Positions 1-64,000 of a DNA stretch of 64,000 bases are shown here, piece after piece. Under the pieces are notes generated by a model, which saw only the letters and a list, made by a program, of their open reading frames with translations, did no database searches and was not told the DNA's origin. This stretch comes from Desulfurococcaceae archaeon MEX13E-LK6-19 (GTDB taxonomy: Archaea > Thermoproteota > Thermoprotei_A > Sulfolobales > Desulfurococcaceae), in the NCBI GenBank assembly GCA_029637525.1, contig CP072660.1, forward strand, positions 831,612 through 895,611, written 5' to 3'. Position 1 is the stretch's first letter. Every line of letters starts with the position of its first letter. Position numbers and translations under genes: made by a program.

Positions 1-1250
1 ATGGTCTCGTCGGCCAAATAGAAGCGCGTGAGGCAGCTGGCATAGTTGTCAAGATGATTAGAGAAGGACGCATTGCTGGTAGGGGAATACTACTAGTTGG
101 TCCACCAGGTACTGGTAAAACAGCGTTGGCGGTCGCTATAGCGAGAGAACTAGGTGAAGACACTCCATTCATGGCTTTATCTGGCTCAGAGATCTATACA
201 TCAGAGTTATCTAAAACAGAAGTGTTGATGCAAGCTCTAAGGAAAGCTATTGGTGTGAGAATAAAGGAGAGAAGATTAGTCTATGAGGGAGTTGTCAAAG
301 AACTTAAAATTAGGAGAGTAAGACATCCATTTAACCCATATGTTCTTGTACCTAGGGAAGCCAGGATTACGTTGGCTACAAAAGATGATCAATTGACACT
401 CAATGTTGGAGAAGAAATCACTGTCCAACTACTCCAGCTCGGTGTAAAACGTGGAGACTACATATGGATTGATGCTGAGACAGGACGTGTTCACAGAGTA
501 GGGCGTGTTAAAGGCGTTGAAAAAGCAAAGTACTATGATGTTGAAGCAGTAAAGTATGTTGAAATGCCCAAAGGCCCTGTAAAGAAAGAAAAAGAGATAG
601 TCCACACGCTATCATTACATGATCTTGATGTGTATTATGCAGCACAGAGAGCAACAATAACTGCTCTTCTCGGTCTCGGTGTTGAGAAGGAGATACCCCC
701 TGATGTGAGAAAAGATGTTGATGCCCAAGTTAAGAAATGGTTGGAGGAGAAGAAGGCGGAGATTGTTCCAGGAGTGTTGTTTATAGATGATGCTCATATG
801 CTCGATATTGAAGCGTTTAGCTTCTTGTCACGTGCAATGGAGAGTGATTTGGCTCCAATAATAATACTTGCGACAAATAGAGGCATCGCAAAAATCCGTG
901 GAACAGACATAGAGTCGCCTCACGGGATGCCTCTCGACCTACTAGATAGACTACTAATTATCCCAACAAGACCATACAAGCCGGAGGAAATTAGAGAAAT
1001 AATAAAGATCAGGGCTGACGAAGAAGAAATCGTCCTAACAGATGAAGCACTCGAAGAACTCGTGAAGATAGGTACCGAAACAAGTTTGAGATACGCGGTA
1101 CAACTACTTGAACCAGCAAAAATTATTGCTTCAGAAGAAGGAAGAGATACAATTACAGCTGATGACGTGAGAAGGGCTAGGAGTTTATTCATAGATGTTA
1201 AGCAAAGTGTTGAGTATCTACGTAAGTTTGAAGAAAAATTCCTGAAGTGA
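1..1250 (+). CDS. TIP49/RuvBL-family AAA+ ATPase, 5'-truncated by the window edge
   Basis: The reading frame is open from base 3, upstream of the first ATG at 54. The residues before it (GLVGQIEAREAAGIVVK) are the conserved lead-in to Walker A in TIP49 proteins, so the true start lies outside the window. Counting from the ATG at 54, Walker A GPPGTGKT is at about 16-23, an inserted beta-rich domain typical of TIP49 spans about 75-215, Walker B LFIDDAH is near 240 and sensor LATNRG near 272. Eukaryotic homologues (RuvBL1/2) remodel chromatin and assist box C/D RNP assembly. The archaeal role is poorly known. Confidence 0.93.
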   Translation, partial: GLVGQIEAREAAGIVVKMIREGRIAGRGILLVGPPGTGKTALAVAIARELGEDTPFMALSGSEIYTSELSKTEVLMQALRKAIGVRIKERRLVYEGVVKELKIRRVRHPFNPYVLVPREARITLATKDDQLTLNVGEEITVQLLQLGVKRGDYIWIDAETGRVHRVGRVKGVEKAKYYDVEAVKYVEMPKGPVKKEKEIVHTLSLHDLDVYYAAQRATITALLGLGVEKEIPPDVRKDVDAQVKKWLEEKKAEIVPGVLFIDDAHMLDIEAFSFLSRAMESDLAPIIILATNRGIAKIRGTDIESPHGMPLDLLDRLLIIPTRPYKPEEIREIIKIRADEEEIVLTDEALEELVKIGTETSLRYAVQLLEPAKIIASEEGRDTITADDVRRARSLFIDVKQSVEYLRKFEEKFLK

Positions 1251-1257
1251 CAATGTT

Positions 1258-2397
1258 TTAAATTAAATCAATTAAACCCATTACTCCTATTATTGTTGAA
1301 AATATTGTAAGTACTAGAAGATAAATCATATTTATAAAGTAAACGTTTTCTCTATATTTCAACCACGATATTACGTAAAATAATGTTATCACGATTAATG
1401 GACCTGTAAATAGTACACCTATTATCGCAGAAGATGATATTATAAGGGATGTATAGAGAACTTCTTCTTCACGTACAAGGGTGGCGTGTTCTATAATGAA
1501 AGTTAAGAAAACCCCCAGTAACAACATGTAGTTAAAAATAGTGTCCATTCCTATGGTTTTTGTACAGCTTATTTCTTCGGTCATAATTCTTGAGGCTGTA
1601 TATATGCTTGTAAGCGTCAGGAAGACAACTGAACACAATCCTATACTGTATACTGTGAGGGTTAGTCTACCGAAAAAGAATATTGGCTTAAGCGAATCAG
1701 CTACAACGAATGTATGAACAGGATATAGATAAATAAATCCTATTGAAGCTACGGATATGCTTATAATCGCAGTAGTTAACGCGCCAGCATAGATGCTTTC
1801 ATAATTGCTTTCTTTATCAACCATTTGTATTATTATAGAATATGGTGCAGCTGACGCGCCCCAGAGGGCCAAGAGATCAAAATATTCTATTGGCTCAAAG
1901 ACTAGCGGCTTCTTAATCAATTCATTAGCGCTCAGTATAAACAAGACTACATACACGAGCAAGAATAGGGATGCAAACGATAGTATTCTGAGTATTTTGC
2001 TCGTTAGTGTTGTCTTCGACAATATAAGCCATACGATAGCTATGAATAATATTGCATAATGAATCCAGTATGAGCCATAAACTATTGATAATATTATTGA
2101 TATACCGATAAGGTTTGCATAAGCGGTAAACAACCCTGCTGAAGAGATAGTATAGCAAAAGACCAGTGACAATAGTCTATGTTTCTTTAGGAACATAAGG
2201 ATGTTTTCATTGGGCGTGTTTATTGCAAGGAGAATGACCTGTTGAAGATAAGTCAAAGGGAGTATCATTAACGCTGCTATTATGAACCCAGAGAAACCAT
2301 AAACCGCGCCAAGCTTCATAAACACTACTATGTTCGTTATTTCAAATCCAGTGAGTGCAGCTATGAATCCAGGTCCTAAGGTCTTTAGTAATCTCAA
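1258..2397 (-). CDS. Divergent Nramp-like multi-pass membrane protein
   Basis: A protein of 379 aa with about eleven hydrophobic segments. The N-terminus (LKTLGPGFIAALTGFE..N) lines up with helix 1 of Nramp divalent metal transporters, and GASAAPYS in the middle lines up with helix 6. The Nramp metal-binding motifs DPGN and MPHN are replaced by FEITN and APYS, so the substrate may not be Mn2+ or Fe2+. The gene converges on the TIP49 gene with only 7 bases between them. The family assignment rests on motif recognition by eye; a more remote APC-superfamily member is possible. Confidence 0.7.
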   Translation of the reverse strand: MRLLKTLGPGFIAALTGFEITNIVVFMKLGAVYGFSGFIIAALMILPLTYLQQVILLAINTPNENILMFLKKHRLLSLVFCYTISSAGLFTAYANLIGISIILSIVYGSYWIHYAILFIAIVWLILSKTTLTSKILRILSFASLFLLVYVVLFILSANELIKKPLVFEPIEYFDLLALWGASAAPYSIIIQMVDKESNYESIYAGALTTAIISISVASIGFIYLYPVHTFVVADSLKPIFFFGRLTLTVYSIGLCSVVFLTLTSIYTASRIMTEEISCTKTIGMDTIFNYMLLLGVFLTFIIEHATLVREEEVLYTSLIISSSAIIGVLFTGPLIVITLFYVISWLKYRENVYFINMIYLLVLTIFSTIIGVMGLIDLI

Positions 2398-2519
2398 TAG
2401 TCTACCCTGTCTTAGGACTCAATATTAAACATGGATTATAAATGAAAGGACGTGTCGCATTTTATGCAGAGTAAACTTAAGAAGATTCTGAACAAATGTT
2501 CATAAATGAATTCTATTAT

Positions 2520-2780
2520 TTAATTTTGATTCATATTATTTCTATGACTTAGTCTTTTCGTGAGCTTCTCTATTTCATAGAGAATTGTCTTTAAGTCTTT
2601 TTCATCAACGTTATTTAATACAATTACTATATTGTGTTGAAGACGGGGTGTTGAAGCTGCAACATTTTTCGTGGTCTTGTTTGTTAAGTCCTTTGATCCT
2701 ATTCTTAAGTGGTTGTACATTATTGGAATTAATGATAATCCTAAGTATACTGTTATTATTAGTAAACTCAGCATGTCCAA
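2520..2780 (-). CDS. Small single-span membrane protein, unknown
   Basis: A predicted 86-aa protein with one N-terminal hydrophobic segment (about residues 3-22) followed by a polar, helical tail rich in Lys and Asn. A GAGGAG stretch lies about 14 bases upstream of the ATG, and a TTTTTAAAG-like TATA element lies further upstream near 2836. A competing open frame on the plus strand (2585-2827) is less protein-like. I do not recognise the family. Confidence 0.45.
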   Translation of the reverse strand: MDMLSLLIITVYLGLSLIPIMYNHLRIGSKDLTNKTTKNVAASTPRLQHNIVIVLNNVDEKDLKTILYEIEKLTKRLSHRNNMNQN

Positions 2781-2941
2781 TACTATACTCCTCTCTGAAA
2801 TTATCTTCTGTAGTGATAATTGACTAATGGATTGTTTTTAAAGGGCTACTATATGTAATAGTAGGGTATTATCTATAGGGGCAAAATATTATGGTATTAC
2901 TCTGTTGTTACTTGTATTCCTAAATGTTTTACACCAAGAGT

Positions 2942-3265
2942 TTACTCGAGAATGATCCTTACTTCTCTTATATTAGACCAGCAGACCTTCTTTACGCCTC
3001 TTTGACCTGGTTTATAGCCTGTTTTTACGAGGCCAGCGTCTTCAAGTCTTTTTACTTGTGCACTTGCGTTGGCTTTGCTTTGTCCTATTTTTTCAGCGAT
3101 CTCGCCTATGTCAAGTTCTTTTTCGCGAACTAGTTTTAGTATTTCCAGCCTGGTTTTAGAGGCGAGGGCTGAAGCTATTCTTTCTATATAGTCAGCTCCT
3201 CTTACGAATAGTATTCCGTTTTCTTCATAGATTCCCTCTTTTTTCAAAGGCTGACTAGATTCCAT
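2942..3265 (-). CDS. ArsR-like winged-helix transcriptional regulator
   Basis: A protein of 107 aa with a compact winged helix-turn-helix: ALASKTRLEILKLV (helix 1-2), DIGEIAEKIGQSKANASAQVKRLEDAGLV (recognition helix region, about 51-80) and a wing built from GYKPGQRGVKKVCW. This is the ArsR/HTH_20 pattern. There is one Cys near the C-terminus and no clear metal-binding cluster, so metal sensing is not supported. It probably binds DNA as a dimer. It is transcribed alone, with 250 bases of non-coding DNA upstream that could hold its operator. Confidence 0.88.
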   Translation of the reverse strand: MESSQPLKKEGIYEENGILFVRGADYIERIASALASKTRLEILKLVREKELDIGEIAEKIGQSKANASAQVKRLEDAGLVKTGYKPGQRGVKKVCWSNIREVRIILE

Positions 3266-3526
3266 TAATACCGCCCCCTTTTCCTATTATTAGTATCTTC
3301 TTGTGCTACTAGATTGTTAGAAACTACTTATTAGTTTTACTCTACAATGAATTGTTTAAGCAGTAGAGCGAGATAATAAAGTTTTTAGAATAAAGTTTAT
3401 ATTGATGGGACAACTTCTTCTCCGTGTGACACTTATCAAAGAGTCTGGATGGAAATATAATATTGTCAAGTTAATAAGGATTTGAGAGAAAGAGGTGTTG
3501 CGTAAAAGACTGGTATAGTGATTATA

Positions 3527-4420
3527 ATGCCGAAGATCGGTGAGATCTATAGGAAGCTGACAGAGAGGGATTTCAAGGTACTTAACGCTATTGAGAAAGG
3601 TATGGCTAAATATGAGTATGTACCTCTTGAAGTGATCGAGAAGTATACTCGTATGCCGGAAAGTCACGTGGAGCTTTCTTTAACGAAACTTCATAGATTG
3701 AAGCTTGTGAAGAGACAATTCATGATGTACAAAGGATACCGTCTCACGTATTTGGGTCTCGATATGCTTGCGTTGAGAACACTTGTAAACAAGGGTGTGC
3801 TTGAAGCTATTGGTGACCGTATGGCTGTAGGTAAGGAGAGTGAAATCTATAGAGCACTTGCGCCAGGCAATAAAATGATTGTTGTGAAATTGCTTAGAAT
3901 CGGTCGACCCAGTTTTAGGGGTACGAGGAGATTAAGAGTATTTGCCGTTGACCCTCATCTAGACTGGTATAAGCAATCTAAAATTGCTGCTGAAAGAGAG
4001 TTCAAGGCATTAAGGGAACTATATTATGCTGGTGCAAATATACCGAAGCCCCTTGCATACAATAGACATGCTATAGTGCTTGATTATATTGAGGGAATTG
4101 AGCTTTATCGTAAACCTGCTCTTGAGAATCCTAGTGAAGTGCTTAGGGTGATACTTGAAACAATAAGGAAAGCTTACCTAGAGGTAGGCATTGTTCATGG
4201 TGACTTAAGTGAATATAATGTATTAATTGATGTAAGGACAGGGGATCCCGTCATTATAGACTGGCCTCAATATGTAGAGAAAGATAACCCGAGTAGTGAT
4301 TTTTTGTTGGAACGAGATGTAGAGTATATAGTCAGGTTTTTCAATAAAAATTACAAGATAAGCATAGACACAAAAAGGGCTTTAGCCTATGTCAGAGGAG
4401 AACGTGAAGAGCCCTGGTGA
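3527..4420 (+). CDS. rio2: RIO2-type atypical serine kinase
   Basis: The N-terminal 90 residues form the winged helix that is diagnostic of RIO2, followed by the kinase: KESEIYRAL flexible-loop region, catalytic Lys in IVVKLLRIG near 118, catalytic loop VHGDLSEYNVLI near 223 with Asp and Asn, and the metal-binding Asp of IIDWPQ near 243. RIO2 is known for a role in maturation of the small ribosomal subunit. I prefer the ATG at 3527, because MPKIGEIYRKLTE matches the usual N-terminus; a GTG at 3518 is the alternative. The 3' end overlaps the next gene by 32 bases. Confidence 0.94.
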   Translation: MPKIGEIYRKLTERDFKVLNAIEKGMAKYEYVPLEVIEKYTRMPESHVELSLTKLHRLKLVKRQFMMYKGYRLTYLGLDMLALRTLVNKGVLEAIGDRMAVGKESEIYRALAPGNKMIVVKLLRIGRPSFRGTRRLRVFAVDPHLDWYKQSKIAAEREFKALRELYYAGANIPKPLAYNRHAIVLDYIEGIELYRKPALENPSEVLRVILETIRKAYLEVGIVHGDLSEYNVLIDVRTGDPVIIDWPQYVEKDNPSSDFLLERDVEYIVRFFNKNYKISIDTKRALAYVRGEREEPW

Positions 4421-6449
4421 ATCCGGGGCTACTAGTGATGTAATCATAGGGGTAGATATTCTTCCAGGTCATAGCCCGTCTTCTAGTAAACAGCCCCATT
4501 ACGCAATGGCTGTTCTAAAAGATGGTAAAATTATTGATAAGTATGAAGATATTTCCTTGTCGAGACTCTTACGCCTCATATGGGAATACAAGCCGAGTAT
4601 TATAGCCATAGACAACGTCTATGAACTTGCTCCCTCCGAGCATAAACTGGCTAAACTCTTTGTCTTGTTACCTCCCGGTACAAGTATTGTCCAGGTAACG
4701 GGTTGGGGGCCTGATGCACTCAATATAAAGAGTATGGCAAAGAGCATAGGGATAAATGTTGATGGGAAGTTATCTCCTCTAAAAACAGCTATTCTCTCGG
4801 CGTTAATAGCGTGGAAAGGATATGGATATAAAGTAAAACTTCTCGAGGAAAAGACTAAGATCATAGTTGTTCGGGGAAGAAGCGTAAGCCATGGTGGTAT
4901 GAGCTATAATAGGTATGTCAGGAGTATTCGCTCAGGCATACTTGCTGTAGCCAAGGAGATTAAGAAAATACTTGACAGAAATGGTTTCGACTACGATCTA
5001 TTATTTAAGAAAGCCAAGGGAGGCCTTGAGAGAGCAGTATTCATAGTGTATGCACCCCGTGAGAAACTCTATGGTTTAATCAAGCCAATCAACACGAAGA
5101 GCGTCAGGGTGATTATAAAACCTGTTTATAAAAACAAAGTAGTTGTTGGAGAGGATCTTAGAAAAAGCGGGAAACCAGTCATCGTAGGAATAGATCCTGG
5201 TGTAAGTACTGGTATAGCAGTAATAGATCTTAACGGCGTACCACTCTTCCTCTATAGTTCAAAGAATATCGATAGAAACGACATAATAAACATGATCTCG
5301 TCTATAGGATACCCTGTTATTATTGCAACAGACGTGGCGGAGGCTCCTGATGCAGTAAAGAAGCTCGCTGCTACAGTAAAAGCACAATTATTTGTTCCAC
5401 CTCGTAACTTGTCTACTGTTGAGAAAATAGAGATCGTTAGTATGCTTACAAAGAAGTATCCATGGCTTGACGTAGAGGATAGTCATGAGAGAGATGCTTT
5501 GGCTGCTGCTTATAAGGCTTATCAGAGTCTTGAGGATAAATTCCGTCAGATCGAAAAGAACCTGAGAAAATACGGTATAAGTCTCGATGAAGATAGGATC
5601 AAGGTTGCAATCATAAAGGGAAAGACTCTTGCTGAAGCCATTGAGGAAGAATTAGAGAGAATTATGGAACAAGACATAGGTTTTACACAAGATACTACAG
5701 TACCTATAGATGACAAGAAGAGTACTACAGCTGAAAAGAAACATGATACAAGTAAAAGAATAGACTCAAGGATAAAAGCCCTCGAGGCTGAAAAGAAGAG
5801 GCTTAGTCAACAAATCAGGGATTTAAGTCAGAGACTAGAGGCACTAGAAATAGAACTGAGAACATTAAAATCAGTTAAAGAAGCAGACCAAGAGACGTTG
5901 AGAGAAATTGAGAAACTCCGTCTTGAAAACAAATCGCTGAAGGATGAAGTAACTAAGTTAAAGAATACTATTGAGCAACTCGTAAACGAGAACAAAACAC
6001 TTAAACAGCTACTTCGAATTGTTGCCTACGAAAACTATATACCTGTTCCAGTTGTTAAAAGCCCGACACTAAGTAATGTGATTAAATCTGTAGAGAATAA
6101 TGTGGGCTTATTGAAGGCAATATATGTTAGCGATATAGGAAGGCTTTGTTGCGAGGTGCTTAAATACCTAGAAGAAAACCGTGTTGCGCTTATTGTGGGA
6201 CAAGATGTGGACAACGAACTATTGGATGATAGAATACCTGTGGTGTCTTTGAAGAAGTTCAAACATTATATCGTTGACGACATAATATTCGTTGAACCAA
6301 GCATTATAGGTGTTGTAGATGAGCTCTGGAATATTATTGAAGAAAAGAAGAAGGAAGACGAGTATGAGAGAATCTTGAAGCTTATCGAGGAATATCAGGA
6401 GATGAGAAAAAAGAAGCTTGGTTTAAAGGGAGAGCTCTCACGACTTTAG
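4389..6449 (+). CDS. DUF460/COG2433 protein with RNase H-like folds and a coiled coil
   Basis: A protein of 686 aa. Two RNase H-like segments are visible: IIGVDILPG near residue 20 with IIAIDN near 72, and GIDPGVSTGIAVID near 265 with a closing DSHERDALAAA near 365 that resembles RuvC/YqgF. A long heptad-rich coiled coil follows (about 455-545), then a mixed C-terminal domain. Archaeal DUF460 proteins have no proven function, though a nuclease role is plausible. The gene starts inside rio2 in another frame, so the two are probably co-transcribed. Its stop codon overlaps the opposite-strand metK stop. Confidence 0.88.
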   Translation: MSEENVKSPGESGATSDVIIGVDILPGHSPSSSKQPHYAMAVLKDGKIIDKYEDISLSRLLRLIWEYKPSIIAIDNVYELAPSEHKLAKLFVLLPPGTSIVQVTGWGPDALNIKSMAKSIGINVDGKLSPLKTAILSALIAWKGYGYKVKLLEEKTKIIVVRGRSVSHGGMSYNRYVRSIRSGILAVAKEIKKILDRNGFDYDLLFKKAKGGLERAVFIVYAPREKLYGLIKPINTKSVRVIIKPVYKNKVVVGEDLRKSGKPVIVGIDPGVSTGIAVIDLNGVPLFLYSSKNIDRNDIINMISSIGYPVIIATDVAEAPDAVKKLAATVKAQLFVPPRNLSTVEKIEIVSMLTKKYPWLDVEDSHERDALAAAYKAYQSLEDKFRQIEKNLRKYGISLDEDRIKVAIIKGKTLAEAIEEELERIMEQDIGFTQDTTVPIDDKKSTTAEKKHDTSKRIDSRIKALEAEKKRLSQQIRDLSQRLEALEIELRTLKSVKEADQETLREIEKLRLENKSLKDEVTKLKNTIEQLVNENKTLKQLLRIVAYENYIPVPVVKSPTLSNVIKSVENNVGLLKAIYVSDIGRLCCEVLKYLEENRVALIVGQDVDNELLDDRIPVVSLKKFKHYIVDDIIFVEPSIIGVVDELWNIIEEKKKEDEYERILKLIEEYQEMRKKKLGLKGELSRL

Positions 6450-7672
6450 TACAGTAATGCTTCTCCCCTCAGGATCAAGTCTGTTAACCTAGTTATGCGG
6501 GCTAATTCGTCGTCAACAATTCCTCTTATATCGCTTATGATATGTGCTGGTAACTCGTTTCCTTCTGGAACAACTTTTACGTCTGCAATAAGTGGCTGGT
6601 CAATAGGTTTACCTATCTGGCTTAACAGTTTTACATACACTTCACGTACTCCCTTGACTTCGCGGTATATTCTGTTAGCGATAATTGATGCGGCTACATT
6701 GTAGATTTTACCGACATGGTTTACAGGATTCTTTCCAGCTGTTGCCTCTAGACTCATTGGTCTCATAGGAGTTATCAAACCATTGGCTCTATTGCCTCTA
6801 CCTGTAGCCCCGTCGTCACCGTGTTCAGCAGATGTACCAGTAACAGTTAAATACACAACACCCTTCTCGATCATATCAGCGGTATTTACATGGACATGGA
6901 CATCATGATTTGGTGCTAGTTTAGAAGCAAGGTCGAGAACAGCGTTCTTTATTTCTTCTTTAACATTCACGTACTCATCAATATCGTGTACTTGGCTAGA
7001 AACTATGGCAGCCGCGATCGTCAAATCGATTTTCGATCTATTTCTTAGTCCCATGACTTTGATGTCTTCGCCTACTGCTGGAACTTTGCTCTTAAACTCT
7101 TTTGAGTTCAGTAGTCTCTCTGTTTCAAATACAAGTTTTTCAAGTGTTGATAGGGGTGCGAAACCTACTCCAATACTGGTATCGTTGGCTAGAGGTGCTT
7201 TGCCTTTTGCTTTGAATACTTCTACTAAGTCTGCTGAACCCTTACCTATTCTATAATCAACGATAACATGGATATCGGGGTCAAGGAACCTGAAGTTGTT
7301 GCGTATCCAATCCTTTACAGCTTTGACAACGAGTTTACCCACGGGAACAGGCTCTATACGCCCATTGACTATGACATCCGTTGTCGCCCTACCGGAGACA
7401 AGGATAAAGATCGGGTGAAGTACTTCACCTCCCCCAAACCGAGGTTTCGCCTGTCCTCCAACAAGTAGTACTTTGTCAAGGTTGTGGTGAAGAATGGTGC
7501 CGAAGTTCTTAATGTAGTATTCACAAAGAGCTCTGCTAGCAGCCTCTGCAGCCGAGTCAGCAATGTAATCAGGGTGTCCGAGCCCTTTTCTCTCTACAAG
7601 CTCTACATCAACTTCATCCATTGGCGTGAACTTTATTGGTTCAACGACTATGTTTCTCTCAATACCGCTCAT
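6446..7672 (-). CDS. mat: Archaeal-type S-adenosylmethionine synthetase
   Basis: Makes S-adenosylmethionine from ATP and methionine. The 408-aa protein shows archaeal MAT signatures: ERKGLGHPD near the N-terminus, [12 protein letters not shown] near 75, and [20 protein letters not shown] near 280 in the nucleotide-binding region. The start is set at the ATG preceded by AGGTG six bases away; an in-frame GTG three codons upstream lies inside that ribosome binding site. The stop codons of this gene and the convergent DUF460 gene overlap by four bases. Confidence 0.95.
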
Positions 7673-7795
7673 AGTATTCACCTGGCTTTGTTGTTTAGTA
7701 TCTCTAATTAAAAGTGGAATCTTTAAATATTAATGCCTGTGGTAGTGAGTGTTAATAGCTGAGTAAAAGAGTTAACTCGTGTATATTAAATAAAA

Positions 7796-9790
7796 CTATG
7801 TATTCTCTTGGGATTCAAGGACTGCTTCACCTTTGTAGAAGCCTAGGATTCTCGATGGGCCGGGTATCCTCTCGAGAACATCATTATCATTTACAAACAA
7901 TTCCTCGCCAAGAATTTTCTTGAACCTAGATATAATGTCTTTCGATAATGTAGCAGGTTTTTGGTCGCCAGGTATTAGAATCGTGTAGACTAGACTCCTC
8001 TTTTTGACAAGCTCTGGGGGGCCAACAATTACTCTTTGGTAGAAACCATATATCTCGTCGTGTACGGGCTCTATCCCGATTGCGAGTTTAAGTTCAACAT
8101 TCTTGACGTAGTTCTTCTTCCCGTATATCATAAATGCTCCTTTACCCAAGTATTCTCCTGAAGGAGGAGTCTTTGATACTTGCTCGCCTTTTACCCAGAA
8201 TACATCGATAGCGGCGAACCCTGCTTTCCAGGCTTTTGAGTAGCAGGCAGCGATCACTGCTGCTTCACGTATACTTTGTTCACTGGGTTGCATCCCCCTC
8301 GTCTTGAGTATGGTGGCAGGTGCACCATGGATATCGGCGTGCAGGAAAATATCGTTTGGTTCGAGATATTTTCTTACCAATGACTCGTTTTGGCTTGCAT
8401 CCCTACCGGCAACTACTAAGTAGCCTTCACTAGTTATAAGCCAGTGATATCGTTCATACCACATCCTTGGTTTGATTAAGAATCTAGCCTCCTTAGCTCT
8501 AGCCACTCTTTCTGCCTCTATTTCTCTACGTTTTTTCTCAAGCTCTTCAAGTACCTCCAAGGCCTTCTTATACTTGTGTTTAAGTTCGCCAATTCGTTTA
8601 TACAGTTCTTTAATAGTTGTCCACACATCCTTCCTTATGTCAAGACAAATAATCTCCTCGTCAACATTAATACAGACCAGACCTTGCTTCTTATTGTAGC
8701 TTTTAACATTGTTGCACTCAGTTACTTTCTCCCAGCCAAGGCTATTCCTGATCTTATTAACACAGTTCAGTATCTCTTGAACCTCATAGGCCTTCATAGA
8801 TAATAGCAAGGCTTTTTTCTCGAGATCTTTGATCTTCTCTTCGTATTCAATGACAAGTTTTTTCTGTGCTTCAATAGTCTTATTGAGTTTCTTCATCTCT
8901 TCTTCAAGAATCTTCTTTCTTCTATTCTCCTCCTCAATCTTCTCAATATAAGTAAAATAGGCATCTACAGCATCATTAAACGTATTTGTCTCTATGACGT
9001 CGAGTCCATGGATTTCTTTATAGACACTAGGATAATATGGCGTGAATGATACGGGTATATCCATGTTGCTGTTTCTTACAAGAAAACCTTTACCCCCACT
9101 TGATTCATTAATTAGATTCTTTAGTTCGTCAAATATTCTTAATAAATCGTTTTCGCTGATGGCCTTAGGGTCAATTGTTTTTAATTCATAAAGACCTGCT
9201 CTATACAATACCTCTTCAGCTACTTCACCTGGAAGCATTAGCCCTCTAGCAACACCCCTCACTAAATCCCTTCCCATTCTGATTCTGTTCACTATAGTTT
9301 TCTCGTCTATTTCTAGTAGATCTAGTGAAGATGGAGGAAGCTTGTATTCAATTCTTGGCTTTATGCTTCTATCCTTCATTTCAATGAACTGGCTTGCATA
9401 AATTATCACGTTCTTATCATTTGTGAGTACTAGTGTGCCTCGAGGTAGAAGCTCTACGTATAGATTGTATGTTGTTTTGTGTGCAGATATAGTTAATTTT
9501 ATGATTCTCTCGAAACCTATGTTATTGCAATCAATAATTATGCCTCCTCTAGTATGTTTTCTTAGTACAGCTGTTAGTTTATCAATAGATTTAGCTGAAG
9601 GCTCTACGCTGGAAAAGTGTATTCTTCTGCCTGGCTCTATTTTCAATAATAATCTTGATTTTCCATGTATTTTCATGTACCAATAGTTCGTAGCCTTATA
9701 AATATTTGAAATCCTTGCACCAACAACAGCATTTTTGTTCTCTCTAACCCATGCCAGTATATCCAAAATATTCATTGATTTTTTGAGCAT
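7796..9790 (-). CDS. rqcH: NFACT/RqcH-family protein
   Basis: A protein of 664 aa in the NFACT layout: N-terminal NFACT-N domain, long charged coiled coil (about 275-330 and again 400-430), then the NFACT-R (DUF814) domain with ITSEGYLVVAGRDASQNE near 470 and HADIHGAPATILK near 500. Bacterial RqcH and eukaryotic Rqc2/NEMF bind obstructed 50S/60S subunits and extend stalled nascent chains with Ala-tRNA. The archaeal protein is presumed to work in the same rescue pathway. The gene stands alone, with about 190 bases of AT-rich DNA before the next gene. Confidence 0.92.
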   Translation of the reverse strand: MLKKSMNILDILAWVRENKNAVVGARISNIYKATNYWYMKIHGKSRLLLKIEPGRRIHFSSVEPSAKSIDKLTAVLRKHTRGGIIIDCNNIGFERIIKLTISAHKTTYNLYVELLPRGTLVLTNDKNVIIYASQFIEMKDRSIKPRIEYKLPPSSLDLLEIDEKTIVNRIRMGRDLVRGVARGLMLPGEVAEEVLYRAGLYELKTIDPKAISENDLLRIFDELKNLINESSGGKGFLVRNSNMDIPVSFTPYYPSVYKEIHGLDVIETNTFNDAVDAYFTYIEKIEEENRRKKILEEEMKKLNKTIEAQKKLVIEYEEKIKDLEKKALLLSMKAYEVQEILNCVNKIRNSLGWEKVTECNNVKSYNKKQGLVCINVDEEIICLDIRKDVWTTIKELYKRIGELKHKYKKALEVLEELEKKRREIEAERVARAKEARFLIKPRMWYERYHWLITSEGYLVVAGRDASQNESLVRKYLEPNDIFLHADIHGAPATILKTRGMQPSEQSIREAAVIAACYSKAWKAGFAAIDVFWVKGEQVSKTPPSGEYLGKGAFMIYGKKNYVKNVELKLAIGIEPVHDEIYGFYQRVIVGPPELVKKRSLVYTILIPGDQKPATLSKDIISRFKKILGEELFVNDNDVLERIPGPSRILGFYKGEAVLESQENT

Positions 9791-9983
9791 GGTATCATCA
9801 TCTCAGTAAAGTAAATTGTAATGCATCACTTATGAATTACTGATACTGATACAGGTTCTTATTGAGATTATTTTTATAACATGTTTTTATGATTATCATT
9901 AAACTATTATATGATCAATGATAAAAATATTATTATTCTAGGAAAAATATAATATAACAGATGCCAACTAATAGGTGGATTAA

Positions 9984-10760
9984 TTGGTATGTAGTAGTTC
10001 CGATATAAAAAGAGCACTTTTTGAATTAGTTGCATTACGTGACGCATTAAATAATCTTCATAACTGGTGTTCTACTAGATCCCGTGGACTTAGTGAAATA
10101 TATCCATTAATTGAGGAAGCACAAAAAAGATTCGCAGAGTTAAAAAAGAGTAGTGAACCTGAACATTTCACAAAATTCCTTGAAGTACTGGATAAGATCT
10201 ATAGAAGTAGGGCATTTGAAGACCTAGTTGGGCTCGATATAAAAGAAGTTGAAGGGCGCTTAAATGAACTAGAAAAATATATGAAAGCCATAAAGTTTCT
10301 CAATGAATGTTACGAGTGGAAACAAGGGCATCGTGATAAAATAGTAATAGAACCCTTGGTTGTAAGCTTTGGCGTATTCAGGAAGATCAGAATTCCGTAT
10401 ACCGAATTCTATAAAGTATATATGTTGTTCAATCAACTTGAAATAAGACTTAACGAGCTAGCACGTATTCTTAAACTTAAAGACTCTGTTCTAAAAACAT
10501 TTGAACATCTTTATGATTTAGCTAGAATAACACATAGCATTAGAACAGAAAAACTTGGATTACCGAAAGAACATTATAGCACAATAACATTAATTACAAC
10601 AAAACTTAGCCCATCATCAATGCCTTTTGACATATCGTTAAAGAGTGTTAAAAACTTGTTTATTGAAGTAAATGACGCACTTAATAACATAGATGATATG
10701 GTCAAGAAACTTAGTGAGGAGAAACTTGTAAAAGAGCTTGTAAAGATGCTATCAAAGTAA
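9984..10760 (+). CDS. Helical protein of unknown function
   Basis: A 258-aa, largely alpha-helical, charged protein with several predicted short coiled-coil stretches (for example LNELEKYMKAIKFLNE and LSEEKLVKELVKML). There is no signal peptide or membrane span and I recognise no catalytic motif. The TTG start is well supported by AGGTGG at 9973-9978, five bases upstream. It appears to be a single-gene transcript in an AT-rich neighbourhood. I do not recognise the family. Confidence 0.75.
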   Translation: MVCSSSDIKRALFELVALRDALNNLHNWCSTRSRGLSEIYPLIEEAQKRFAELKKSSEPEHFTKFLEVLDKIYRSRAFEDLVGLDIKEVEGRLNELEKYMKAIKFLNECYEWKQGHRDKIVIEPLVVSFGVFRKIRIPYTEFYKVYMLFNQLEIRLNELARILKLKDSVLKTFEHLYDLARITHSIRTEKLGLPKEHYSTITLITTKLSPSSMPFDISLKSVKNLFIEVNDALNNIDDMVKKLSEEKLVKELVKMLSK

Positions 10761-10942
10761 CATCTAGCCAGACACAATATTCTATGGATTTATAATATAG
10801 AATTCCAAAACAGTAAAGCAAAGTATTTTTTGTGAAATATCAGAATTAGAGGGAGGGATTTATAGGGTAGATAACAGTATCTTGTGGAGTTTGTGCTATC
10901 TAAGAAAATAGCATTAATAAATGCTCGAAATGCTCTAATATT

Positions 10943-11284
10943 ATGGTGTTTGTAGTGAAGATGATGACAGAACAATTGCGTGAAATCATTCGTGATTTTT
11001 ATAGCAAGCTAGATGAAGAGGATCGTGTTGTTCTTGTACGATTTATTATTGGTTTAATCTATGGATTCATCGCATATACCATGTATAGGTTCAACATAAC
11101 AATTATAGTCGACAACTCTTACACAATATGGTTCTTTTCCTTCATAGTGTATTTAACTAGTGGTTTCATTGTTGATAGAGTTATTAGAGAAAAGACGTTG
11201 TTTCTATTATTTATTAGGGGATTGCTGACATTTTTCTTGACATGGATTATTGTAGCTTTTATACTGTTTGACTTATTCGGATAA
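10943..11284 (+). CDS. Small membrane protein, three spans, unknown
   Basis: A 113-aa protein with an acidic N-terminal helix (about residues 8-27) followed by three hydrophobic segments at roughly 33-50, 60-77 and 88-110. I recognise no motif. The start may be the ATG at 10943 or one of the nearby in-frame ATG codons. The 3' end overlaps the convergent SFM1-like gene by 12 bases. Confidence 0.65.
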   Translation: MVFVVKMMTEQLREIIRDFYSKLDEEDRVVLVRFIIGLIYGFIAYTMYRFNITIIVDNSYTIWFFSFIVYLTSGFIVDRVIREKTLFLLFIRGLLTFFLTWIIVAFILFDLFG

Positions 11285-11893
11285 TTCTTTTCTTATACTA
11301 TCTGGTATCTTGCCATACAGTAGGTATTCACGTAGTCCAGGTGCTAGTAAGGGCTCATTATTGACAACAGGGTACCTAAACGGTAATTTTATTTCCCTTA
11401 CAACTCCATTAACTTCTCCTTTAATCACGACGTTATCAACGTATTTTATTGAAGATAATGAGCCTGTTTCAATAAATTTGTTTACTACATAAGTAGCTCC
11501 ATCGATACTATACTGGCCGCTGCCAATATTTCTCTTGAGGGCACGGGGGGCCCTTGACGACAGTAGTTCTTTTGTTCTACCACGAGGTGGATGATCACCG
11601 AGAATACCTCCAATAACTATTACATCAACTTTTTCAAGATCATTTTTTGTAAGAGTCAGTGGAGCCTGGGGGTCTAGTATGAGTATTCTTTCTTGAGGAT
11701 AAAGTTCTAAGACACTCTCCGAATATGTTGTACAGCAGTATTTTTTGAAAAGTGGATGATATTTTTCAGGGAGATTGGTTATCAATATATTATTACAGCC
11801 GGCGATAATACACGAATGTCTATACTCAAGAAATAACCATACCCCCACGGTATCTTCTAAATGTTCTATAGCTATTTTCGGTCTTCTTCCCAT
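11273..11893 (-). CDS. SFM1-like SPOUT methyltransferase (PF04252/COG2428)
   Basis: A 206-aa protein with the family signature GGILGDHPPRGRT near residue 95 and GQYSIDGATYV near 127, which form the knotted SAM-binding region of SPOUT enzymes of this type. Yeast Sfm1 methylates an arginine of ribosomal protein Rps3. Archaeal members have been annotated as predicted RNA methyltransferases, so the substrate is open. The start overlaps the end of the upstream UPF0282 gene by 22 bases, which suggests translational coupling. Confidence 0.8.
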   Translation of the reverse strand: MGRRPKIAIEHLEDTVGVWLFLEYRHSCIIAGCNNILITNLPEKYHPLFKKYCCTTYSESVLELYPQERILILDPQAPLTLTKNDLEKVDVIVIGGILGDHPPRGRTKELLSSRAPRALKRNIGSGQYSIDGATYVVNKFIETGSLSSIKYVDNVVIKGEVNGVVREIKLPFRYPVVNNEPLLAPGLREYLLYGKIPDSIRKELSE

Positions 11894-12768
11894 AGTTTCT
11901 TCCTCAACGCCTCTAACTGTTCTATAGGTTTACCACAGTATTCGGCAGCTGTCAAAACTCTAATATTATTCTTTTCCGCGGCAACAAGTAAATCCCGTAT
12001 CCTCTCCTTGTAGTCAAGGTCTCTCAAAAGATGATGATCGAGAATAATTGTGTTAAGGTTTACTGTGTTACCAATAATTTCTTTCATGTTCGCTAATGCC
12101 GTCTCAATATTCTCATTACTTATTTTGTGTCCTTCCATGTATGTTGGTGGCCCGGATATTATTAGTATGTCTGGATCCTTTTCTATAATAAAGTTCTTAG
12201 CTTTAGTATTCATTGGACCCTGGACATCACTTGCATGGAGTATACTGATGTCTTCGCATGAAATATACACCATTACAACATATCCTAGTTTTGTTCCATC
12301 ACATCCATGGGGAACGGGGTCCGAAAACTCTAGTATTATGTTGTCATCTATTGTAAACCTATTGCCGTCAGCTATATTTAGGGATTTTACGAGGTTTTCG
12401 ACATTCTTTTTCTTTAAGAGTACGTATGCTCTGATTTTCTGGCTTGGATTAATGTTTTCTTCAGGATGTTTTATATAGAGGTGCTTACCTCTATAGTATT
12501 CCTCCTCTCCATCTCGGTATAGATAGTGGTCTCTATGGTAATGTGTTATGATAATATAGTCGCTATCCACGACCTCCTTATGGACTTCGTCTAGGTGTTT
12601 CTCGAATCTCTCAAGCTCTTTTGGATGGGGAGGTAGGCCGTATCGTTTTGGCGCAAAGCTCACGCCGGGGTCAATGAAGATTTTCGTCCCGCTCATGTCA
12701 ATTACTGTAGCCATAGCCCTTGTGCCCATACTGTCGAAGCCTATTAGTTTAATTTTATAATTCCTCAA
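11872..12768 (-). CDS. UPF0282 metallo-beta-lactamase-fold hydrolase
   Basis: A protein of 298 aa. The zinc-binding motif is THYHRDH near residue 75, with further likely ligands in PVPHGCDG, HASDVQGP and LDHHLLRD. The proximal part (IDMSGTKIFIDPGVSFAPKRYGLPPHP) matches the archaeal UPF0282/COG2248 family. The reaction is unknown; RNA or nucleotide substrates are a guess from the fold. Translation seems to begin at a TTG. It is the first gene of a two-gene minus-strand operon with the SPOUT methyltransferase. Confidence 0.9.
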   Translation of the reverse strand: MRNYKIKLIGFDSMGTRAMATVIDMSGTKIFIDPGVSFAPKRYGLPPHPKELERFEKHLDEVHKEVVDSDYIIITHYHRDHYLYRDGEEEYYRGKHLYIKHPEENINPSQKIRAYVLLKKKNVENLVKSLNIADGNRFTIDDNIILEFSDPVPHGCDGTKLGYVVMVYISCEDISILHASDVQGPMNTKAKNFIIEKDPDILIISGPPTYMEGHKISNENIETALANMKEIIGNTVNLNTIILDHHLLRDLDYKERIRDLLVAAEKNNIRVLTAAEYCGKPIEQLEALRKKLWEEDRK

Positions 12769-12838
12769 AGGACTTGCTTACCCGTTAGCAGCTCTATGCT
12801 TTTCGTTTGATATTTTTATCATAGCGGGTAATAAAAAA

Positions 12839-13681
12839 GTGCTAGAAAACTATCTAATCGAGAGGGTGCGGTACCCAGCCTTGGGTATCATGGTTGTTCA
12901 ACCAAAGGATTTGAGAGAAGCAGGTGAGGCCATAAAGAAGGGTATTCAGAATAAAAATGTTGTGATCATTATAGGCCGTTGTAGTATTGAATACGAAGGA
13001 CGTAGTGAATCACGGTTATCTGAGGGAGAGAGACTGGTTATAATTAAGGAGGATGGTGCTTTTATAGTACATAGACCTACTGGTTATGCCCCGGTCAACT
13101 GGCAACCAAATACTTCAGCTATTAGGGTCGAGCATGCTGATGACATGCTTGTTGTCACTGCTATACGTAGTAGCCCAAGGGAAATTGTTAGAGTATTCTT
13201 TAGTGATGTAAAGGCTGTTGTTATGGGGAAACTTGTTGATACAGGAGAGTTCATAATATATCTTGATGAACATGAAATAAGGGATTTGATTTACGAGGAA
13301 CCATGGATTGTTGAGGAAGGGCTTAAAATTATTGAAAAGGAGAAGAAACTGCCTGTAGGCAGTATTGATTTATTTGGATATGATAGTAGTGGTAAGCCCG
13401 TTATCATCGAGATCAAACGCGTAACAGCTTCACGTGATGCAGTACTGCAATTATACAAGTACGTAGAGTCTTACGCTAGAAACTATGGTGTAAAACCTCG
13501 TGGAATACTTGTAGCTCCCTCGTTAACACAGAAAGCTATCGAGACAGCTGAGAAACTTGGGCTCGAGTATAAGGTTGTCAATATCCAGAAGCTCTGGAAA
13601 ATGAAGAAAGAGAAGAAACGGGTGGGCATAGGTGGAGAAAAAAGCATACTTGACTTCTTTAGAAAACAAAACAGTACATGA
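12839..13681 (+). CDS. nucS: NucS/EndoMS mismatch endonuclease
   Basis: NucS cleaves both strands at certain mismatched bases and binds PCNA. The 280-aa protein has the N-terminal DNA-binding and dimerisation half, then the RecB-like catalytic core: GSIDLFGYD (Asp) followed by PVIIEIKR (Glu and Lys) at about 175-195, and VLQLYKYVESYA. The extreme C-terminus carries a PCNA-interacting-type sequence, SILDFFRK. The start is a GTG. The stop lies 50 bases inside the following methyltransferase frame. Confidence 0.94.
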   Translation: MLENYLIERVRYPALGIMVVQPKDLREAGEAIKKGIQNKNVVIIIGRCSIEYEGRSESRLSEGERLVIIKEDGAFIVHRPTGYAPVNWQPNTSAIRVEHADDMLVVTAIRSSPREIVRVFFSDVKAVVMGKLVDTGEFIIYLDEHEIRDLIYEEPWIVEEGLKIIEKEKKLPVGSIDLFGYDSSGKPVIIEIKRVTASRDAVLQLYKYVESYARNYGVKPRGILVAPSLTQKAIETAEKLGLEYKVVNIQKLWKMKKEKKRVGIGGEKSILDFFRKQNST

Positions 13682-14240
13682 AGACACGGTTTTGCTTTAT
13701 GATACAACATATAGTCGATACGATGAGCTATATAGAGATGAACAATATGAGAAATACGAGTATGTGATTTTCAATAAGCGCATCCTACCTGGTTCCTTGA
13801 TTCTCGACCTAGGCTGTGGCACGGGTCTCTTCTACGAATTTCTTAAAAACGAAAACATTAATGTCGAGAAATATATCTGTATCGACCCAAGTAGTGGTAT
13901 GCTTTCTAGGGTTCTAAGTAAAACACATGGTGGGGACAAGTTTAGAATACTGATAATACAAGGATATGGAGAACAAATTCCTTTGAGGAGTAACATGGTT
14001 GATACAATATATTCTTTCACTGTCATAAATAATGTTATTGATAAGAAGAGCTTTCTTTATGAAGCAAAAAGAGTTCTTAAAAAACACGGAGCACTACTTG
14101 TTTCATTCCTAGAGAAAGACCCTAATAAAAACGGTATAATAGAGATGATAGATAATGTCTGTAGCGAATCGCCTGATCTAGAATGTGTTTTTATCGGATG
14201 CAAAGGTAAAGATTGTTTTTATTTGATCACAAGAACTTAG
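13632..14240 (+). CDS. Class I SAM-dependent methyltransferase
   Basis: A protein of up to 202 aa with a Rossmann-type SAM fold: motif I ILDLGCGTGLFYEFL near 58, an acidic residue after strand 2 (ICIDPSSGML), then VDTIYSFTVINNV and a late LLVSFLEKD. The pattern resembles UbiE/Coq5-like small-molecule methyltransferases, but the substrate is unknown. The GTG start used here overlaps nucS by 50 bases; a later TTG near 13691 is possible. Translation may be coupled to nucS. Confidence 0.85.
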   Translation: MEKKAYLTSLENKTVHEDTVLLYDTTYSRYDELYRDEQYEKYEYVIFNKRILPGSLILDLGCGTGLFYEFLKNENINVEKYICIDPSSGMLSRVLSKTHGGDKFRILIIQGYGEQIPLRSNMVDTIYSFTVINNVIDKKSFLYEAKRVLKKHGALLVSFLEKDPNKNGIIEMIDNVCSESPDLECVFIGCKGKDCFYLITRT

Positions 14241-14344
14241 AATGGTTTTAAGGAATAAACGTTTATATATAGCTTCATTTATATCGTTTTACCAAGGATA
14301 CATGGAAGCTTTGAGATAATGGATAGATCTTGTGAGGGATAAAC

Positions 14345-14635
14345 TTGGTAGCCACAGTAAGACAGCCGAGCACACCTAAACTTGTGTCTCCTCTAAAATA
14401 CCTTAGAGGAGCAATAAACCAAATCGTATTAGTTAAACTAAAAGATGGGACAGAATATGTTGGGGTACTAGAACTTGTAGACAATACTATGAATGTTGTT
14501 CTATCTGACTGCGAGGAAATAGATCCTGAAGGAAAACCAACAGCGAAGTACGGCAGGGTACTAATTAGGGGTAGTCATATACTGTTTGTCAGCATAAACT
14601 ACGGACAAGTAGCACCCGAAATAGCTGCAAGATAA
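14345..14635 (+). CDS. Sm-like archaeal protein (Lsm)
   Basis: A 96-aa protein with Sm1 ([30 protein letters not shown]) and Sm2 ([14 protein letters not shown]), the two halves of the Lsm barrel. Archaeal Lsm proteins form hexameric or heptameric rings that bind U-rich RNA. The N-terminal extension of about 20 residues and the short tail after Sm2 are ordinary. The start is a TTG. Confidence 0.92.
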
Positions 14636-14715
14636 TTCTTAAACCATTAAATCAAACTATTAAAGAGATAATGTAAAAACCGTAATAATTCTGGCAATGA
14701 TTGAAGGTGTTAGAA

Positions 14716-15126
14716 GTGTTAACTGCAAGATATATCATGACTCCTGAGATAAGATATATTAATGTTAAAGATAGTATAGCCAAAGCTGCCCGAAGAATAC
14801 TTGGTGAAGGAGTAGGTAGTCTTATTGTCGTTGACGAGAATGTATCACCAATAGGTATTGTAACCAAGAGAGATATAATAAGGGCTATATTATTCGAAAA
14901 ATTCAATTCTGATGAACCTGTCGAAAAGATCATGAGTAAACCTCTCATAACTATTGATGCTGATGCACAGATCGAAGAAATAATAAATACAATGATTAAA
15001 TATAACATAAGTCATTTACCCGTCAAGGAAAACGGTAAAATAATCGGTATGATATCTGATCAGGATCTTATGGAGTACCTCAAGGATCTCTTAGATATTA
15101 TTAAGAAGAAGCTCGGTGAACAATGA
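14716..15126 (+). CDS. CBS-pair protein 1
   Basis: A 136-aa protein that is essentially one Bateman module of two CBS motifs: ITPEIRYINVKDS-type start, GSLIVVDENVSPIGIVTKRDII (about 36-57) and HLPVKENGKIIGMISDQDLM (about 100-120). Such modules usually bind adenosyl nucleotides and act as energy sensors. I choose the GTG at 14716 because GAAGGTG ends six bases upstream; the frame also extends to a TTG at 14701. It is the first of three consecutive CBS genes on the same strand. Confidence 0.85.
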   Translation: MLTARYIMTPEIRYINVKDSIAKAARRILGEGVGSLIVVDENVSPIGIVTKRDIIRAILFEKFNSDEPVEKIMSKPLITIDADAQIEEIINTMIKYNISHLPVKENGKIIGMISDQDLMEYLKDLLDIIKKKLGEQ

Positions 15127-15235
15127 GTCTAGCGATCTGTACTATTTTTATGTAATTTAGTTAGGGAAACATTTTATCCTTGTACAGTGTATGCTTAGCT
15201 TGGGTGAGAATAATTTCTAATAGTAGGTGATTAGT

Positions 15236-16189
15236 GTGGGTGGATTAATACCTAGGAAGACAAGAAAGTTTGGCTGGAGAGATAAATATAGATGGCTGAG
15301 AAGTGATGGAAAACCAAATTTCGATGATAGGATCTATAGGAAGACAGAAGAACTGCTAATTATTGCGAAGAAACCTGTAGCTACAGTATCTTCTTCAACA
15401 CCTATTATTGAAGCATTAGAGAAAATGAGTCGAGGATATAGGAGTCTTATAGTGATCAAGGGATCGAACTTACTTGAAGGACTTGTTGTTTCAATGGATT
15501 TCATAAACTATCTTGGTGGGGGAGAATACTATAATATTGTCGTGAATAGGCATGGAAGAAATATTTTCTCGGCATTAAAAAATGAACATGTTTCAACTTT
15601 GATGAATAGAGAACCCGTTGTAGCATATGTTGACGAGAAATTCCCTGATGTTCTAGAGAAAATGGTGGTTAATGGTGTGGGTGTAATTCCTGTTGTAACT
15701 AGAAACAATGAGGTCTATGGCATCATAACAGAGAAAGATATTCTAGACTACTTGTCAACAAGCACGTATGTTGGCGTAAAAGTATCTGAAGTAATGTCCT
15801 CTCCTGTTGTAACCATTGATGCCAATGCAACGATAAAAACTTCAATGGAAAAAATGACCAAATATGGGTTCCGTCGTCTTCCTGTGACCAAAGGAAATGT
15901 AGTTGAGGGAATCATAACAGCTATGGATATAATAAAATTCTTCGGAACGCATGAAGCGTTCAGGAGGACTACCACGGGAGACATAGAAGACGTACTTAAA
16001 ACCCCTGTTAATGAGCTCATGGTGCGTGAAGTAGTTGCTATAGCACCTGATAAGGATATTGGGGAAGCGGCAAAACTTATGGCTGAAAAGAATGTTGGCT
16101 CAGTGTTGGTTGTTAATGAGAACAATGAGCTTATTGGAATAGTGACTGAGCGTGATATACTGTATGCTGTGGCTACACCTAAAAAATAG
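15236..16189 (+). CDS. CBS protein 2, four CBS motifs
   Basis: A protein of about 317 aa with four CBS motifs in two Bateman modules and nothing else of note. Repeats end in recognisable segments such as GVIPVVTRNNEVYGIITEKDIL, RRLPVTKGNVVEGIITAMDII and GSVLVVNENNELIGIVTERDIL. An N-terminal basic stretch (PRKTRKFGWRDKYRWLRSDG) precedes the first motif. The GTG at 15236 has TAGGTGA just upstream; a GTG at 15227 lies inside that ribosome binding site. Ligand and partner are unknown. Confidence 0.88.
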   Translation: MGGLIPRKTRKFGWRDKYRWLRSDGKPNFDDRIYRKTEELLIIAKKPVATVSSSTPIIEALEKMSRGYRSLIVIKGSNLLEGLVVSMDFINYLGGGEYYNIVVNRHGRNIFSALKNEHVSTLMNREPVVAYVDEKFPDVLEKMVVNGVGVIPVVTRNNEVYGIITEKDILDYLSTSTYVGVKVSEVMSSPVVTIDANATIKTSMEKMTKYGFRRLPVTKGNVVEGIITAMDIIKFFGTHEAFRRTTTGDIEDVLKTPVNELMVREVVAIAPDKDIGEAAKLMAEKNVGSVLVVNENNELIGIVTERDILYAVATPKK

Positions 16190-16273
16190 ATTTTAACCTC
16201 TCATAAGCCATTTACATCTCACGAATAAATATATGCGGACTATAGATCTAAACCATGCTTACGGGTGGTAGTT

Positions 16274-17107
16274 ATGAAAGCAAATGACTTTATGACAAAA
16301 GAGTTTCCACTAATAGACAAAAACGAAACGTTGTACCATGCATATAAAGTCATGGAAAAACATGGAGTAGATAAGATGGTTATTTATGAATACGTTGTGG
16401 TGGCAGAACACCGCGAAGAAAGAAGGCTTGCTGGAGTTATTACAAGCAGGGATATAGTACAGAAATTAGCTACACAGAGAACAAGACTTACAACACCCAG
16501 TAGTTTACATGTATCAAGTTTCATGAACGCACCAGTGGTCTATGTTACACCAAGTGAAGATGTAGTGAACATACTTAATATAATGGTTGAAAAAGGCTAT
16601 GGCATACTCCCCGTGGTAGAGAATAATGATATTGTTGGTGTGATATATCGTGAAAACCTCCTCAAATTACTTGGAGAAGATGATACCGAAGTAAGAGTCA
16701 TAATGGATACACAACCCTTTGTAGCAAAGACTACTGATAGAGTACTGAAAGTTAGAGACACAATGCTTAAGAAAGATGTTTCCTTCATGCCTGTAGTAGA
16801 TGATAAAAATGATCTAGTAGGCTACGTGACTATATTTGATGTAGCATATGCTATATTCAAATTCCAAGATATAGTGCCAGCTAAATTCAGGAAAGAAAGG
16901 ATAATGCATTTGATTGTAGAGGATATAATGAGGTTTAGGCCTCCTACCTTAAGAATAACAGATACCGTAGTTACAGCTGCTTCAAAAATTCTTGAAAAGA
17001 ACTCAAGGGGTGCTATAGTTCTTGATGAAATAGGTGATATTGCTGGTGTAGTAACAATACATAGAATAATCGAGCATTTATACGAAAAAATCAGTCAGGG
17101 TAAATGA
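16274..17107 (+). CDS. CBS protein 3, four CBS motifs
   Basis: A 277-aa protein made of four CBS motifs, for example GILPVVENNDIVGVIYRENLL, SFMPVVDDKNDLVGYVTIFDV and GAIVLDEIGDIAGVVTIHRII. The first motif contains an insert (VVVAEHREERRLAGVITSRDIV). ATG 16274 is preferred, with GGGTGGT upstream. It lies 84 bases after CBS protein 2, with a plausible own promoter in the gap (AATAAATATATG). The three neighbours look like an expanded family of nucleotide sensors. Confidence 0.88.
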   Translation: MKANDFMTKEFPLIDKNETLYHAYKVMEKHGVDKMVIYEYVVVAEHREERRLAGVITSRDIVQKLATQRTRLTTPSSLHVSSFMNAPVVYVTPSEDVVNILNIMVEKGYGILPVVENNDIVGVIYRENLLKLLGEDDTEVRVIMDTQPFVAKTTDRVLKVRDTMLKKDVSFMPVVDDKNDLVGYVTIFDVAYAIFKFQDIVPAKFRKERIMHLIVEDIMRFRPPTLRITDTVVTAASKILEKNSRGAIVLDEIGDIAGVVTIHRIIEHLYEKISQGK

Positions 17108-17226
17108 TATTACCCTCAACAACTTACTCGTTGTTTTTAAATAAAAGTTAATGGTTTCTTATTCATGTCAAGATATTAAAGTGATATTTTGTTTTCCTCT
17201 TGGTAGCAGCTGGAGGCGTCTCTGCA

Positions 17227-17760
17227 ATGAGTGAACCCAGGTTTGTTGTTGACACTATGCTAGGGAATGTTGCAAGATGGTTGAGACTATTAGGCTATGA
17301 TGTAATCTATGGTAGAAAGCTTGAGGACTGGAAAATTTTGATGATTGCCGATAAAGAAGATAGAATCATACTTACAAGGGATAGAGGACTGCATCACAGG
17401 GCCTTGAGCAAGGGGTTGAAAAGCATTCTGTTAGAACAAGATACTATGGAGGAAAGACTCGCTTATTTGGCTTTAAAGACTGGTATTAGGCTTTACGTTG
17501 ATATAGAGAAATCCAGATGCCCAATATGTAATGGCGAGCTTGTGAAAGTAGGTAAAGATGTTGTTAAAGGGCGTGTCCCACCCCGGGTTTATGAGAAGCA
17601 TAGTGATTTCTGGGTTTGTAAGAAGTGTGGGAAAATATATTGGATGGGAAGGCACTGGAAAGGTATAGAGGAAACACTTAAGCGGGCACGTGAGATACTT
17701 GAAGAAATGGAGCAAAGGAGGATCAAAATTGTCGGGACAAAAACCAATTCATCCCAGTGA
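17227..17760 (+). CDS. Mut7-C family protein (PIN-like nuclease fold plus zinc ribbon)
   Basis: The N-terminal half ([21 protein letters not shown], then [15 protein letters not shown]) has the acidic residues of the Mut7-C/PIN-like fold of COG1656. The C-terminal half has a zinc ribbon with CPICNGEL and CKKCGKIYW near 100 and 135. The family is named after the C-terminal domain of C. elegans mut-7, an RNase-type protein; archaeal activity is unproven. I use the ATG at 17227; the frame is open to 17200. The 3' end overlaps the AMMECR1 gene by 32 bases. Confidence 0.88.
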
Positions 17761-18412
17761 ATTATCGTATGATGAAGGCGTTTTTCTCGTCAAACTGGCA
17801 CGTAAAGCCGTAGAGTACTATTTTGATTCCGGCGGCAAAATACTCGAACCCCCCGAGGACACACCTGAGAAACTGAAAAGACCAGGTATGTGTTTTACTA
17901 CTATTGAAACATACAAAGGCGAAGAGCTTAGAAGTCTACGTGGATGTATAGGTTTTCTTGCGCCAATACAGCCTCTTGTTGAGGCAGTAATTAAATCCGC
18001 TATTGAGGCAGCATTTAATGATCCTAGGTTTCCGCCAATAGCCAAAAGCGAGTTGAGCCAAGTTACTTTCGAGGTTTCTATTCTATCTACTCCAGAGCCT
18101 ATTGTTGTTGAAAATAGGTGGGATCTACCTAAAAAGATAATTATTGGTAAACATGGACTTGTTGTGAAGAAAGGCTTCTTCCAGGGTACATTACTGCCCC
18201 AGGTTCCAATTGAGTATTGTTGGGATGAAGAGACCTTTCTCGCGGAAACATGTATAAAAGCGGGTTTAACGCCGGATTGCTGGCTGCATGAAGATACTGA
18301 AGTACTTGCATATGAGGGTAGGGTGTTTAGAGAAAAGAAACCATACGGTGATGTCGAGGAATTTGATTTATCGAAAGAATATGAGCGGTTATGTAGGAGT
18401 AAGTTAGGTTAA
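17729..18412 (+). CDS. AMMECR1-domain protein
   Basis: A protein of about 227 aa covering the whole AMMECR1 fold, including the hallmark LRGCIGFL near residue 73 and the downstream segments [10 protein letters not shown] and [18 protein letters not shown]. Function is not established; the conserved motif forms an apparent active-site cleft. The TTG at 17729 is a confident start because AAAGGAGGATC lies immediately upstream (17715-17723). It begins inside the Mut7-C gene, so the two are probably one operon. Confidence 0.92.
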
Positions 18413-19180
18413 GTCTCCGCAGGCACAGAGAACTTCGTGCAGTAAGTAATGGAGTTCGTCTAAACCAGTTCCATCTTTTGCTGATACTTTGACGGGTCTT
18501 AGTGCTTGTCTCGTTTTCAGGGCTATTTGTGTGAGTTCGTGAGATAAATCGCTTAGCAATCCTTCTCCTGTTTCTTCTTGTTTCGCTAGCTCAACGAGTT
18601 TCTCGGGCTCTTTTATCAATAATTCAGCATACTCAGTATTGGGTGCTACATCGATTTTATTTATCACGGGTACTATCGGTAACCCCGTTTTTATTTGGGT
18701 CAGTAAGCCTAGGAACCATAGTACTAGTGCGTCTGTTAGTGAAGTTATTGCTGTGGCATCAATTATGAAGACCCCTATTATACTGCCTAGACTCCTCAGC
18801 TTCTCGAATAGTATGTTGCTGCTGGGGCGGAATATGAATGCCTCCATTTGGCCAGGTGTGTCTATGAGTATTATATCCCATTCATCAATATTGTTGAAAG
18901 GATTTTTCTCCATTATAGAAGAAGTATTTTCTGCAATTAGTTCTCCTGCTTTTATGAAAGCCCCATTGGGTCCTAGGTTGTACTTAACCATGATGTCCCT
19001 TATTGTGAACATAGACCTTATATCGAATACTGGCTTATAGGGTAAAATCTCGGCACCAGGATCCAGATTTACCTGTGCAACACGCAGCCACAAATTATCC
19101 TTAACCCACTTGCCATAAGCGTTAACAAGGCTTGTCTTCCCGCTGCCAGCGGGACCAATAAACGCTACGATCATTACCAT
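18404..19180 (-). CDS. GPN-loop GTPase
   Basis: A 258-aa P-loop GTPase: G1 GPAGSGKTS near residue 9, the family-defining Gly-Pro-Asn in YNLGPNGAF near 70, G3 IDTPGQ near 107 and G4 NKID near 168. Eukaryotic homologues (Gpn1-3) serve in RNA polymerase assembly and transport. I set the start at the ATG 19178-19180, with GGAGGA upstream. The longer open frame to 19315 would overlap the divergent eL33 gene and lacks similarity. The 3' end overlaps the convergent AMMECR1 gene by 9 bases. Confidence 0.93.
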
Positions 19181-19266
19181 AGTGTTGTCTTCCTCCAGTG
19201 AAGTAACTGTTAAAACGGTTATACCTAAACAAGTTATTAAGGTTATTAATGAGGGGGTGAGACAGC

Positions 19267-19539
19267 GTGGAGAGGACTGGGTGGATACTAGGATATAGGA
19301 GAGGCCCGAACTCACAGTATCCTAACCAGGTTTTATTGAAAATAGATGGAGTAAACGACTATAGAGAAGCATCGAGATTTATTGGCGCGAAAATTGTTTT
19401 GAAGGACAAATACGGTAACGTGTTCATAGGAAAAGTAACAAAGATTCATGGTAGAAAAGGTGTTGTTAGAGTAGTTTTTGAGCCAAACATACCTGGGCAA
19501 GCGATAGGGCTTCCAGTTCGCGTAATTTTACCTGATTAG
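19267..19539 (+). CDS. rpl35ae: Ribosomal protein eL33 (L35Ae)
   Basis: A 90-aa protein of the large ribosomal subunit. Signature segments are GYRRGPNSQYPNQVLLKI, GNVFIGKVTKIHGRKGVVRV and PGQAIGLPV. It starts with GTG, preceded by GAGGGGGTGAG. Its stop abuts the stop of the convergent DNA ligase gene with no spacer. Confidence 0.93.
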   Translation: MERTGWILGYRRGPNSQYPNQVLLKIDGVNDYREASRFIGAKIVLKDKYGNVFIGKVTKIHGRKGVVRVVFEPNIPGQAIGLPVRVILPD

Positions 19540-21369
19540 CTATGGTGTTTTTACTTCAGTAGCTATCTTCTTCAACTGTCTCTTGTACATTTCAATCAAT
19601 TCTTGTGTCGTAGTGGCATCTTCTGGTGATTTATCTGGCCTCCACCTTATGAATCTCGGGAACCTAATCGATATGCCTACACCTGGCTTTATTTTATCCA
19701 TGCCACAAGTGTGTATAGGTGACAGTGTTAACTCTGCTCCAATTATTTCTGCAACGAGAGCTGGTGTCACCCAGATATCGGGCTCCATTTTCGCTACTAC
19801 ACGGGGATGCTTATGGTCTATTATGTAGGGTTTGAGCATATCGGGAAGTTTTGCTAGGTCTTCGTCTGTGAAACCGCTTCCAACCTTACATACGGTCTCA
19901 AAGACATCTTTCTCGGGGTTGTATGCTGCCATCAATAATGCCCCGTAGGATCCTGCTCTACGTCCTCTACCATAGAATGCGCCGACTACTACGAGATCTA
20001 CTGTGTCGATCATTTCGCTCTTATAGTCTCTCTTGTATTTTATCCACAGCCATCCTCTTGCACCAGCTTGATACACCGCCTGGCCATGAAGGGCCTTGAC
20101 TACAACTCCCTCTGCTCCATCCTCTATTGCTTTAAGGAAGAATTTCTCAAGCTCCTCAGGGTTGTCAGTTATTATGTACTCGGCTATTCTGAATACATCC
20201 GATGGCTCAATTATTTCTTCAAGCTTCTTTCTTCTCTCAAGAATAGGCTTGTTTGTGTAGTCCTCGCCATCGGCATAGAGTAGGTCGAAGAGAAATACTT
20301 TCACGGGATACTCCTTAATAACTACGTGTATGTCATGTTTCCTCTTTCTATGCATGAGTTCTTGGAAAGGCCTTAGCTCACCCGTTTCTGGGTCGTATGC
20401 AACTATTTCTCCCTCTACTATAGCTTCATTGCTCTTCAAATGCTTTAACGTGTATTCGACTACATCCGGGTACTGACGTGTTATATTCTCAAGTCTTCTC
20501 GAGAATATCCATACTTTGTCTCCCTTTCTGTGGATTTGCGCTCTTTCTCCATCGTACTTGTATTCTACAATCGCTTTCCCGCCTGTTTTCTTTAAGATCT
20601 CTAGTGGGTCGCTGAGTCTCTCAGCGAGCATGGGTCTTATGGGCGTCCCTACTTCAGGCTTTATGTTCTTTATAGCGTTGATTCCCTGTGTAGCAAGTAT
20701 TTTTGCTATATTACCGAGGTCTGCTCTCATATTGTATGCTCTCTCGATTATGGGTCTGGCATGTGCTCCACCGCCATAGACTATTGCTAGGGCATCCATT
20801 ACAGTGGCGTCGCCGACGCCAAGTCTTAGCCTGCCTTCTACGAACCTAACGATGTACTTTGCTTCTTTGGGTTCAGCGTCTGATAAGAGGCCGGCTAGTA
20901 GTTTCAGTTTTATGTCTCTACTGCCCTCGCCAGTAACTAGGGCTATACGTGCAAGTGTATTGTATACCTTTGTAACTGTTAATCGAGCCTTCTTTGCTGG
21001 GACGAATGCGAGAAGCCCTTGTTGCCCAGCACTCGAAGCTTTCTGTTTAAGGTATTCAGCGGCTTTTCCTAGATCACCGAATTTCTTGAAAAGTGCTTGT
21101 ACTTCTGATTCACGGGTATTTGTTGCAAGCGCTATCGCTTTAATAAGAGTCTTCTCCGCAACACCTAGTTCAGGCATGCCCATCCAATCAGGCCAAAGCT
21201 TCCCCTGGATCAAATAAATGACTTTGTCTATGATCTCTGGAGGAGTCTTCTTAAACAAATCAACAAGATAAAGTGTCATCTGTGTTCTAGATGTGATCGC
21301 CTCTATCTTTTCGAAAGTGTTAGCAAGAATTATAAACTCCATATCTTTTTGGGGCTGTTCCTGAGACAC
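19540..21369 (-). CDS. lig: ATP-dependent DNA ligase
   Basis: A 609-aa archaeal replicative-type ligase: N-terminal DNA-binding domain (about 1-245), adenylation motif [13 protein letters not shown] near 265 with the catalytic Lys, motif [11 protein letters not shown], motif [10 protein letters not shown], motif V WIKYKRDY, and the C-terminal OB domain ending [19 protein letters not shown]. The open frame reaches 21378, but that GTG lies within the GGTGG ribosome binding site, so I place the start at the GTG of MSQEQPQKD. Confidence 0.96.
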
Positions 21370-21511
21370 ACAAACCACCTTATCTACAATAACTAGTACT
21401 TAACTTAGGCTAATACATCTACTGGCCCATAACAATGCGATTGTTTTTTGGTAGTATGATGCCCTTGAACTAAATAACATATTAGGTCTTCTATATAATT
21501 ACAGCTATAGA

Positions 21512-21580
21512 GCCCGATGAATGTTACCCGGCAAGTAGGAACCCCCTATGGGGGTATGTCTTATCAGTGTTACACTGAGG
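21512..21580 (+). ncRNA. Weak candidate C/D-like RNA with a terminal kink-turn
   Basis: A TATA-like TCTATATAATTA near 21493 precedes AGCCC followed by GATGA, and 50-odd bases later CTGA followed by GGGTT. The AGCCC/GGGTT stem next to GATGA and CTGA is the arrangement of a terminal box C/D kink-turn. The interior holds an ACCCCC/GGGGGT hairpin instead of clear D' and C' boxes, so this is not a standard guide RNA. It overlaps the 3' end of the opposite-strand gene. Confidence 0.25.
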
Positions 21581-21956
21581 GTTTCTTTTCGATACTGCTT
21601 TCTATAACGATTTTTATTATTGACTTTATTTCTCTAATCAACTTATCATCGACAGGGATATGGATCTTGATTGCTCTTATTTTATCGTTACGGTCTTTTT
21701 GTACTTCATAGTTTTCGCCGAGAACCTCGTTTAATCGTTCAAACAAGTATTCTGCTTCAACACTACCGGGTTCTAGTGGACGTGGGATTGTTATTCTTAC
21801 ACCGCTTCTATCTCTTATTACCCGGGGCTCGCTTAGTTCTCCTTCTACGTTGATTGAGTCAAGAATTCTTATTATCTCCTCGATAATTTCTAGTTCCCTT
21901 CTAAGTTCATCTGCTTTCCTTCTGAGATATTCAAGGAGAACCTCTTTACTACTCAC
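21570..21956 (-). CDS. Small crenarchaeal-type protein, unknown
   Basis: A protein of about 128 aa with an N-terminal coiled coil (EVLLEYLRRKADELRRELEI and following residues) and an alpha-beta C-terminal half. I recognise no catalytic motif or membrane span. GAGGAGGA sits about ten bases upstream of the GTG at 21956, which favours that start over a TTG three codons earlier. The stop lies inside a CAGTG/CACTG hairpin (21565-21577). Confidence 0.72.
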   Translation of the reverse strand: MSSKEVLLEYLRRKADELRRELEIIEEIIRILDSINVEGELSEPRVIRDRSGVRITIPRPLEPGSVEAEYLFERLNEVLGENYEVQKDRNDKIRAIKIHIPVDDKLIREIKSIIKIVIESSIEKKPSV

Positions 21957-22102
21957 AATAATCAATCCTCCTCGGGGAAACCACTGTTTTGTGTCATCTA
22001 GTTTCTTTTATTCAGAACACTAAAAATTGTAGTATGTGTGAACGAAGAAATTAAGAGAGAAAACCTGCACGAAATAGCAATGTTGTTGTGGTGGGTGTTG
22101 GT

Positions 22103-23896
22103 ATGATTAAGAAATCTGTCATATGTAGTCTACTATCATTACTTATTGTTGTCGCCATAGTATTTACTCCACTAGTATCTGCCGAAACAATACGGGGTAT
22201 ACGTAAAATACATGTTGGAGCCTTAGCTGTCACTAAGGAAGGTGAAGGAGATATTATAGAGTTTAATCTATGGGTCACACCGGGAAAGGGAAGACTTATC
22301 CTTCTAGGTAATAAAGGTCTTCTCGCAGAAGATGTTGTTGCATCACTTAACTTTTCTACATGGATGGCGGCAAGAATAGCTGGTGTATACCATGATAATT
22401 ATGATTACTATGTCGAGTACACTGACACTAGTAGTGTTGAAGGGCTTAGCGCGACATTATTATTCACTCTTGCATTCTTAGTACTTCTCCGTGGAGACCC
22501 CTGGGACGAGAATGCCACGGCAACAGGACTTATTGCACCGAGCGGTATTGTTGGTAATGTATCTGGTATTGATGAGAAATACGATGCTGCAGTAAAGTAT
22601 GGGTATAAGCGTATCCTAACTCCCGTGTACCCTAAACTATTGGGCAAAGCTCATTACAAGCCTGTTGTATCGATAATTGATTCATATGAAGTGTTCGCGT
22701 TAACACCCTTATACCCGAAGTATGATCCTGCTTTAGAGAAACTACTTCTAAATAAATCAAGTGTTCTCAATGGAATGTTTTATAGCTCCTGGAGATACTT
22801 CTACAATAAATCAATCGAAATATTAGATTACATTGACGATAACATAGGTATCATACATGGTTTAGATTTAGACAAGTACTATAAGAGTGGTTATATATCA
22901 ATAAATGAATCCAAGGATTATGTTGAAAAAGGACTGTACTATACGGCTGCCAGTAGAGCCTTCTATGGATATTGGGTGCTTAATACTGTTTACATATACA
23001 TTAAGTGTGTAAATGAAAATATTGACCCCAGCATGTTTATCAAAGATTATGAAGAAATACTCAACGAATTCAATAATACTTTGACAAGTTATGTGAAGGA
23101 TGTAGATAACATATCATTGTATGATCTTGATGTACTCATTAATGTCTATGAAAGATTATTTGATTCAATAGAATCGTATAATCTGTCAAAGGGTATATTG
23201 GCACGAGGTATTAGAAATGAAAATGATCTCATCTATTTTGCTAGCAATATATCGTATGCCATTGCACGTATAGATACAGCTAGACAGTGGATGGAGCTTA
23301 CTAAGCGTGGTAGTGATGTAATAACCATACGTACTGAAGCACTAGAGAAGACAATAAAGAATGAGTATGGGCTTCTTAGGGCGTTTGCTTTATTCCTAAA
23401 GTCGCTAGGCTTTACTGATGTATGTGAATATGTCCAGGACTTGTTGTCGAGGAAATGGTTTTGGAGTAATAACATAGTGCTTCTCTCGAGAATAATATGG
23501 ATCGAAAGAGATCTAAGTAACTTCCTTTTATCAGTACCCCAATACACTGTACTATCAAGTCTCGTCAGAGAGGGGATAAGAACTAGTGTTGTAAGAATGC
23601 TGGAATACTTTGACTTATATTCTGGTGAAATAATGCCATCAGCTTATACTGCGCTGGAATTCTATTCTACATCGGAAGAATACGGTGTAGCACCTCTGTC
23701 TACATCAATGCTTCACATGCTTGTACTACATGAGATAACAAGTATGAAAGAACAAATAATCTTGGAGCCAGCACAATATACTTTACCTTGGTTGTATGTT
23801 GACAAAATAGTCTTATTTAGTATGATATTGATCATCTTAGGAAGCTTCATTATAGGCTATGCTATAGGGATCTATGGTAGGAAAAGTATAGAGTAG
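22103..23896 (+). CDS. Secreted, membrane-anchored Lon-like (S16-type) serine protease
   Basis: A 597-aa protein with an N-terminal signal sequence (SLLSLLIVVAIVFTPLVSA) and a C-terminal membrane anchor (LFSMILIILGSFIIGYAIGI). Just after the signal is a Lon-type proteolytic domain: VEGLSAT supplies the nucleophile Ser at about 116, and GIDEKYDAAVKYG supplies Lys at about 159. The Ser-Lys spacing of 43 residues equals that in E. coli Lon. There is no ATPase domain. It resembles the archaeal COG1750 proteases. The remaining 400 residues are helical with many N-glycosylation sequons, facing outside. Confidence 0.85.
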   Translation: MIKKSVICSLLSLLIVVAIVFTPLVSAETIRGIRKIHVGALAVTKEGEGDIIEFNLWVTPGKGRLILLGNKGLLAEDVVASLNFSTWMAARIAGVYHDNYDYYVEYTDTSSVEGLSATLLFTLAFLVLLRGDPWDENATATGLIAPSGIVGNVSGIDEKYDAAVKYGYKRILTPVYPKLLGKAHYKPVVSIIDSYEVFALTPLYPKYDPALEKLLLNKSSVLNGMFYSSWRYFYNKSIEILDYIDDNIGIIHGLDLDKYYKSGYISINESKDYVEKGLYYTAASRAFYGYWVLNTVYIYIKCVNENIDPSMFIKDYEEILNEFNNTLTSYVKDVDNISLYDLDVLINVYERLFDSIESYNLSKGILARGIRNENDLIYFASNISYAIARIDTARQWMELTKRGSDVITIRTEALEKTIKNEYGLLRAFALFLKSLGFTDVCEYVQDLLSRKWFWSNNIVLLSRIIWIERDLSNFLLSVPQYTVLSSLVREGIRTSVVRMLEYFDLYSGEIMPSAYTALEFYSTSEEYGVAPLSTSMLHMLVLHEITSMKEQIILEPAQYTLPWLYVDKIVLFSMILIILGSFIIGYAIGIYGRKSIE

Positions 23897-23924
23897 TACA
23901 TTATGGAATGACTAAAGGATTTTG

Positions 23925-24554
23925 CTATATGTAATCGAGAAGAGAACGTTGTTTCTTTCCTGTAGTCTCCTTACTACTCGTTATTAGATGTTTTATTACA
24001 TCTCTGAAATCATTCTCAAGAACTGGTCTTAATTTAGGGTAGTATAGGGCGGCAGCAGGATGATATGTTGCTACAATTTTCACTTTGATACCCTCAATAA
24101 CTCCTTCATGTACCCTGCCATGCATTGCAGTCATGTTTTTCCACGTAAGACCAGCTAGTTTAAATAATGTCTTAGCGGCATGTCTTCCTAACGCGATTAT
24201 GACTCTTGGTTGTAGTAGTTTTATTTGCCTGATAAGATATGGCAGACAAGCAGCTATTTCCTCTTCAGTAGGATCTCTATTGCCCGGTGGTCTACACTTA
24301 ATAACGTTTGTTATGTAGACTTGTTCCCTCTTAACCCCTATTGATTCTAATAGCTCTGTTAGTAGTTTACCTGCAGCACCAACAAAAGGTCTCCCTTCCT
24401 CATCTTCTCTTGCACCTGGAGCCTCTCCTACAAACATGACTTTTGTTTCAATAGATCCTTCTCCTGGGACCGGATTCTTTCTCGTCTTATGCAACGGGCA
24501 TTTACGGCACTGCCTGATCTCTTCTATCAGTTTTTCCCATTCACCAGTCTCCAA
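23925..24554 (-). CDS. Family 4 uracil-DNA glycosylase with Fe-S cluster
   Basis: Removes uracil from DNA. The 209-aa protein has cluster cysteines in CRKC (N-terminus), IKCRPPGN and AACLPYL, the active-site motif GEAPGAREDEEGRPFVG, and ATYHPAAAL near the C-terminus. It ends with QRSLLDYI, which resembles a PCNA-interacting peptide. I choose the TTG start (METGEWEKL), because AGGTG lies six bases upstream and the GTG three codons earlier falls inside it. Confidence 0.93.
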   Translation of the reverse strand: METGEWEKLIEEIRQCRKCPLHKTRKNPVPGEGSIETKVMFVGEAPGAREDEEGRPFVGAAGKLLTELLESIGVKREQVYITNVIKCRPPGNRDPTEEEIAACLPYLIRQIKLLQPRVIIALGRHAAKTLFKLAGLTWKNMTAMHGRVHEGVIEGIKVKIVATYHPAAALYYPKLRPVLENDFRDVIKHLITSSKETTGKKQRSLLDYI

Positions 24555-24697
24555 GAAAAGCACCTATCTCTTTCTTTTTCTCTTTTTGGAAATAGATAAG
24601 AAGAAGTACGTTATAAAATTATTATTCTGAGACGAATGACTAGTGGCAAGCAGGGTCTCAGCGTCCTGGATACTAATGGAGGTGTTACTTTAACGAA

Positions 24698-25636
24698 ATG
24701 AGTTTATTAGAGCAGGGGAAAGTCACGAAAATTATTGTTAAAACGGGATTGGCAGAGAAGGCTGGGGTAAGGCTTTTACCAGAGGATCTTGTTGAACTAG
24801 ATGAAGTAAGAGAACGTGTTTTGAAGTCCAGTAGTGAATATGTGGCAGTTATACCTGACATAAGTTACTTATTCGCAGACTTAATCATACCCAAAGCCTT
24901 AGAGAAACTTAAGGGTGCTGATGTCGTTGTAATTATTGCTAGACCAGTATCAGTTCTACAGCGTATATGGAAGATGATAGGAGGGCTTTCTATTCTAGAG
25001 AAAATAACTGGTCATCCACGTGGGTATGTATTGTTGTTCAGGAAGAGACTTATTGAGAAAAGTAGTGAGACTGGTGAATTCATCGATATTGTTATGAGTA
25101 ATGCGAGTAGAGTTATCGAGTTTACCTACGATATCCCATTGATATACTATTTAATCCACATATACAGTAAACTACCTTATCCTCTCTTACTTGCTGTAAA
25201 AGAACCTCTTCGTATACTAAAGTTCGCATTTGTGGGATTACTTGGAAGCATAGTTAATCTTGTTGTTGTCTCGCTGGTTGCTGAACAAGTGGGAGCTGCT
25301 CCCGGAAAATACCTACAATTGATAGTGCCTGGTCTAGCTGGATTTGAAGCTAGTATAATGTTTAATTTCGTGCTCCATGAAGCTTGGACTTTTGGCGACA
25401 TGAATATATCGCGTGGAGTCCTGGATATACTTCGGAGGCTCGTTAAGTACCATATTGCTAGTATAGCAAGCTTATTGATGCAGGTATCAAGCATACTAGT
25501 CCTTACGGGTATATTTGGGTGGAGTATTACAGCAGCCGCATTCATTGGTATACTTCTTGGATTTATAGGCAACTATATACTCGGAAGATTATTTACTTGG
25601 TCTCCTCAAGAAGAAACAAGTAATAGACAGGAATGA
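24698..25636 (+). CDS. Pseudo-glycosyltransferase domain fused to a GtrA membrane domain
   Basis: The N-terminal ~165 residues follow the order of the glycosyltransferase 2 domain in the next gene, but the catalytic DADFQHPP is replaced by IPDISYLF and DPMSGFFGARRELL by HPRGYVLLFRKRLIEK, so it looks inactive. Residues about 167-300 form a four-span GtrA-like domain (LKFAFVGLLGSIVNLVVVSLV; MFNFVLHEAWTF). GtrA proteins are thought to flip polyprenyl-phosphate sugars. The TGA stop overlaps the ATG of the next gene (ATGA), so the two are coupled. Confidence 0.75.
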   Translation: MSLLEQGKVTKIIVKTGLAEKAGVRLLPEDLVELDEVRERVLKSSSEYVAVIPDISYLFADLIIPKALEKLKGADVVVIIARPVSVLQRIWKMIGGLSILEKITGHPRGYVLLFRKRLIEKSSETGEFIDIVMSNASRVIEFTYDIPLIYYLIHIYSKLPYPLLLAVKEPLRILKFAFVGLLGSIVNLVVVSLVAEQVGAAPGKYLQLIVPGLAGFEASIMFNFVLHEAWTFGDMNISRGVLDILRRLVKYHIASIASLLMQVSSILVLTGIFGWSITAAAFIGILLGFIGNYILGRLFTWSPQEETSNRQE

Positions 25637-26400
25637 GGATTACGAACAACTCTGTTAGGAGATGCAAGCCAATGGTGTGCGAATGCGTTTCAATAATAAT
25701 ACCTACTTATAATGAAAGAGAAAATGTTAAGGAATTGATTCCGCTTATTGCCTCTATAGCTAACAATAATGGTATAAAATATGAGATCATAGTGGTTGAT
25801 GACGATAGTCCTGACAAGACATGGGAAGTCGCTAAAGAATATGAGGACAAGTATAATGTAAAGGTTTTCGTCAGACGAGGCGAAAGAGGCTTATCATCAG
25901 CCATAATATATGGTGCTAAAAATGCTTCTTGTCCATGTGTTGTAGTTATGGATGCTGATTTCCAGCATCCGCCAGAGAAAATACCTGATATTGTTGATTT
26001 ATTGAATAAGGGATGTGATGTAGTTGTTGCATCAAGGTATACTAAAGGTGGCGGAGTTGAGGGATGGAGCAAGCTCAGGTATATCGAAAGCAAGGTGGCA
26101 ACAATTATTGCCAGGATTTTCCTTCCTCCAGTACGGAAAATCAGTGATCCTATGAGTGGTTTCTTTGGTGCTCGTAGAGAACTATTATTAAATCCCGATA
26201 TAAGACCTATGGGCTATAAGATCCTTATTGAAGTCATAGTTAAGAACCCGTCGGTCAAAGTCTGTGAGACACCATATGTTTTCCGCAGTCGTAGGAAAGG
26301 TAAAAGCAAGCTCGGTAAGAAAACTATATTCGAGTACTTGATACAGGTGCTTCTCGACGCGATCTATATTGTGAAGAACAAGATTAGAAAACAGAAGTAG
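25633..26400 (+). CDS. Polyprenyl-phosphate glycosyltransferase (GT2, DPMS-like)
   Basis: A 255-aa soluble GT-A enzyme. SIIIPTYNERENVKELIP begins the domain at about 20, VVDDDSPD near 56, the metal-binding motif VVMDADFQHPPEK near 101 and SDPMSGFFGARRELL near 175. This is the dolichol-phosphate mannose synthase-like group, which transfers a sugar from a nucleotide donor to a lipid phosphate for surface glycosylation. No C-terminal membrane spans are present; the GtrA domain of the coupled upstream gene probably supplies that part. Confidence 0.9.
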   Translation: MRITNNSVRRCKPMVCECVSIIIPTYNERENVKELIPLIASIANNNGIKYEIIVVDDDSPDKTWEVAKEYEDKYNVKVFVRRGERGLSSAIIYGAKNASCPCVVVMDADFQHPPEKIPDIVDLLNKGCDVVVASRYTKGGGVEGWSKLRYIESKVATIIARIFLPPVRKISDPMSGFFGARRELLLNPDIRPMGYKILIEVIVKNPSVKVCETPYVFRSRRKGKSKLGKKTIFEYLIQVLLDAIYIVKNKIRKQK

Positions 26401-26478
26401 AATTTATAAATACTGGGATACTGATTACATGATTCTAAGGTGGAGTAAAGTAGTAACGTGATTATTTGGTGGGCATCC

Positions 26479-26685
26479 ATGGGCGGTAAACACGGTAAAT
26501 ATGTATATGTTGAAAGAAATGACGGATGGTTCGTTAAAGTAAGAACACTAAAAAGCAGAGACCCAGCAGACCCTGAAAAATACATAGTTGTTGGACCCAA
26601 AACCAGGAACCCACCATACACATACAAGATTCTCAAAGAAGAAGAATTACCTGAGGAAGTAAGGAGAAAATTATACGAGATATAA
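26479..26685 (+). CDS. Small basic/acidic protein, unknown
   Basis: A 68-aa protein (MGGKHGKYVYVERNDGWFVK...) with beta-rich N-terminus and charged C-terminal helix. The start at 26479 is supported by GGTGG 26468-26472, seven bases upstream; the open frame extends to a GTG at 26458. I recognise no family by name, but it reads like a compact conserved archaeal protein. Confidence 0.7.
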   Translation: MGGKHGKYVYVERNDGWFVKVRTLKSRDPADPEKYIVVGPKTRNPPYTYKILKEEELPEEVRRKLYEI

Positions 26686-26827
26686 TTTATTGACGAATAT
26701 TCATTTAACTTCTTACCGTTCTGAATTTCTCAACAATAGATAAACAATAGTAAACTATTCTTCAGACAGGCTTATCATCTAATCATGTTAAGTAGTAAAC
26801 AATATCTAGGTCTTAAACATAAAGCGT

Positions 26828-26905
26828 AATATAGATGATGAGGCCGACATAAACGGAGCACATATATGATTAAGCATGAAGAGGGGTCGATTGGCTGAAC
26901 CTAAA
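26828..26905 (+). ncRNA. Candidate box C/D guide sRNA
   Basis: Box C ATGATGA is at 26835-26841, followed by a 12-nt guide, D'-like CGGA at 26854-26857, a long 18-nt spacer, C' ATGAAGA at 26876-26882, a second 12-nt guide (GGGGTCGATTGG) and a perfect box D CTGA at 26895-26898. Two 12-nt guides and the same C' variant as the sRNA at 57.6 kb support it. The long spacer and degenerate D' weaken it. The D guide is antisense to CCAATCGACCCC, whose location I could not place. Confidence 0.5.
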
Positions 26906-26915
26906 TACAGTAATG

Positions 26916-26924
26916 CTTTAATAA
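26916..26924 (+). promoter_or_regulatory. TATA box of the tRNA-Lys 5' half
   Basis: CTTTAATAA is centred about 36 bases upstream of G1 of the tRNA. Transcription would begin near 26945, leaving a leader of about ten bases for RNase P to remove. Confidence 0.5.
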
Positions 26925-26955
26925 CCCCTTGATTGATATGAAAAAGAAGAAAGAT

Positions 26956-26988
26956 GGGCCCGTAGCTCAGCCTGGTAGAGCGGCGGGC
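26956..26988 (+). tRNA. tRNA-Lys(CUU), 5' half of a split gene
   Basis: Contains acceptor strand GGGCCCG (26956-26962), D arm GCTC/GAGC and the 5' anticodon strand GCGGG (26983-26987). The anticodon loop is missing. Instead 26989-27009 follows, an exact reverse complement of 27258-27278 upstream of the 3' half. Joined, the halves give a normal tRNA with loop CUCUUAA and anticodon CUU. Because GGC is repeated at both edges, the joint cannot be placed more exactly than between tRNA positions 29/30 and 32/33. Confidence 0.88.
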
Positions 26989-27009
26989 GACTACCAGCCC
27001 CCGACCCGC
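26989..27009 (+). other. Pairing tail of the tRNA-Lys 5' half
   Basis: A 21-base GC-rich segment perfectly complementary to 27258-27278. It would hold the two half-transcripts together before splicing, as known for trans-spliced archaeal tRNAs. It is followed by CTTCTACTCCC, a plausible T-rich stop region. Confidence 0.85.
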
Positions 27010-27225
27010 TTCTACTCCCATCCACTACCAATAGTCTACTGGATTCTTCCCTCCGAATCTAGATCTAGAACAAACTAGAACCGTGAAGTAGAAATGTCTA
27101 TATAGATTTTATGTCAATGTTTAAGGTCTTTATCTTGCAAAATTATTGGGGTGTTCCATGTAGTAACCGTATATCCTTGGCTCAACAAGTTTTGTCTAGC
27201 ATTTTTACTCGGTGCTCTGATAAGA
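27010..27225. other. Spacer between the tRNA halves
   Basis: AT-rich DNA with no reading frame, box C/D motif or repeat that I could support. If the locus were one long intron-bearing tRNA, this would be intron interior. The promoter just after it argues for two separate transcripts. Confidence 0.5.
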
Positions 27226-27234
27226 TTTAAAAAT
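27226..27234 (+). promoter_or_regulatory. TATA box of the tRNA-Lys 3' half
   Basis: TTTAAAAAT is centred near 27230. Adding the usual archaeal distance of about 25 bases puts the transcription start near 27255, three bases before the 21-nt pairing segment begins. This is the main sign that the 3' half has its own transcript. Confidence 0.7.
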
Positions 27235-27257
27235 AGGTATTGTGTAGAAAGTCTATG

Positions 27258-27278
27258 GCGGGTCGGGGGCTGGTAGTC
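27258..27278 (+). other. Pairing leader of the tRNA-Lys 3' half
   Basis: Exact 21-base reverse complement of 26989-27009. Pairing of the two would bring the anticodon strands together for the splicing endonuclease. Eight bases (GGTCGAGG) follow before the loop sequence CTCTTAA. Confidence 0.85.
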
Positions 27279-27286
27279 GGTCGAGG

Positions 27287-27328
27287 CTCTTAACCCGTAG
27301 GTCCCGGGTTCAAATCCCGGCGGGCCCG
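27287..27328 (+). tRNA. tRNA-Lys(CUU), 3' half of a split gene
   Basis: Begins with the whole anticodon loop CTCTTAA (anticodon CTT at 27289-27291), then CCCGT pairing with GCGGG of the 5' half, the variable region, the T arm with GGTTCAAATCC, the acceptor strand CGGGCCC (27321-27327) and discriminator G at 27328. The CCA end is not encoded (CTG follows). The first one to two bases could instead come from the 5' half. Confidence 0.88.
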
Positions 27329-27401
27329 CTGCATCCCCATTCTTTACTTAAACCTTATTGTTAATAGAGACAATGCCTGATATTTTGTAGTGGGTGTGTT
27401 T

Positions 27402-28211
27402 ATGAGTGATAGTAGAAGTGTGAGCGAGCTTTACAGAATTTATGATGGTATTTATATTGTGGCTGCTACTCCGACCCTGTATTTTGAAGATAATGGGCTT
27501 CTTGTTTTTGCCGATACTCATCTTGGTTTTGAGGAGGAGATGGCTAGACAGGGTGTATTTATTCCTAGGGCTCAATTGAGAAGAATTATTAGTACTCTTG
27601 ATAGGGTTTTCTCTTTGTTGAAAGAAAGAGGTGTGAAGACTGTTCTTATCAATGGTGATGTCAAGCACTCATTTGATAAGCTTACAAGGCAAGAGAAATA
27701 CGAAGTAAAAGCATTGCTTGATTATCTTTTTGATAAGGTTGATAGAGTACTTATAGTCAGAGGCAACCATGATAATTACCTTCCTATAGTCACTAAAGAC
27801 TATGGTATAGAGCTTATGCCTTATCATGAAGTTACCTATAGGGGGAGGAAGATCGTTTTTACGCATGGGCATGTTATTGTTGATGTTGATGCTGATTTAA
27901 TCATTATAGGTCATGAACATCCAAGTATAGCTCTCATAGATTCTTTAGGCTTGGTTACTAAGGCCCCTTGTTTCCTATACATGAAGTTAGATACAGGCTC
28001 GGAGCTTATTGTATTACCGTCAATGGGGGCATACCAGTCTGGTACAAGGGTTACGCTTGACAGAGCTAGCTATTTGTCCCCCTACATTCGTGAACACGGT
28101 ATTCTCGAGAACGCGAAACCATACGTTATAGAGAAAGACTATGGAGTCATGGAGTTGCCTGAACTAAGCACTCTTATGGAGATTCTCGGCAGTGATACGG
28201 GTTCTTTATAG
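27402..28211 (+). CDS. Calcineurin-like metallophosphoesterase (COG1407)
   Basis: A 269-aa protein with the metal-binding motifs of the superfamily: FADTHLGFEEE near 31, INGDVKHSFDK near 83, VRGNHDNYL near 115, FTHGHVI near 145 and IIGHEHPSIA near 160. The substrate is unknown; archaeal COG1407 proteins are described only as predicted ICC-like phosphoesterases. The ATG at 27402 follows GGGTGTG; a GTG at 27390 is the alternative. It lies upstream of TBP on the same strand, but the gap contains a promoter for TBP. Confidence 0.9.
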   Translation: MSDSRSVSELYRIYDGIYIVAATPTLYFEDNGLLVFADTHLGFEEEMARQGVFIPRAQLRRIISTLDRVFSLLKERGVKTVLINGDVKHSFDKLTRQEKYEVKALLDYLFDKVDRVLIVRGNHDNYLPIVTKDYGIELMPYHEVTYRGRKIVFTHGHVIVDVDADLIIIGHEHPSIALIDSLGLVTKAPCFLYMKLDTGSELIVLPSMGAYQSGTRVTLDRASYLSPYIREHGILENAKPYVIEKDYGVMELPELSTLMEILGSDTGSL

Positions 28212-28241
28212 TATTTGCTACTGCCACAGTATTGGAAACGC

Positions 28242-28275
28242 TTTATAAACCACTGCTTATACTCTTTTAAAAGAG
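28242..28275 (+). promoter_or_regulatory. TBP promoter with a 14-bp palindrome at the start site
   Basis: TTTATAA at 28242-28248 is a good TATA box. About 25 bases later lies the perfect palindrome CTCTTTTAAAAGAG (28262-28275), covering the expected transcription start, and directly after it GAGGTGA serves as ribosome binding site. The palindrome also contains a second TATA-like TTTTAAAA, so a repressor site or autoregulation by TBP is possible. Confidence 0.5.
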
Positions 28276-28285
28276 GTGAAGTGGT

Positions 28286-28858
28286 ATGAGTTTTGAATAC
28301 GATATAAAGCCTACTATAAGAATAGAAAATATTGTCGCAACAGTAATTCTCGACCAGCAGCTCGATTTGAATGCTATAGAGCACAGTGTCCCCAATGTAA
28401 CTTATCAGCCAGACCAGTTCCCGGGACTAATACTTAGGCTCGAGAAACCGAAGACCACGGCATTGATTTTCAAGTCTGGTAAAATGGTTGTTACAGGTGC
28501 CAAGAGTACACAAATGCTTATCCAAGCTGTTAAAAGGATCATACAGCTTTTGAGGAAACACGGTATAGTCATTACTGGTAGACCGAAAATACAGGTACAG
28601 AATATTGTTGCTTCTGGCGACATACATGCACAAGTGAATCTTGAAAGAGCTGCTTACCTTCTTGAGGACAGTATGTATGAGCCTGAGCAGTTCCCCGGAC
28701 TAATTCACCGTATGAGAGATCCAAGAGTAGTGCTCTTGATATTTAGTAGTGGTAAAATGGTTATCACGGGAGCCAAGGAAGAAAAGGAAGTAGAGGATGC
28801 CGTAGTAAAGATCGCCAAGAAGCTCAAGGACTTGGGCTGTCTTAAGCCGAGAATATAG
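28286..28858 (+). CDS. tbp: TATA-box binding protein (TBP)
   Basis: A general transcription factor of 190 aa consisting of the two direct repeats of the TBP saddle: [19 protein letters not shown]...[16 protein letters not shown]...[19 protein letters not shown], then [18 protein letters not shown]...[14 protein letters not shown]...[18 protein letters not shown]. It has only a short tail after the second repeat. TATA box, start-site palindrome and GAGGTGA ribosome binding site lie in the 70 bases upstream. Confidence 0.97.
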
Positions 28859-29046
28859 GTACAATAATATTTTGTATCCCAAGATACTAGATTGTATATC
28901 TTTTAACAATACTTGATTTACTGATCAGTTCTTTGAACATAATTGTTATAGACTATTTTCTTGTGTTTTGCGACCATAGTCGATAAGTTAATTACCGTTC
29001 TTAGTAAACAGTATTTTAGCGATGATGATGTGGGCAGCCTTAGACC

Positions 29047-29517
29047 ATGAAGAGGGATGAAGAACCTAGTCTCACACTGAAAGGTTTTGTTGAAGGAACT
29101 ATTATTGTTCTCGATCTTGATAAATTTGGTGAAATGGTTGAAGAGAAGGGTTTAAGCGAGTATAAACCCAATGTTGTTACGGGGCTGCTTACCCAACTGG
29201 TCGAAGAATTTGTTAGGAAATGGAGTGCTGTAGTTATTTATGGATTAGATCATAAGCGTGGGACAGAGGAAGCAGTCATAGAGATTCCTTATGTCGAGCC
29301 CAGTGAAGTAGCTGATGATCTCGAGAAAATAAAGAGAGAAATAGAGAAAACAGGAGCTAGTATAACTATTGTTGCTATAAAAGACTACGTGATCGCTAGA
29401 AGCGCCAGAGATAGGAGAGAAGCCTATTATGGAACGCCTGGTAGAGCTCGTGCACTGAAATTACTAAAGAAAGCTAAAAGACGTGGTGGAGGACAGCTCA
29501 TCATAGAAAGCATTTGA
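29047..29517 (+). CDS. Palm-domain/cyclase-like protein, unknown function
   Basis: A protein of 156 aa. Its order of elements matches the palm fold of GGDEF cyclases and archaeal GTP cyclohydrolase III: strand with two acidic residues (IIVLDLDKFGEM, about 18-29), a helix (NVVTGLLTQLVEEFV), a second strand with AVVIYG followed by charged DHKRGTEE in place of GGDEF, a helix (SEVADDLEKIKREIE), a strand ITIVAIKD and a tail YYGTPGRARALKLLKKAKRRGGGQ. This is inferred from pattern only. Product or substrate is unknown. It stands alone. Confidence 0.7.
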   Translation: MKRDEEPSLTLKGFVEGTIIVLDLDKFGEMVEEKGLSEYKPNVVTGLLTQLVEEFVRKWSAVVIYGLDHKRGTEEAVIEIPYVEPSEVADDLEKIKREIEKTGASITIVAIKDYVIARSARDRREAYYGTPGRARALKLLKKAKRRGGGQLIIESI

Positions 29518-29557
29518 CTTACAATATCCATACTCCTTGTGGCTAAACTGTTTGCCG

Positions 29558-30073
29558 TCATCTTTGTATAGTCATCACTTTCTCTACTATAGCTAGTACC
29601 ATAAATACTGTTGAGACGATGAACAATATTAGTGACGGTATTGCAAGATACATGTACTTTCTCTCAATAGTTGTTGCATGTAATTTTGTTGATAAAGTGC
29701 AGTTTGAAGGCTTTACCCATATTATCGTTGATAAGTCGTTAATATTGTATATTTTTGTTTCACCAGCTTTTACGGTGATATTGTGTAAGTCACCTGATCT
29801 ATCGATAAACGTCACGAGTACATCGACAGTACAGGTAGTGTTAAACTCTATGTAAGAGTCGTTAGTTATAATGCCATATGGGATATCATAGAAACTCCAT
29901 AGTGGTGCCAATACTCCCTCAGGGCCTATCTGTTTTTCTGCTACCAGAGGCTTTTCTTCCGTGTGTAGTGCCAGTAAGCTAAGTGATATAGCTGATAATG
30001 CAAACAATAATCCCAACAACAAAAGAACCTTGTAGCCGTGTTTTTCATAAAGCCTACTTAAGTACCCAGCCAA
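29558..30073 (-). CDS. Two-span membrane protein with outside domain, unknown
   Basis: A protein of 171 aa: hydrophobic segment at about 17-36, an extracytoplasmic domain of about 90 residues with several N-x-S/T sequons, then a second span (LAIPSLILFIVSTVFMVLAIV). I recognise no motif. It is divergent from the next gene, which has the same span-domain-span layout. Confidence 0.65.
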   Translation of the reverse strand: MAGYLSRLYEKHGYKVLLLLGLLFALSAISLSLLALHTEEKPLVAEKQIGPEGVLAPLWSFYDIPYGIITNDSYIEFNTTCTVDVLVTFIDRSGDLHNITVKAGETKIYNINDLSTIIWVKPSNCTLSTKLHATTIERKYMYLAIPSLILFIVSTVFMVLAIVEKVMTIQR

Positions 30074-30171
30074 CAGTCTAGCCCGTGGTTTAAAGAAGTT
30101 GTTATCCCCTTAAAATATTTTTAAACACGACCTCTCATAGTTTTTAATGGTTTAGAAGAATAAGAAGGTTT

Positions 30172-31149
30172 GTGGAAATGATTAAAGAGGTAAGAGGTAG
30201 GAAAATAAAACAACAATGGGTTATGGCTTTAAAGAAGAATAAACACTACATTGCGTCACTTGTCATAGGATTAGTAGTCATAGCCCTTATTGCTATAAAT
30301 CCCCCGTTCTCTGCTGGAAAATACTCTTCTTTTTACTTTAGTATAAAAGATGATAAGTCTGTTGATGTAGTCAGAGTTTTCCTTGACTATGTGGTATTTT
30401 ATAACAACAAAACCGTTACAGAACTTGGTAATAAGAGTCTTGCCTTCTACATAGAATATAATGGGACGCGTTATTTTCTTGCAGCAGTAAAGCCAGTATA
30501 CCTAGAACCTATTTTTGTTGAAAAAGAGATCTATGTTATAGCAGGTAAAGGACAGAAAACCACAATAAAACTACTCCACAACATTACAGGGACACTAATA
30601 GGACCCTTCCCTATTGGTACACCAGATCTATTCTTTGGCGGTGAACTACCATACGTATTCCGCTGGCCTATTGGAAAGTATGGTGGCCCGGAGTTTGCGG
30701 CAGAGCTCAAGCTTAAAACATACATCAAAGACACTATCGGGATAATGCTGAATAACACTGGTAACGGTAAAGTAGATGTATATCTACGTATCATCTACGA
30801 CAAAGGTGATTATGACGAAATAACACTGGACATTGATAGTAACACTAGTTATGTAAAATATATAAACATAAATGGTGACAAGCTCGTAGAAGACATTAGA
30901 ATAGAGCAAGCATATGTATACATTAATGGACTGAAATATAGTCTTAATGTAAGCAGTGGCGAACTCCTGTTTTATATACGTGATAACCCTGGAGCAGCGG
31001 TCGTTATGCTAATTGGCGGAATATTTACTCCTATAGTAATACATGAGGTGAACACGAGATATAATATAATTGATTCTCTTAAGAATAAAATCAAGAAGAA
31101 AACCGCAAGGAAACATAGTAAATATAAACGAAAGAGAAAGCGTATATAA
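30172..31149 (+). CDS. Membrane-anchored surface protein, unknown
   Basis: A 325-aa protein with an N-terminal span (YIASLVIGLVVIALIAI), a large extracytoplasmic beta-rich domain with many N-x-S/T sequons, a C-terminal span (GAAVVMLIGGIFTPIVI) and a very basic tail (KIKKKTARKHSKYKRKRKR). I recognise no family. It precedes the ABC transporter binding protein but is separated from it by 180 bases containing a promoter. Confidence 0.7.
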   Translation: MEMIKEVRGRKIKQQWVMALKKNKHYIASLVIGLVVIALIAINPPFSAGKYSSFYFSIKDDKSVDVVRVFLDYVVFYNNKTVTELGNKSLAFYIEYNGTRYFLAAVKPVYLEPIFVEKEIYVIAGKGQKTTIKLLHNITGTLIGPFPIGTPDLFFGGELPYVFRWPIGKYGGPEFAAELKLKTYIKDTIGIMLNNTGNGKVDVYLRIIYDKGDYDEITLDIDSNTSYVKYININGDKLVEDIRIEQAYVYINGLKYSLNVSSGELLFYIRDNPGAAVVMLIGGIFTPIVIHEVNTRYNIIDSLKNKIKKKTARKHSKYKRKRKRI

Positions 31150-31284
31150 TCAATGGTATTAAGGTTTTTAGATACCTACTTTTAATAAATAAGGTATTAC
31201 TATATATAGTATTGTTTATAGAATGTGGATACAATCATTTTTTTCAAATACTTATTTAATCTAATCACCCCAGTACTGAAAAAG

Positions 31285-31296
31285 GCTTAAATATTC
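31285..31296 (+). promoter_or_regulatory. Promoter of the ABC substrate-binding protein gene
   Basis: GCTTAAATATTC is a TATA-type element about 60 bases before the ATG at 31348. The expected start near 31316 leaves a 30-base leader that includes GGGGGTTGGTG as ribosome binding site. The gene's distinct, GC-richer codon use suggests strong expression from here. Confidence 0.55.
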
Positions 31297-31347
31297 TGGT
31301 GGGAAAAATGGAGTAGTGGCTGTAGTTGGTATTTGGGGGTTGGTGTT

Positions 31348-34164
31348 ATGAGTGGAAAAATTATACCACTAGTTATACTAGCTGTATTACTTGTCGGACT
31401 CATAGCCCCAATAGCAACAGTCGTCGCACAAGAGGAAGTCAAGGGGCCCAAGACTGATACATTGATTTACAGGAGAGTCAAAGTAGAGGATGTGCCCAAC
31501 GCTCTTGGAAGCCAGATTGATGTATACATCTTCGGCGTAAAGCCTAGCATGGCTGAGGACCTCAAGAAGAACCCCAATGTAGTACTATACACGGCACCTT
31601 CAGCCATCACTGACTACATACTCAACCCAGCTCCAGTCTACGTACACAACTACACTGGTGTTGTTGTCGTTACCAATGGCGCTGTTGATGAGGATGCCAC
31701 ATTTGCAAAAATCGCTGAGCTAGAAGGCTTGGACGTAAGCTTTGTTAAGAAGGCTGTAACATACTACGAGATTAACGCCGAAGGCAACTGGACATACGTA
31801 GAGTTTGGTGCTCACCCCAAGTACGGTATCAACCCATTCGCATTCAAGGACATCAGATTTGCTGTAAACTTCCTAGTTGACAGAGACTTCATCATCAACA
31901 GCATTTACCTAGGTTACGCTGTACCACAGAAGCTAATCGTATCACCCTACGACCCAACCTACAGGCTTGTCTATGACATTGAAGAGAAGCTAGGCTTCAC
32001 CTACGACCCAGCCAAGGCAGCTGACATGATCTCCAAGGTACTATACGACCTAGGTGCCTACAAGGGTCCCGGTGGCTACTGGTACTTCGCTGACAAGCCA
32101 ATCGTTGTAAAGTTCATCATTAGAGTAGAGGACGAGAGAAAAGAGCTTGGCGACCTACTAGCCTCCGAGCTAGAGAAACAAGGATTCAGCGTCAACAAGA
32201 TGTACCTAACATTCGGTGAAGCCATCTACAAGGTATACTTCACTGACCCAGCCGACTTCGAATGGCACATCTACACTGAGGGCTGGGGTAAGGGTGGTCT
32301 AGACAAGTACGACAACTGGGGCCCCGCCTTCTGGGGTGCCCCATGGCTAGGATGGGTGCCTGGCTGGGGTGAGGCAACCTACTGGAACTACAAGAACGAC
32401 AAACTAGACGAGATCACACAGAAGATAGCATTCGGTCTATACCACAACGAGAGCGAGTATGAGCAACTCTACAGAGAGGCAACCGAGATCATTGCTAAGG
32501 AGGCTCTAAGAATATTCATTGCCTGTCCACTAACAATCTACCCAGCTCTCAGAGATGTTAAGGGTATAACTTTAGACCTAGGTGCTGGTCTAAGAGGTAT
32601 ATGGAACCCAAGAGAATGGTACATTGAGGGCAAGAACGAGCTAAGAATCGGACACCTATGGGTATGGACTAGCAGCACTATCTGGAACATCTACGGCGGC
32701 TTTGACGACGTATACAGCGTAGACATTGAGAGAGCAACAGCTGACCCAATGACATGGCGTGACCCAAGAGATGGTTCAGCAATACCATTCAGAGCAAACT
32801 TCACTGTAGAGACAGCAGGACCTGACGGCAAACTAGATGTACCAGCTGATGCCGTGGTCTGGAACGCTACAACAAACGAGTGGGTACCAGTAGGTGAAGG
32901 CGTCCAGGCAACAAGCAAGGTAGAATTTGACCTCAGCAAGTTCATTGGAGCCAAATGGCACCACGGCATTACGATCACATGGGCTGACGTCATTGCTGCA
33001 TGGGCATACTCATGGGACCTAGCATACGATCCAGAATGGTCAGCACTAGAATCCAGCTATGCTAGAAGCAACAGACCATGGTTTGACACAATCAAGGGTA
33101 TAATATTTGACACAGCCAACAACAAGATAATAATCTATGTAGACTACTGGCACTTCGACCCAGCAGAAATAGCAGCCTATGTATCATTCGGTATCACCAA
33201 CCCAGTAGAACTACACGCAGCAATGTTCCAGCTATGTCTAATCGACAAGACCTATGCATTCACTGACACCAGATCAGAGGCAGAGAAGATACCACAGATA
33301 AGCCTAGTACTGAAAGAACACGCAGCCGACGTCAAGGCTGCTCTAGACGAAGTTGACTACAACACACTAGTCAAACCATACGTAACTGTAGGTGGTACAA
33401 CCTACCTAAGCGAGAGCGAGTGGAGTGAGAGAGTAACAGCTCTCAAGAACTGGATTGACGAGCACAACCACGCATGGGTAAGCCAAGGACCATACTACCT
33501 AGACAAGTTCGACAAAGACGCACAAGAAGTTGTACTAAAGGCCTTCAGAGACCCAACCTATCCATTCAAGCCTGGTGACTGGTACCTAGGCATGCCAACA
33601 ATGCCAAGAATCCTAGACGTAACATTCAGCAGTGAAGTACTATCACCTGGTGACTACTTCAACATCACTGTGACAGCTGAAGGAGAACCACCAATGGAGG
33701 TAATCTACATCATCAAAGACCCAGAGACAGGTGCAGTAGTAGCCAGAGGCACAGCTGAGAACATCAGCGAGACCGAGTACAGAGTAACACTAGACCCAAC
33801 AACAACCGCTGAGTTCAAGAGCTACTACACCTACGACCTAATAATCATCGCTAGGAGCGTCAAGTACGCACAGATCGACTTCTACAAGACCAAACTACCA
33901 ACCGGTCCAAGCAAGGGTGAGCTACAGTTCCTACAGACACTAATCGGTGAGACCCTAGGAACAGCATTACAAGACCTAAGCAGCAAGGTTGACACCATTG
34001 ACTCCAAGATATCAGCTCTCGAGCCAGCAACACCTGAGGACGTAGAGAAAGTAGCCAGCAAAGTAGACGAGCTAGCAGGCACACTACAGCTAGTAGAGAT
34101 ACTAGTAATCGTAACACTAGTACTATCAATCATCGGAATAGCTGCAGCATTTATCAAGAAGTAA
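31348..34164 (+). CDS. ABC transporter substrate-binding protein (peptide-type, family 5), permuted motif order
   Basis: An extracytoplasmic protein of 938 aa with signal peptide (IIPLVILAVLLVGLIAPIATVVA) and a C-terminal coiled coil plus membrane anchor (VEILVIVTLVLSIIGIAAAFI). Motifs of family 5 binding proteins appear in unusual order: DIRFAVNFLVDRDFIINSIYLG and a YDPAKAADMI segment come first (about 175-250), while KWHHGITITWADVIAAWAYS comes later (about 540). Codon use is biased (CTA, GAC, AAG) and GC is above the neighbourhood, as for abundant proteins. Substrate is inferred to be peptides, from the permeases. Confidence 0.9.
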   Translation: MSGKIIPLVILAVLLVGLIAPIATVVAQEEVKGPKTDTLIYRRVKVEDVPNALGSQIDVYIFGVKPSMAEDLKKNPNVVLYTAPSAITDYILNPAPVYVHNYTGVVVVTNGAVDEDATFAKIAELEGLDVSFVKKAVTYYEINAEGNWTYVEFGAHPKYGINPFAFKDIRFAVNFLVDRDFIINSIYLGYAVPQKLIVSPYDPTYRLVYDIEEKLGFTYDPAKAADMISKVLYDLGAYKGPGGYWYFADKPIVVKFIIRVEDERKELGDLLASELEKQGFSVNKMYLTFGEAIYKVYFTDPADFEWHIYTEGWGKGGLDKYDNWGPAFWGAPWLGWVPGWGEATYWNYKNDKLDEITQKIAFGLYHNESEYEQLYREATEIIAKEALRIFIACPLTIYPALRDVKGITLDLGAGLRGIWNPREWYIEGKNELRIGHLWVWTSSTIWNIYGGFDDVYSVDIERATADPMTWRDPRDGSAIPFRANFTVETAGPDGKLDVPADAVVWNATTNEWVPVGEGVQATSKVEFDLSKFIGAKWHHGITITWADVIAAWAYSWDLAYDPEWSALESSYARSNRPWFDTIKGIIFDTANNKIIIYVDYWHFDPAEIAAYVSFGITNPVELHAAMFQLCLIDKTYAFTDTRSEAEKIPQISLVLKEHAADVKAALDEVDYNTLVKPYVTVGGTTYLSESEWSERVTALKNWIDEHNHAWVSQGPYYLDKFDKDAQEVVLKAFRDPTYPFKPGDWYLGMPTMPRILDVTFSSEVLSPGDYFNITVTAEGEPPMEVIYIIKDPETGAVVARGTAENISETEYRVTLDPTTTAEFKSYYTYDLIIIARSVKYAQIDFYKTKLPTGPSKGELQFLQTLIGETLGTALQDLSSKVDTIDSKISALEPATPEDVEKVASKVDELAGTLQLVEILVIVTLVLSIIGIAAAFIKK

Positions 34165-34173
34165 CCCTCACAT

Positions 34174-34206
34174 AGAGTTATTATATAAACAAACAACTCT
34201 TTTTTA
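34174..34206 (+). terminator. Terminator-like hairpin after the binding protein gene
   Basis: AGAGTT (34174-34179) pairs with AACTCT (34195-34200) and is followed by a run of T to 34205. It lies ten bases after the stop codon and would separate the abundant binding protein mRNA from the permease mRNA. Confidence 0.5.
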
Positions 34207-34434
34207 AACACCTAAAAACCCTTCATATACTTTAACTCATTGTTAATTAAAATCAACTAAAAAACTATGCTACAGTTCATGTTTTACGTCTTATTTACAC
34301 TAAAGTATTAGTCTTTATGATTACTCAGCGCCATTCTCGGATAAAGTTATTATTGTGTAAGGGTACGCTAAGATATATATGGAAAAAGCTATGTAAATTA
34401 TATAAGAGTCACATAGATAAATAGAAGGATTTGG

Positions 34435-35529
34435 ATGGTGAAAATATTGCCTGGAGTAGGCAGAATTCTTGTTAGGAGAGCTATAGCATTAGGTTTAGCA
34501 TTAATTATAGTAGTATTTCTCACAGGAGTAATCATGGAGGCTACCGGGTATTCCGAAAGAGTATGGAAAGCAATAATACAGGCGCAGGTCAGAGCTTATG
34601 TCCAACAACTTTTGCAGAAGAGAGTTCCTACAAGTGAGGTGCAGAAAGCAGCTAAGGAGCTTGAAGAGAATCTTACGAGGATATATGGTCTTGACCAGCC
34701 CTGGTACGTGAGAGTATTCCCGCTTGTACAGCGTACGTTGGTTTTCGACTTAGGTATAATAATGTCTCCAGAGGTTGCAAATGTTGCTGGAATTCCTTAC
34801 CCTGCTCCTGTTAAAGAGGCTATCTTTGTTACACTGCCCCGTACCATAGTGATGATTACTGTTGCGGAAATCATATGTATAGTCATAGCCTTGCCATTTG
34901 CGCCACGTATAGCCTATAGACACGGTACAAAACTTGATAAAGCCGTAGTCACTTATGCGGCACTATTCAACGCTATACCAGTATGGTGGCTTGGTATGCT
35001 ATTCCTATTCCTGTTCGGATACGAGCTTGGAGTCTACGATACTGCTGCTGGAAGAAAAATCATACCAGTACTCAATAACTTCTGGGAAGACCCTATCAGC
35101 AACTTTATCGCTCTCATAAAGTACTCATACTTACCAATAGTAGTAATCGTGATATCATTCCTTGGCGGATGGTTCTATAGTATAAGAGCTATCACGTTGA
35201 GAATAGTCCGTGAAGACTATGTCACAGTAGCTAAAGCCAAGGGATTGCCGGAGAAAATTATTGCTAGAAGATACATCCTACGTGTACTAGCCCCACCTGT
35301 AACAACTTATGTCATCCTGGCTCTAGCCGGCTCCATCGGTGGCTTCATCATTACTGAATCGGTGTTCGACTGGCCTGGAATGGGATCACTCTATTTTGCA
35401 GCAATAACTGGTGGTGATGTAGCTACTATCCTAGGGCTCACATATGTCTTGACAATGGTGTATATTATCGCTAGGTTCATACTTGAAGTTCTCTACATCC
35501 TACTTGATCCAAGAATTAGGATGAGGTGA
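34435..35529 (+). CDS. ABC transporter permease (DppB-like)
   Basis: A 364-aa inner-membrane subunit. The first span (RAIALGLALIIVVFLTGVI) is followed by an outside region of about 100 residues, then the conserved permease core with an EAA-type loop (REDYVTVAKAKGLPEKIIARRYILRVLAP) and the family ending FDWPGMGSLYFAAITGGD. It lies 270 bases after the binding protein gene. Its stop overlaps the next permease start (GTGA), so they are coupled. Confidence 0.93.
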   Translation: MVKILPGVGRILVRRAIALGLALIIVVFLTGVIMEATGYSERVWKAIIQAQVRAYVQQLLQKRVPTSEVQKAAKELEENLTRIYGLDQPWYVRVFPLVQRTLVFDLGIIMSPEVANVAGIPYPAPVKEAIFVTLPRTIVMITVAEIICIVIALPFAPRIAYRHGTKLDKAVVTYAALFNAIPVWWLGMLFLFLFGYELGVYDTAAGRKIIPVLNNFWEDPISNFIALIKYSYLPIVVIVISFLGGWFYSIRAITLRIVREDYVTVAKAKGLPEKIIARRYILRVLAPPVTTYVILALAGSIGGFIITESVFDWPGMGSLYFAAITGGDVATILGLTYVLTMVYIIARFILEVLYILLDPRIRMR

Positions 35530-37091
35530 GGAGGATGGCTAGGGCTAGAGTCAAGAAAATAGGAGAAAGTAGTTTATCTAAATTTGGTTCAACACTTAAG
35601 TCTAGTTTCAAAGAAGTATGGAGCTACGGCACAGGTAAAGCAGGTCTAATTCTTTTGATCATATTGCTCGCGGTAACAATATATGCTGCTATATCCATGC
35701 CGCCTAACTACAATGATTTATGGAGCAACCCGAGCTACTGGGAAGAGTATCCACAAGAAGTACCACCAGCTTGGATATCATTCTTTGGAGTAAAATATGC
35801 AAAACAATTTATGGATGAAATGGAGAAACCCGTCAATATTACTCGTGATCCAAAAACTCTATACTGGACTGTAACGTATGAAACGACATACAAACTTGAT
35901 GCAGAAGATTATCCACAGGGAGTACTAGCAAAAGTATGGGGTATCAGAATATTCTGGAAACAAAATCCAGAGAATAAATCAGAGTACATACCAGTGACGC
36001 CGATATATGAATTCTTGATAATAAGACCTGACGGTGTTGAAGTTAGACTCGTAAGAGACAAGATCTCTATTGAAGGAACCAACATAACAGTTGGTACGAA
36101 GAGAGTATACGTGGACTTGCCTCTAGTTCTGAGACCAGATAATACAAGATTAAGGGGAGTACTAGCAGTAGCTCTTAGCAAGAAATACAACCTAACAATC
36201 AAGTCTAGCGATGTCGAGAACTTTGAGATGCAATTCCTGTTTGGACAGCCATATGAAGAAAACGGTACCATAAAGACGAAGCCTTTACTGGGCGACTACA
36301 AGATCGTACTAAAGCTTGTTTACTCACGTGAAGCTTTTGGGCTAGAAGAAGCAGTAGAGAAAGTGAAGTTTGTAGTAAAAGGTAATGCGTACGGTATATC
36401 AGGTACTGATAACAGAGGAAGAGACCTAGCCCAAGGACTTCTATACGGATTCCCAATAGCTATGACCATAGGTGTTGTAACAGCTACAGTAACAATAATA
36501 ATAGGATTAATGCTTGGTGTCATAAGTGGTTACTATGGTGGTTTAGTAGATGAGTTAATCCAGAGGCTTGTAGACGTAATGGGCAGTATACCTTTGCTAC
36601 CAATACTGATCCTAATAGTAAACGCAACATACTCAATGCCTAACTTCCCACATGACCCAATATGGAGGCTGGCAGTGATATTAGGAGTACTAATAGTATT
36701 CGGATGGGGAGGACTAGCGATCGTAGTAAGATCGATGACGTTAAGTATTAAGGAAGAACCATATATCGACGCAGCCAGGGCATTAGGTGCTGGCAACAGG
36801 AGAATAATATTCAAGCACATAATACCACAGCTAATACCATACGCCATGGCCTCACTAGTATTCAGCGTGCCCAACGCTATACTCACAGAAGCAGGTCTTA
36901 GCGTCATAGGAATCGAACACGGATTACCAACATGGGGTAGGATCCTAGCTGACGCTAGAGCTCAGGCAAAACTGTATCTATGGTGGTGGATTATACCTCC
37001 AGGCTTACTAATATCAATAACATCGTTGACATTCGTATTGCTAGGAATGGCTATAGAGAGAATAGTCGAGCCAAGACTAAGAACTCTCTAA
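35526..37091 (+). CDS. ABC transporter permease (DppC-like) with a large outside insert
   Basis: A protein of 521 aa, against about 300 for typical DppC. After the first span (GLILLIILLAVTIYAAISM, about 40-58) there is an extracytoplasmic insert of about 230 residues, then the ordinary permease core: GTDNRGRDLAQGLLYGFPIA, the EAA-type loop EEPYIDAARALGAGNRRIIFKHI, and EAGLSVIGIEHGLPTWGRIL. The start may be the GTG at 35526 or the ATG at 35535. Confidence 0.92.
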   Translation: MRRMARARVKKIGESSLSKFGSTLKSSFKEVWSYGTGKAGLILLIILLAVTIYAAISMPPNYNDLWSNPSYWEEYPQEVPPAWISFFGVKYAKQFMDEMEKPVNITRDPKTLYWTVTYETTYKLDAEDYPQGVLAKVWGIRIFWKQNPENKSEYIPVTPIYEFLIIRPDGVEVRLVRDKISIEGTNITVGTKRVYVDLPLVLRPDNTRLRGVLAVALSKKYNLTIKSSDVENFEMQFLFGQPYEENGTIKTKPLLGDYKIVLKLVYSREAFGLEEAVEKVKFVVKGNAYGISGTDNRGRDLAQGLLYGFPIAMTIGVVTATVTIIIGLMLGVISGYYGGLVDELIQRLVDVMGSIPLLPILILIVNATYSMPNFPHDPIWRLAVILGVLIVFGWGGLAIVVRSMTLSIKEEPYIDAARALGAGNRRIIFKHIIPQLIPYAMASLVFSVPNAILTEAGLSVIGIEHGLPTWGRILADARAQAKLYLWWWIIPPGLLISITSLTFVLLGMAIERIVEPRLRTL

Positions 37092-37126
37092 GGAAAACCT
37101 CTTTTACATTTAGAACCACATTATTT

Positions 37127-38194
37127 TTAGACAAATCCAATAAACCTACCTATAAAAACACCATCCTTATCGTCAATAATTTTTACGTATACGTTAATTC
37201 TATCCTCTACACTACTTAATTTATGCCTGAAATTTACTATTGTTAAGAACCTCTTTTTGCTCGGTACGTAACCTAGATACTCTCCTCTAAGCCAGCCACG
37301 CCCAATCACTGTTGCGACAACGATATCTTTTTTCTTCAAAGGATTAGGTACTCTAGGCATATATCTCATACGCCATTCCTCCATACTCCATCTAAGTCTT
37401 ATGCCAAGTTTTTTCTCAAGATCCTCTAGTTTTCTCCAAAACTCCTGCCACCCCATAGGCTTTACGTTAGGGACACGTCTACCGAATTTATGAACATTAT
37501 ATTTCTGTATGGTAACAGGAGGCCATTTCTTGCCAGCACCTATTTTCAAAGCCCATTTAATAACCTCTATAACATCATTATCGTTTATACCTGGTATCCA
37601 CACCGGGGTTACATGGAGATCTATACTTGTATTCTTGACCAAATACTCGGCTAATTCCATAACCTTCCTAACGTTAAACCACTTCACACCCTGGAGAAAA
37701 CGTGCTTTATCCTCGTTAAGAGTATCTATGCTTAGATTAATCCTATCTAAACCTGCCTCATCAAGCTTGTCTATAATTTTCTTTGTCAGCAAAGCTCCGT
37801 GAGTCTCTATAGCCACCGATGTTATCTGGGGTATTTTCTTTAGTTCTCTAACGAGTTCTGGTAGATGGGGATAAGTTAGTGGATCACCAACAGTATCGAT
37901 TAATGCCTCTAAACCCGCTCCTTTATGTCTTGCAACAAATTCTACTGTGTCGACAATAGTTCTTGGAGACACTATGTATTCAGCCCACCTATGCTTACTA
38001 AAAGGGCCTGCATCGACGCTACAGAATATGCAGTTTAAGGGACATATAGTGGTTGGTCTTACTTGTAGAACATTGGTACCTCTATCAATAACGCCTATGG
38101 GCAACAAACCAAGCAGAGGCTCTGAGGAATCAATAGTATATACAATACGATCTTCTTTGAATCTACCAATAGGTTTCATAATGATCTTATACAT
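37127..38194 (-). CDS. Radical SAM protein with C-terminal TRAM-like domain (COG2100-like)
   Basis: A 355-aa protein with the radical SAM cluster CPLNCIFC (Cys-x3-Cys-x2-Cys) near residue 51, a GDPLTYP element near 103 and a SPOUT-free C-terminal beta region (IVVATVIGRGWLRGEYLGYV onwards) that looks like an RNA-binding TRAM/OB module. The reaction is unknown. The start overlaps the end of the upstream methyltransferase by 19 bases. Both genes sit on the minus strand in the middle of the ABC transporter locus. Confidence 0.87.
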   Translation of the reverse strand: MYKIIMKPIGRFKEDRIVYTIDSSEPLLGLLPIGVIDRGTNVLQVRPTTICPLNCIFCSVDAGPFSKHRWAEYIVSPRTIVDTVEFVARHKGAGLEALIDTVGDPLTYPHLPELVRELKKIPQITSVAIETHGALLTKKIIDKLDEAGLDRINLSIDTLNEDKARFLQGVKWFNVRKVMELAEYLVKNTSIDLHVTPVWIPGINDNDVIEVIKWALKIGAGKKWPPVTIQKYNVHKFGRRVPNVKPMGWQEFWRKLEDLEKKLGIRLRWSMEEWRMRYMPRVPNPLKKKDIVVATVIGRGWLRGEYLGYVPSKKRFLTIVNFRHKLSSVEDRINVYVKIIDDKDGVFIGRFIGFV

Positions 38195-38730
38195 TTAATT
38201 TTCCTCGCAATGAATTTGTAGTCTATGACAAGAGTCTTTTTTGTACGTGCAAGAGGATTACTAATACCTTTAATATAAATGTGTATAGTCCTGGGAATAC
38301 CTTTCTCGTCTAGAGTATGTCTCACAGCCAATGGTACCCATGAAGGAATAGGGAAATCAATAGTTATTATACGTGTGCCTATGGGTAATTCTTTTTCAAA
38401 CTTCTCTTTAAGGATATCATTAATACTCTTATAAAGATATACATATACTACTGTGGCATTGCTTAGATCTATATCAAAGAAACTTGCTTCAATAACACTA
38501 ACTCTATCAGCAACGCCTTCTTCAAGCGCTTTCTTTCTAATAACTTCACATAGGTAAGGATCTATTTCGACAGCAATAGCATAAGCACCTTGCTTAGCTG
38601 CCTCAATAACAACACGCCCATCGCCAGCACCAAGATCGTAAAGTACGTCATTCTCACCAATAGATACAGTGTAAAGTGCTTCTTTTACAACCTTCATTGG
38701 AGATGGTATATATGGGACTATGGCCAACAC
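38176..38730 (-). CDS. aKMT-like protein lysine methyltransferase
   Basis: A protein of 184 aa. VPYIPSPMKVVKEAL at the N-terminus and DVLYDLGAGDGRVVIEAAKQG near 28-48 match the crenarchaeal aKMT family, known from Sulfolobus to methylate lysines of many proteins. Other shared elements are VEIDPYLCEVIRKKAL and VVYVYLYKSINDILKEKFEKEL. The family is Dot1-like in fold. This identification is by recognition of the sequence pattern, not a search. It is the first gene of a two-gene minus-strand operon. Confidence 0.82.
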   Translation of the reverse strand: MLAIVPYIPSPMKVVKEALYTVSIGENDVLYDLGAGDGRVVIEAAKQGAYAIAVEIDPYLCEVIRKKALEEGVADRVSVIEASFFDIDLSNATVVYVYLYKSINDILKEKFEKELPIGTRIITIDFPIPSWVPLAVRHTLDEKGIPRTIHIYIKGISNPLARTKKTLVIDYKFIARKIKCIRSL

Positions 38731-38859
38731 ATCCTCCCGGCATAGAAACAGGGTGTAAATAATTTATATACTTTTAATAAAGAAGTTAAAACAGGCGATA
38801 TCAACATCTTTATATCGGAGAGAGGCTGATATACTATTTCCTAGGTTGAGGTGTAATAG

Positions 38860-39828
38860 TTGAGTGAGATACTACTCGAAGTAAAGGATCTGAAGACTTA
38901 CTTTTACACATCTAAGGGTATTGTCAAAGCTGTCGATGGAGTATCATTTACGCTCAACAAGGGAGAAGTACTAGGGATTGCTGGAGAGTCTGGTTGTGGA
39001 AAGAGTACATTAGCATACTCAATAATAAGACTAGTGCCTCCGCCAGGAAAAATAGTTGGTGGTCAAATATTCTTTGAAGGAAGAAATATTCTTGCCATGG
39101 ATGACGAGACATTCCGTAGAGAGATTAGGTGGAAGAAAATATCAATGGTGTTCCAAGGTGCAATGAACGCTCTTAACCCAGTATATACTGTTGGCGACCA
39201 GATAGCTGAAGTCCTTATGCTCCACAAAGGTATGACTAAGAGAGAAGCCTATACTGTTGTATACAAGCTCCTTTCAATGGTTGGAATAGACCCCAAGAGA
39301 GCTCGTAGCTATCCACATGAGCTCAGCGGTGGTATGAAACAGAGAGTAATGATCGCTATGGCGTTAGCATTGAACCCACCACTTGTGATAGCTGACGAGC
39401 CTACAACAGCTTTGGACGTTGTCGTGCAAGCTCAGGTAATGAATGTTCTCAAGAGACTTCAAAAAGAACTAAAGATATCAATTATCCTTATTACACACGA
39501 CCTAAGCCTTATTGCTGAAATAGCCGATAAAGTGGCGGTCATGTATGCCGGACATCTAGTAGAGTTTGGTACGGCCGAACAAATATACTATAACCCGCAG
39601 CACCCATACACTAAAGGCCTTCTTGCAAGTATACCAAGACTTAGAGGTGATATAAAGAAACTTGAGTGGATACCAGGAGTACCGCCAGATCTAAGTAATC
39701 CTCCGCCTGGCTGTAGATTCGAGCCTAGATGTAAGTATAGAATGGATATATGTGGAAAAGAAGAACCACCTGTAATAGAGATTGAGCCAGGGCATTTTGT
39801 TAAATGTTGGCTTTATGCTAAGAAGTAG
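38860..39828 (+). CDS. ABC transporter ATPase (DppD-like)
   Basis: A 322-aa oligopeptide-type ATPase: Walker A GESGCGKST near 43, signature LSGGMKQR near 158, Walker B PLVIADEPTTALD near 180 and H-loop THDLSLIAEI. The C-terminal Cys-rich PPGCRFEPRCKYRMDICG segment (about 285-305) is typical of Opp/Dpp ATPases. Translation starts at a TTG after GAGGTG. It lies 1.8 kb from the permeases, with two minus-strand genes between. Confidence 0.95.
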   Translation: MSEILLEVKDLKTYFYTSKGIVKAVDGVSFTLNKGEVLGIAGESGCGKSTLAYSIIRLVPPPGKIVGGQIFFEGRNILAMDDETFRREIRWKKISMVFQGAMNALNPVYTVGDQIAEVLMLHKGMTKREAYTVVYKLLSMVGIDPKRARSYPHELSGGMKQRVMIAMALALNPPLVIADEPTTALDVVVQAQVMNVLKRLQKELKISIILITHDLSLIAEIADKVAVMYAGHLVEFGTAEQIYYNPQHPYTKGLLASIPRLRGDIKKLEWIPGVPPDLSNPPPGCRFEPRCKYRMDICGKEEPPVIEIEPGHFVKCWLYAKK

Positions 39829-39839
39829 GTGGGAGATGA

Positions 39840-40964
39840 ATGGAAATGAGTGAAAAAGTGTTTGAGCCCAAACCTGGTCCTGATACAGTCCTCTGGGTAA
39901 AAGACCTTAAAACATACTTCCCCCTACGTAGGGGACTCACGGAAATCATCTTTAGGCGTCCACGGAAATACGTTAGAGCTGTTGATGGTATATCCTTTGC
40001 TGTGAAAGAAGGAGAAGTATTTGGACTAGCTGGAGAGTCTGGTTGTGGAAAAACAACAACTGGTAGAACAATACTAAGACTCGAAGAACCCACTGCTGGT
40101 ATTATAGGTTATAGGCCGAGAAAAAGACTTCTTGAAGAATGGGCTAAAATAGGATATAAACCCAAGATCCTTAACGAGTATGGAGACATAGATATAGCGA
40201 AAGTACCGCAAGAAGCACTTAAGCCCATGAGAAAAGAGCTACAGATGATATTCCAAGACCCCTATGGTAGCCTCAACCCCAGATTCACTATATATAAGAT
40301 TCTCGAAGAGCCACTGCTAATCCATGGTATTGGTGAAACTAAGGAGGAGAGATACGATATCGTAGCCAAGGCTCTTGAGGCGGTAAAGCTTACTCCTCCA
40401 GAAGAATTCATGTTCCGTTATCCACACATGATCTCCGGTGGTCAGAGACAAAGAGTGGTCATTGCAAGAGCACTTATCCTTCAGCCGAAATTCATTGTAG
40501 CCGACGAGCCTGTATCAATGCTTGATGTGTCTATTAGAGCAGAAATACTTGAGCTACTAATGGACCTCAAGAGGCAATTCAATTTAACGTATATATTCAT
40601 TACACATGATCTAGCTGTAGCCAGATACATTACTGATAGGATAGCGATAATGTATCTCGGCAAGATTGTAGAGATGGGTGATACAAGGAAAGTAATCGAG
40701 AACCCGATGCATCCATACACGAAAGCCCTTGTGGCAGCAATACCAGAGCCCGACCCGAAGAATAGGCTGACTGAGAGAAAAGTACCCATCAAAGGCGAAG
40801 TACCGAGTGCAATCTTCATACCACCTGGCTGTAGATTCCATCCAAGATGTGTAGTTCTTGATGAGCATCCAGAGTTAAAACAGTATTGTACAAGAAAAGA
40901 GCCTCCACTAGTAGAAGTTGAGCCAGGTCATTATGCTGCTTGCTGGTTATATGCGAAGAAATAA
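39840..40964 (+). CDS. ABC transporter ATPase (DppF-like)
   Basis: A protein of 374 aa: Walker A GESGCGKTT near 65, signature ISGGQRQR near 202, Walker B FIVADEPVSMLD near 223 and H-loop THDLAVARY. About 35 extra residues (RPRKRLLEEWAKIGYKPKIL...) lie between Walker A and the Q-loop MIFQDPYGSLNPR. The tail again has the Opp-type CRFHPRC element. It follows DppD by 11 bases and is co-transcribed with it. Confidence 0.94.
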   Translation: MEMSEKVFEPKPGPDTVLWVKDLKTYFPLRRGLTEIIFRRPRKYVRAVDGISFAVKEGEVFGLAGESGCGKTTTGRTILRLEEPTAGIIGYRPRKRLLEEWAKIGYKPKILNEYGDIDIAKVPQEALKPMRKELQMIFQDPYGSLNPRFTIYKILEEPLLIHGIGETKEERYDIVAKALEAVKLTPPEEFMFRYPHMISGGQRQRVVIARALILQPKFIVADEPVSMLDVSIRAEILELLMDLKRQFNLTYIFITHDLAVARYITDRIAIMYLGKIVEMGDTRKVIENPMHPYTKALVAAIPEPDPKNRLTERKVPIKGEVPSAIFIPPGCRFHPRCVVLDEHPELKQYCTRKEPPLVEVEPGHYAACWLYAKK

Positions 40965-41025
40965 TTTTTATTCTATGTTTCGACTAGATTCCTTCTAGCC
41001 ACAAACTAATTAATACCTCACCTAC

Positions 41026-42096
41026 ATGACGGTGAAACCCGTGCTTCCTGAGGAAAAAGTAGGAATAATTGGATGGGGAGCATATGTACCAAAGTACAGG
41101 ATCCCGCTTAAGGAAATAGCTAGAATATGGGGTTTTAGCGAAGAAACACCTAAGACACTAAATGTTGTTGAAAAAGCTGTTGCTGGTAGAGATGAAGACG
41201 CTGTAACTATGGGATGGGAAGCAGCTAGGAACGCGTTGCTGAGAGCAGGTATAAATCCTAAGGAAATAGGCGCGGTCTGGTTTGGTACCGAGTCGAAACC
41301 ATACGCGGTAAAACCATCTGCTACGATAATAGCTGAAGCACTCGGTATAACACCAGACACCATGGCTACAGATCTAGAGTTCGCTTGTAGAGCAGCAAGC
41401 GAAGCCGTTAGGATAAGTATTGGCGCTGTTGCATCAGGACTTGTAAAATATACTCTTGTGATAGGGTCTGACACAGCCCAGGCAAATCCCGGTGATATAC
41501 TCGAGTTCACTGCTTCATCAGCTGCAACAGCATTAGTTATAGGGCCATCGGAAGAGGCTGCAGCAGTATTCGAGGCAAGTTACACGTACGTAACTGACAC
41601 ACCAGACTTTTGGCGTCGAGCACATGTACCATACCCGCTTCACGGAGAAGCCTTTACCGGTGAACCAGCTTATTTCGCGCACATAATTGGTGCTGTAAAA
41701 GGGTTAATGGAGAAAACAGGACTTAAACCAGAGGATTTCGATTACGCTGTATTCCATCAGCCAAATGGTACTTTCCCTCTAAGAGTTGCAAGGAAACTAG
41801 GTATACCTAAAGAAAAAGTGTTGCCCGGACTAGTAACGCCATACATAGGCAACAGCTATAACTCATCAGCACTAATAGGTTTAGCCAAGGTCTTAGAAGA
41901 AGCTAAGCCTGGACAAAGAATACTATTAGCACCATTCGGTAGCGGCGCAGGTAGTGATGCGTACAGTATTATTGTTACAGAAAAAGTCATTGAAAAACGT
42001 GATAAAGCACCCAAAGTCATTGACTATATCAACAGGAAAAAGATTATTGATTACGGTCTTTACGCTAAGTATCGTGGTTTAATCAAAAGAATCTAG
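41026..42096 (+). CDS. Hydroxymethylglutaryl-CoA synthase, archaeal type
   Basis: A 356-aa thiolase-fold enzyme that condenses acetyl-CoA with acetoacetyl-CoA for the mevalonate route to archaeal membrane lipids. [14 protein letters not shown] opens the domain; the catalytic Cys lies in [11 protein letters not shown] near 123; [17 protein letters not shown] and [13 protein letters not shown] give the His and Asn of the active site. A TATA-like AATTAATACC about 20 bases upstream suggests a nearly leaderless mRNA. It is the first gene of a three-gene operon. Confidence 0.94.
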
Positions 42097-42108
42097 AAGG
42101 TGATCCGA

Positions 42109-42522
42109 ATGGAGTTCTCTATAGCTAGATTCTGGAGAGAAAAACACGCACACTACAGGCTAAAAGCAGTTAAGTGCCGTAAGTGCGGTAAAATAAGCTA
42201 TCCTCCATCAACTGTCTGTAGGTATTGTGGTTCAAAAGAGCTTGAAGAAATAGAGCTTATGGAGCCCGGGAAAGTCTTAACCTGGACGGTAATTTACAGT
42301 GCACCTGAGGGTTACGAAGAATACAAGCCAATAATAATAGCAATTGTAGAGCTAATTAATAGTAAGGTAAAGATACTAACCCAACTAACCGACATCGAGC
42401 CCAATGAAGTTAAAGAGGGAATGCTTGTAGAACCTGTACTAAGAAGGGTTAGCGAAGACGGAGAATCAGGACTTATATACTATGGTATCAAGTTTAGACC
42501 TATGCTTGCCAAGCACGGTTGA
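42109..42522 (+). CDS. DUF35 zinc-ribbon/OB-fold protein
   Basis: A 137-aa protein with a rubredoxin-like zinc ribbon (KCRKCGKISYPP, CRYCGSKEL) followed by an OB fold. In methanogens and other archaea DUF35 bridges acetoacetyl-CoA thiolase and HMG-CoA synthase into one complex that channels the intermediate. Its place right after HMG-CoA synthase fits that role. The ATG at 42109 follows AAGGTGATCC. Confidence 0.9.
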   Translation: MEFSIARFWREKHAHYRLKAVKCRKCGKISYPPSTVCRYCGSKELEEIELMEPGKVLTWTVIYSAPEGYEEYKPIIIAIVELINSKVKILTQLTDIEPNEVKEGMLVEPVLRRVSEDGESGLIYYGIKFRPMLAKHG

Positions 42523-42528
42523 GAAATA

Positions 42529-43779
42529 ATGAACTCTATCAAAACTAAAATCGAGGAATATGTAGCTAAAGTACTCTCTGGCGAAATACCATTACACAAA
42601 ATAGAAGAGGCTGTTGGCAACGCTAACGTAGCCGTAATTGTAAGACGAAAAGTCATAGAGAAACTTACCGGGACAGTACTTCCCGCTATAGGTACGACTA
42701 TAATAGACTTCGTTGAGATCTCGGGTAAGAATATAGAGAACCCTATAGGAGCCATACAAATACCGCTTGGTATAGCAGGTCCTCTGAAAATAAATGGTGA
42801 GTATGCTAAAGGAGATTACTACATTCCCTTAGCAACAACTGAGGGAGCCTTGGTTGCCAGTATAAACAGGGGATGCAAAGCAATAACGTTGAGTGGTGGT
42901 GCAAAAACACGTGTTCTCTACGATGGTATGGCTAGAGCGCCGCTCTTCTGGACCCCCGATATAGAGACAGCATCCAGACTTGTCTCCTGGGTTAAAGAAA
43001 ACTTCAGTAAAATAAAAGAAATAGCCGAGTCAACAACTAGGCATGGAAAGTTAAAGGACATAGAGCCATTTATTCTCGGTAACAATGTATGGCTTAGGTT
43101 TGTCTATGAGACAGGAGACGCTATGGGAATGAATATGGTTACAATAGCTACTGACAAAGCATGCCGTTTTATTGAAGAAAACTTTCCCGGAACAACAAGA
43201 TGTATAGCCCTTAGCGGAAACATGTGCGTAGACAAGAAACCAGCGTTACTCAACATGTTGTTTGGGAGAGGAAAAACAGTTGTAGCTGAAGCAATCATAA
43301 AACGAGATGTAGTGAATAAAGTACTTAAAACAACTCCCGAAGCAATAGTAGAAGTTAATATAAGAAAGAATCTCTTAGGGAGCGCGAGAGCAGGATCACT
43401 AAGTTATAATGCTCATTATGCAAATATAATAGCGGCGATATTCATTGCTACAGGGCAGGATGTAGCCCAGGTTGTTGAAAGCAGTATGGGATATACATGG
43501 GCTGAAATACGCGGAGAAGACCTCTATATATCAGTTACACTCCCTAGTCTAGAAGTAGGTACTGTTGGTGGAGGTACGAGACTCCCGACACAACGTGAAG
43601 CCTTAAAGATACTTGGTATAGAAGGCGGGGGCGATCCGCCGGGAACCAATGCAAGAAAATTCGCTGAGATAGTCGCAGCTACAGTACTGGCTGGTGAGCT
43701 GAATCTTCTAGCAGCATTAGCAGCCGGTCATTTAGCTGAAGCACATATAAAATTTGGAAGAGGAGGAACAAAGAAATAA
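42529..43779 (+). CDS. hmgA: Hydroxymethylglutaryl-CoA reductase, class I
   Basis: A 416-aa enzyme reducing HMG-CoA to mevalonate. Landmarks are [17 protein letters not shown] near 64, [18 protein letters not shown] with the catalytic Glu near 102, the NADPH-binding DAMGMNMV near 205, [12 protein letters not shown] near 345 and the catalytic His in [14 protein letters not shown] near the end. There is no membrane domain, as usual in archaea. It lies seven bases after the DUF35 gene and is surely in the same operon. Confidence 0.96.
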
Positions 43780-43784
43780 TCGTG

Positions 43785-45302
43785 TTATAATCCTAGAAGC
43801 TTCTTTAGAACAATATATTCTTTCTCTACAACTTCTTCGACATACTCACCTAGAACTACTTTGTCCCAGGGTAAAGTCTCTCCGTATTTCCTTCCTGTAA
43901 AAACGTATTTTGTTGAATAACCAGTTCTTCGGAGAACACGTCTCCAGCCACCAAGACCTCCTCCCTCAATAGCCCACTCAACTAGTATTCTTCCTATGCT
44001 TTCATCGGCAAGAGCTATTGAAGCTTGGATCCAAGCCCAGTTGACGTAAAGAGGTCTTGTATCCACGAGACCTCTTAGTTCATTTCTTGTATATGATATT
44101 ATTTGTTTGGCACGCTCAAGATCAATCATTCCTATCCATTGGAATGGCGTTTTTGGTTTTGGGACAAGAGGATTTACTGTTACAGATAGCCCACGTTTAC
44201 GTGACTTTGCGTGTTTGGCTATCCTTTTTATATAATCAATATTGGTTTTTACATCGTCAATACTCTCGCCTTTAAACCCCAGTATAAAATACATCTTCAA
44301 ATCAAATCCTTTATCTATTATAGTGAATGGTTTATCCCAAATATCCTGGTTACGGAAGCATTTGCAAAAAGCATACAAGCCCTTCATACTAACGTTTTCC
44401 GGGGCTATGGTAATAGTTTTCTGTCCAATATCCTTAATTAATTCGAGGACATTATCGTTAATAGCGTCAAGCCGCATTGACGGAAGAGATGCCTTAACGC
44501 CTAATCCATTAAGGTATTCAAGGAGCCATACATCGTTTTCTGATGGAAAGAATAGTGAGTAAATGATTACTCTGTTGAGATTATTAAGATTTAAGCCTTT
44601 ATCAACTAGTTTTTTAAGCACAGTTTTGCTCCTTGTTCTAAATGGTTTAAAGAGTCTTCCTTCAAGACAGAATCTACACCAACGGGGACACCCGCGTGCT
44701 GTCTCGAGTAAGAATCCTCTTCCATAAACAGGTTCACGGTCTAGGGATTGTATTTGTGTTATTGGATAAAAGGTTTCGTTAATGTTCTTAACCCATACTC
44801 TTTCTGTGGTATTATCTATTTCTGGTATGTAGAAGCCTTTTTTCGAGTCAAGTGCTTGTAGGAGAGAAGACTTATCGTCATTGGAGAGGTATTCTTCGAC
44901 CAGTACGGGTATGAGTTCTTCTGCCTCACCGATTAACACGCCATCTACTATATTCTTTAGCGGCATGGGATTAGACATCGGGGCTGGGCCGCCGACAAAT
45001 AATAATGGCTTCCTTCTTTTCTTTCTATCAACTTCTATACCTCCAGCTAGGAGTATACGTAGTAAGTTCACGTAGTCGGGTTCATAGTGTAGACTAGCTA
45101 TTATCACGTCAAAGTCCTTTAATGGGGAATTAGTTTCAAGGCTACGAGGCTCTGGTTCAGCTCCATGCAGCTTCTCTAAAACAAATCTTTCAACAAAAAC
45201 CTCATCATACTTAGTGTTTATCATAAAGTAGATCATGTGGAAGACCAGACTAGATAAAGCCGCCTCGTATATACTTGGATATACTAATGCTATCCTCTTC
45301 AT
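43785..45302 (-). CDS. Radical SAM protein with B12-binding-like N-terminus
   Basis: A 505-aa protein. The N-terminus (RIALVYPSIYEAALSSLVFH and PLLFVGGPAPMSNPMPL) looks like the Rossmann-type domain of B12-dependent radical SAM enzymes. The cluster motif is RGCPRWCRFCLEG (Cys-x3-Cys-x2-Cys) near 205, followed by the barrel with ILGFKGESIDDVKTNIDYI. Related proteins include MiaB-like and methyltransferase groups; the reaction is unknown. I start it at MKRIALVY, because the 15 extra codons upstream lack family character. Confidence 0.85.
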   Translation of the reverse strand: MKRIALVYPSIYEAALSSLVFHMIYFMINTKYDEVFVERFVLEKLHGAEPEPRSLETNSPLKDFDVIIASLHYEPDYVNLLRILLAGGIEVDRKKRRKPLLFVGGPAPMSNPMPLKNIVDGVLIGEAEELIPVLVEEYLSNDDKSSLLQALDSKKGFYIPEIDNTTERVWVKNINETFYPITQIQSLDREPVYGRGFLLETARGCPRWCRFCLEGRLFKPFRTRSKTVLKKLVDKGLNLNNLNRVIIYSLFFPSENDVWLLEYLNGLGVKASLPSMRLDAINDNVLELIKDIGQKTITIAPENVSMKGLYAFCKCFRNQDIWDKPFTIIDKGFDLKMYFILGFKGESIDDVKTNIDYIKRIAKHAKSRKRGLSVTVNPLVPKPKTPFQWIGMIDLERAKQIISYTRNELRGLVDTRPLYVNWAWIQASIALADESIGRILVEWAIEGGGLGGWRRVLRRTGYSTKYVFTGRKYGETLPWDKVVLGEYVEEVVEKEYIVLKKLLGL

Positions 45303-45412
45303 ACCCTTTCTTAGCTTCTTATTTACGGTGTTTATTTCTTGAACCACCGGTTTCCCACCGTAACAACTTAGTTTATTTCCCCCATTCGCATATTATTTAT
45401 TTGGTGGAATTC

Positions 45413-46636
45413 TTGGATCCAAACTTTGACGAGCTTATATCAAAATCTGTAAAGAAGCTAAAAGCCTCTGAGATACGTGAGCTCCTCAAGCTTGTAAAGA
45501 AGTCAAAGGATATAATTAGTTTTGCTGGCGGAATACCTGATCCCCGGTATTTCCCAAGGAAAGAACTCATAGAGATAGCTAAGCGTGTAATAGAGGAAAT
45601 GGGTGATTATAGTCTTCAGTACAGTGAAACACAAGGTGTATACGAGGTAAGAGAAGCCATAGCCAAGCTTATGGAGAAAATCAGAGGGATAAAAGCCGAT
45701 CCCGATGACATTATCGTTACTACGGGTAGCCAACAAGCACTTGATATGATCGCTAGGACGTTTATTGAATGGGGTGATAAAGTAATAACGGAGTCTCCAT
45801 CGTACCTAGCAGCTCTTGGTGCTTTTAAGTTGATGGGAGCCGATGTTATCGGCGTCAAGATAGACGAGAATGGAATGAGGACAATAATGCTTGAAGATAT
45901 TGTCAGAAGCCTCATTAGAGCTGATAAGAAACCCAAATTCATCTATACGATTCCTGTTGCACATAACCCAGGCGGTGTGACGATGTCTATTGATAGAAAG
46001 AAACACCTGCTTGAAATAGCTAGTCAATATGATCTAATAGTTATCGAGGATGACCCTTATGCCGCTTTTGTATTCGATGAATCCGTAGATGTAACCCCGC
46101 TTAAGGCTTTAGATAAAGAAGGACGTGTAATATACATAAGTACATTGAGTAAAATACTTGCGCCAGGTATTAGACTTGGATGGATTGTACCGCCCAAAGA
46201 GCTTGTAAGGAAACTGGAGTTGCTCAAGCAATACATGGATCTTCATTCCCCAACACTTAACCAGTACATGTTTGCTGAAGCAGTAAACTCAGGGCTTGTT
46301 TACAAGCATATACAGAAACTTAAGCAAGTGTATAAGGAGAAAAGAGATGCAATGATTAGTGCTATGGACGACTACTTCCCAGAATACACCTGGTACAGCA
46401 GACCCATTGGTGGCTTCTTCGTATTCGTATACGTATTCAAGAAAGGATTTGATGCAAAGAAAGCTCTCAATATTGCATTGTCAAAATATAAAGTAGCCTA
46501 CGTGCCTGGACAAGGCTTCCATCCAGACGGTAGCGGTGCTAATAGTATGCGGTTGAGCTATAGTTACCCAGATACGGAGACCATCAAGGAAGGTATCAGA
46601 AGATTAAGCGAGATGATCAAGAACTATCCAGAGTGA
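45413..46636 (+). CDS. PLP-dependent aminotransferase (class I/II, LysN-like)
   Basis: A 407-aa aminotransferase of the 2-aminoadipate/MocR-like group. ISFAGGIPDPRYFP near the N-terminus, the PLP Asp region YDLIVIEDDPYAAFVF near 215 and the Schiff-base Lys in STLSKILAPGIRLGW near 248 are clear. Substrates could be 2-aminoadipate, aromatic or branched-chain amino acids. I choose the TTG at 45413, five bases after GGTGG; the open frame extends to 45275, but that part is not family-like and would overlap the divergent radical SAM gene. Confidence 0.92.
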   Translation: MDPNFDELISKSVKKLKASEIRELLKLVKKSKDIISFAGGIPDPRYFPRKELIEIAKRVIEEMGDYSLQYSETQGVYEVREAIAKLMEKIRGIKADPDDIIVTTGSQQALDMIARTFIEWGDKVITESPSYLAALGAFKLMGADVIGVKIDENGMRTIMLEDIVRSLIRADKKPKFIYTIPVAHNPGGVTMSIDRKKHLLEIASQYDLIVIEDDPYAAFVFDESVDVTPLKALDKEGRVIYISTLSKILAPGIRLGWIVPPKELVRKLELLKQYMDLHSPTLNQYMFAEAVNSGLVYKHIQKLKQVYKEKRDAMISAMDDYFPEYTWYSRPIGGFFVFVYVFKKGFDAKKALNIALSKYKVAYVPGQGFHPDGSGANSMRLSYSYPDTETIKEGIRRLSEMIKNYPE

Positions 46637-46650
46637 ACACGAGTATAGTT

Positions 46651-47559
46651 TTACTTTAACTCAGTTAAATCAATAATAGCGCCAGGAGGTTTAATGGGAA
46701 ACAATGTCTTCAATTCTTCTAATGACCTAGGTTTTATTACTTTAATAGCATTAACAACATTATCAATAAACCGGTCTATTTTTCCTAGTAAAGACTTGTC
46801 TGGATAAGCGATCGTTACTGTTATATGCTTTACTTTTTGTATATCCAGTGCTATCGAGTTTGCTATATGTGCTGTTAATGGATTAACAATTATTTTTCCA
46901 TTATAACAAACATACTCCTGTGCTTTAGCTATAACTGATGCTGACAATGTACTTATGTACACTGTTGTAAAGCATCTTTTTACTTCTTTGAATGATTTAT
47001 AAACATTATACCCTAATCTCTTAGCCAAGCCATACATTCTCTTAGAGCTAGTTACTATTGCGACGTCTCTTGCTTTCTCTAATGCATAAAGTGCAGCTAT
47101 CCCATCTATACCTAAACCGACTACTAGAACATCGTTTGTTCCAACAAGTTCGCCAACTTTGGCTCCTATGGCAGCATGGTATAGAATAGCGTCTTCAATA
47201 TTATGCTTGGATAATGTTGTAAAAACAGCGTCGTAGGGTATTGTAGCGTATTTCGCTAAAAGACCGTTTGCAGTATATCCTAGCACGGAATTATTTATGA
47301 AGGAAAGCGGTGAAACCACTATTAATGAGCCAGAGGACTCTGAAGGTGAACCAAATCCTGCTTCTATAATTCTAGCTACGCCGGTGTGTCCAATAACTAC
47401 AGGTTTTAGCAATGGGGCATAGCCAGATATGATATAGTTTTCAACACCGTCAACGAATACATATATTGGTTTGACAAGGTAGTATTTTTGTTGAATAGCT
47501 ATAGGTTCTTCGCTTACACGAATATTGTTGTTATCATAAATAAGTACTTGGTTCTTCAA
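46651..47559 (-). CDS. MDR-superfamily protein lacking the zinc ligands
   Basis: A 302-aa protein shaped like a medium-chain dehydrogenase: GroES-like half with PVVIGHTGVARIIEAG and a Rossmann half with VLVVGLGIDGIAALYALEKA near 148. In zinc alcohol dehydrogenases the first motif is GHExxG with Cys and His ligands; here the Glu is absent, no suitable cysteines are present and the N-terminus is short. A redox role without zinc, or a degenerate enzyme, is likely. The TTG start follows GAGGGGAG. Confidence 0.7.
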   Translation of the reverse strand: MKNQVLIYDNNNIRVSEEPIAIQQKYYLVKPIYVFVDGVENYIISGYAPLLKPVVIGHTGVARIIEAGFGSPSESSGSLIVVSPLSFINNSVLGYTANGLLAKYATIPYDAVFTTLSKHNIEDAILYHAAIGAKVGELVGTNDVLVVGLGIDGIAALYALEKARDVAIVTSSKRMYGLAKRLGYNVYKSFKEVKRCFTTVYISTLSASVIAKAQEYVCYNGKIIVNPLTAHIANSIALDIQKVKHITVTIAYPDKSLLGKIDRFIDNVVNAIKVIKPRSLEELKTLFPIKPPGAIIDLTELK

Positions 47560-47628
47560 ATAACTCCCCTCTTAATTAGGTTTTTAGAAGAAGACATAGT
47601 AAATATAAGTTACTTGGTGGAATAGGTT

Positions 47629-47985
47629 TTGAGCCTAGGGGATGTAGCGAAATGGGTTAGCAAAGATGCACGTTACAAAATAATAGAAGTACTTGTATCA
47701 ACAAGGAGTGCGAGAACACTAGCATCGCAATTAGGTGTCTCTCATACAGTTATCAACAAGTACCTAAAAAGAAAAACACATCCTAGTGATGAAACACTTG
47801 CACGCGCGCTTAACATTGTTGAAGAATATGAGCGTAAAAGAGTATTGCAAATCCTCGTAGAAGATATTCTAGAAGCTCTTACAATACTTGTTAACGAGAT
47901 TAAAGATAGTGGCGACAAAGATTTGCTGGAATATATTTCCAGTAAGCTCATTAGTGTCTTGGAGGCGATCAAAGAAGATGAGTGA
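47629..47985 (+). CDS. Helix-turn-helix protein, unknown
   Basis: A 118-aa protein. An N-terminal helix-turn-helix is visible: ARTLASQLGVSHTVINKYLKRKTHPSDETLARAL, about 27-60, of the XRE or resolvase-like type. The rest is helical and acidic. It is probably a transcriptional regulator. It starts with TTG and its end overlaps the next gene by eight bases (ATGAGTGA). Confidence 0.78.
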   Translation: MSLGDVAKWVSKDARYKIIEVLVSTRSARTLASQLGVSHTVINKYLKRKTHPSDETLARALNIVEEYERKRVLQILVEDILEALTILVNEIKDSGDKDLLEYISSKLISVLEAIKEDE

Positions 47986-48367
47986 AGAAAAACCCCTACT
48001 CGCTGATGGTAGTATAATAGAAGACTATAGACCATTACTTGTCTACTGGAGAAAGGCACGTAAGGTAAAGAAGGAACTCGCTGACAAGGCGATATTATCT
48101 AATGAAGATTTCCGTGAACTACAACAAGTCGTAGAGTCACTGGCAGGAAAGAGTTTATTCGAATTAATCGAGTTATTTAAAAAGAAATTCTCTACACGTA
48201 TAGACCCTGACTTGGCTAGGGAAGCTATTAAGGAAGTTTATGGTGTTGAACTGAGTTCTGAAGAAGCCAGAGATAGAATAGCGTACATTATGGCTGGATG
48301 GCTGCTTGAGGCAGGCCGGCAAATGAAAATAATTGGGTATCGTAGTTGGCGTAATGGGGTTAGATGA
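47978..48367 (+). CDS. Small helical protein, unknown
   Basis: A protein of 129 aa, charged and mostly helical (RKARKVKKELADKAILSNED; RIDPDLAREAIKEVYGVELSSEEARDRIAYIM). No motif is recognised. The ATG at 47978 overlaps the stop of the HTH gene, so it is likely translationally coupled and may act with that regulator. The last eight bases overlap the convergent small gene. Confidence 0.72.
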   Translation: MSEEKPLLADGSIIEDYRPLLVYWRKARKVKKELADKAILSNEDFRELQQVVESLAGKSLFELIELFKKKFSTRIDPDLAREAIKEVYGVELSSEEARDRIAYIMAGWLLEAGRQMKIIGYRSWRNGVR

Positions 48368-48614
48368 GTACGTATAGTATTGTTTCAAAATACTTGGATA
48401 AGATCTCGTGAATACTTTGAGCCCTCGGTCTCTCAGTAATGACGAGTATTGTCTTAGTTTTTCTACTGATATCTTCAATTAATTTAGTAAGCGCTGTGGA
48501 ATCATTAGGAGCCTTTATGAAAACATAGTTCTTGCAAAGTTTTATATGCTCTGGTATATGGTTTTCAGAACAGTTCTCACAGAGGGATATAATTATGCTT
48601 ATACACTCGCTCAA
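48360..48614 (-). CDS. Small protein with Cys pair, unknown
   Basis: An 84-aa frame on the minus strand between two plus-strand units. It contains CENCSENHIPEHIKLC, which could bind a metal, followed by an alpha-beta segment ending TKTILVITERPRAQSIHEIL. It is more protein-like than the competing minus frame at 48173-48478. I recognise no family. Confidence 0.55.
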   Translation of the reverse strand: MSECISIIISLCENCSENHIPEHIKLCKNYVFIKAPNDSTALTKLIEDISRKTKTILVITERPRAQSIHEILSKYFETILYVLI

Positions 48615-48631
48615 GACGGGGTACCCCTATC

Positions 48632-48922
48632 ATGCTTATGCTTGATGACTTAAATAATATACTTGAAAACGTATTAAAGGAAGCTAGGAGAAAATGGATT
48701 GAAGCATGGGTTGAGAGGATAAAAGTTTCTAAAAGAAAATTCATAGTATTTATGGTAGTAAGCAATAATAAAGTTAAGGTTATTATTTATCGGGACAATA
48801 TAAAGGTTAGAGTCTATAGCCAGCTGAAAGGTCTATCGATCTCTCTAAAGAAAATAATTCAACGAGAATACGAGAAACATGTGAGGTTGAAAGAACGTGA
48901 AAGCAAAGAAGAATCTATATAA
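48632..48922 (+). CDS. Small basic protein, unknown
   Basis: A 96-aa, strongly basic protein: an N-terminal helix (LDDLNNILENVLKEARRKWIEAW) and a beta-rich centre (FIVFMVVSNNKVKVIIYRDNIKVRVYS). The start may be either of two neighbouring ATG codons. The end overlaps the following gene by 26 bases. Nucleic-acid binding is possible from the charge, but is only a guess. Confidence 0.62.
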   Translation: MLMLDDLNNILENVLKEARRKWIEAWVERIKVSKRKFIVFMVVSNNKVKVIIYRDNIKVRVYSQLKGLSISLKKIIQREYEKHVRLKERESKEESI

Positions 48923-49625
48923 AAAGAAAATACAAACCATAGTCGACATACTAGGTGATATAGTAAATCTCAAGGATATCGAGCGAGAACAGTTAATCAA
49001 GATGGTTGAAAAGATCTATAACGAGAGAAACATAGAGCCATTCAGAGGAAAAGCATATCCACCGGATATATTTGATAAAGAACTTGCAAGCCTATATGTA
49101 GTAGGAAAATATGGACTAGGGCTTGATGACGATTACCCTGAATTATTCAGAAAAATCTTTGATAAAGAAATAAGATTTGATGAAGCTATTGAGCATTTGA
49201 TGAACGGTGAATACGAAGAGGCAAGAAAAATACTATCAGAACTATCTCCACAAAAAGAAATAGACAGCAATACTCTTGCAAGGATGTTCCGAATAGCTTT
49301 TACAAAGATTATACTTGGGTTTGATGACGAGAATAGATTCTTTGAGTTATTGAAACGTGCAAAAGAAGCTTTTCCTGAAGAAGAACGGACTGTCAGGAAC
49401 TATGTGAGGTACTATATAGCCTTTAGAACAGCTGAGGCTATAGCAAAGGGTAATATCAGAGATAAACTAGCTAAGGAGATCTTTAAGCAGGCTCTCTCAG
49501 CCCGTCTTGGTATAGAAAAAATTCTGCCGTCAGATGACTACATTAGAGAAATATGTGTTAATGTGTTCAAGGTTCCTAGAGAAATATTAGAGAAGATATT
49601 GACTTCCAAGAAAGAAAAAGAGTAG
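48897..49625 (+). CDS. Crenarchaeal protein, probably DUF2192
   Basis: A protein of 242 aa, almost all helical. Segments such as IYNERNIEPFRGKAYPPDIF and KELASLYVVGKYGLGLDDDYPELF resemble the crenarchaeal family DUF2192 as I remember it. No catalytic motif or function is known. It starts with GTG inside the preceding small gene, so both are probably co-translated. Confidence 0.75.
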   Translation: MKAKKNLYKKKIQTIVDILGDIVNLKDIEREQLIKMVEKIYNERNIEPFRGKAYPPDIFDKELASLYVVGKYGLGLDDDYPELFRKIFDKEIRFDEAIEHLMNGEYEEARKILSELSPQKEIDSNTLARMFRIAFTKIILGFDDENRFFELLKRAKEAFPEEERTVRNYVRYYIAFRTAEAIAKGNIRDKLAKEIFKQALSARLGIEKILPSDDYIREICVNVFKVPREILEKILTSKKEKE

Positions 49626-49643
49626 AAACCGTAAAGGTCTTAT

Positions 49644-52277
49644 CTAGTATTTCCTAAGCATACTAATATATTTCATTACCTGGCTATGGAGTTTCTGTAA
49701 CAGCTTCTTTCTATCCTCCATCAACACTATATCACTGTATCCTTGTACAACTATGTTGTGGGCAAACGGGCTAGGTATAGTACTCGGTCCTATTTGTGCT
49801 AAACAGATCTCCCCGTTATGTACACGGTCTAACACTGTTTTTGCGGCATCTATATGCATATAGTCTTCAAGTATTTCTCTATAAGTTTCTTTTAACACAG
49901 GGAAATCAGGTATTTCCTCTACGACTCTCAACAACTCTTCTGCATTCAACTGCAGTTTTTGTACACTCCGCTCTACATCACGATACCTTCTCAGTATCAT
50001 GAAGGCTCTTTGGGCGCAATGCCTGAATCTTCTCTTAAGCATCTCGGTTTTCCTAAGTACTTTCTTGAGTATCTCATCTATATTGGTACTTTTTAGTTCC
50101 TTGAATAATCCTATCCAGTCGGCATCGTATCTTCCAGGGAGTGTGAGCATGAAACCATTATCATTTATTGTTACGCGGACATTGACACCAAGATGATTTC
50201 CTACAATATATGCATATGCTCTAGATAGAGCTGCGTTAACTCTTCTACCGAAAAGCGCGTGTACTATAATGTTTCTCCTAATCCCCTCGTCATAGATTTC
50301 TATTAAGATAAGTTTGTCGCTTGGGACAAGACCGTTTGCAAACATTATTTGCTCCCAAATATACTGGTAAATATTTTCAGCAGCATCTCTATCGAGATTA
50401 TACTCTCTAACTAGGTAATCGATTACATCTTCTCTAGGCCGTGTTTTTATCATCTCAGCTATTGTTCTCCTAAATTTCCCGACTTCTAGTGCTGAGTCAA
50501 ATGATAATGGAAGCATTTCGCTGAACCAGCTTGGTACAGTAGGTTTCGCTCCATCTGCTGGTTTAACTATGACTCTCAATCCATAGCTTCTCAAGTACTC
50601 GTATACTCTACCACCGAGTACGAACAAATCTCCTGGAGCAAGGTATTCCACGAACTCTTCTTCGAGATCGCCTACGTATTTTCCGTCTATGGTGAATACC
50701 CTTGCTTTCGATTCATCAGGGATTGTCCCTATGTTTAAGAAGTAAATCATTCTTGCTCCTTTCTTTCTACCAAAAACCCCCTCTTTTTCATCTAGCCATA
50801 TTTTAGCGTACACACGCATATGCTCCAGGTAGTCCATGTATTTTCCAGCAAGGTATCTGAGCGTGTTCATGTAGTCTTCCCAGGAGAGTGTATGGAAGGT
50901 ATAACTCCTCTTGATTACACGATACGCTTCGTCGATGCGCCATTTCTTCTCTAAGGCCATGCCTACAAGATGTTGCGCTAATACGTCAAGCGGGTTCTTG
51001 GGTATTCTTACTTTGTCTATCTTCCTCTCAAGAGCGGCTTTGGCTAAAACAGTACACTCGACAAGATCGTCCCTATCAACTACAATAATTCTTCCTTTGC
51101 TTACTTCTCTTATATGATGTCCTGCTCTACCAATTCTCTGGAGCAATCTGCTAACACTCTTAGGGCTACTTAGGAGAACGACAAGATCTATGTACCCTAT
51201 GTCTATACCTAGTTCAAGACTTGTCGAGCTAACTATTACTCTAAGTTCTCCTCTCTTCAGTTTCTCCTCAATCTCAAGTCTAAGTTCTCTACTCAAGCTA
51301 CTATGATGCGCCTCTATTTCATCTACGTCAACTATTTTCAGATTCTCCATGAGCTTTCTGAGTTTGTAGACTACGCGTTCTGTAGCACTCCTTGTGTTCG
51401 TAAACACTAGTGTTGTACGGTGATTCTTTATCAGATCAATAAGTGTTTCATAGATAGCGTTGTTTATCTCCTCAGCACTGGCATGAACGAGATCTTTAAC
51501 GGGACATAGTACTTTTATGTCAATGGGTTTCGTGAATCTTGCATCAACGATCATGCATGGACGAGGATTACCGTCGTCAGTAAATCCTACAAGAAACTTA
51601 GCTACTTCTTCGAGAGGAGCTATTGTTGCACTCAAACCTATTCTAATAAGGGGTCTTCCAACAAGTTCTTCGAGTCTTTCAACACTTAAACTTAGATGAC
51701 TACCACGTTTACTACTGGCAAGTTCATGGATTTCATCTATCACAATATACTTGGTTGTCTTCAGTCTTTCTCTAAATCTAGGTGCATTGAGTATTATGCC
51801 TAGGCTTTCAGGAGTTGTTATCAGTATGTGTGGTGGATCTCGAACCATTCTTTGTTTTTCACTAGGACTTGTGTCACTAGTTCTTACAGCGACTTTTATT
51901 TCAGGTAATTCTATACCGTTTTCTTTAGCTACTTCACGTATACCCTTGATAGGCTCAAGAAGATTCCTCCTCATATCATTGTTTAGTGCTCTAAGAGGAC
52001 TCACATAAACTACCTGTATTCCCTCAGGCAATGAACCATGTTTTTCGTAATACTCATATAAATCATCTATTATAGCAAGGAAAACGGCTAAGGTTTTACC
52101 TGTGCCAGTAGGCGATGAAATTAATACATTATTCTTTGCTTTTATAAGAGGTATAGCCATTCTTTGTGGTGGAGTAAATGTTCCGTATTTCCTCTTGAAC
52201 CACTCTCTAACATACGGTCTAAGCATACCATAAACTTCTTCATCACTATGAGTGTCATTAACTATTTTTATCGTCAT
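49644..52277 (-). CDS. Lhr-type superfamily 2 DNA/RNA helicase
   Basis: An 877-aa helicase: Q-motif region TFTPPQRMAIPLI near 37, motif I SSPTGTGKT near 55, motif II VIDEIHEL near 182, motif III GLSATIAPL near 218, motif V TSLELGIDIG and motif VI RLLQRIGRAGHH near 380. The winged-helix and Lhr-core C-terminal part includes FVLGGRVYEYL. Archaeal Lhr helicases unwind forked DNA and RNA-DNA hybrids and are linked to repair. The ATG follows GGTG. Confidence 0.94.
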   Translation of the reverse strand: MTIKIVNDTHSDEEVYGMLRPYVREWFKRKYGTFTPPQRMAIPLIKAKNNVLISSPTGTGKTLAVFLAIIDDLYEYYEKHGSLPEGIQVVYVSPLRALNNDMRRNLLEPIKGIREVAKENGIELPEIKVAVRTSDTSPSEKQRMVRDPPHILITTPESLGIILNAPRFRERLKTTKYIVIDEIHELASSKRGSHLSLSVERLEELVGRPLIRIGLSATIAPLEEVAKFLVGFTDDGNPRPCMIVDARFTKPIDIKVLCPVKDLVHASAEEINNAIYETLIDLIKNHRTTLVFTNTRSATERVVYKLRKLMENLKIVDVDEIEAHHSSLSRELRLEIEEKLKRGELRVIVSSTSLELGIDIGYIDLVVLLSSPKSVSRLLQRIGRAGHHIREVSKGRIIVVDRDDLVECTVLAKAALERKIDKVRIPKNPLDVLAQHLVGMALEKKWRIDEAYRVIKRSYTFHTLSWEDYMNTLRYLAGKYMDYLEHMRVYAKIWLDEKEGVFGRKKGARMIYFLNIGTIPDESKARVFTIDGKYVGDLEEEFVEYLAPGDLFVLGGRVYEYLRSYGLRVIVKPADGAKPTVPSWFSEMLPLSFDSALEVGKFRRTIAEMIKTRPREDVIDYLVREYNLDRDAAENIYQYIWEQIMFANGLVPSDKLILIEIYDEGIRRNIIVHALFGRRVNAALSRAYAYIVGNHLGVNVRVTINDNGFMLTLPGRYDADWIGLFKELKSTNIDEILKKVLRKTEMLKRRFRHCAQRAFMILRRYRDVERSVQKLQLNAEELLRVVEEIPDFPVLKETYREILEDYMHIDAAKTVLDRVHNGEICLAQIGPSTIPSPFAHNIVVQGYSDIVLMEDRKKLLQKLHSQVMKYISMLRKY

Positions 52278-52366
52278 ACTCTTCTAGCACCGTTCCCCAT
52301 GTATGCTATATACTACACTTTCAGGGATCCATGGTGAGGGCGGGGATACTCCCCCAGTAATATAGA

Positions 52367-53803
52367 TTATTTAAAGATTATATCGTGAGGCCACCTCATA
52401 AATGTGTATAAATACCCTAGGCTATAAGCAAGAAGCCATAAGCCAGTTAACAGTATTCCGATGTACAATAAGTAGAATGAAGTAATGATAAATATTATTC
52501 CTAAGACTAATTCTGTAGGGAATCTAAGTGTACCTAGAAGATGTTCGTGAACTCCCTTGGGGGTTCTTTTGTATGTGTACTTCTTTCTAAGGATTGCAAG
52601 GATCATCCCCTTTGAGACAGCGGGGGTCAGTGCTATCGTGGCAGCAGAGATTCTGCCAAGACTAACCAGGGCCTTATAGAACGAGGCCCCAGTCTCTGCA
52701 GCTGATTCAGCATAGTTCTTGATGTAGAGGGCAGCAGTTATACTCCATAGAACGTTTATTATCCAAGCATAAGCAAAGGGATCGATTTTATACGCTATTG
52801 AGACGAATACTGCCAAAGGTATCCCTATTAAAGCTAGGAGCAGCGGGAGATATTGTAATAAGAACAGGAAGGCCTCTATGCGTGCATAGAAACGTTGTTT
52901 ACTAAATATTATGTGTTTAAACCTAGAAATAACTACATCCATTGCACCATAAGCCCATCTCTCCTGCTGGATTCTGAACGACTTGAATCTACGAGGTACT
53001 TCAACAAGTACTTCTTCTTCATCTAAATAAATGATCTTGTCTCCTCTATACATTATCCTAGCACCAAGCTCCATATCGTCTTGTATGCGTTCTTCATCCC
53101 ATCCATTATAGATTTTCTTAAGCTTATCAGCATCATATATCGTCCCAGTACCTACAGGGAATACTGGGAGTTTCAAACAAGATCTACCGCGATAAATTGA
53201 ATCAACTATATAATCCATGGTGTGGGCAAGTGCCTCGCTTAATCGGGTATCTTTGTTTTTTGCACTCCATCTACCAACAACAGCCATGGCTTTAGTTCTT
53301 ATGAGCTTAACTCCTTTAATTATAAAGCTCTCGTTTATTCTACTGTCAACATCCATTATGTATACTGTTTCACCTATGGAAGCCCATAAACCGGTGTTTA
53401 GAGCACCTGTTCTAAATCCTCTTGGCTCGCTTCTCCAGAGGAAAATGATGTTTAATCCTTTTTGTCTCCATTTATTGACTAGGTTTTGTATCTGTAGGGC
53501 ATAGTCTTTAGTATCATCGGATACTATAATGATCTCTATTTTATCTCTTATACTCCATTCACTGAGGTTATTTAGTGCATCATCTATATACTCGAGTGGT
53601 TCTTTGCGTACAGGAATTATTATTGAGACTATTGGTCTATTTGAGTGCTCATCTCTAAGTATGTCTTCAGATGTTACGTTAAATGATTTCTTTGGGCACT
53701 TTTTTCCACAGATATAGAACAGTCCCTGGAGAAGCAGGATAAACATGGATGGTATAGCTATTATTCCCACGGCTATTAGCGATAATATGCCAGGGTCAAT
53801 CAT
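52367..53803 (-). CDS. Membrane glycosyltransferase family 2 (processive type)
   Basis: A protein of 478 aa: N-terminal span, then a GT-A domain with SIIIPVRKEPLEYIDDAL near 68, DDTKD, the DxD-type YIMDVDSRI near 140, the acceptor motif WDEERIQDDMELG near 228 and QQERWAYGAM near 268 (the Q-x-x-RW signature), followed by about four membrane spans. This is the layout of cellulose- or hyaluronan-synthase-like enzymes. The product is unknown. AAGGAG precedes the ATG. Confidence 0.9.
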   Translation of the reverse strand: MIDPGILSLIAVGIIAIPSMFILLLQGLFYICGKKCPKKSFNVTSEDILRDEHSNRPIVSIIIPVRKEPLEYIDDALNNLSEWSIRDKIEIIIVSDDTKDYALQIQNLVNKWRQKGLNIIFLWRSEPRGFRTGALNTGLWASIGETVYIMDVDSRINESFIIKGVKLIRTKAMAVVGRWSAKNKDTRLSEALAHTMDYIVDSIYRGRSCLKLPVFPVGTGTIYDADKLKKIYNGWDEERIQDDMELGARIMYRGDKIIYLDEEEVLVEVPRRFKSFRIQQERWAYGAMDVVISRFKHIIFSKQRFYARIEAFLFLLQYLPLLLALIGIPLAVFVSIAYKIDPFAYAWIINVLWSITAALYIKNYAESAAETGASFYKALVSLGRISAATIALTPAVSKGMILAILRKKYTYKRTPKGVHEHLLGTLRFPTELVLGIIFIITSFYLLYIGILLTGLWLLAYSLGYLYTFMRWPHDIIFK

Positions 53804-53864
53804 CACAATTTCTCCTTGCTAGAGTTATTAACTACGTGTAGCGTAGACTATTACTCTGGTGTAG

Positions 53865-55250
53865 TTGTATATGCAGGACATCCTCAATAAAATTGTATCG
53901 TACATAGTTGACAAGGGAGCCGATTTCGTTGATATCAGGGTTGAAGACTATAGTGTTGACTCGATTGATATAAAGGATGGTAAAGTACATAAAGCATCGA
54001 CATCGTTAATTAAAGGAGCATCTATTAGGGTTTTGTACAAGGGAGCATTGGGTTTCTCAGCTGTAAGCAAAATTGACTATGATAGCCTTAGGTTGGCTGC
54101 TGATTCAGCTCTTAGGCAGGCACGTGTACTAAGTGAAGCAAATGTATCAACAAATTTCTATAGAGTTAGTAGTCGTCATGATGTTGTTAAAGAAGATATT
54201 GCTGTAAATCCAAGAGACGTTGATATAGGCGATAAGATAAGGGATCTACTTGAATTAAATAAGACCATTACAAATCTTAGCAACAGGATCAAAGCTATAA
54301 CAATACGTTACGCAGACATTATAGGTAAGACAATATACGTTTCTAGTGAAGAACGCTATATCGAGCAAGAGCAGTGCTATACATGGCTTTACCTATGGGT
54401 TACAGGCAAGGAGGGAGACATACTAGCGCCCGTACGTCACGAAATAGGTACTAGGAAAGGATACTATCTGTTCAAGAAATATGATATGAATGAGCTAGCT
54501 AAGGTTACTGTAGATAAAATGGAGAAGCAGTTTAAGGCAAAGACGCCTAAAGGAGGAGTGTACCCAGCTGTTCTGGCACCAGAAATAGTCGGCGTTTTTA
54601 TACATGAGGCGTTTGGCCACCTAGCTGAAGCAGACTTGACTATGTCGGGTAGTGTCCTAAAGGATAAGCTGGGTGAGAAAGTAGCAAGTGAACTAGTAAC
54701 TATAGTTGATGACCCAACAATACCTGATGCGTTTGGAACATTTAAATACGATGACGAAGGTATTGAGGCTACTCCAGTAAACATAGTTGTTAATGGCGTG
54801 TTAAGACAATTAATGACAGATAGAAGATACGCATATTATCTAAACACTAAGCCAACGGGGAATGCTAGAGCAGAAGACTATAATGTACCGCCTTTGATTA
54901 GAATGAGAACAACATACATAAAACCAGGCGATATGACTTTAGAAGAATTATTTGAAGGAATAAAATACGGGTACTACATCGTTAGTTTTAGAGGCGGTCA
55001 AGCAAATCTTGATGGTACATTCCAGGTTGGTGTACAAGAAGCCTATGAGATCATTGATGGCGAGATAGGTGAGCCTGTTAGAAACATGAGTATAAGTGGG
55101 AACACTCTTGAGACACTTAAGCACATAACAGGTGTCGGGAAAGACTTTGAAATAGGATATGGTAGGTGCGGTAAAGGTCAAACGGTCTTTGTTTCAGATG
55201 GAGGTCCACATGTTCGTGTAGAAAAAATACTCGTGGGTGGTAGTTTATGA
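53865..55250 (+). CDS. tldD: TldD-family metalloprotease
   Basis: A 461-aa protein with the active-site motif FIHEAFGHLAEAD (H-E-x3-H) near 245 and the nearby GTFKYDDEG and RTTYIKPGDMTLEELFEGI segments. TldD and TldE form a heterodimeric protease that degrades unfolded peptides in bacteria. The start is either the TTG at 53865 or the ATG at 53871. It overlaps tldE by four bases. Confidence 0.94.
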   Translation: MYMQDILNKIVSYIVDKGADFVDIRVEDYSVDSIDIKDGKVHKASTSLIKGASIRVLYKGALGFSAVSKIDYDSLRLAADSALRQARVLSEANVSTNFYRVSSRHDVVKEDIAVNPRDVDIGDKIRDLLELNKTITNLSNRIKAITIRYADIIGKTIYVSSEERYIEQEQCYTWLYLWVTGKEGDILAPVRHEIGTRKGYYLFKKYDMNELAKVTVDKMEKQFKAKTPKGGVYPAVLAPEIVGVFIHEAFGHLAEADLTMSGSVLKDKLGEKVASELVTIVDDPTIPDAFGTFKYDDEGIEATPVNIVVNGVLRQLMTDRRYAYYLNTKPTGNARAEDYNVPPLIRMRTTYIKPGDMTLEELFEGIKYGYYIVSFRGGQANLDGTFQVGVQEAYEIIDGEIGEPVRNMSISGNTLETLKHITGVGKDFEIGYGRCGKGQTVFVSDGGPHVRVEKILVGGSL

Positions 55251-56611
55251 GTAGTCTTATATCAAGAGAACTAAATATCTATGATACAGCTGTTGTTGCA
55301 TTAAGAAAAGCAATGCAAAAAGGAGTCGATGAGGCGGAAGTATTTATCGTTAAGACAAAGAGCATAAACACAGACATAAACAACAATAGGATTACTGGAT
55401 CGTATATGGTCACAGAAACAGGAGTTGGCATAAGAGTAGTTGTGGGTAAAAGGATAGGTTTTGCATCGACAAATAAAATTGATATAAATAGTCTAGAGAA
55501 AACTATAGAGCAAGCAATATCTATTGCTAGGGCTAGTGAGCCAGATGAGCATTGGCCAGGTTTTCCGCAACCTGCTGACTATAAAATACCGGAAAAGATC
55601 TATAATCCTGAACTTGCAAGGGTAAGTGAAGAAACTATTATTGAGAAAACAAAATTGATGCTTGAGAAGTTCCTAGAGGATAAAAGAATAGTTGTTGTAT
55701 GGGGTAGTCTTAGTGTTGGCGTGTCAACTGTAGCTATTGCGAATAGTAATGGTGTTGCAAACGTTGAGCATGCAACAACAGCTGTTATAGGAGCAGGTAT
55801 TGTGGCGAGAACGGGAAGCGATGTTACGCCTGTTGTTTATGATTACAACTTATCCAGAGTTTCATTACCGCCTATAGAGCCTCTTGTCGAGAAACTCAAA
55901 GACCTTGCTGTAAATAGTTTAAAGCCTATAAAAATAGAGCAGAAGAAAATGCCCGTAATACTCTATCCCATAGCTGTTGACGAGCTTCTATCGTATACTC
56001 TCGCCGAGGCTATAAGCGGAGATAATGTTGTTCGCGGAAGAAGCATACTTGCAGGTAAAGTTGGTCAACAGGTGTTCTCAGAGAAGCTGACAATTATTGA
56101 TAATGGACTCCTTAAACATGGATGGTATACGGGTATATTCGACGGAGAAGGCGTTCCTATGCAGGAAACAATTGTTATAGAGAAAGGTGTTGTAAAGAAC
56201 TTCTTATTTGATACATACTGGGCAGCAAGATATGGTGGCGAGAGTACAGGCAATGCTGGTAGACAAGGATATAGAAGTACTCCAGCAATCACGCCAACAA
56301 ACTTAGTTATTAAGCCAGGTGATATGAGTAGTCATGAGATAATTGCTGAAACAAAACAAGGACTACTAGTCTATGGACTACAGGGTGCTCATAGTAGCAA
56401 CCCTGAAACAGGCGAGTTTAGTGCAGTAGCTACACCAGCCTGGTACATTGAGAACGGTGTATTAAAGCCAGTTCGTGGCGTGATGATCTCTGGTAACATC
56501 TATGAGTGTCTTAAGAAATTAGAGTATATCAGTAAGGACTATGAACAAAAGGGACACTGGGTAGCTCCCTACATAAGGCTTGAAGAAGTTAATGTTATAC
56601 CACGTTGTTAG
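55247..56611 (+). CDS. tldE: TldE/PmbA-family protein
   Basis: A 454-aa partner of TldD. It shares the fold but lacks the H-E-x3-H motif, as expected for TldE. Recognisable parts are ETGVGIRVVVGKRIGFASTN near 65, SGDNVVRGRS near 255 and GYRSTPAITPTNLVIKPGD near 340. It starts four bases before the tldD stop (ATGA), so the subunits are made together. Confidence 0.93.
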   Translation: MSSLISRELNIYDTAVVALRKAMQKGVDEAEVFIVKTKSINTDINNNRITGSYMVTETGVGIRVVVGKRIGFASTNKIDINSLEKTIEQAISIARASEPDEHWPGFPQPADYKIPEKIYNPELARVSEETIIEKTKLMLEKFLEDKRIVVVWGSLSVGVSTVAIANSNGVANVEHATTAVIGAGIVARTGSDVTPVVYDYNLSRVSLPPIEPLVEKLKDLAVNSLKPIKIEQKKMPVILYPIAVDELLSYTLAEAISGDNVVRGRSILAGKVGQQVFSEKLTIIDNGLLKHGWYTGIFDGEGVPMQETIVIEKGVVKNFLFDTYWAARYGGESTGNAGRQGYRSTPAITPTNLVIKPGDMSSHEIIAETKQGLLVYGLQGAHSSNPETGEFSAVATPAWYIENGVLKPVRGVMISGNIYECLKKLEYISKDYEQKGHWVAPYIRLEEVNVIPRC

Positions 56612-56653
56612 TCTTTATTTTTCTCTAAACACACAATTATAATTGGTGGCATT

Positions 56654-57307
56654 ATGGTTACCATAAGATGGTTTGGACATGCTTGTTTTGCAATAAGTAC
56701 CAATGGATACACTATTGTTATAGACCCCCATGATGGCAGTAGCATTGGACTACCAAGACCGGATATAAAAGCTGATTTAGTACTTGTTTCTCATGATCAC
56801 TTTGACCATAATGCTGTAGAAGTAGTATCAAAGGAGACTACACGCGTATTGAAAATGTTCTATGGAGAAGCAGATTTTGGCAACATCAAAGTTAAGGGTA
56901 TAAAGACTTTCCATGATAAGTACAATGGTAGGAGACGTGGTGAAAACACTATATATATCGTCAATATTGGAGAATATAAAATAGCTCATTTAGGAGATCT
57001 AGGACATATTCCGTCGGAAGAAGTCCTTAATGAACTAAAGGATATTGATGTACTAATGATACCTGTTGGCGGTGTTTATACAATAGACTACCAGGAGGCA
57101 TGGAGTATTGTTGAGAAGACATTACCAAAGATAACTGTTCCAATGCATTACTGGGTGAAAGGCTTAATACTGCCGTTGCATCCTATAGATGACTTCCTTG
57201 CTTTAGTCAAAAAGATCAAAGTTGTTAGAAAAGATGGCAATGACTTCATACTAGAAGACGAACTCATGGAGACACCTAAGATAATAATATTAAAGCCACC
57301 AACATAG
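56654..57307 (+). CDS. UPF0173 metal-dependent hydrolase (beta-lactamase fold)
   Basis: A 217-aa protein: WFGHACFAI near residue 6, zinc motif SHDHFDHNAV near 50, GDLGH near 115 and PMHYW near 160. This is the UPF0173/UlaG-like group. The substrate is unknown. GGTGG lies just before the ATG. Confidence 0.92.
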   Translation: MVTIRWFGHACFAISTNGYTIVIDPHDGSSIGLPRPDIKADLVLVSHDHFDHNAVEVVSKETTRVLKMFYGEADFGNIKVKGIKTFHDKYNGRRRGENTIYIVNIGEYKIAHLGDLGHIPSEEVLNELKDIDVLMIPVGGVYTIDYQEAWSIVEKTLPKITVPMHYWVKGLILPLHPIDDFLALVKKIKVVRKDGNDFILEDELMETPKIIILKPPT

Positions 57308-57343
57308 ATACAAGTGTCGAGTTTAAAGAGGTAATGAAAGAAA

Positions 57344-57556
57344 ATGCATGATCCGAAACGATATGCCCGCCATATAACAGATATAGTGAGAGAGCTTGAT
57401 GATGCAGAGAAAATAGCACTCGAGGCCCTTAAATCGCAAGGTTTTGATATGATGTACATACGTAACCTTATTAGATTATCAAAGCTTGTTAGAAACATAG
57501 TTGATTCCTGGTATAGAGAAAAAATCTATAGTAACAAAAGACCTGAAATAACCTGA
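57344..57556 (+). CDS. Small helical protein, unknown
   Basis: A protein of 70 aa, entirely helical and charged (DIVRELDDAEKIALEALKSQGFD). It starts at an ATG about 12 bases after AGAGGTAATG and sits 36 bases after the hydrolase gene, probably in the same transcript. I recognise no family. Confidence 0.6.
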   Translation: MHDPKRYARHITDIVRELDDAEKIALEALKSQGFDMMYIRNLIRLSKLVRNIVDSWYREKIYSNKRPEIT

Positions 57557-57588
57557 TCATTTATCCGCTTTTTGTTTTAAATAAAAAG

Positions 57589-57595
57589 ATTATAT
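57589..57595 (+). promoter_or_regulatory. TATA-like element for the C/D sRNA
   Basis: GATTATATG lies about 35-40 bases before box C. Initiation about 25 bases downstream would start the RNA near 57618. Confidence 0.35.
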
Positions 57596-57621
57596 GTTGT
57601 TTCTAGTCGTATTATAGTAGT

Positions 57622-57682
57622 AGATGCAATGATGAGGGCCCGATAAGCTGTATTTATGAAGAAGGATCAACCGGCTGAGCTT
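57622..57682 (+). ncRNA. Box C/D guide sRNA for the 5' end of 16S rRNA
   Basis: Perfect box C ATGATGA (57629-57635), a 12-nt guide, D' CTGT (57648-57651), a 4-nt spacer, C' ATGAAGA (57656-57662), the 12-nt guide AGGATCAACCGG and box D CTGA (57675-57678). The second guide is exactly antisense to CCGGTTGATCCT, the highly conserved start of archaeal 16S rRNA (the classic archaeal forward-primer site). Counting five bases from box D points to the first U after CCGG, about U13 in E. coli numbering. The D' guide is antisense to CTTATCGGGCCC, not placed. The RNA overlaps the 3' end of the opposite-strand gene. Confidence 0.85.
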
Positions 57683-58391
57683 CCTTGTTAGGTTTTTCAA
57701 CCCAATCACGGAACTTCTCATAAACAAGCTTTGGAATTGATGCAATTATCTTTAATGCCTCTACTATGATGAATATTGATGCCTTAATTAGACCCTCTTT
57801 CTCTGTTATTTGAGCGGCTTTGACCCAGTCTATTCTCATCACAATGTACGTTAGGAGCAACGTGACTACGAGCATTACTGGTATAGAAATATACCATGGC
57901 AAATTAGCTGGTTCCTCTATAAGCCACTTCATTGCCTGCCCTAAATAAACAGCCATACCTGTTATGATTATTTTTCCCAGAAGAAGAGCGATGAAGAATT
58001 TTACTACACTATATCCCGATACCCCGAGGGGAACATAGAGCACGTCATCAGGTAATGGGAGTGCAGCAAATATAAATACAGCTAAAAATATTCCTTTACC
58101 AGCTATTTTAGTAAATAATTCCATGTTATGTCTTGTTTCAGGACTCATTACAACTCTAGCCGTACGTCCAATATAGTATACTACTAGTTTCCCTATAGCG
58201 GCACCTAAACCACCAAGTACTGCTATTAGTAGTTGCGTAACCCAATCCTGTACACGTGAAGCATAAATTATTATGAAGAAGAAATAAGGAATAGTTGAAT
58301 AAGGTATCATGTTTCCAAAAAGCGACACTAGAAATACTCCAAGCAAACCATATGTTTGTAATAACTCGTTTAACACTTCACCGGATATCAC
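57654..58391 (-). CDS. VTT/DedA-like membrane protein
   Basis: A protein of 245 aa with about five hydrophobic segments. GLLGVFLVSLFGNMIPYSTIP near 16 and AALPLPDDVLYVPLGVSGY near 112 resemble the re-entrant loops of VTT/DedA proteins, which act in lipid transport or flipping. The start is a GTG after GGTGCC. The last 29 bases overlap the plus-strand C/D sRNA. Confidence 0.78.
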   Translation of the reverse strand: MISGEVLNELLQTYGLLGVFLVSLFGNMIPYSTIPYFFFIIIYASRVQDWVTQLLIAVLGGLGAAIGKLVVYYIGRTARVVMSPETRHNMELFTKIAGKGIFLAVFIFAALPLPDDVLYVPLGVSGYSVVKFFIALLLGKIIITGMAVYLGQAMKWLIEEPANLPWYISIPVMLVVTLLLTYIVMRIDWVKAAQITEKEGLIKASIFIIVEALKIIASIPKLVYEKFRDWVEKPNKEAQPVDPSS

Positions 58392-58473
58392 TTAGAGGCA
58401 CCACCAGTATAGTCTCCTATTTCGTGCTTATTCCTAACTAATCTATTACTAAAGAATAAAACTCTAACTACGC

Positions 58474-58537
58474 GATATCAGATCCGCTGAAGACTCTTCA
58501 TCGGATCCTCAGACACTGGCGGTCTCTTCATCAATAA
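58474..58537 (-). ncRNA. Box C/D guide sRNA
   Basis: On the minus strand: box C TGATGA (58533-58528), a 15-nt guide, D' CTGA (58512-58509), spacer GGATCC, C' GATGA (58502-58498), a 16-nt guide and box D CTGA (58481-58478). All four boxes are present. A TATA-like element at about 58555-58562 is placed to start the RNA just before box C. The D-proximal guide is antisense to ATCCGCTGAAGA, which resembles a conserved part of 23S rRNA domain VI, but I cannot confirm this. The D' guide is antisense to ACACTGGCGGTC. Confidence 0.8.
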
Positions 58538-58586
58538 TATTTTTCTCGTCCACTGGTTAAAACTATGTTTGCGTAAATGCAATAGA

Positions 58587-58594
58587 TTTAATTA
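58587..58594 (+). promoter_or_regulatory. TATA box for the hairpin RNA
   Basis: TTTAATTA centred at 58590 would start a transcript near 58615, just ahead of the G-rich stem at 58621. Confidence 0.45.
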
Positions 58595-58615
58595 CCAATA
58601 GGAAGGTTCTAAGGA

Positions 58616-58695
58616 ATAGAGGGGGATGAGCTATTCCCGCCCCATGGCAGTGAGGTTTCCGATGACACTGCCAGGCCGGGAGCGACCCCCATTTG
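58616..58695 (+). ncRNA. GC-rich hairpin RNA with kink-turn-like loop (H/ACA-type candidate)
   Basis: A rod-like hairpin: GGGGG (58621-58625) with CCCCC (58686-58690), TTCCCG (58634-58639) with CGGGAG (58677-58682), and GGCAGTG (58646-58652) with CACTGCC (58666-58672). The top has AGG-TTT-CCGATGA, a kink-turn or K-loop-like arrangement. One apical kink-turn over a stem with internal loops is the plan of archaeal H/ACA guide RNAs, but no clear ACA follows the stem (ATT). The following gene seems to have its own TATA (TTTAAG near 58705), so it is probably a separate RNA rather than a leader. Confidence 0.5.
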
Positions 58696-58746
58696 ATTTA
58701 TGCCTTTAAGACAGATATCAAGTAGGTATGAAGAGGTAGAAGTTAA

Positions 58747-59055
58747 TTGTCGTTAACATGGGAACCAAGATGGGAGCCATATCTAGTTAATTATGCTGGC
58801 ATCAGATTTTGGACTTGTAGAGATAAAGTTACAAAAATAATAGCTTGCCCAATATGTTTGAATGCTATTAAGACATGCCTAGAGAAAGATCAAGAGAACA
58901 AAATAAATGCAAAAAAGAAAGAAGAAATAGAAGGAGCATTCTTCTTTAGTGAACGCGATTTAATTCTGCATATAAAATCTCATTACCAAAAACAATGGAT
59001 CAAGGAGAGGAAGGTTATTGTACCAGTTGTTGTTGAAGAAGAGGAAGAAGAGTAG
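58747..59055 (+). CDS. Small C2H2-like zinc-binding protein, unknown
   Basis: A 102-aa protein with ACPICLNAIKTC near residue 34 and LHIKSHYQK near 74, a Cys-x2-Cys ... His-x3-His layout that could bind zinc, and a Glu-only tail. It begins with TTG. It resembles conserved crenarchaeal hypotheticals. The end overlaps the PfkB-family gene by 38 bases, pointing to a shared mRNA. Confidence 0.7.
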   Translation: MSLTWEPRWEPYLVNYAGIRFWTCRDKVTKIIACPICLNAIKTCLEKDQENKINAKKKEEIEGAFFFSERDLILHIKSHYQKQWIKERKVIVPVVVEEEEEE

Positions 59056-59878
59056 CGTATTAGTTGTTGGTAATGTTACTATAGATGAGATTTATGTTGA
59101 TGGCAGCTTTGTTAAGACAAGCATAGGTGGTGGTGTATACTATAGTTCAAAAATACTAAAAATAATGGATATTACACCAGCTTTATTATGCAACTCAACT
59201 CATGTTCAAAGGAAAATTCTTGAGAGCGAAGGCTTTAACGAAATATATGGACTAGAAACAACAAAACCACCTTTATTTAGGCTCGACTACACGGAAAAAG
59301 AACGATTTTTACAACTATTATCTCCGGGAACAGTTATTCCTGATACCCTATTTCCAAGTTCCCGATATAATTTGGTGATTATAAATCCTGTTTATCATGA
59401 TGTTGATTTGAGCCTGATGAAAAAAGCTAGATGTTATGCCGACTACATAGCACTAGACATACAAGGTCTTGTAAGGACTGTTGATGATAACTCTAGAATC
59501 TCGCTAAAGTACAACGAAATTGCATGGGAGTATGTAGAACTCGCCGATATCATACATGCTGATTATAAAGAGGCCAGTACATTGGCGAATATAGATTCAA
59601 TATCCAAAACCATCGACTATCTTTGTGAAAAACATAGTAAAGACAAGATGTGGATTATAACGTATGGTGAAAACCCAATAGTAATCATAGTATCAAAGAA
59701 AATATACACAGTAGACCCACCCGCGATAAACAAAATAGTTGATGAAACAGGTGCAGGTGATACTTTCCTGGCAACAATGGCCATATACTACGTATTGACT
59801 CATGACCTAGAATTGGCCATTAGGAAATCTCTTGAAATAATAGCTTTAAAACTGAGAGGAGTTTTTAATAAAAAGTAA
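59018..59878 (+). CDS. PfkB-family sugar/nucleoside kinase
   Basis: A protein of 286 aa: VLVVGNVTIDEIYVDG at the N-terminus, the substrate-binding SIGGGVYYSSKIL near 39, and the catalytic DETGAGDTFLATMAIYY near 247 with anion-hole Gly and catalytic Asp. The sugar or nucleoside is unknown. I keep the TTG at 59018, because AAGGAGAGGAAGG lies just upstream; other TTG codons follow at 59030-59033. Confidence 0.88.
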   Translation: MYQLLLKKRKKSSVLVVGNVTIDEIYVDGSFVKTSIGGGVYYSSKILKIMDITPALLCNSTHVQRKILESEGFNEIYGLETTKPPLFRLDYTEKERFLQLLSPGTVIPDTLFPSSRYNLVIINPVYHDVDLSLMKKARCYADYIALDIQGLVRTVDDNSRISLKYNEIAWEYVELADIIHADYKEASTLANIDSISKTIDYLCEKHSKDKMWIITYGENPIVIIVSKKIYTVDPPAINKIVDETGAGDTFLATMAIYYVLTHDLELAIRKSLEIIALKLRGVFNKK

Positions 59879-60190
59879 ATGCCTCATCGCGGTCCACCAC
59901 CCTACCCCACCACCGCCCTTCATGTATACTTAATTACTACCTGCTACCGCCGGGCTGTACGCCCGGCGGAGTGCAGTTGTATTAGTTGAATTTAGCAGTT
60001 TAGCTACAAGTATTGTATAGTAAAATTGGCGTTCTTCCTGAATAAGCAGGAACCGCATCCTTTGCAAAAATACCTACATACTAGCCCTACTAACCAAGGG
60101 CATAGCCAGAGACCATGGAATTACAGGCGGTGGTGGGTGTTGTTGTATTACTGTTTTCCAGTTTCCTGTGGGTGGTGGACCGCTCGGCAT
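59879..60190 (-). ncRNA. Large structured RNA with terminal kink-turn, family unknown
   Basis: Transcribed right to left. Ends pair: ATGCC at the 5' end (60190-60186) with GGCAT at the 3' end (59883-59879). Next come GA opposite GATGA, an exact kink-turn (bulge GAU, tandem G-A pairs). Then a 14-bp helix P1 (60183-60170 with 59902-59889) and a 12-bp helix P2 (60137-60126 with 59917-59906). A 32-nt insert with a CAG-GAAA-CUG hairpin splits them on the 5' side. The core has a 9-bp GC hairpin (59947-59969), a 6-bp hairpin near 60036-60052 and GCCCU/AGGGC. I see no RNase P or SRP signature. GC is far above surroundings. Confidence 0.8.
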
Positions 60191-60211
60191 GTTATATATT
60201 AGTTTTTGCTA

Positions 60212-60226
60212 CTTATAAACTTTAGG
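60212..60226 (-). promoter_or_regulatory. Promoter of the large RNA
   Basis: On the minus strand, CTAAAG (BRE-like) precedes GTTTATAAG, a strong TATA box centred at 60216. Adding 25 bases gives a start at about 60191, one base before the predicted paired 5' end of the RNA. Confidence 0.7.
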
Positions 60227-60303
60227 TGGATAATATATTATTGAGAATAAACAGGTTCTATTATATCGTACAAAGGGTTAAGACCAAATATTTAATAATA
60301 GAA

Positions 60304-60681
60304 TTATGTTTCAACCCATGCACCATTCTCAAAAACAGGATTATTTCTTTGTATTGATGCCAGAGCAAATAAGTCTGTTGACTGTTTTCCTTTCGCATAT
60401 ATTCTAGACAATATTACATCTTCTAGCTCCTCTTCTGATGGTGCTTTCCCTATACTCATAACCCTACCGTTAACCTCAATTATAGGTAAGTCAGGTACCT
60501 CGAGACCTAGAGGATCCTGGTACCAGACATGTATAGGGATTACTTCAACCCATACACCATATTCTTCGAGTATCTTCTGGGCAATTTTCCATGCAGTCCT
60601 TAGTGCTTTTTCGCTTTCTTCGTTAAACCCTAGCGTCAATTTTATCTCTACTTTGGGTACGTCGATAACGTTGGTGCTCAA
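60304..60681 (-). CDS. Thioredoxin-fold-like small protein, unknown
   Basis: A 125-aa protein. The stretch VEVIPIHVWYQDP, then VPDLPIIEVNGRVMSIGKAPSEEELEDVIL near 68-97, looks like the cis-Pro strand, hairpin and last helix of a thioredoxin fold, but the N-terminal half has no CxxC motif. Function is unknown. It starts with TTG after GTGAGGGATAG; TTTAAAAACAA upstream could be its TATA box. Confidence 0.7.
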   Translation of the reverse strand: MSTNVIDVPKVEIKLTLGFNEESEKALRTAWKIAQKILEEYGVWVEVIPIHVWYQDPLGLEVPDLPIIEVNGRVMSIGKAPSEEELEDVILSRIYAKGKQSTDLFALASIQRNNPVFENGAWVET

Positions 60682-60783
60682 GTGCTATCCCTCACTTCCT
60701 TGGTTACAATAAATAATTTGTTTTTAAATGGTGAGATTCTTTATTATCCCAGAAACGTTTACTTGATCTTGTTCAATTATGGA

Positions 60784-60996
60784 TCAATGTGTTGCAATTT
60801 TTATCCTGGTTTTTTCTTCTTTTGAACGGATTATTTTCAGTGCATCAATCACGAGATCCCATGTTACAGGTAATTCTAGCTGATCCTCGTTTTTAACAAG
60901 GATCTCATAGGCTTCTATTTCGTTAGAGAATTTGTTCTGTCTTAATATCTCTGCAGCTTTCTTGACTGTACGTTTGTACTTGTGTGGATAAAGCAT
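60784..60996 (-). CDS. Small helical protein, unknown
   Basis: A 70-aa basic helical protein (KRTVKKAAEILRQNKFSNEIEAYEILVKNEDQLELP). TTTATATAA lies unusually close upstream of the ATG, so if that is the TATA box the true start may be further inside. I recognise no family. Confidence 0.6.
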   Translation of the reverse strand: MLYPHKYKRTVKKAAEILRQNKFSNEIEAYEILVKNEDQLELPVTWDLVIDALKIIRSKEEKTRIKIATH

Positions 60997-61211
60997 ATTA
61001 TATAAACCCTAAGTTTAAACATCTAGTTTAATATCTAGTCAAAACAAGTTTATAAATTTGATTTTATATCTTTAGGTTTTTCCGGTTCAATAAATTTTAT
61101 GTATCAATTAATTCATAAGTTACTACCAAATGAGAGATGGATGCGATAAATGAGAGAATTTATGAATGTGTTAAGAAAACGAGGATAATCAAAACATTCT
61201 TGGCTATATCT

Positions 61212-62597
61212 TTATGTATTCTGCTTTTCTTTTTTAACAGGGTGAATAGCATCTTTTGGTGCTTTACTAAATGGTTCAAGATACTTCCGTAATACCTTAG
61301 GAATAACTACGGTTCCATCTGGTTCCTGGAAGTTTTCCAGGATAGCCGTTATTGTTCTTGTACTTGCTATTGCAGTGCTGTTGAGTGTGTGTAAGTACTC
61401 TTTTACCATGCCTTTTCTTCTTATAAGTCTTATCTTTAACCTATATGCTTGCCAGTCAGTACAGTTACTACAGCTTACCATCTCACGGTATTTTCCTTGT
61501 GCAGGCATCCATGTTTCTAAGTCATACTTCTTTGCGGCAGGTGCTCCAAGATCTCCACTTGCAATATTGACGACTCTGTACGGTAAGCCTAGTCCTTTAA
61601 ATAATTCTTCAGCATTACTTATTAGTTCCTCCATGATATCCCAGCTTTCCTCTGGTTTAGCATAGACGAATTGCTCTACTTTATGGAACTGATGTACTCT
61701 AAATATTCCTTTTAGGTCTCTGCTTCCAGCACCTGCTTCTTTACGGAAGCAAGGACTTATCCCGACGTATTTTAGTGGAAGCATTTCCTCAGGTATTTCT
61801 TCTTCTGCATGTAGTGCTGCTAGGGGGTGCTCTGCTGTTGCTATTAGATAAAGATCTTCTCCCTCAATCTTGTATATAGCGTCTTTGAATGTATCCATAT
61901 CGATTACTCCCATCATATACTTGTATCTCAGCATGTATGGTGGTAGCACAAGAGCATAGCCCTTGCTCGTCAAGTAATCTATGGCATAAGCTAGTAGAGC
62001 CATATCAAGGAATACTATATCATTGAATAGATAATAGAAACGGCTTCCAGCAACTTGTCCTGCTTTTATAGTATTGCCTAGCTGAAGAACATTTTCAAGC
62101 ATGTCGGCGTGTCCAACAGGTTTCCAGTCTATTAGCTCATAATCTACTTTAAATCCATACTTTTCTGTTTGTTCCTTGAATGCTTCAAGATGTCCTTCCC
62201 AGACTTTGGGTTTTCCAAAGAACCTTATGGGGACATTATATGTATCGTCAGGGCCTATAGGCACGCTTTCATGAACAATATTGGGCAAGCTGTACAATGC
62301 CTTAAGTCTAGCTTCTTCAACCTCTTTTAATTCACGCTCCATTTCTTCCAGTTTTTGGAGAAGCTCTTTTGCTTCCCTGATTTTCTCTTGTTTTTCAGGA
62401 CCACTAAGTTTGGGTATCATTTTACTGATCTCATTGTGTTTATGACGGAGCTTCTGTATTTCTGTTAGCATTTTTCTCCATTTAACATCAAGCTCGTAAG
62501 CTCTATCAACAATACTTGGGTCCATAAAGCGTTTCTTCACATATTCTTTAAGTTTATCCGGGTTATTTCTCAAGAGTTCTAGTATACTCCAGCTCAA
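61212..62597 (-). CDS. serS: Seryl-tRNA synthetase
   Basis: A 461-aa class II synthetase of the common (not methanogen-rare) type. The N-terminal ~110 residues form the tRNA-binding coiled coil; motif 1 lies around [21 protein letters not shown], motif 2 in [27 protein letters not shown] near 283 and motif 3 in [17 protein letters not shown] near 410. The TTG start follows AAGGTGAATTATT. It stands alone. Confidence 0.97.
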
Positions 62598-62737
62598 AAT
62601 AATTCACCTTGATCATGGACTGGATAGGGTAGTGGTTCTGTATACTATGGGAGAAACATTATCTCGTGTTTATAAATAGTTTTATCTCCTAACAAACATG
62701 TAATCGCCAATAACACTACATGGTTTTTCAGAGGTAT

Positions 62738-63394
62738 TCATATAACTGAAAGTATGTCGCGAAGAGAATGAATTACTAGATCTGGTTTATATTTCCATGT
62801 TTTTACGTCACAACAGTCACGATTTATCAATATAAACGATATTCCTGCATTACGTGCTGTTATACAATCTATTTCGGCATCACCAATATAGACTGTACAT
62901 TCCCGTTGTATACCAGTCTTTTCCATGGCATATATCAATACATCGGGGTGAGGTTTACCTCTAACACCCTTATGCACACCAGATAGTATTTTGAAGTATT
63001 TTATAATGCCGAAGTATTTTGTCATCTCAATAATTCTTTCAATAATACTAGATGATGCTATCCCAAGTACTACATCTTTACGTTTCGACAACGCTTCAAG
63101 AACAGGTATAACATCACTAAATAATTTTGCTTCTTTTCTCCAAAGCTGCTCCATAATGCTTTTTCGTAGTCTGACAAATCTGTCTATAGTTTCTTCATCA
63201 TAGTTGTCTAGAAGAGAACCCTTTACAACATCCATTAGAGGATAGCCGATAAGTTCTCTAACTCTTTTTGGATCGATTTTTATGCCCATCTTTTGTGCGG
63301 CTAATACAAAACTTTTTACGATAACATCTTTTGTATCGACAAGTGTACCATCTAGATCAAATAGGAGCAGTTTTGTATTATCACAAAGTATCAT
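62738..63394 (-). CDS. HAD-family phosphatase (phosphoglycolate phosphatase-like)
   Basis: A protein of about 218 aa: motif I LLFDLDGTLVDTKDV at the N-terminus with the nucleophile Asp, a helical cap, motif II GIASSS near 105, motif III Lys around GKPHPDVL near 148 and motif IV VYIGDAEIDCITARNAG near 168. Substrate could be phosphoglycolate or another small phosphate ester. I choose the ATG at 63394, which leaves a 5-base gap to the MIP18 gene; the frame is open to 63421. Confidence 0.9.
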   Translation of the reverse strand: MILCDNTKLLLFDLDGTLVDTKDVIVKSFVLAAQKMGIKIDPKRVRELIGYPLMDVVKGSLLDNYDEETIDRFVRLRKSIMEQLWRKEAKLFSDVIPVLEALSKRKDVVLGIASSSIIERIIEMTKYFGIIKYFKILSGVHKGVRGKPHPDVLIYAMEKTGIQRECTVYIGDAEIDCITARNAGISFILINRDCCDVKTWKYKPDLVIHSLRDILSVI

Positions 63395-63399
63395 AGTAC

Positions 63400-63750
63400 T
63401 TAGACGTTCCTCCGTTTCCATTCCTCAACAATGTCGTATCCATATCTTTCCTTAAACATTCTTCTCCCCTTTTCTGTCATTCTCTCAGGAGTCCATGGGG
63501 GGTCATACACTATTTCTACATCAACATTAATCCCGAGGGTTTTCTCTAATTTTTCTTTGATCATTAGTGGCAGTACGTTTGCAAGAGGACAGAATGGAGT
63601 TGTCAGCGCCATTTTTATTTTGATATTTTTCTTGTCCTCAAACAGTATATCGTATATCATGCCTAGGTTCCAGACATCAATTCCTATTTCCGGATCAATT
63701 ATTGTTTCGAGAACTTCTATGATTTTCTTCCTTAATTCTTCATTGTCCAT
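63400..63750 (-). CDS. MIP18-family (DUF59) Fe-S assembly protein
   Basis: A 116-aa protein with the DUF59 landmarks IIDPEIGIDVWNLGMIYDI near 15, MALTTPFCPLANVLP near 47 with the conserved Cys, and YDPPWTPERMTEKGRR near 80. Homologues (SufT, MIP18, PaaD) help deliver iron-sulfur clusters. The ATG at 63750 is preceded by GGTGAAATC. It is first in a short operon with the HAD phosphatase. Confidence 0.92.
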   Translation of the reverse strand: MDNEELRKKIIEVLETIIDPEIGIDVWNLGMIYDILFEDKKNIKIKMALTTPFCPLANVLPLMIKEKLEKTLGINVDVEIVYDPPWTPERMTEKGRRMFKERYGYDIVEEWKRRNV

Positions 63751-63928
63751 TGATTTCACCATTATAACATCTAATCTTTTACATGAATGTAATGACTAAT
63801 AATGTTTTTCATTTTCATACATATCTTCTATAATTAATATCATGATGAATAGTATGTTTGAATTGTTGTATGTGTCTAAGAGTTATTAAAAAATGAATTT
63901 GTTAATATGTCTAAAGAAAAGAAGGATT

Positions 63929-64000
63929 CTAGACTGGTTGTGGATCCATCATTAGTTTTAGTAACTTCGTTGCTTCTTCGTCGGAGATGTCGATACAGTA
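63929..64000 (-). CDS. C-terminal end of a gene running off the window
   Basis: Reading leftward from the window edge, the frame gives DISDEEATKLLKLMMDPQPV followed by TAG. The composition is typical of a soluble protein and the frame is open to the edge. Only 23 codons are visible, so no family can be named. A plus-strand frame from an ATG at 63907 is less likely. Confidence 0.5.
   Translation of the reverse strand, partial: YCIDISDEEATKLLKLMMDPQPV

Follow-up and report, generated by a model that had tools for sequence, protein, structure and literature searches.

A conserved structured noncoding RNA of Desulfurococcaceae with a terminal kink-turn, proposed as a ribonucleoprotein scaffold

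The minus strand of positions 59879-60190 of the window (the whole 64,000-nt stretch of DNA that was analysed) starts with AUGCC-GA-GCGGUCCACCACCC and finishes with GGGUGGUGGACCGC-GAU-GA-GGCAU. The question raised by this locus is whether the segment is the gene of a noncoding RNA and, if so, to which kind of RNA it belongs. A reading made from the sequence alone, without database searches, had described a GC-rich structured RNA closed by a kink-turn, with no family recognised.

Extent and conservation of the RNA

The features of the locus, in the numbering of the window, are the following:
59879..60190, minus strand: whole noncoding RNA, 312 nt, with the 5' end at 60190 and the 3' end at about 59879; ends conserved in 35 orthologues
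60213..60219, minus strand: TATA-like box TTTATAA, spanning -29 to -23 relative to the first paired base
60184..60190, minus strand: kink-turn, 5' strand without the bulge, with NC stem AUGCC and GA (box D-like CCGA); GA and the 4n-4b C-G pair in 35 of 35 orthologues
60170..60183, minus strand: 5' strand of helix P1, GCGGUCCACCACCC; exact inverted repeat, covariation
60126..60137, minus strand: 5' strand of helix P2, CCCACCACCGCC; exact inverted repeat, in long-form RNAs only
59947..59969, minus strand: P3 hairpin, CCGCCGGGC-loop-GCCCGGCGG; from the fold and per-group folds
59906..59917, minus strand: 3' strand of P2, GGCGGUGGUGGG; exact inverted repeat, in long-form RNAs only
59889..59902, minus strand: 3' strand of P1, GGGUGGUGGACCGC; exact inverted repeat, covariation
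59879..59888, minus strand: kink-turn, 3' strand with the bulge, consisting of L1-L3 GAU, GA and NC stem GGCAU; GA in 35 of 35 orthologues
59858..59878, minus strand: U-rich tract UUACUUUUUAUUAAAAACUCC, directly 3' of the RNA, overlapping the terminal part of the plus-strand PfkB gene
60304..60681, minus strand: thioredoxin-like gene, upstream neighbour; Pfam Thioredoxin_3 at 7e-5, below its cut-off, and synteny
59018..59878, plus strand: PfkB-family sugar kinase, convergent downstream neighbour; Pfam PfkB at 1.9e-11, and synteny

The RNA folds with -134.6 kcal/mol (z = -6.9; none of 100 shuffles was equally good), and its GC content in 150-nt windows is about 0.43 to 0.49, compared to about 0.3 to 0.4 in the flanks. 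The 14 bp of P1 and the 12 bp of P2 are perfect inverted repeats, as had been claimed from the sequence alone. It was found that the RNA is the top kink-turn-plus-long-helix of its kind in the 64-kb window (P1 of 14 bp, outer stem of 5 bp); shuffled windows contained weaker look-alikes, about one per strand, with a P1 of at most 13 bp. Because of these look-alikes, the evidence from the single sequence is only suggestive, and a comparison was needed. The conservation in 34 other genomes makes the evidence decisive, and we consider it nearly certain that the minus strand of 59879-60190 is a real, conserved, structured noncoding RNA, in agreement with the sequence-only reading.

In total, 35 orthologues were identified: 32 of the 40 Desulfurococcaceae genomes have one, as do three genomes of a second family (f4) of the same order. 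They are 168 to 341 nt long (284 nt in G022, 192 nt in G041 and 191 nt in G019, for example) and widely divergent in sequence. By blastn, both ends of the RNA were matched in eight genomes of the same family. A covariance model (R1) built from these relatives recovered more, including strongly diverged RNAs, and in genomes without a model match, the syntenic site held the same kink-turn and a long P1 of different sequence. A second model (R2), which the sequences within its own alignment match by construction, confirmed most of the syntenic orthologues with E-values down to 4e-27 and added one in genome G055, which was checked. The f4 orthologues were reached by way of the thioredoxin-like neighbour; their P1 has 15 to 17 bp of different sequence and was misaligned when a third covariance model was attempted. 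The covariance models therefore found only part of the orthologues, and synteny combined with a kink-turn-and-helix scan found the rest.

The eight Desulfurococcaceae genomes lacking the RNA comprise five without a match to seryl-tRNA synthetase (SerRS), mostly incomplete assemblies, one in which the contig stops before the RNA, and two of genus g13 (G012 and G021), in which the RNA was not found and the neighbourhood is different; the RNA may be dispensable in this genus. A search with R2 over 229 genomes of the class matched Desulfurococcaceae only, at a sensitivity limited by stricter filters and the variable interior, and the marginal matches outside the family (G116 and G027:C10) were false, having neither the kink-turn nor P1. 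A structural scan around the SerRS and thioredoxin-like genes of other families gave nothing beyond f4, with positive controls recovered, and no occurrence was found on viral contigs. Contig 1 of one f8 genome (G031) contained four weak GC-rich matches, none with an AUGA loop or a TATA box.

The sequence-only reading had noted a TATA box on the minus strand that predicts a start within about a base of the paired 5' end, and the relatives bear this out with constant spacing: among the 31 family members listed, 30 have the TATA-like box, without gaps, about 26 nt ahead of the first paired base, and the contig of the remaining one ends too early. Most orthologues also have an A/T-rich proximal element, often TTTAAACAAA, at about -20 to -8, between the TATA-like box and the start. 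At the genes for SRP RNA and RNase P RNA in the same genome, no such element could be made out. Downstream, the 15 nt past the last paired base are on average 75% pyrimidine (35 orthologues), and the U-rich tract UUACUUUUUAUUAAAAACUCC is a probable terminator, as judged from its sequence. The RNA is thus predicted to be a stand-alone gene with its own transcript, for which there are as yet no transcript data.

Terminal kink-turn and closing helix

The exact kink-turn of AUGCC-GA with GAU-GA-GGCAU, which had been noted to form only if the minus strand is transcribed, was confirmed, and a kink-turn is kept in all 35 orthologues. Because the kink-turn lies outside P1, P1 is the C-stem and the terminal AUGCC/GGCAU is the NC-stem, joined by the GAU loop and the tandem sheared GA/GA pairs, a polarity opposite to that of the box C/D terminal motif. 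The GA of the tandem G.A pairs is present on both strands, and the 4n-4b position is C-G, in 35 of 35 orthologues. The three-nucleotide loop is NAU (GAU in 30, AAU in four and UAU in one), and the 3n-3b position is C-G in 23, U-A in two, A.A in nine and A.G in one; the A.A of the nine sequences may change the folding properties of the kink-turn. All 35 sequences fulfil the criteria for an L7Ae-type kink-turn, namely a C-stem, a 3-nt loop, tandem G.A/A.G pairs and an NC-stem.

The long closing helix P1, mostly 13 to 20 bp, was likewise retained in every orthologue. In an alignment of 24 sequences, 14 of 15 P1 pairs showed two-sided change, and 97.9% of P1 cells were still paired. Over the whole structure of the same alignment, 17 pairs had two-sided change compared to a shuffled mean of 8.7, and the covariation score was 0.457 compared to 0.172 for shuffled alignments, with none of 500 shuffles reaching the observed value of any measure. 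When the P1 partner was shifted by one to three columns, the covariation signal was lost at every register.

The refuting conditions that the sequence-only reading had named, as far as comparison can address them, did not apply: P1 and the kink-turn recur in relatives with massive compensatory change. P2, which that reading had stressed, was found to be restricted to a long-form subset and is not a universal feature; alignment A1 contains nine long forms, among which the P2 sequence is nearly invariant, so that the pairing of P2 remains unproven by covariation. The 32-nt insert between P1 and P2, holding a GAAA-loop hairpin, had been called distinctive, which is not supported: this hairpin was found in this genome only and was absent from the relatives compared. 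A GC-rich hairpin is present at the position of P3 in most long forms, with a sequence that differs among genera. In genus g10 (L086/L087/L088), an extra internal K-loop, GC-A/C-GA ... GAUGA-A/G-GC, is located about 130 nt into the RNA. A clear second internal kink-turn element was seen in this genus only, and with it these RNAs have two sites of the L7Ae type, a number also seen in box C/D RNAs.

Proposed function and alternatives

The kink-turn as a protein-binding module is already well known, and in S. acidocaldarius, many noncoding RNAs, among them six unknown sRNAs, have kink-turns bound by L7Ae (PMC5539422). Although there are no binding data for the RNA described here, we infer from this known L7Ae biology that L7Ae probably binds it. 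Comparison of the orthologues places the predicted start where the outer stem of the kink-turn begins, give or take a base or two, and shows that the RNA closes on itself through the long P1, with a kink-turn resembling that of box C/D at its very ends. By inference, L7Ae would bind the terminal kink-turn, clamp and protect the ends, and bend the outer stem; P1 and the variable interior, with P2 and P3 as additions in the long form, would thereby be presented as a ribonucleoprotein scaffold. The least certain step, also inferred, is that the conserved function might reside in the L7Ae-P1 core and the proteins recruited to it, as opposed to a sequence acting as guide or ribozyme. It counts against this proposal that the interior varies too much for an active site to be recognised. 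Our favoured explanation, which we hold to be reasonably probable in the absence of transcript or binding data, is an independent, trans-acting structured RNA with its ends clamped by L7Ae, serving as the scaffold of an undescribed ribonucleoprotein. That it is the scaffold of a new ribonucleoprotein, as opposed to a regulator, a sponge or a cryptic form of a known machine, seems to us somewhat better supported than not.

The alternative that survives best, unlikely as it is, concerns the interior. The interior is A/U-rich, fast-evolving, largely unpaired and lineage-specific, whereas the ends are fixed, as might be expected of a trans-acting regulatory RNA that is stabilised by L7Ae and P1 and pairs through its single-stranded interior with mRNAs, the targets being specific to each lineage. 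The enrichment of AUACAG, UACGAG, UUACGA and GUAUAC over dinucleotide shuffles in short-form interiors (e.g., G050, G053 and G054) could be read in the same way. However, conservation as a single copy with strict constraint on the ends alone is atypical of antisense regulators.

It is improbable that the RNA is an L7Ae sponge, tuning the amount of free L7Ae and hence the autoregulated l7ae mRNA. The universally conserved parts are indeed only a consensus kink-turn and a supporting helix, and L7Ae is known to regulate its own synthesis by means of a kink-turn in the leader of its mRNA (PMC5539422), but a single kink-turn per RNA outside genus g10 would compete poorly with rRNA and many C/D sRNAs, and a size of 168 to 341 nt would be left unexplained.

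The usual gene order is SerRS, the thioredoxin-like gene and the RNA on the same strand, followed by the convergent PfkB gene. The RNA core ends right beside the PfkB stop codon, and in most genomes, the thioredoxin-like gene precedes the RNA on the same strand, an arrangement compatible with a cis element, either a 3' UTR of the thioredoxin-like gene or an antisense RNA or terminator for PfkB. However, the RNA has its own TATA-like box at fixed spacing, it is still beside PfkB in genome G009 although SerRS and the thioredoxin-like gene have been lost, and it is still beside the thioredoxin-like gene in G010, G011 and family f4 although PfkB has been lost. Because the RNA outlasts the loss of either neighbour, we give a cis element little credence. 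Of the genes next to the RNA, the one for the thioredoxin-like protein, which contains no cysteines, is conserved most deeply, in families f1 and f4. This protein might act as a partner of the RNA, yet in G009, the RNA survives without the gene alongside.

A divergent paralogue of the SRP, RNase P or RNase MRP-like RNA, or a box C/D or H/ACA guide, is slightly more doubtful still, even though the size, closing helix and kink-turn are alike and genus g10 has its second internal K-loop. In a search of the window and 20 homologous loci against Rfam 15 (4227 families), there were no matches at the gathering score, and at permissive thresholds, nothing credible was found within the RNA, the snoJ26 and SorX matches being at chance level; the absence of a recognised family from the sequence-only reading was thus upheld. 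The archaeal SRP RNA (RF01857) and RNase P RNA (RF00373), which had been set aside from the sequence alone, were rejected correctly: both remained below the gathering threshold at this locus, and the genome has its SRP RNA at G000:C1:356052-356345 (129 bits) and its RNase P RNA at G000:C1:424656-424983 (164 bits). A box C/D sRNA was rejected because all 35 orthologues have the D-like strand on the 5' side and the C-like strand on the 3' side, with the C-stem (P1) internal. An H/ACA sRNA was rejected because there was no Rfam H/ACA match and because a pyrimidine tract, in place of ACA, follows the NC stem at the 3' end. In the four species compared, complementarity to the mature 16S or 23S rRNA of the same species did not exceed 10 nt, and matches of 10 nt were at chance level.

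Two observations were made alongside these searches. Sub-threshold sR14-like box C/D matches at L123:370-402 and L132:287-346, more than 1 kb from the RNA, are possibly real C/D sRNA genes. The rRNA matches of the G016 16S (G016:C7:286-1256) and the G022 23S were broken into pieces, one match of the former stretching over 971 bases against 328 positions of the model, which points to introns or insertions in some relatives.

Finally, a small leaderless open reading frame (AUGCCGAGC...) in place of a noncoding RNA can be dismissed with hardly any reservation, because the AUG at the 5' end of the window RNA and of most long forms is present in only 15 of 35 orthologues (the rest having UUG, UGG, CCG, UCG or CGG), the frame is lost after P1, and the changes track base pairing and not codons.

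Significance and comparison with known systems

The RNA family is new, in that it is homologous to no Rfam 15 family and fits none of the known classes tested; no description of it was found in open-access papers, with most subscription papers lying outside that scope. To our knowledge, archaea have few described noncoding RNAs that are both large and widely conserved. In this case, the position, promoter and architecture are conserved across 32 genomes of one family and recur in another, without an Rfam family. As its ends are fixed and its interior is free to vary, such an RNA is easily missed by sequence search, and scanning by synteny and by kink-turn and helix could uncover more hidden RNAs. 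The favoured explanation, an L7Ae-capped ribonucleoprotein RNA, also suggests a direct approach: because the kink-turn locks the ends, L7Ae is the obvious first partner, making purification of the ribonucleoprotein possible. Whether Desulfurococcaceae and a second family of the order have, in this RNA, a third large housekeeping-type ribonucleoprotein RNA beside those of SRP and RNase P, with a terminal L7Ae kink-turn on a long covarying helix and a function outside known RNA classes, is in our estimation evenly balanced.

The hgc RNAs of Methanocaldococcus and Pyrococcus are GC-enriched structured RNAs found by GC screens in AT-rich hyperthermophile genomes. The RNA described here shares their GC enrichment against an AT-rich genome but has no Rfam match to any hgc family. 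It is in the size class of archaeal RNase P RNA, which also has a closing P1 helix and an L7Ae subunit, and differs in that RNase P RNA is a separate gene in this genome and gives no match. Archaeal SRP RNA is likewise similar in its size, its paired 5' and 3' ends and its kink-turn, which is bound by L7Ae in Sulfolobales (PMC5539422), but it too has a separate gene, and there is no covariance-model match. The kink-turn agrees with that of box C/D sRNAs at R-U-G-A and at 4b-G/4n-C, and genus g10 adds an internal K-loop; in contrast to these sRNAs, 3b-3n is not U.U, the D-like strand comes first with the long P1 as C-stem, the length is 168 to 341 nt, and no rRNA guide complementarity was found in the four species.

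The remaining comparison is with OLE RNA of Bacillota, a large stand-alone RNA with a kink-turn to which the L7Ae relative OapC (YbxF, L7Ae family) binds, as needed for the function of the ribonucleoprotein (PMC9723947). OLE RNA itself was rejected as a candidate: it is bacterial, about 600 nt long and strongly conserved at the sequence level, and Rfam gave no sign of homology in sequence or structure. The OLE kink-turn is required for both OapC binding and function (PMC9723947), and by analogy, the RNA of Desulfurococcaceae may be said to resemble OLE/OapC in its logic and not in membership.
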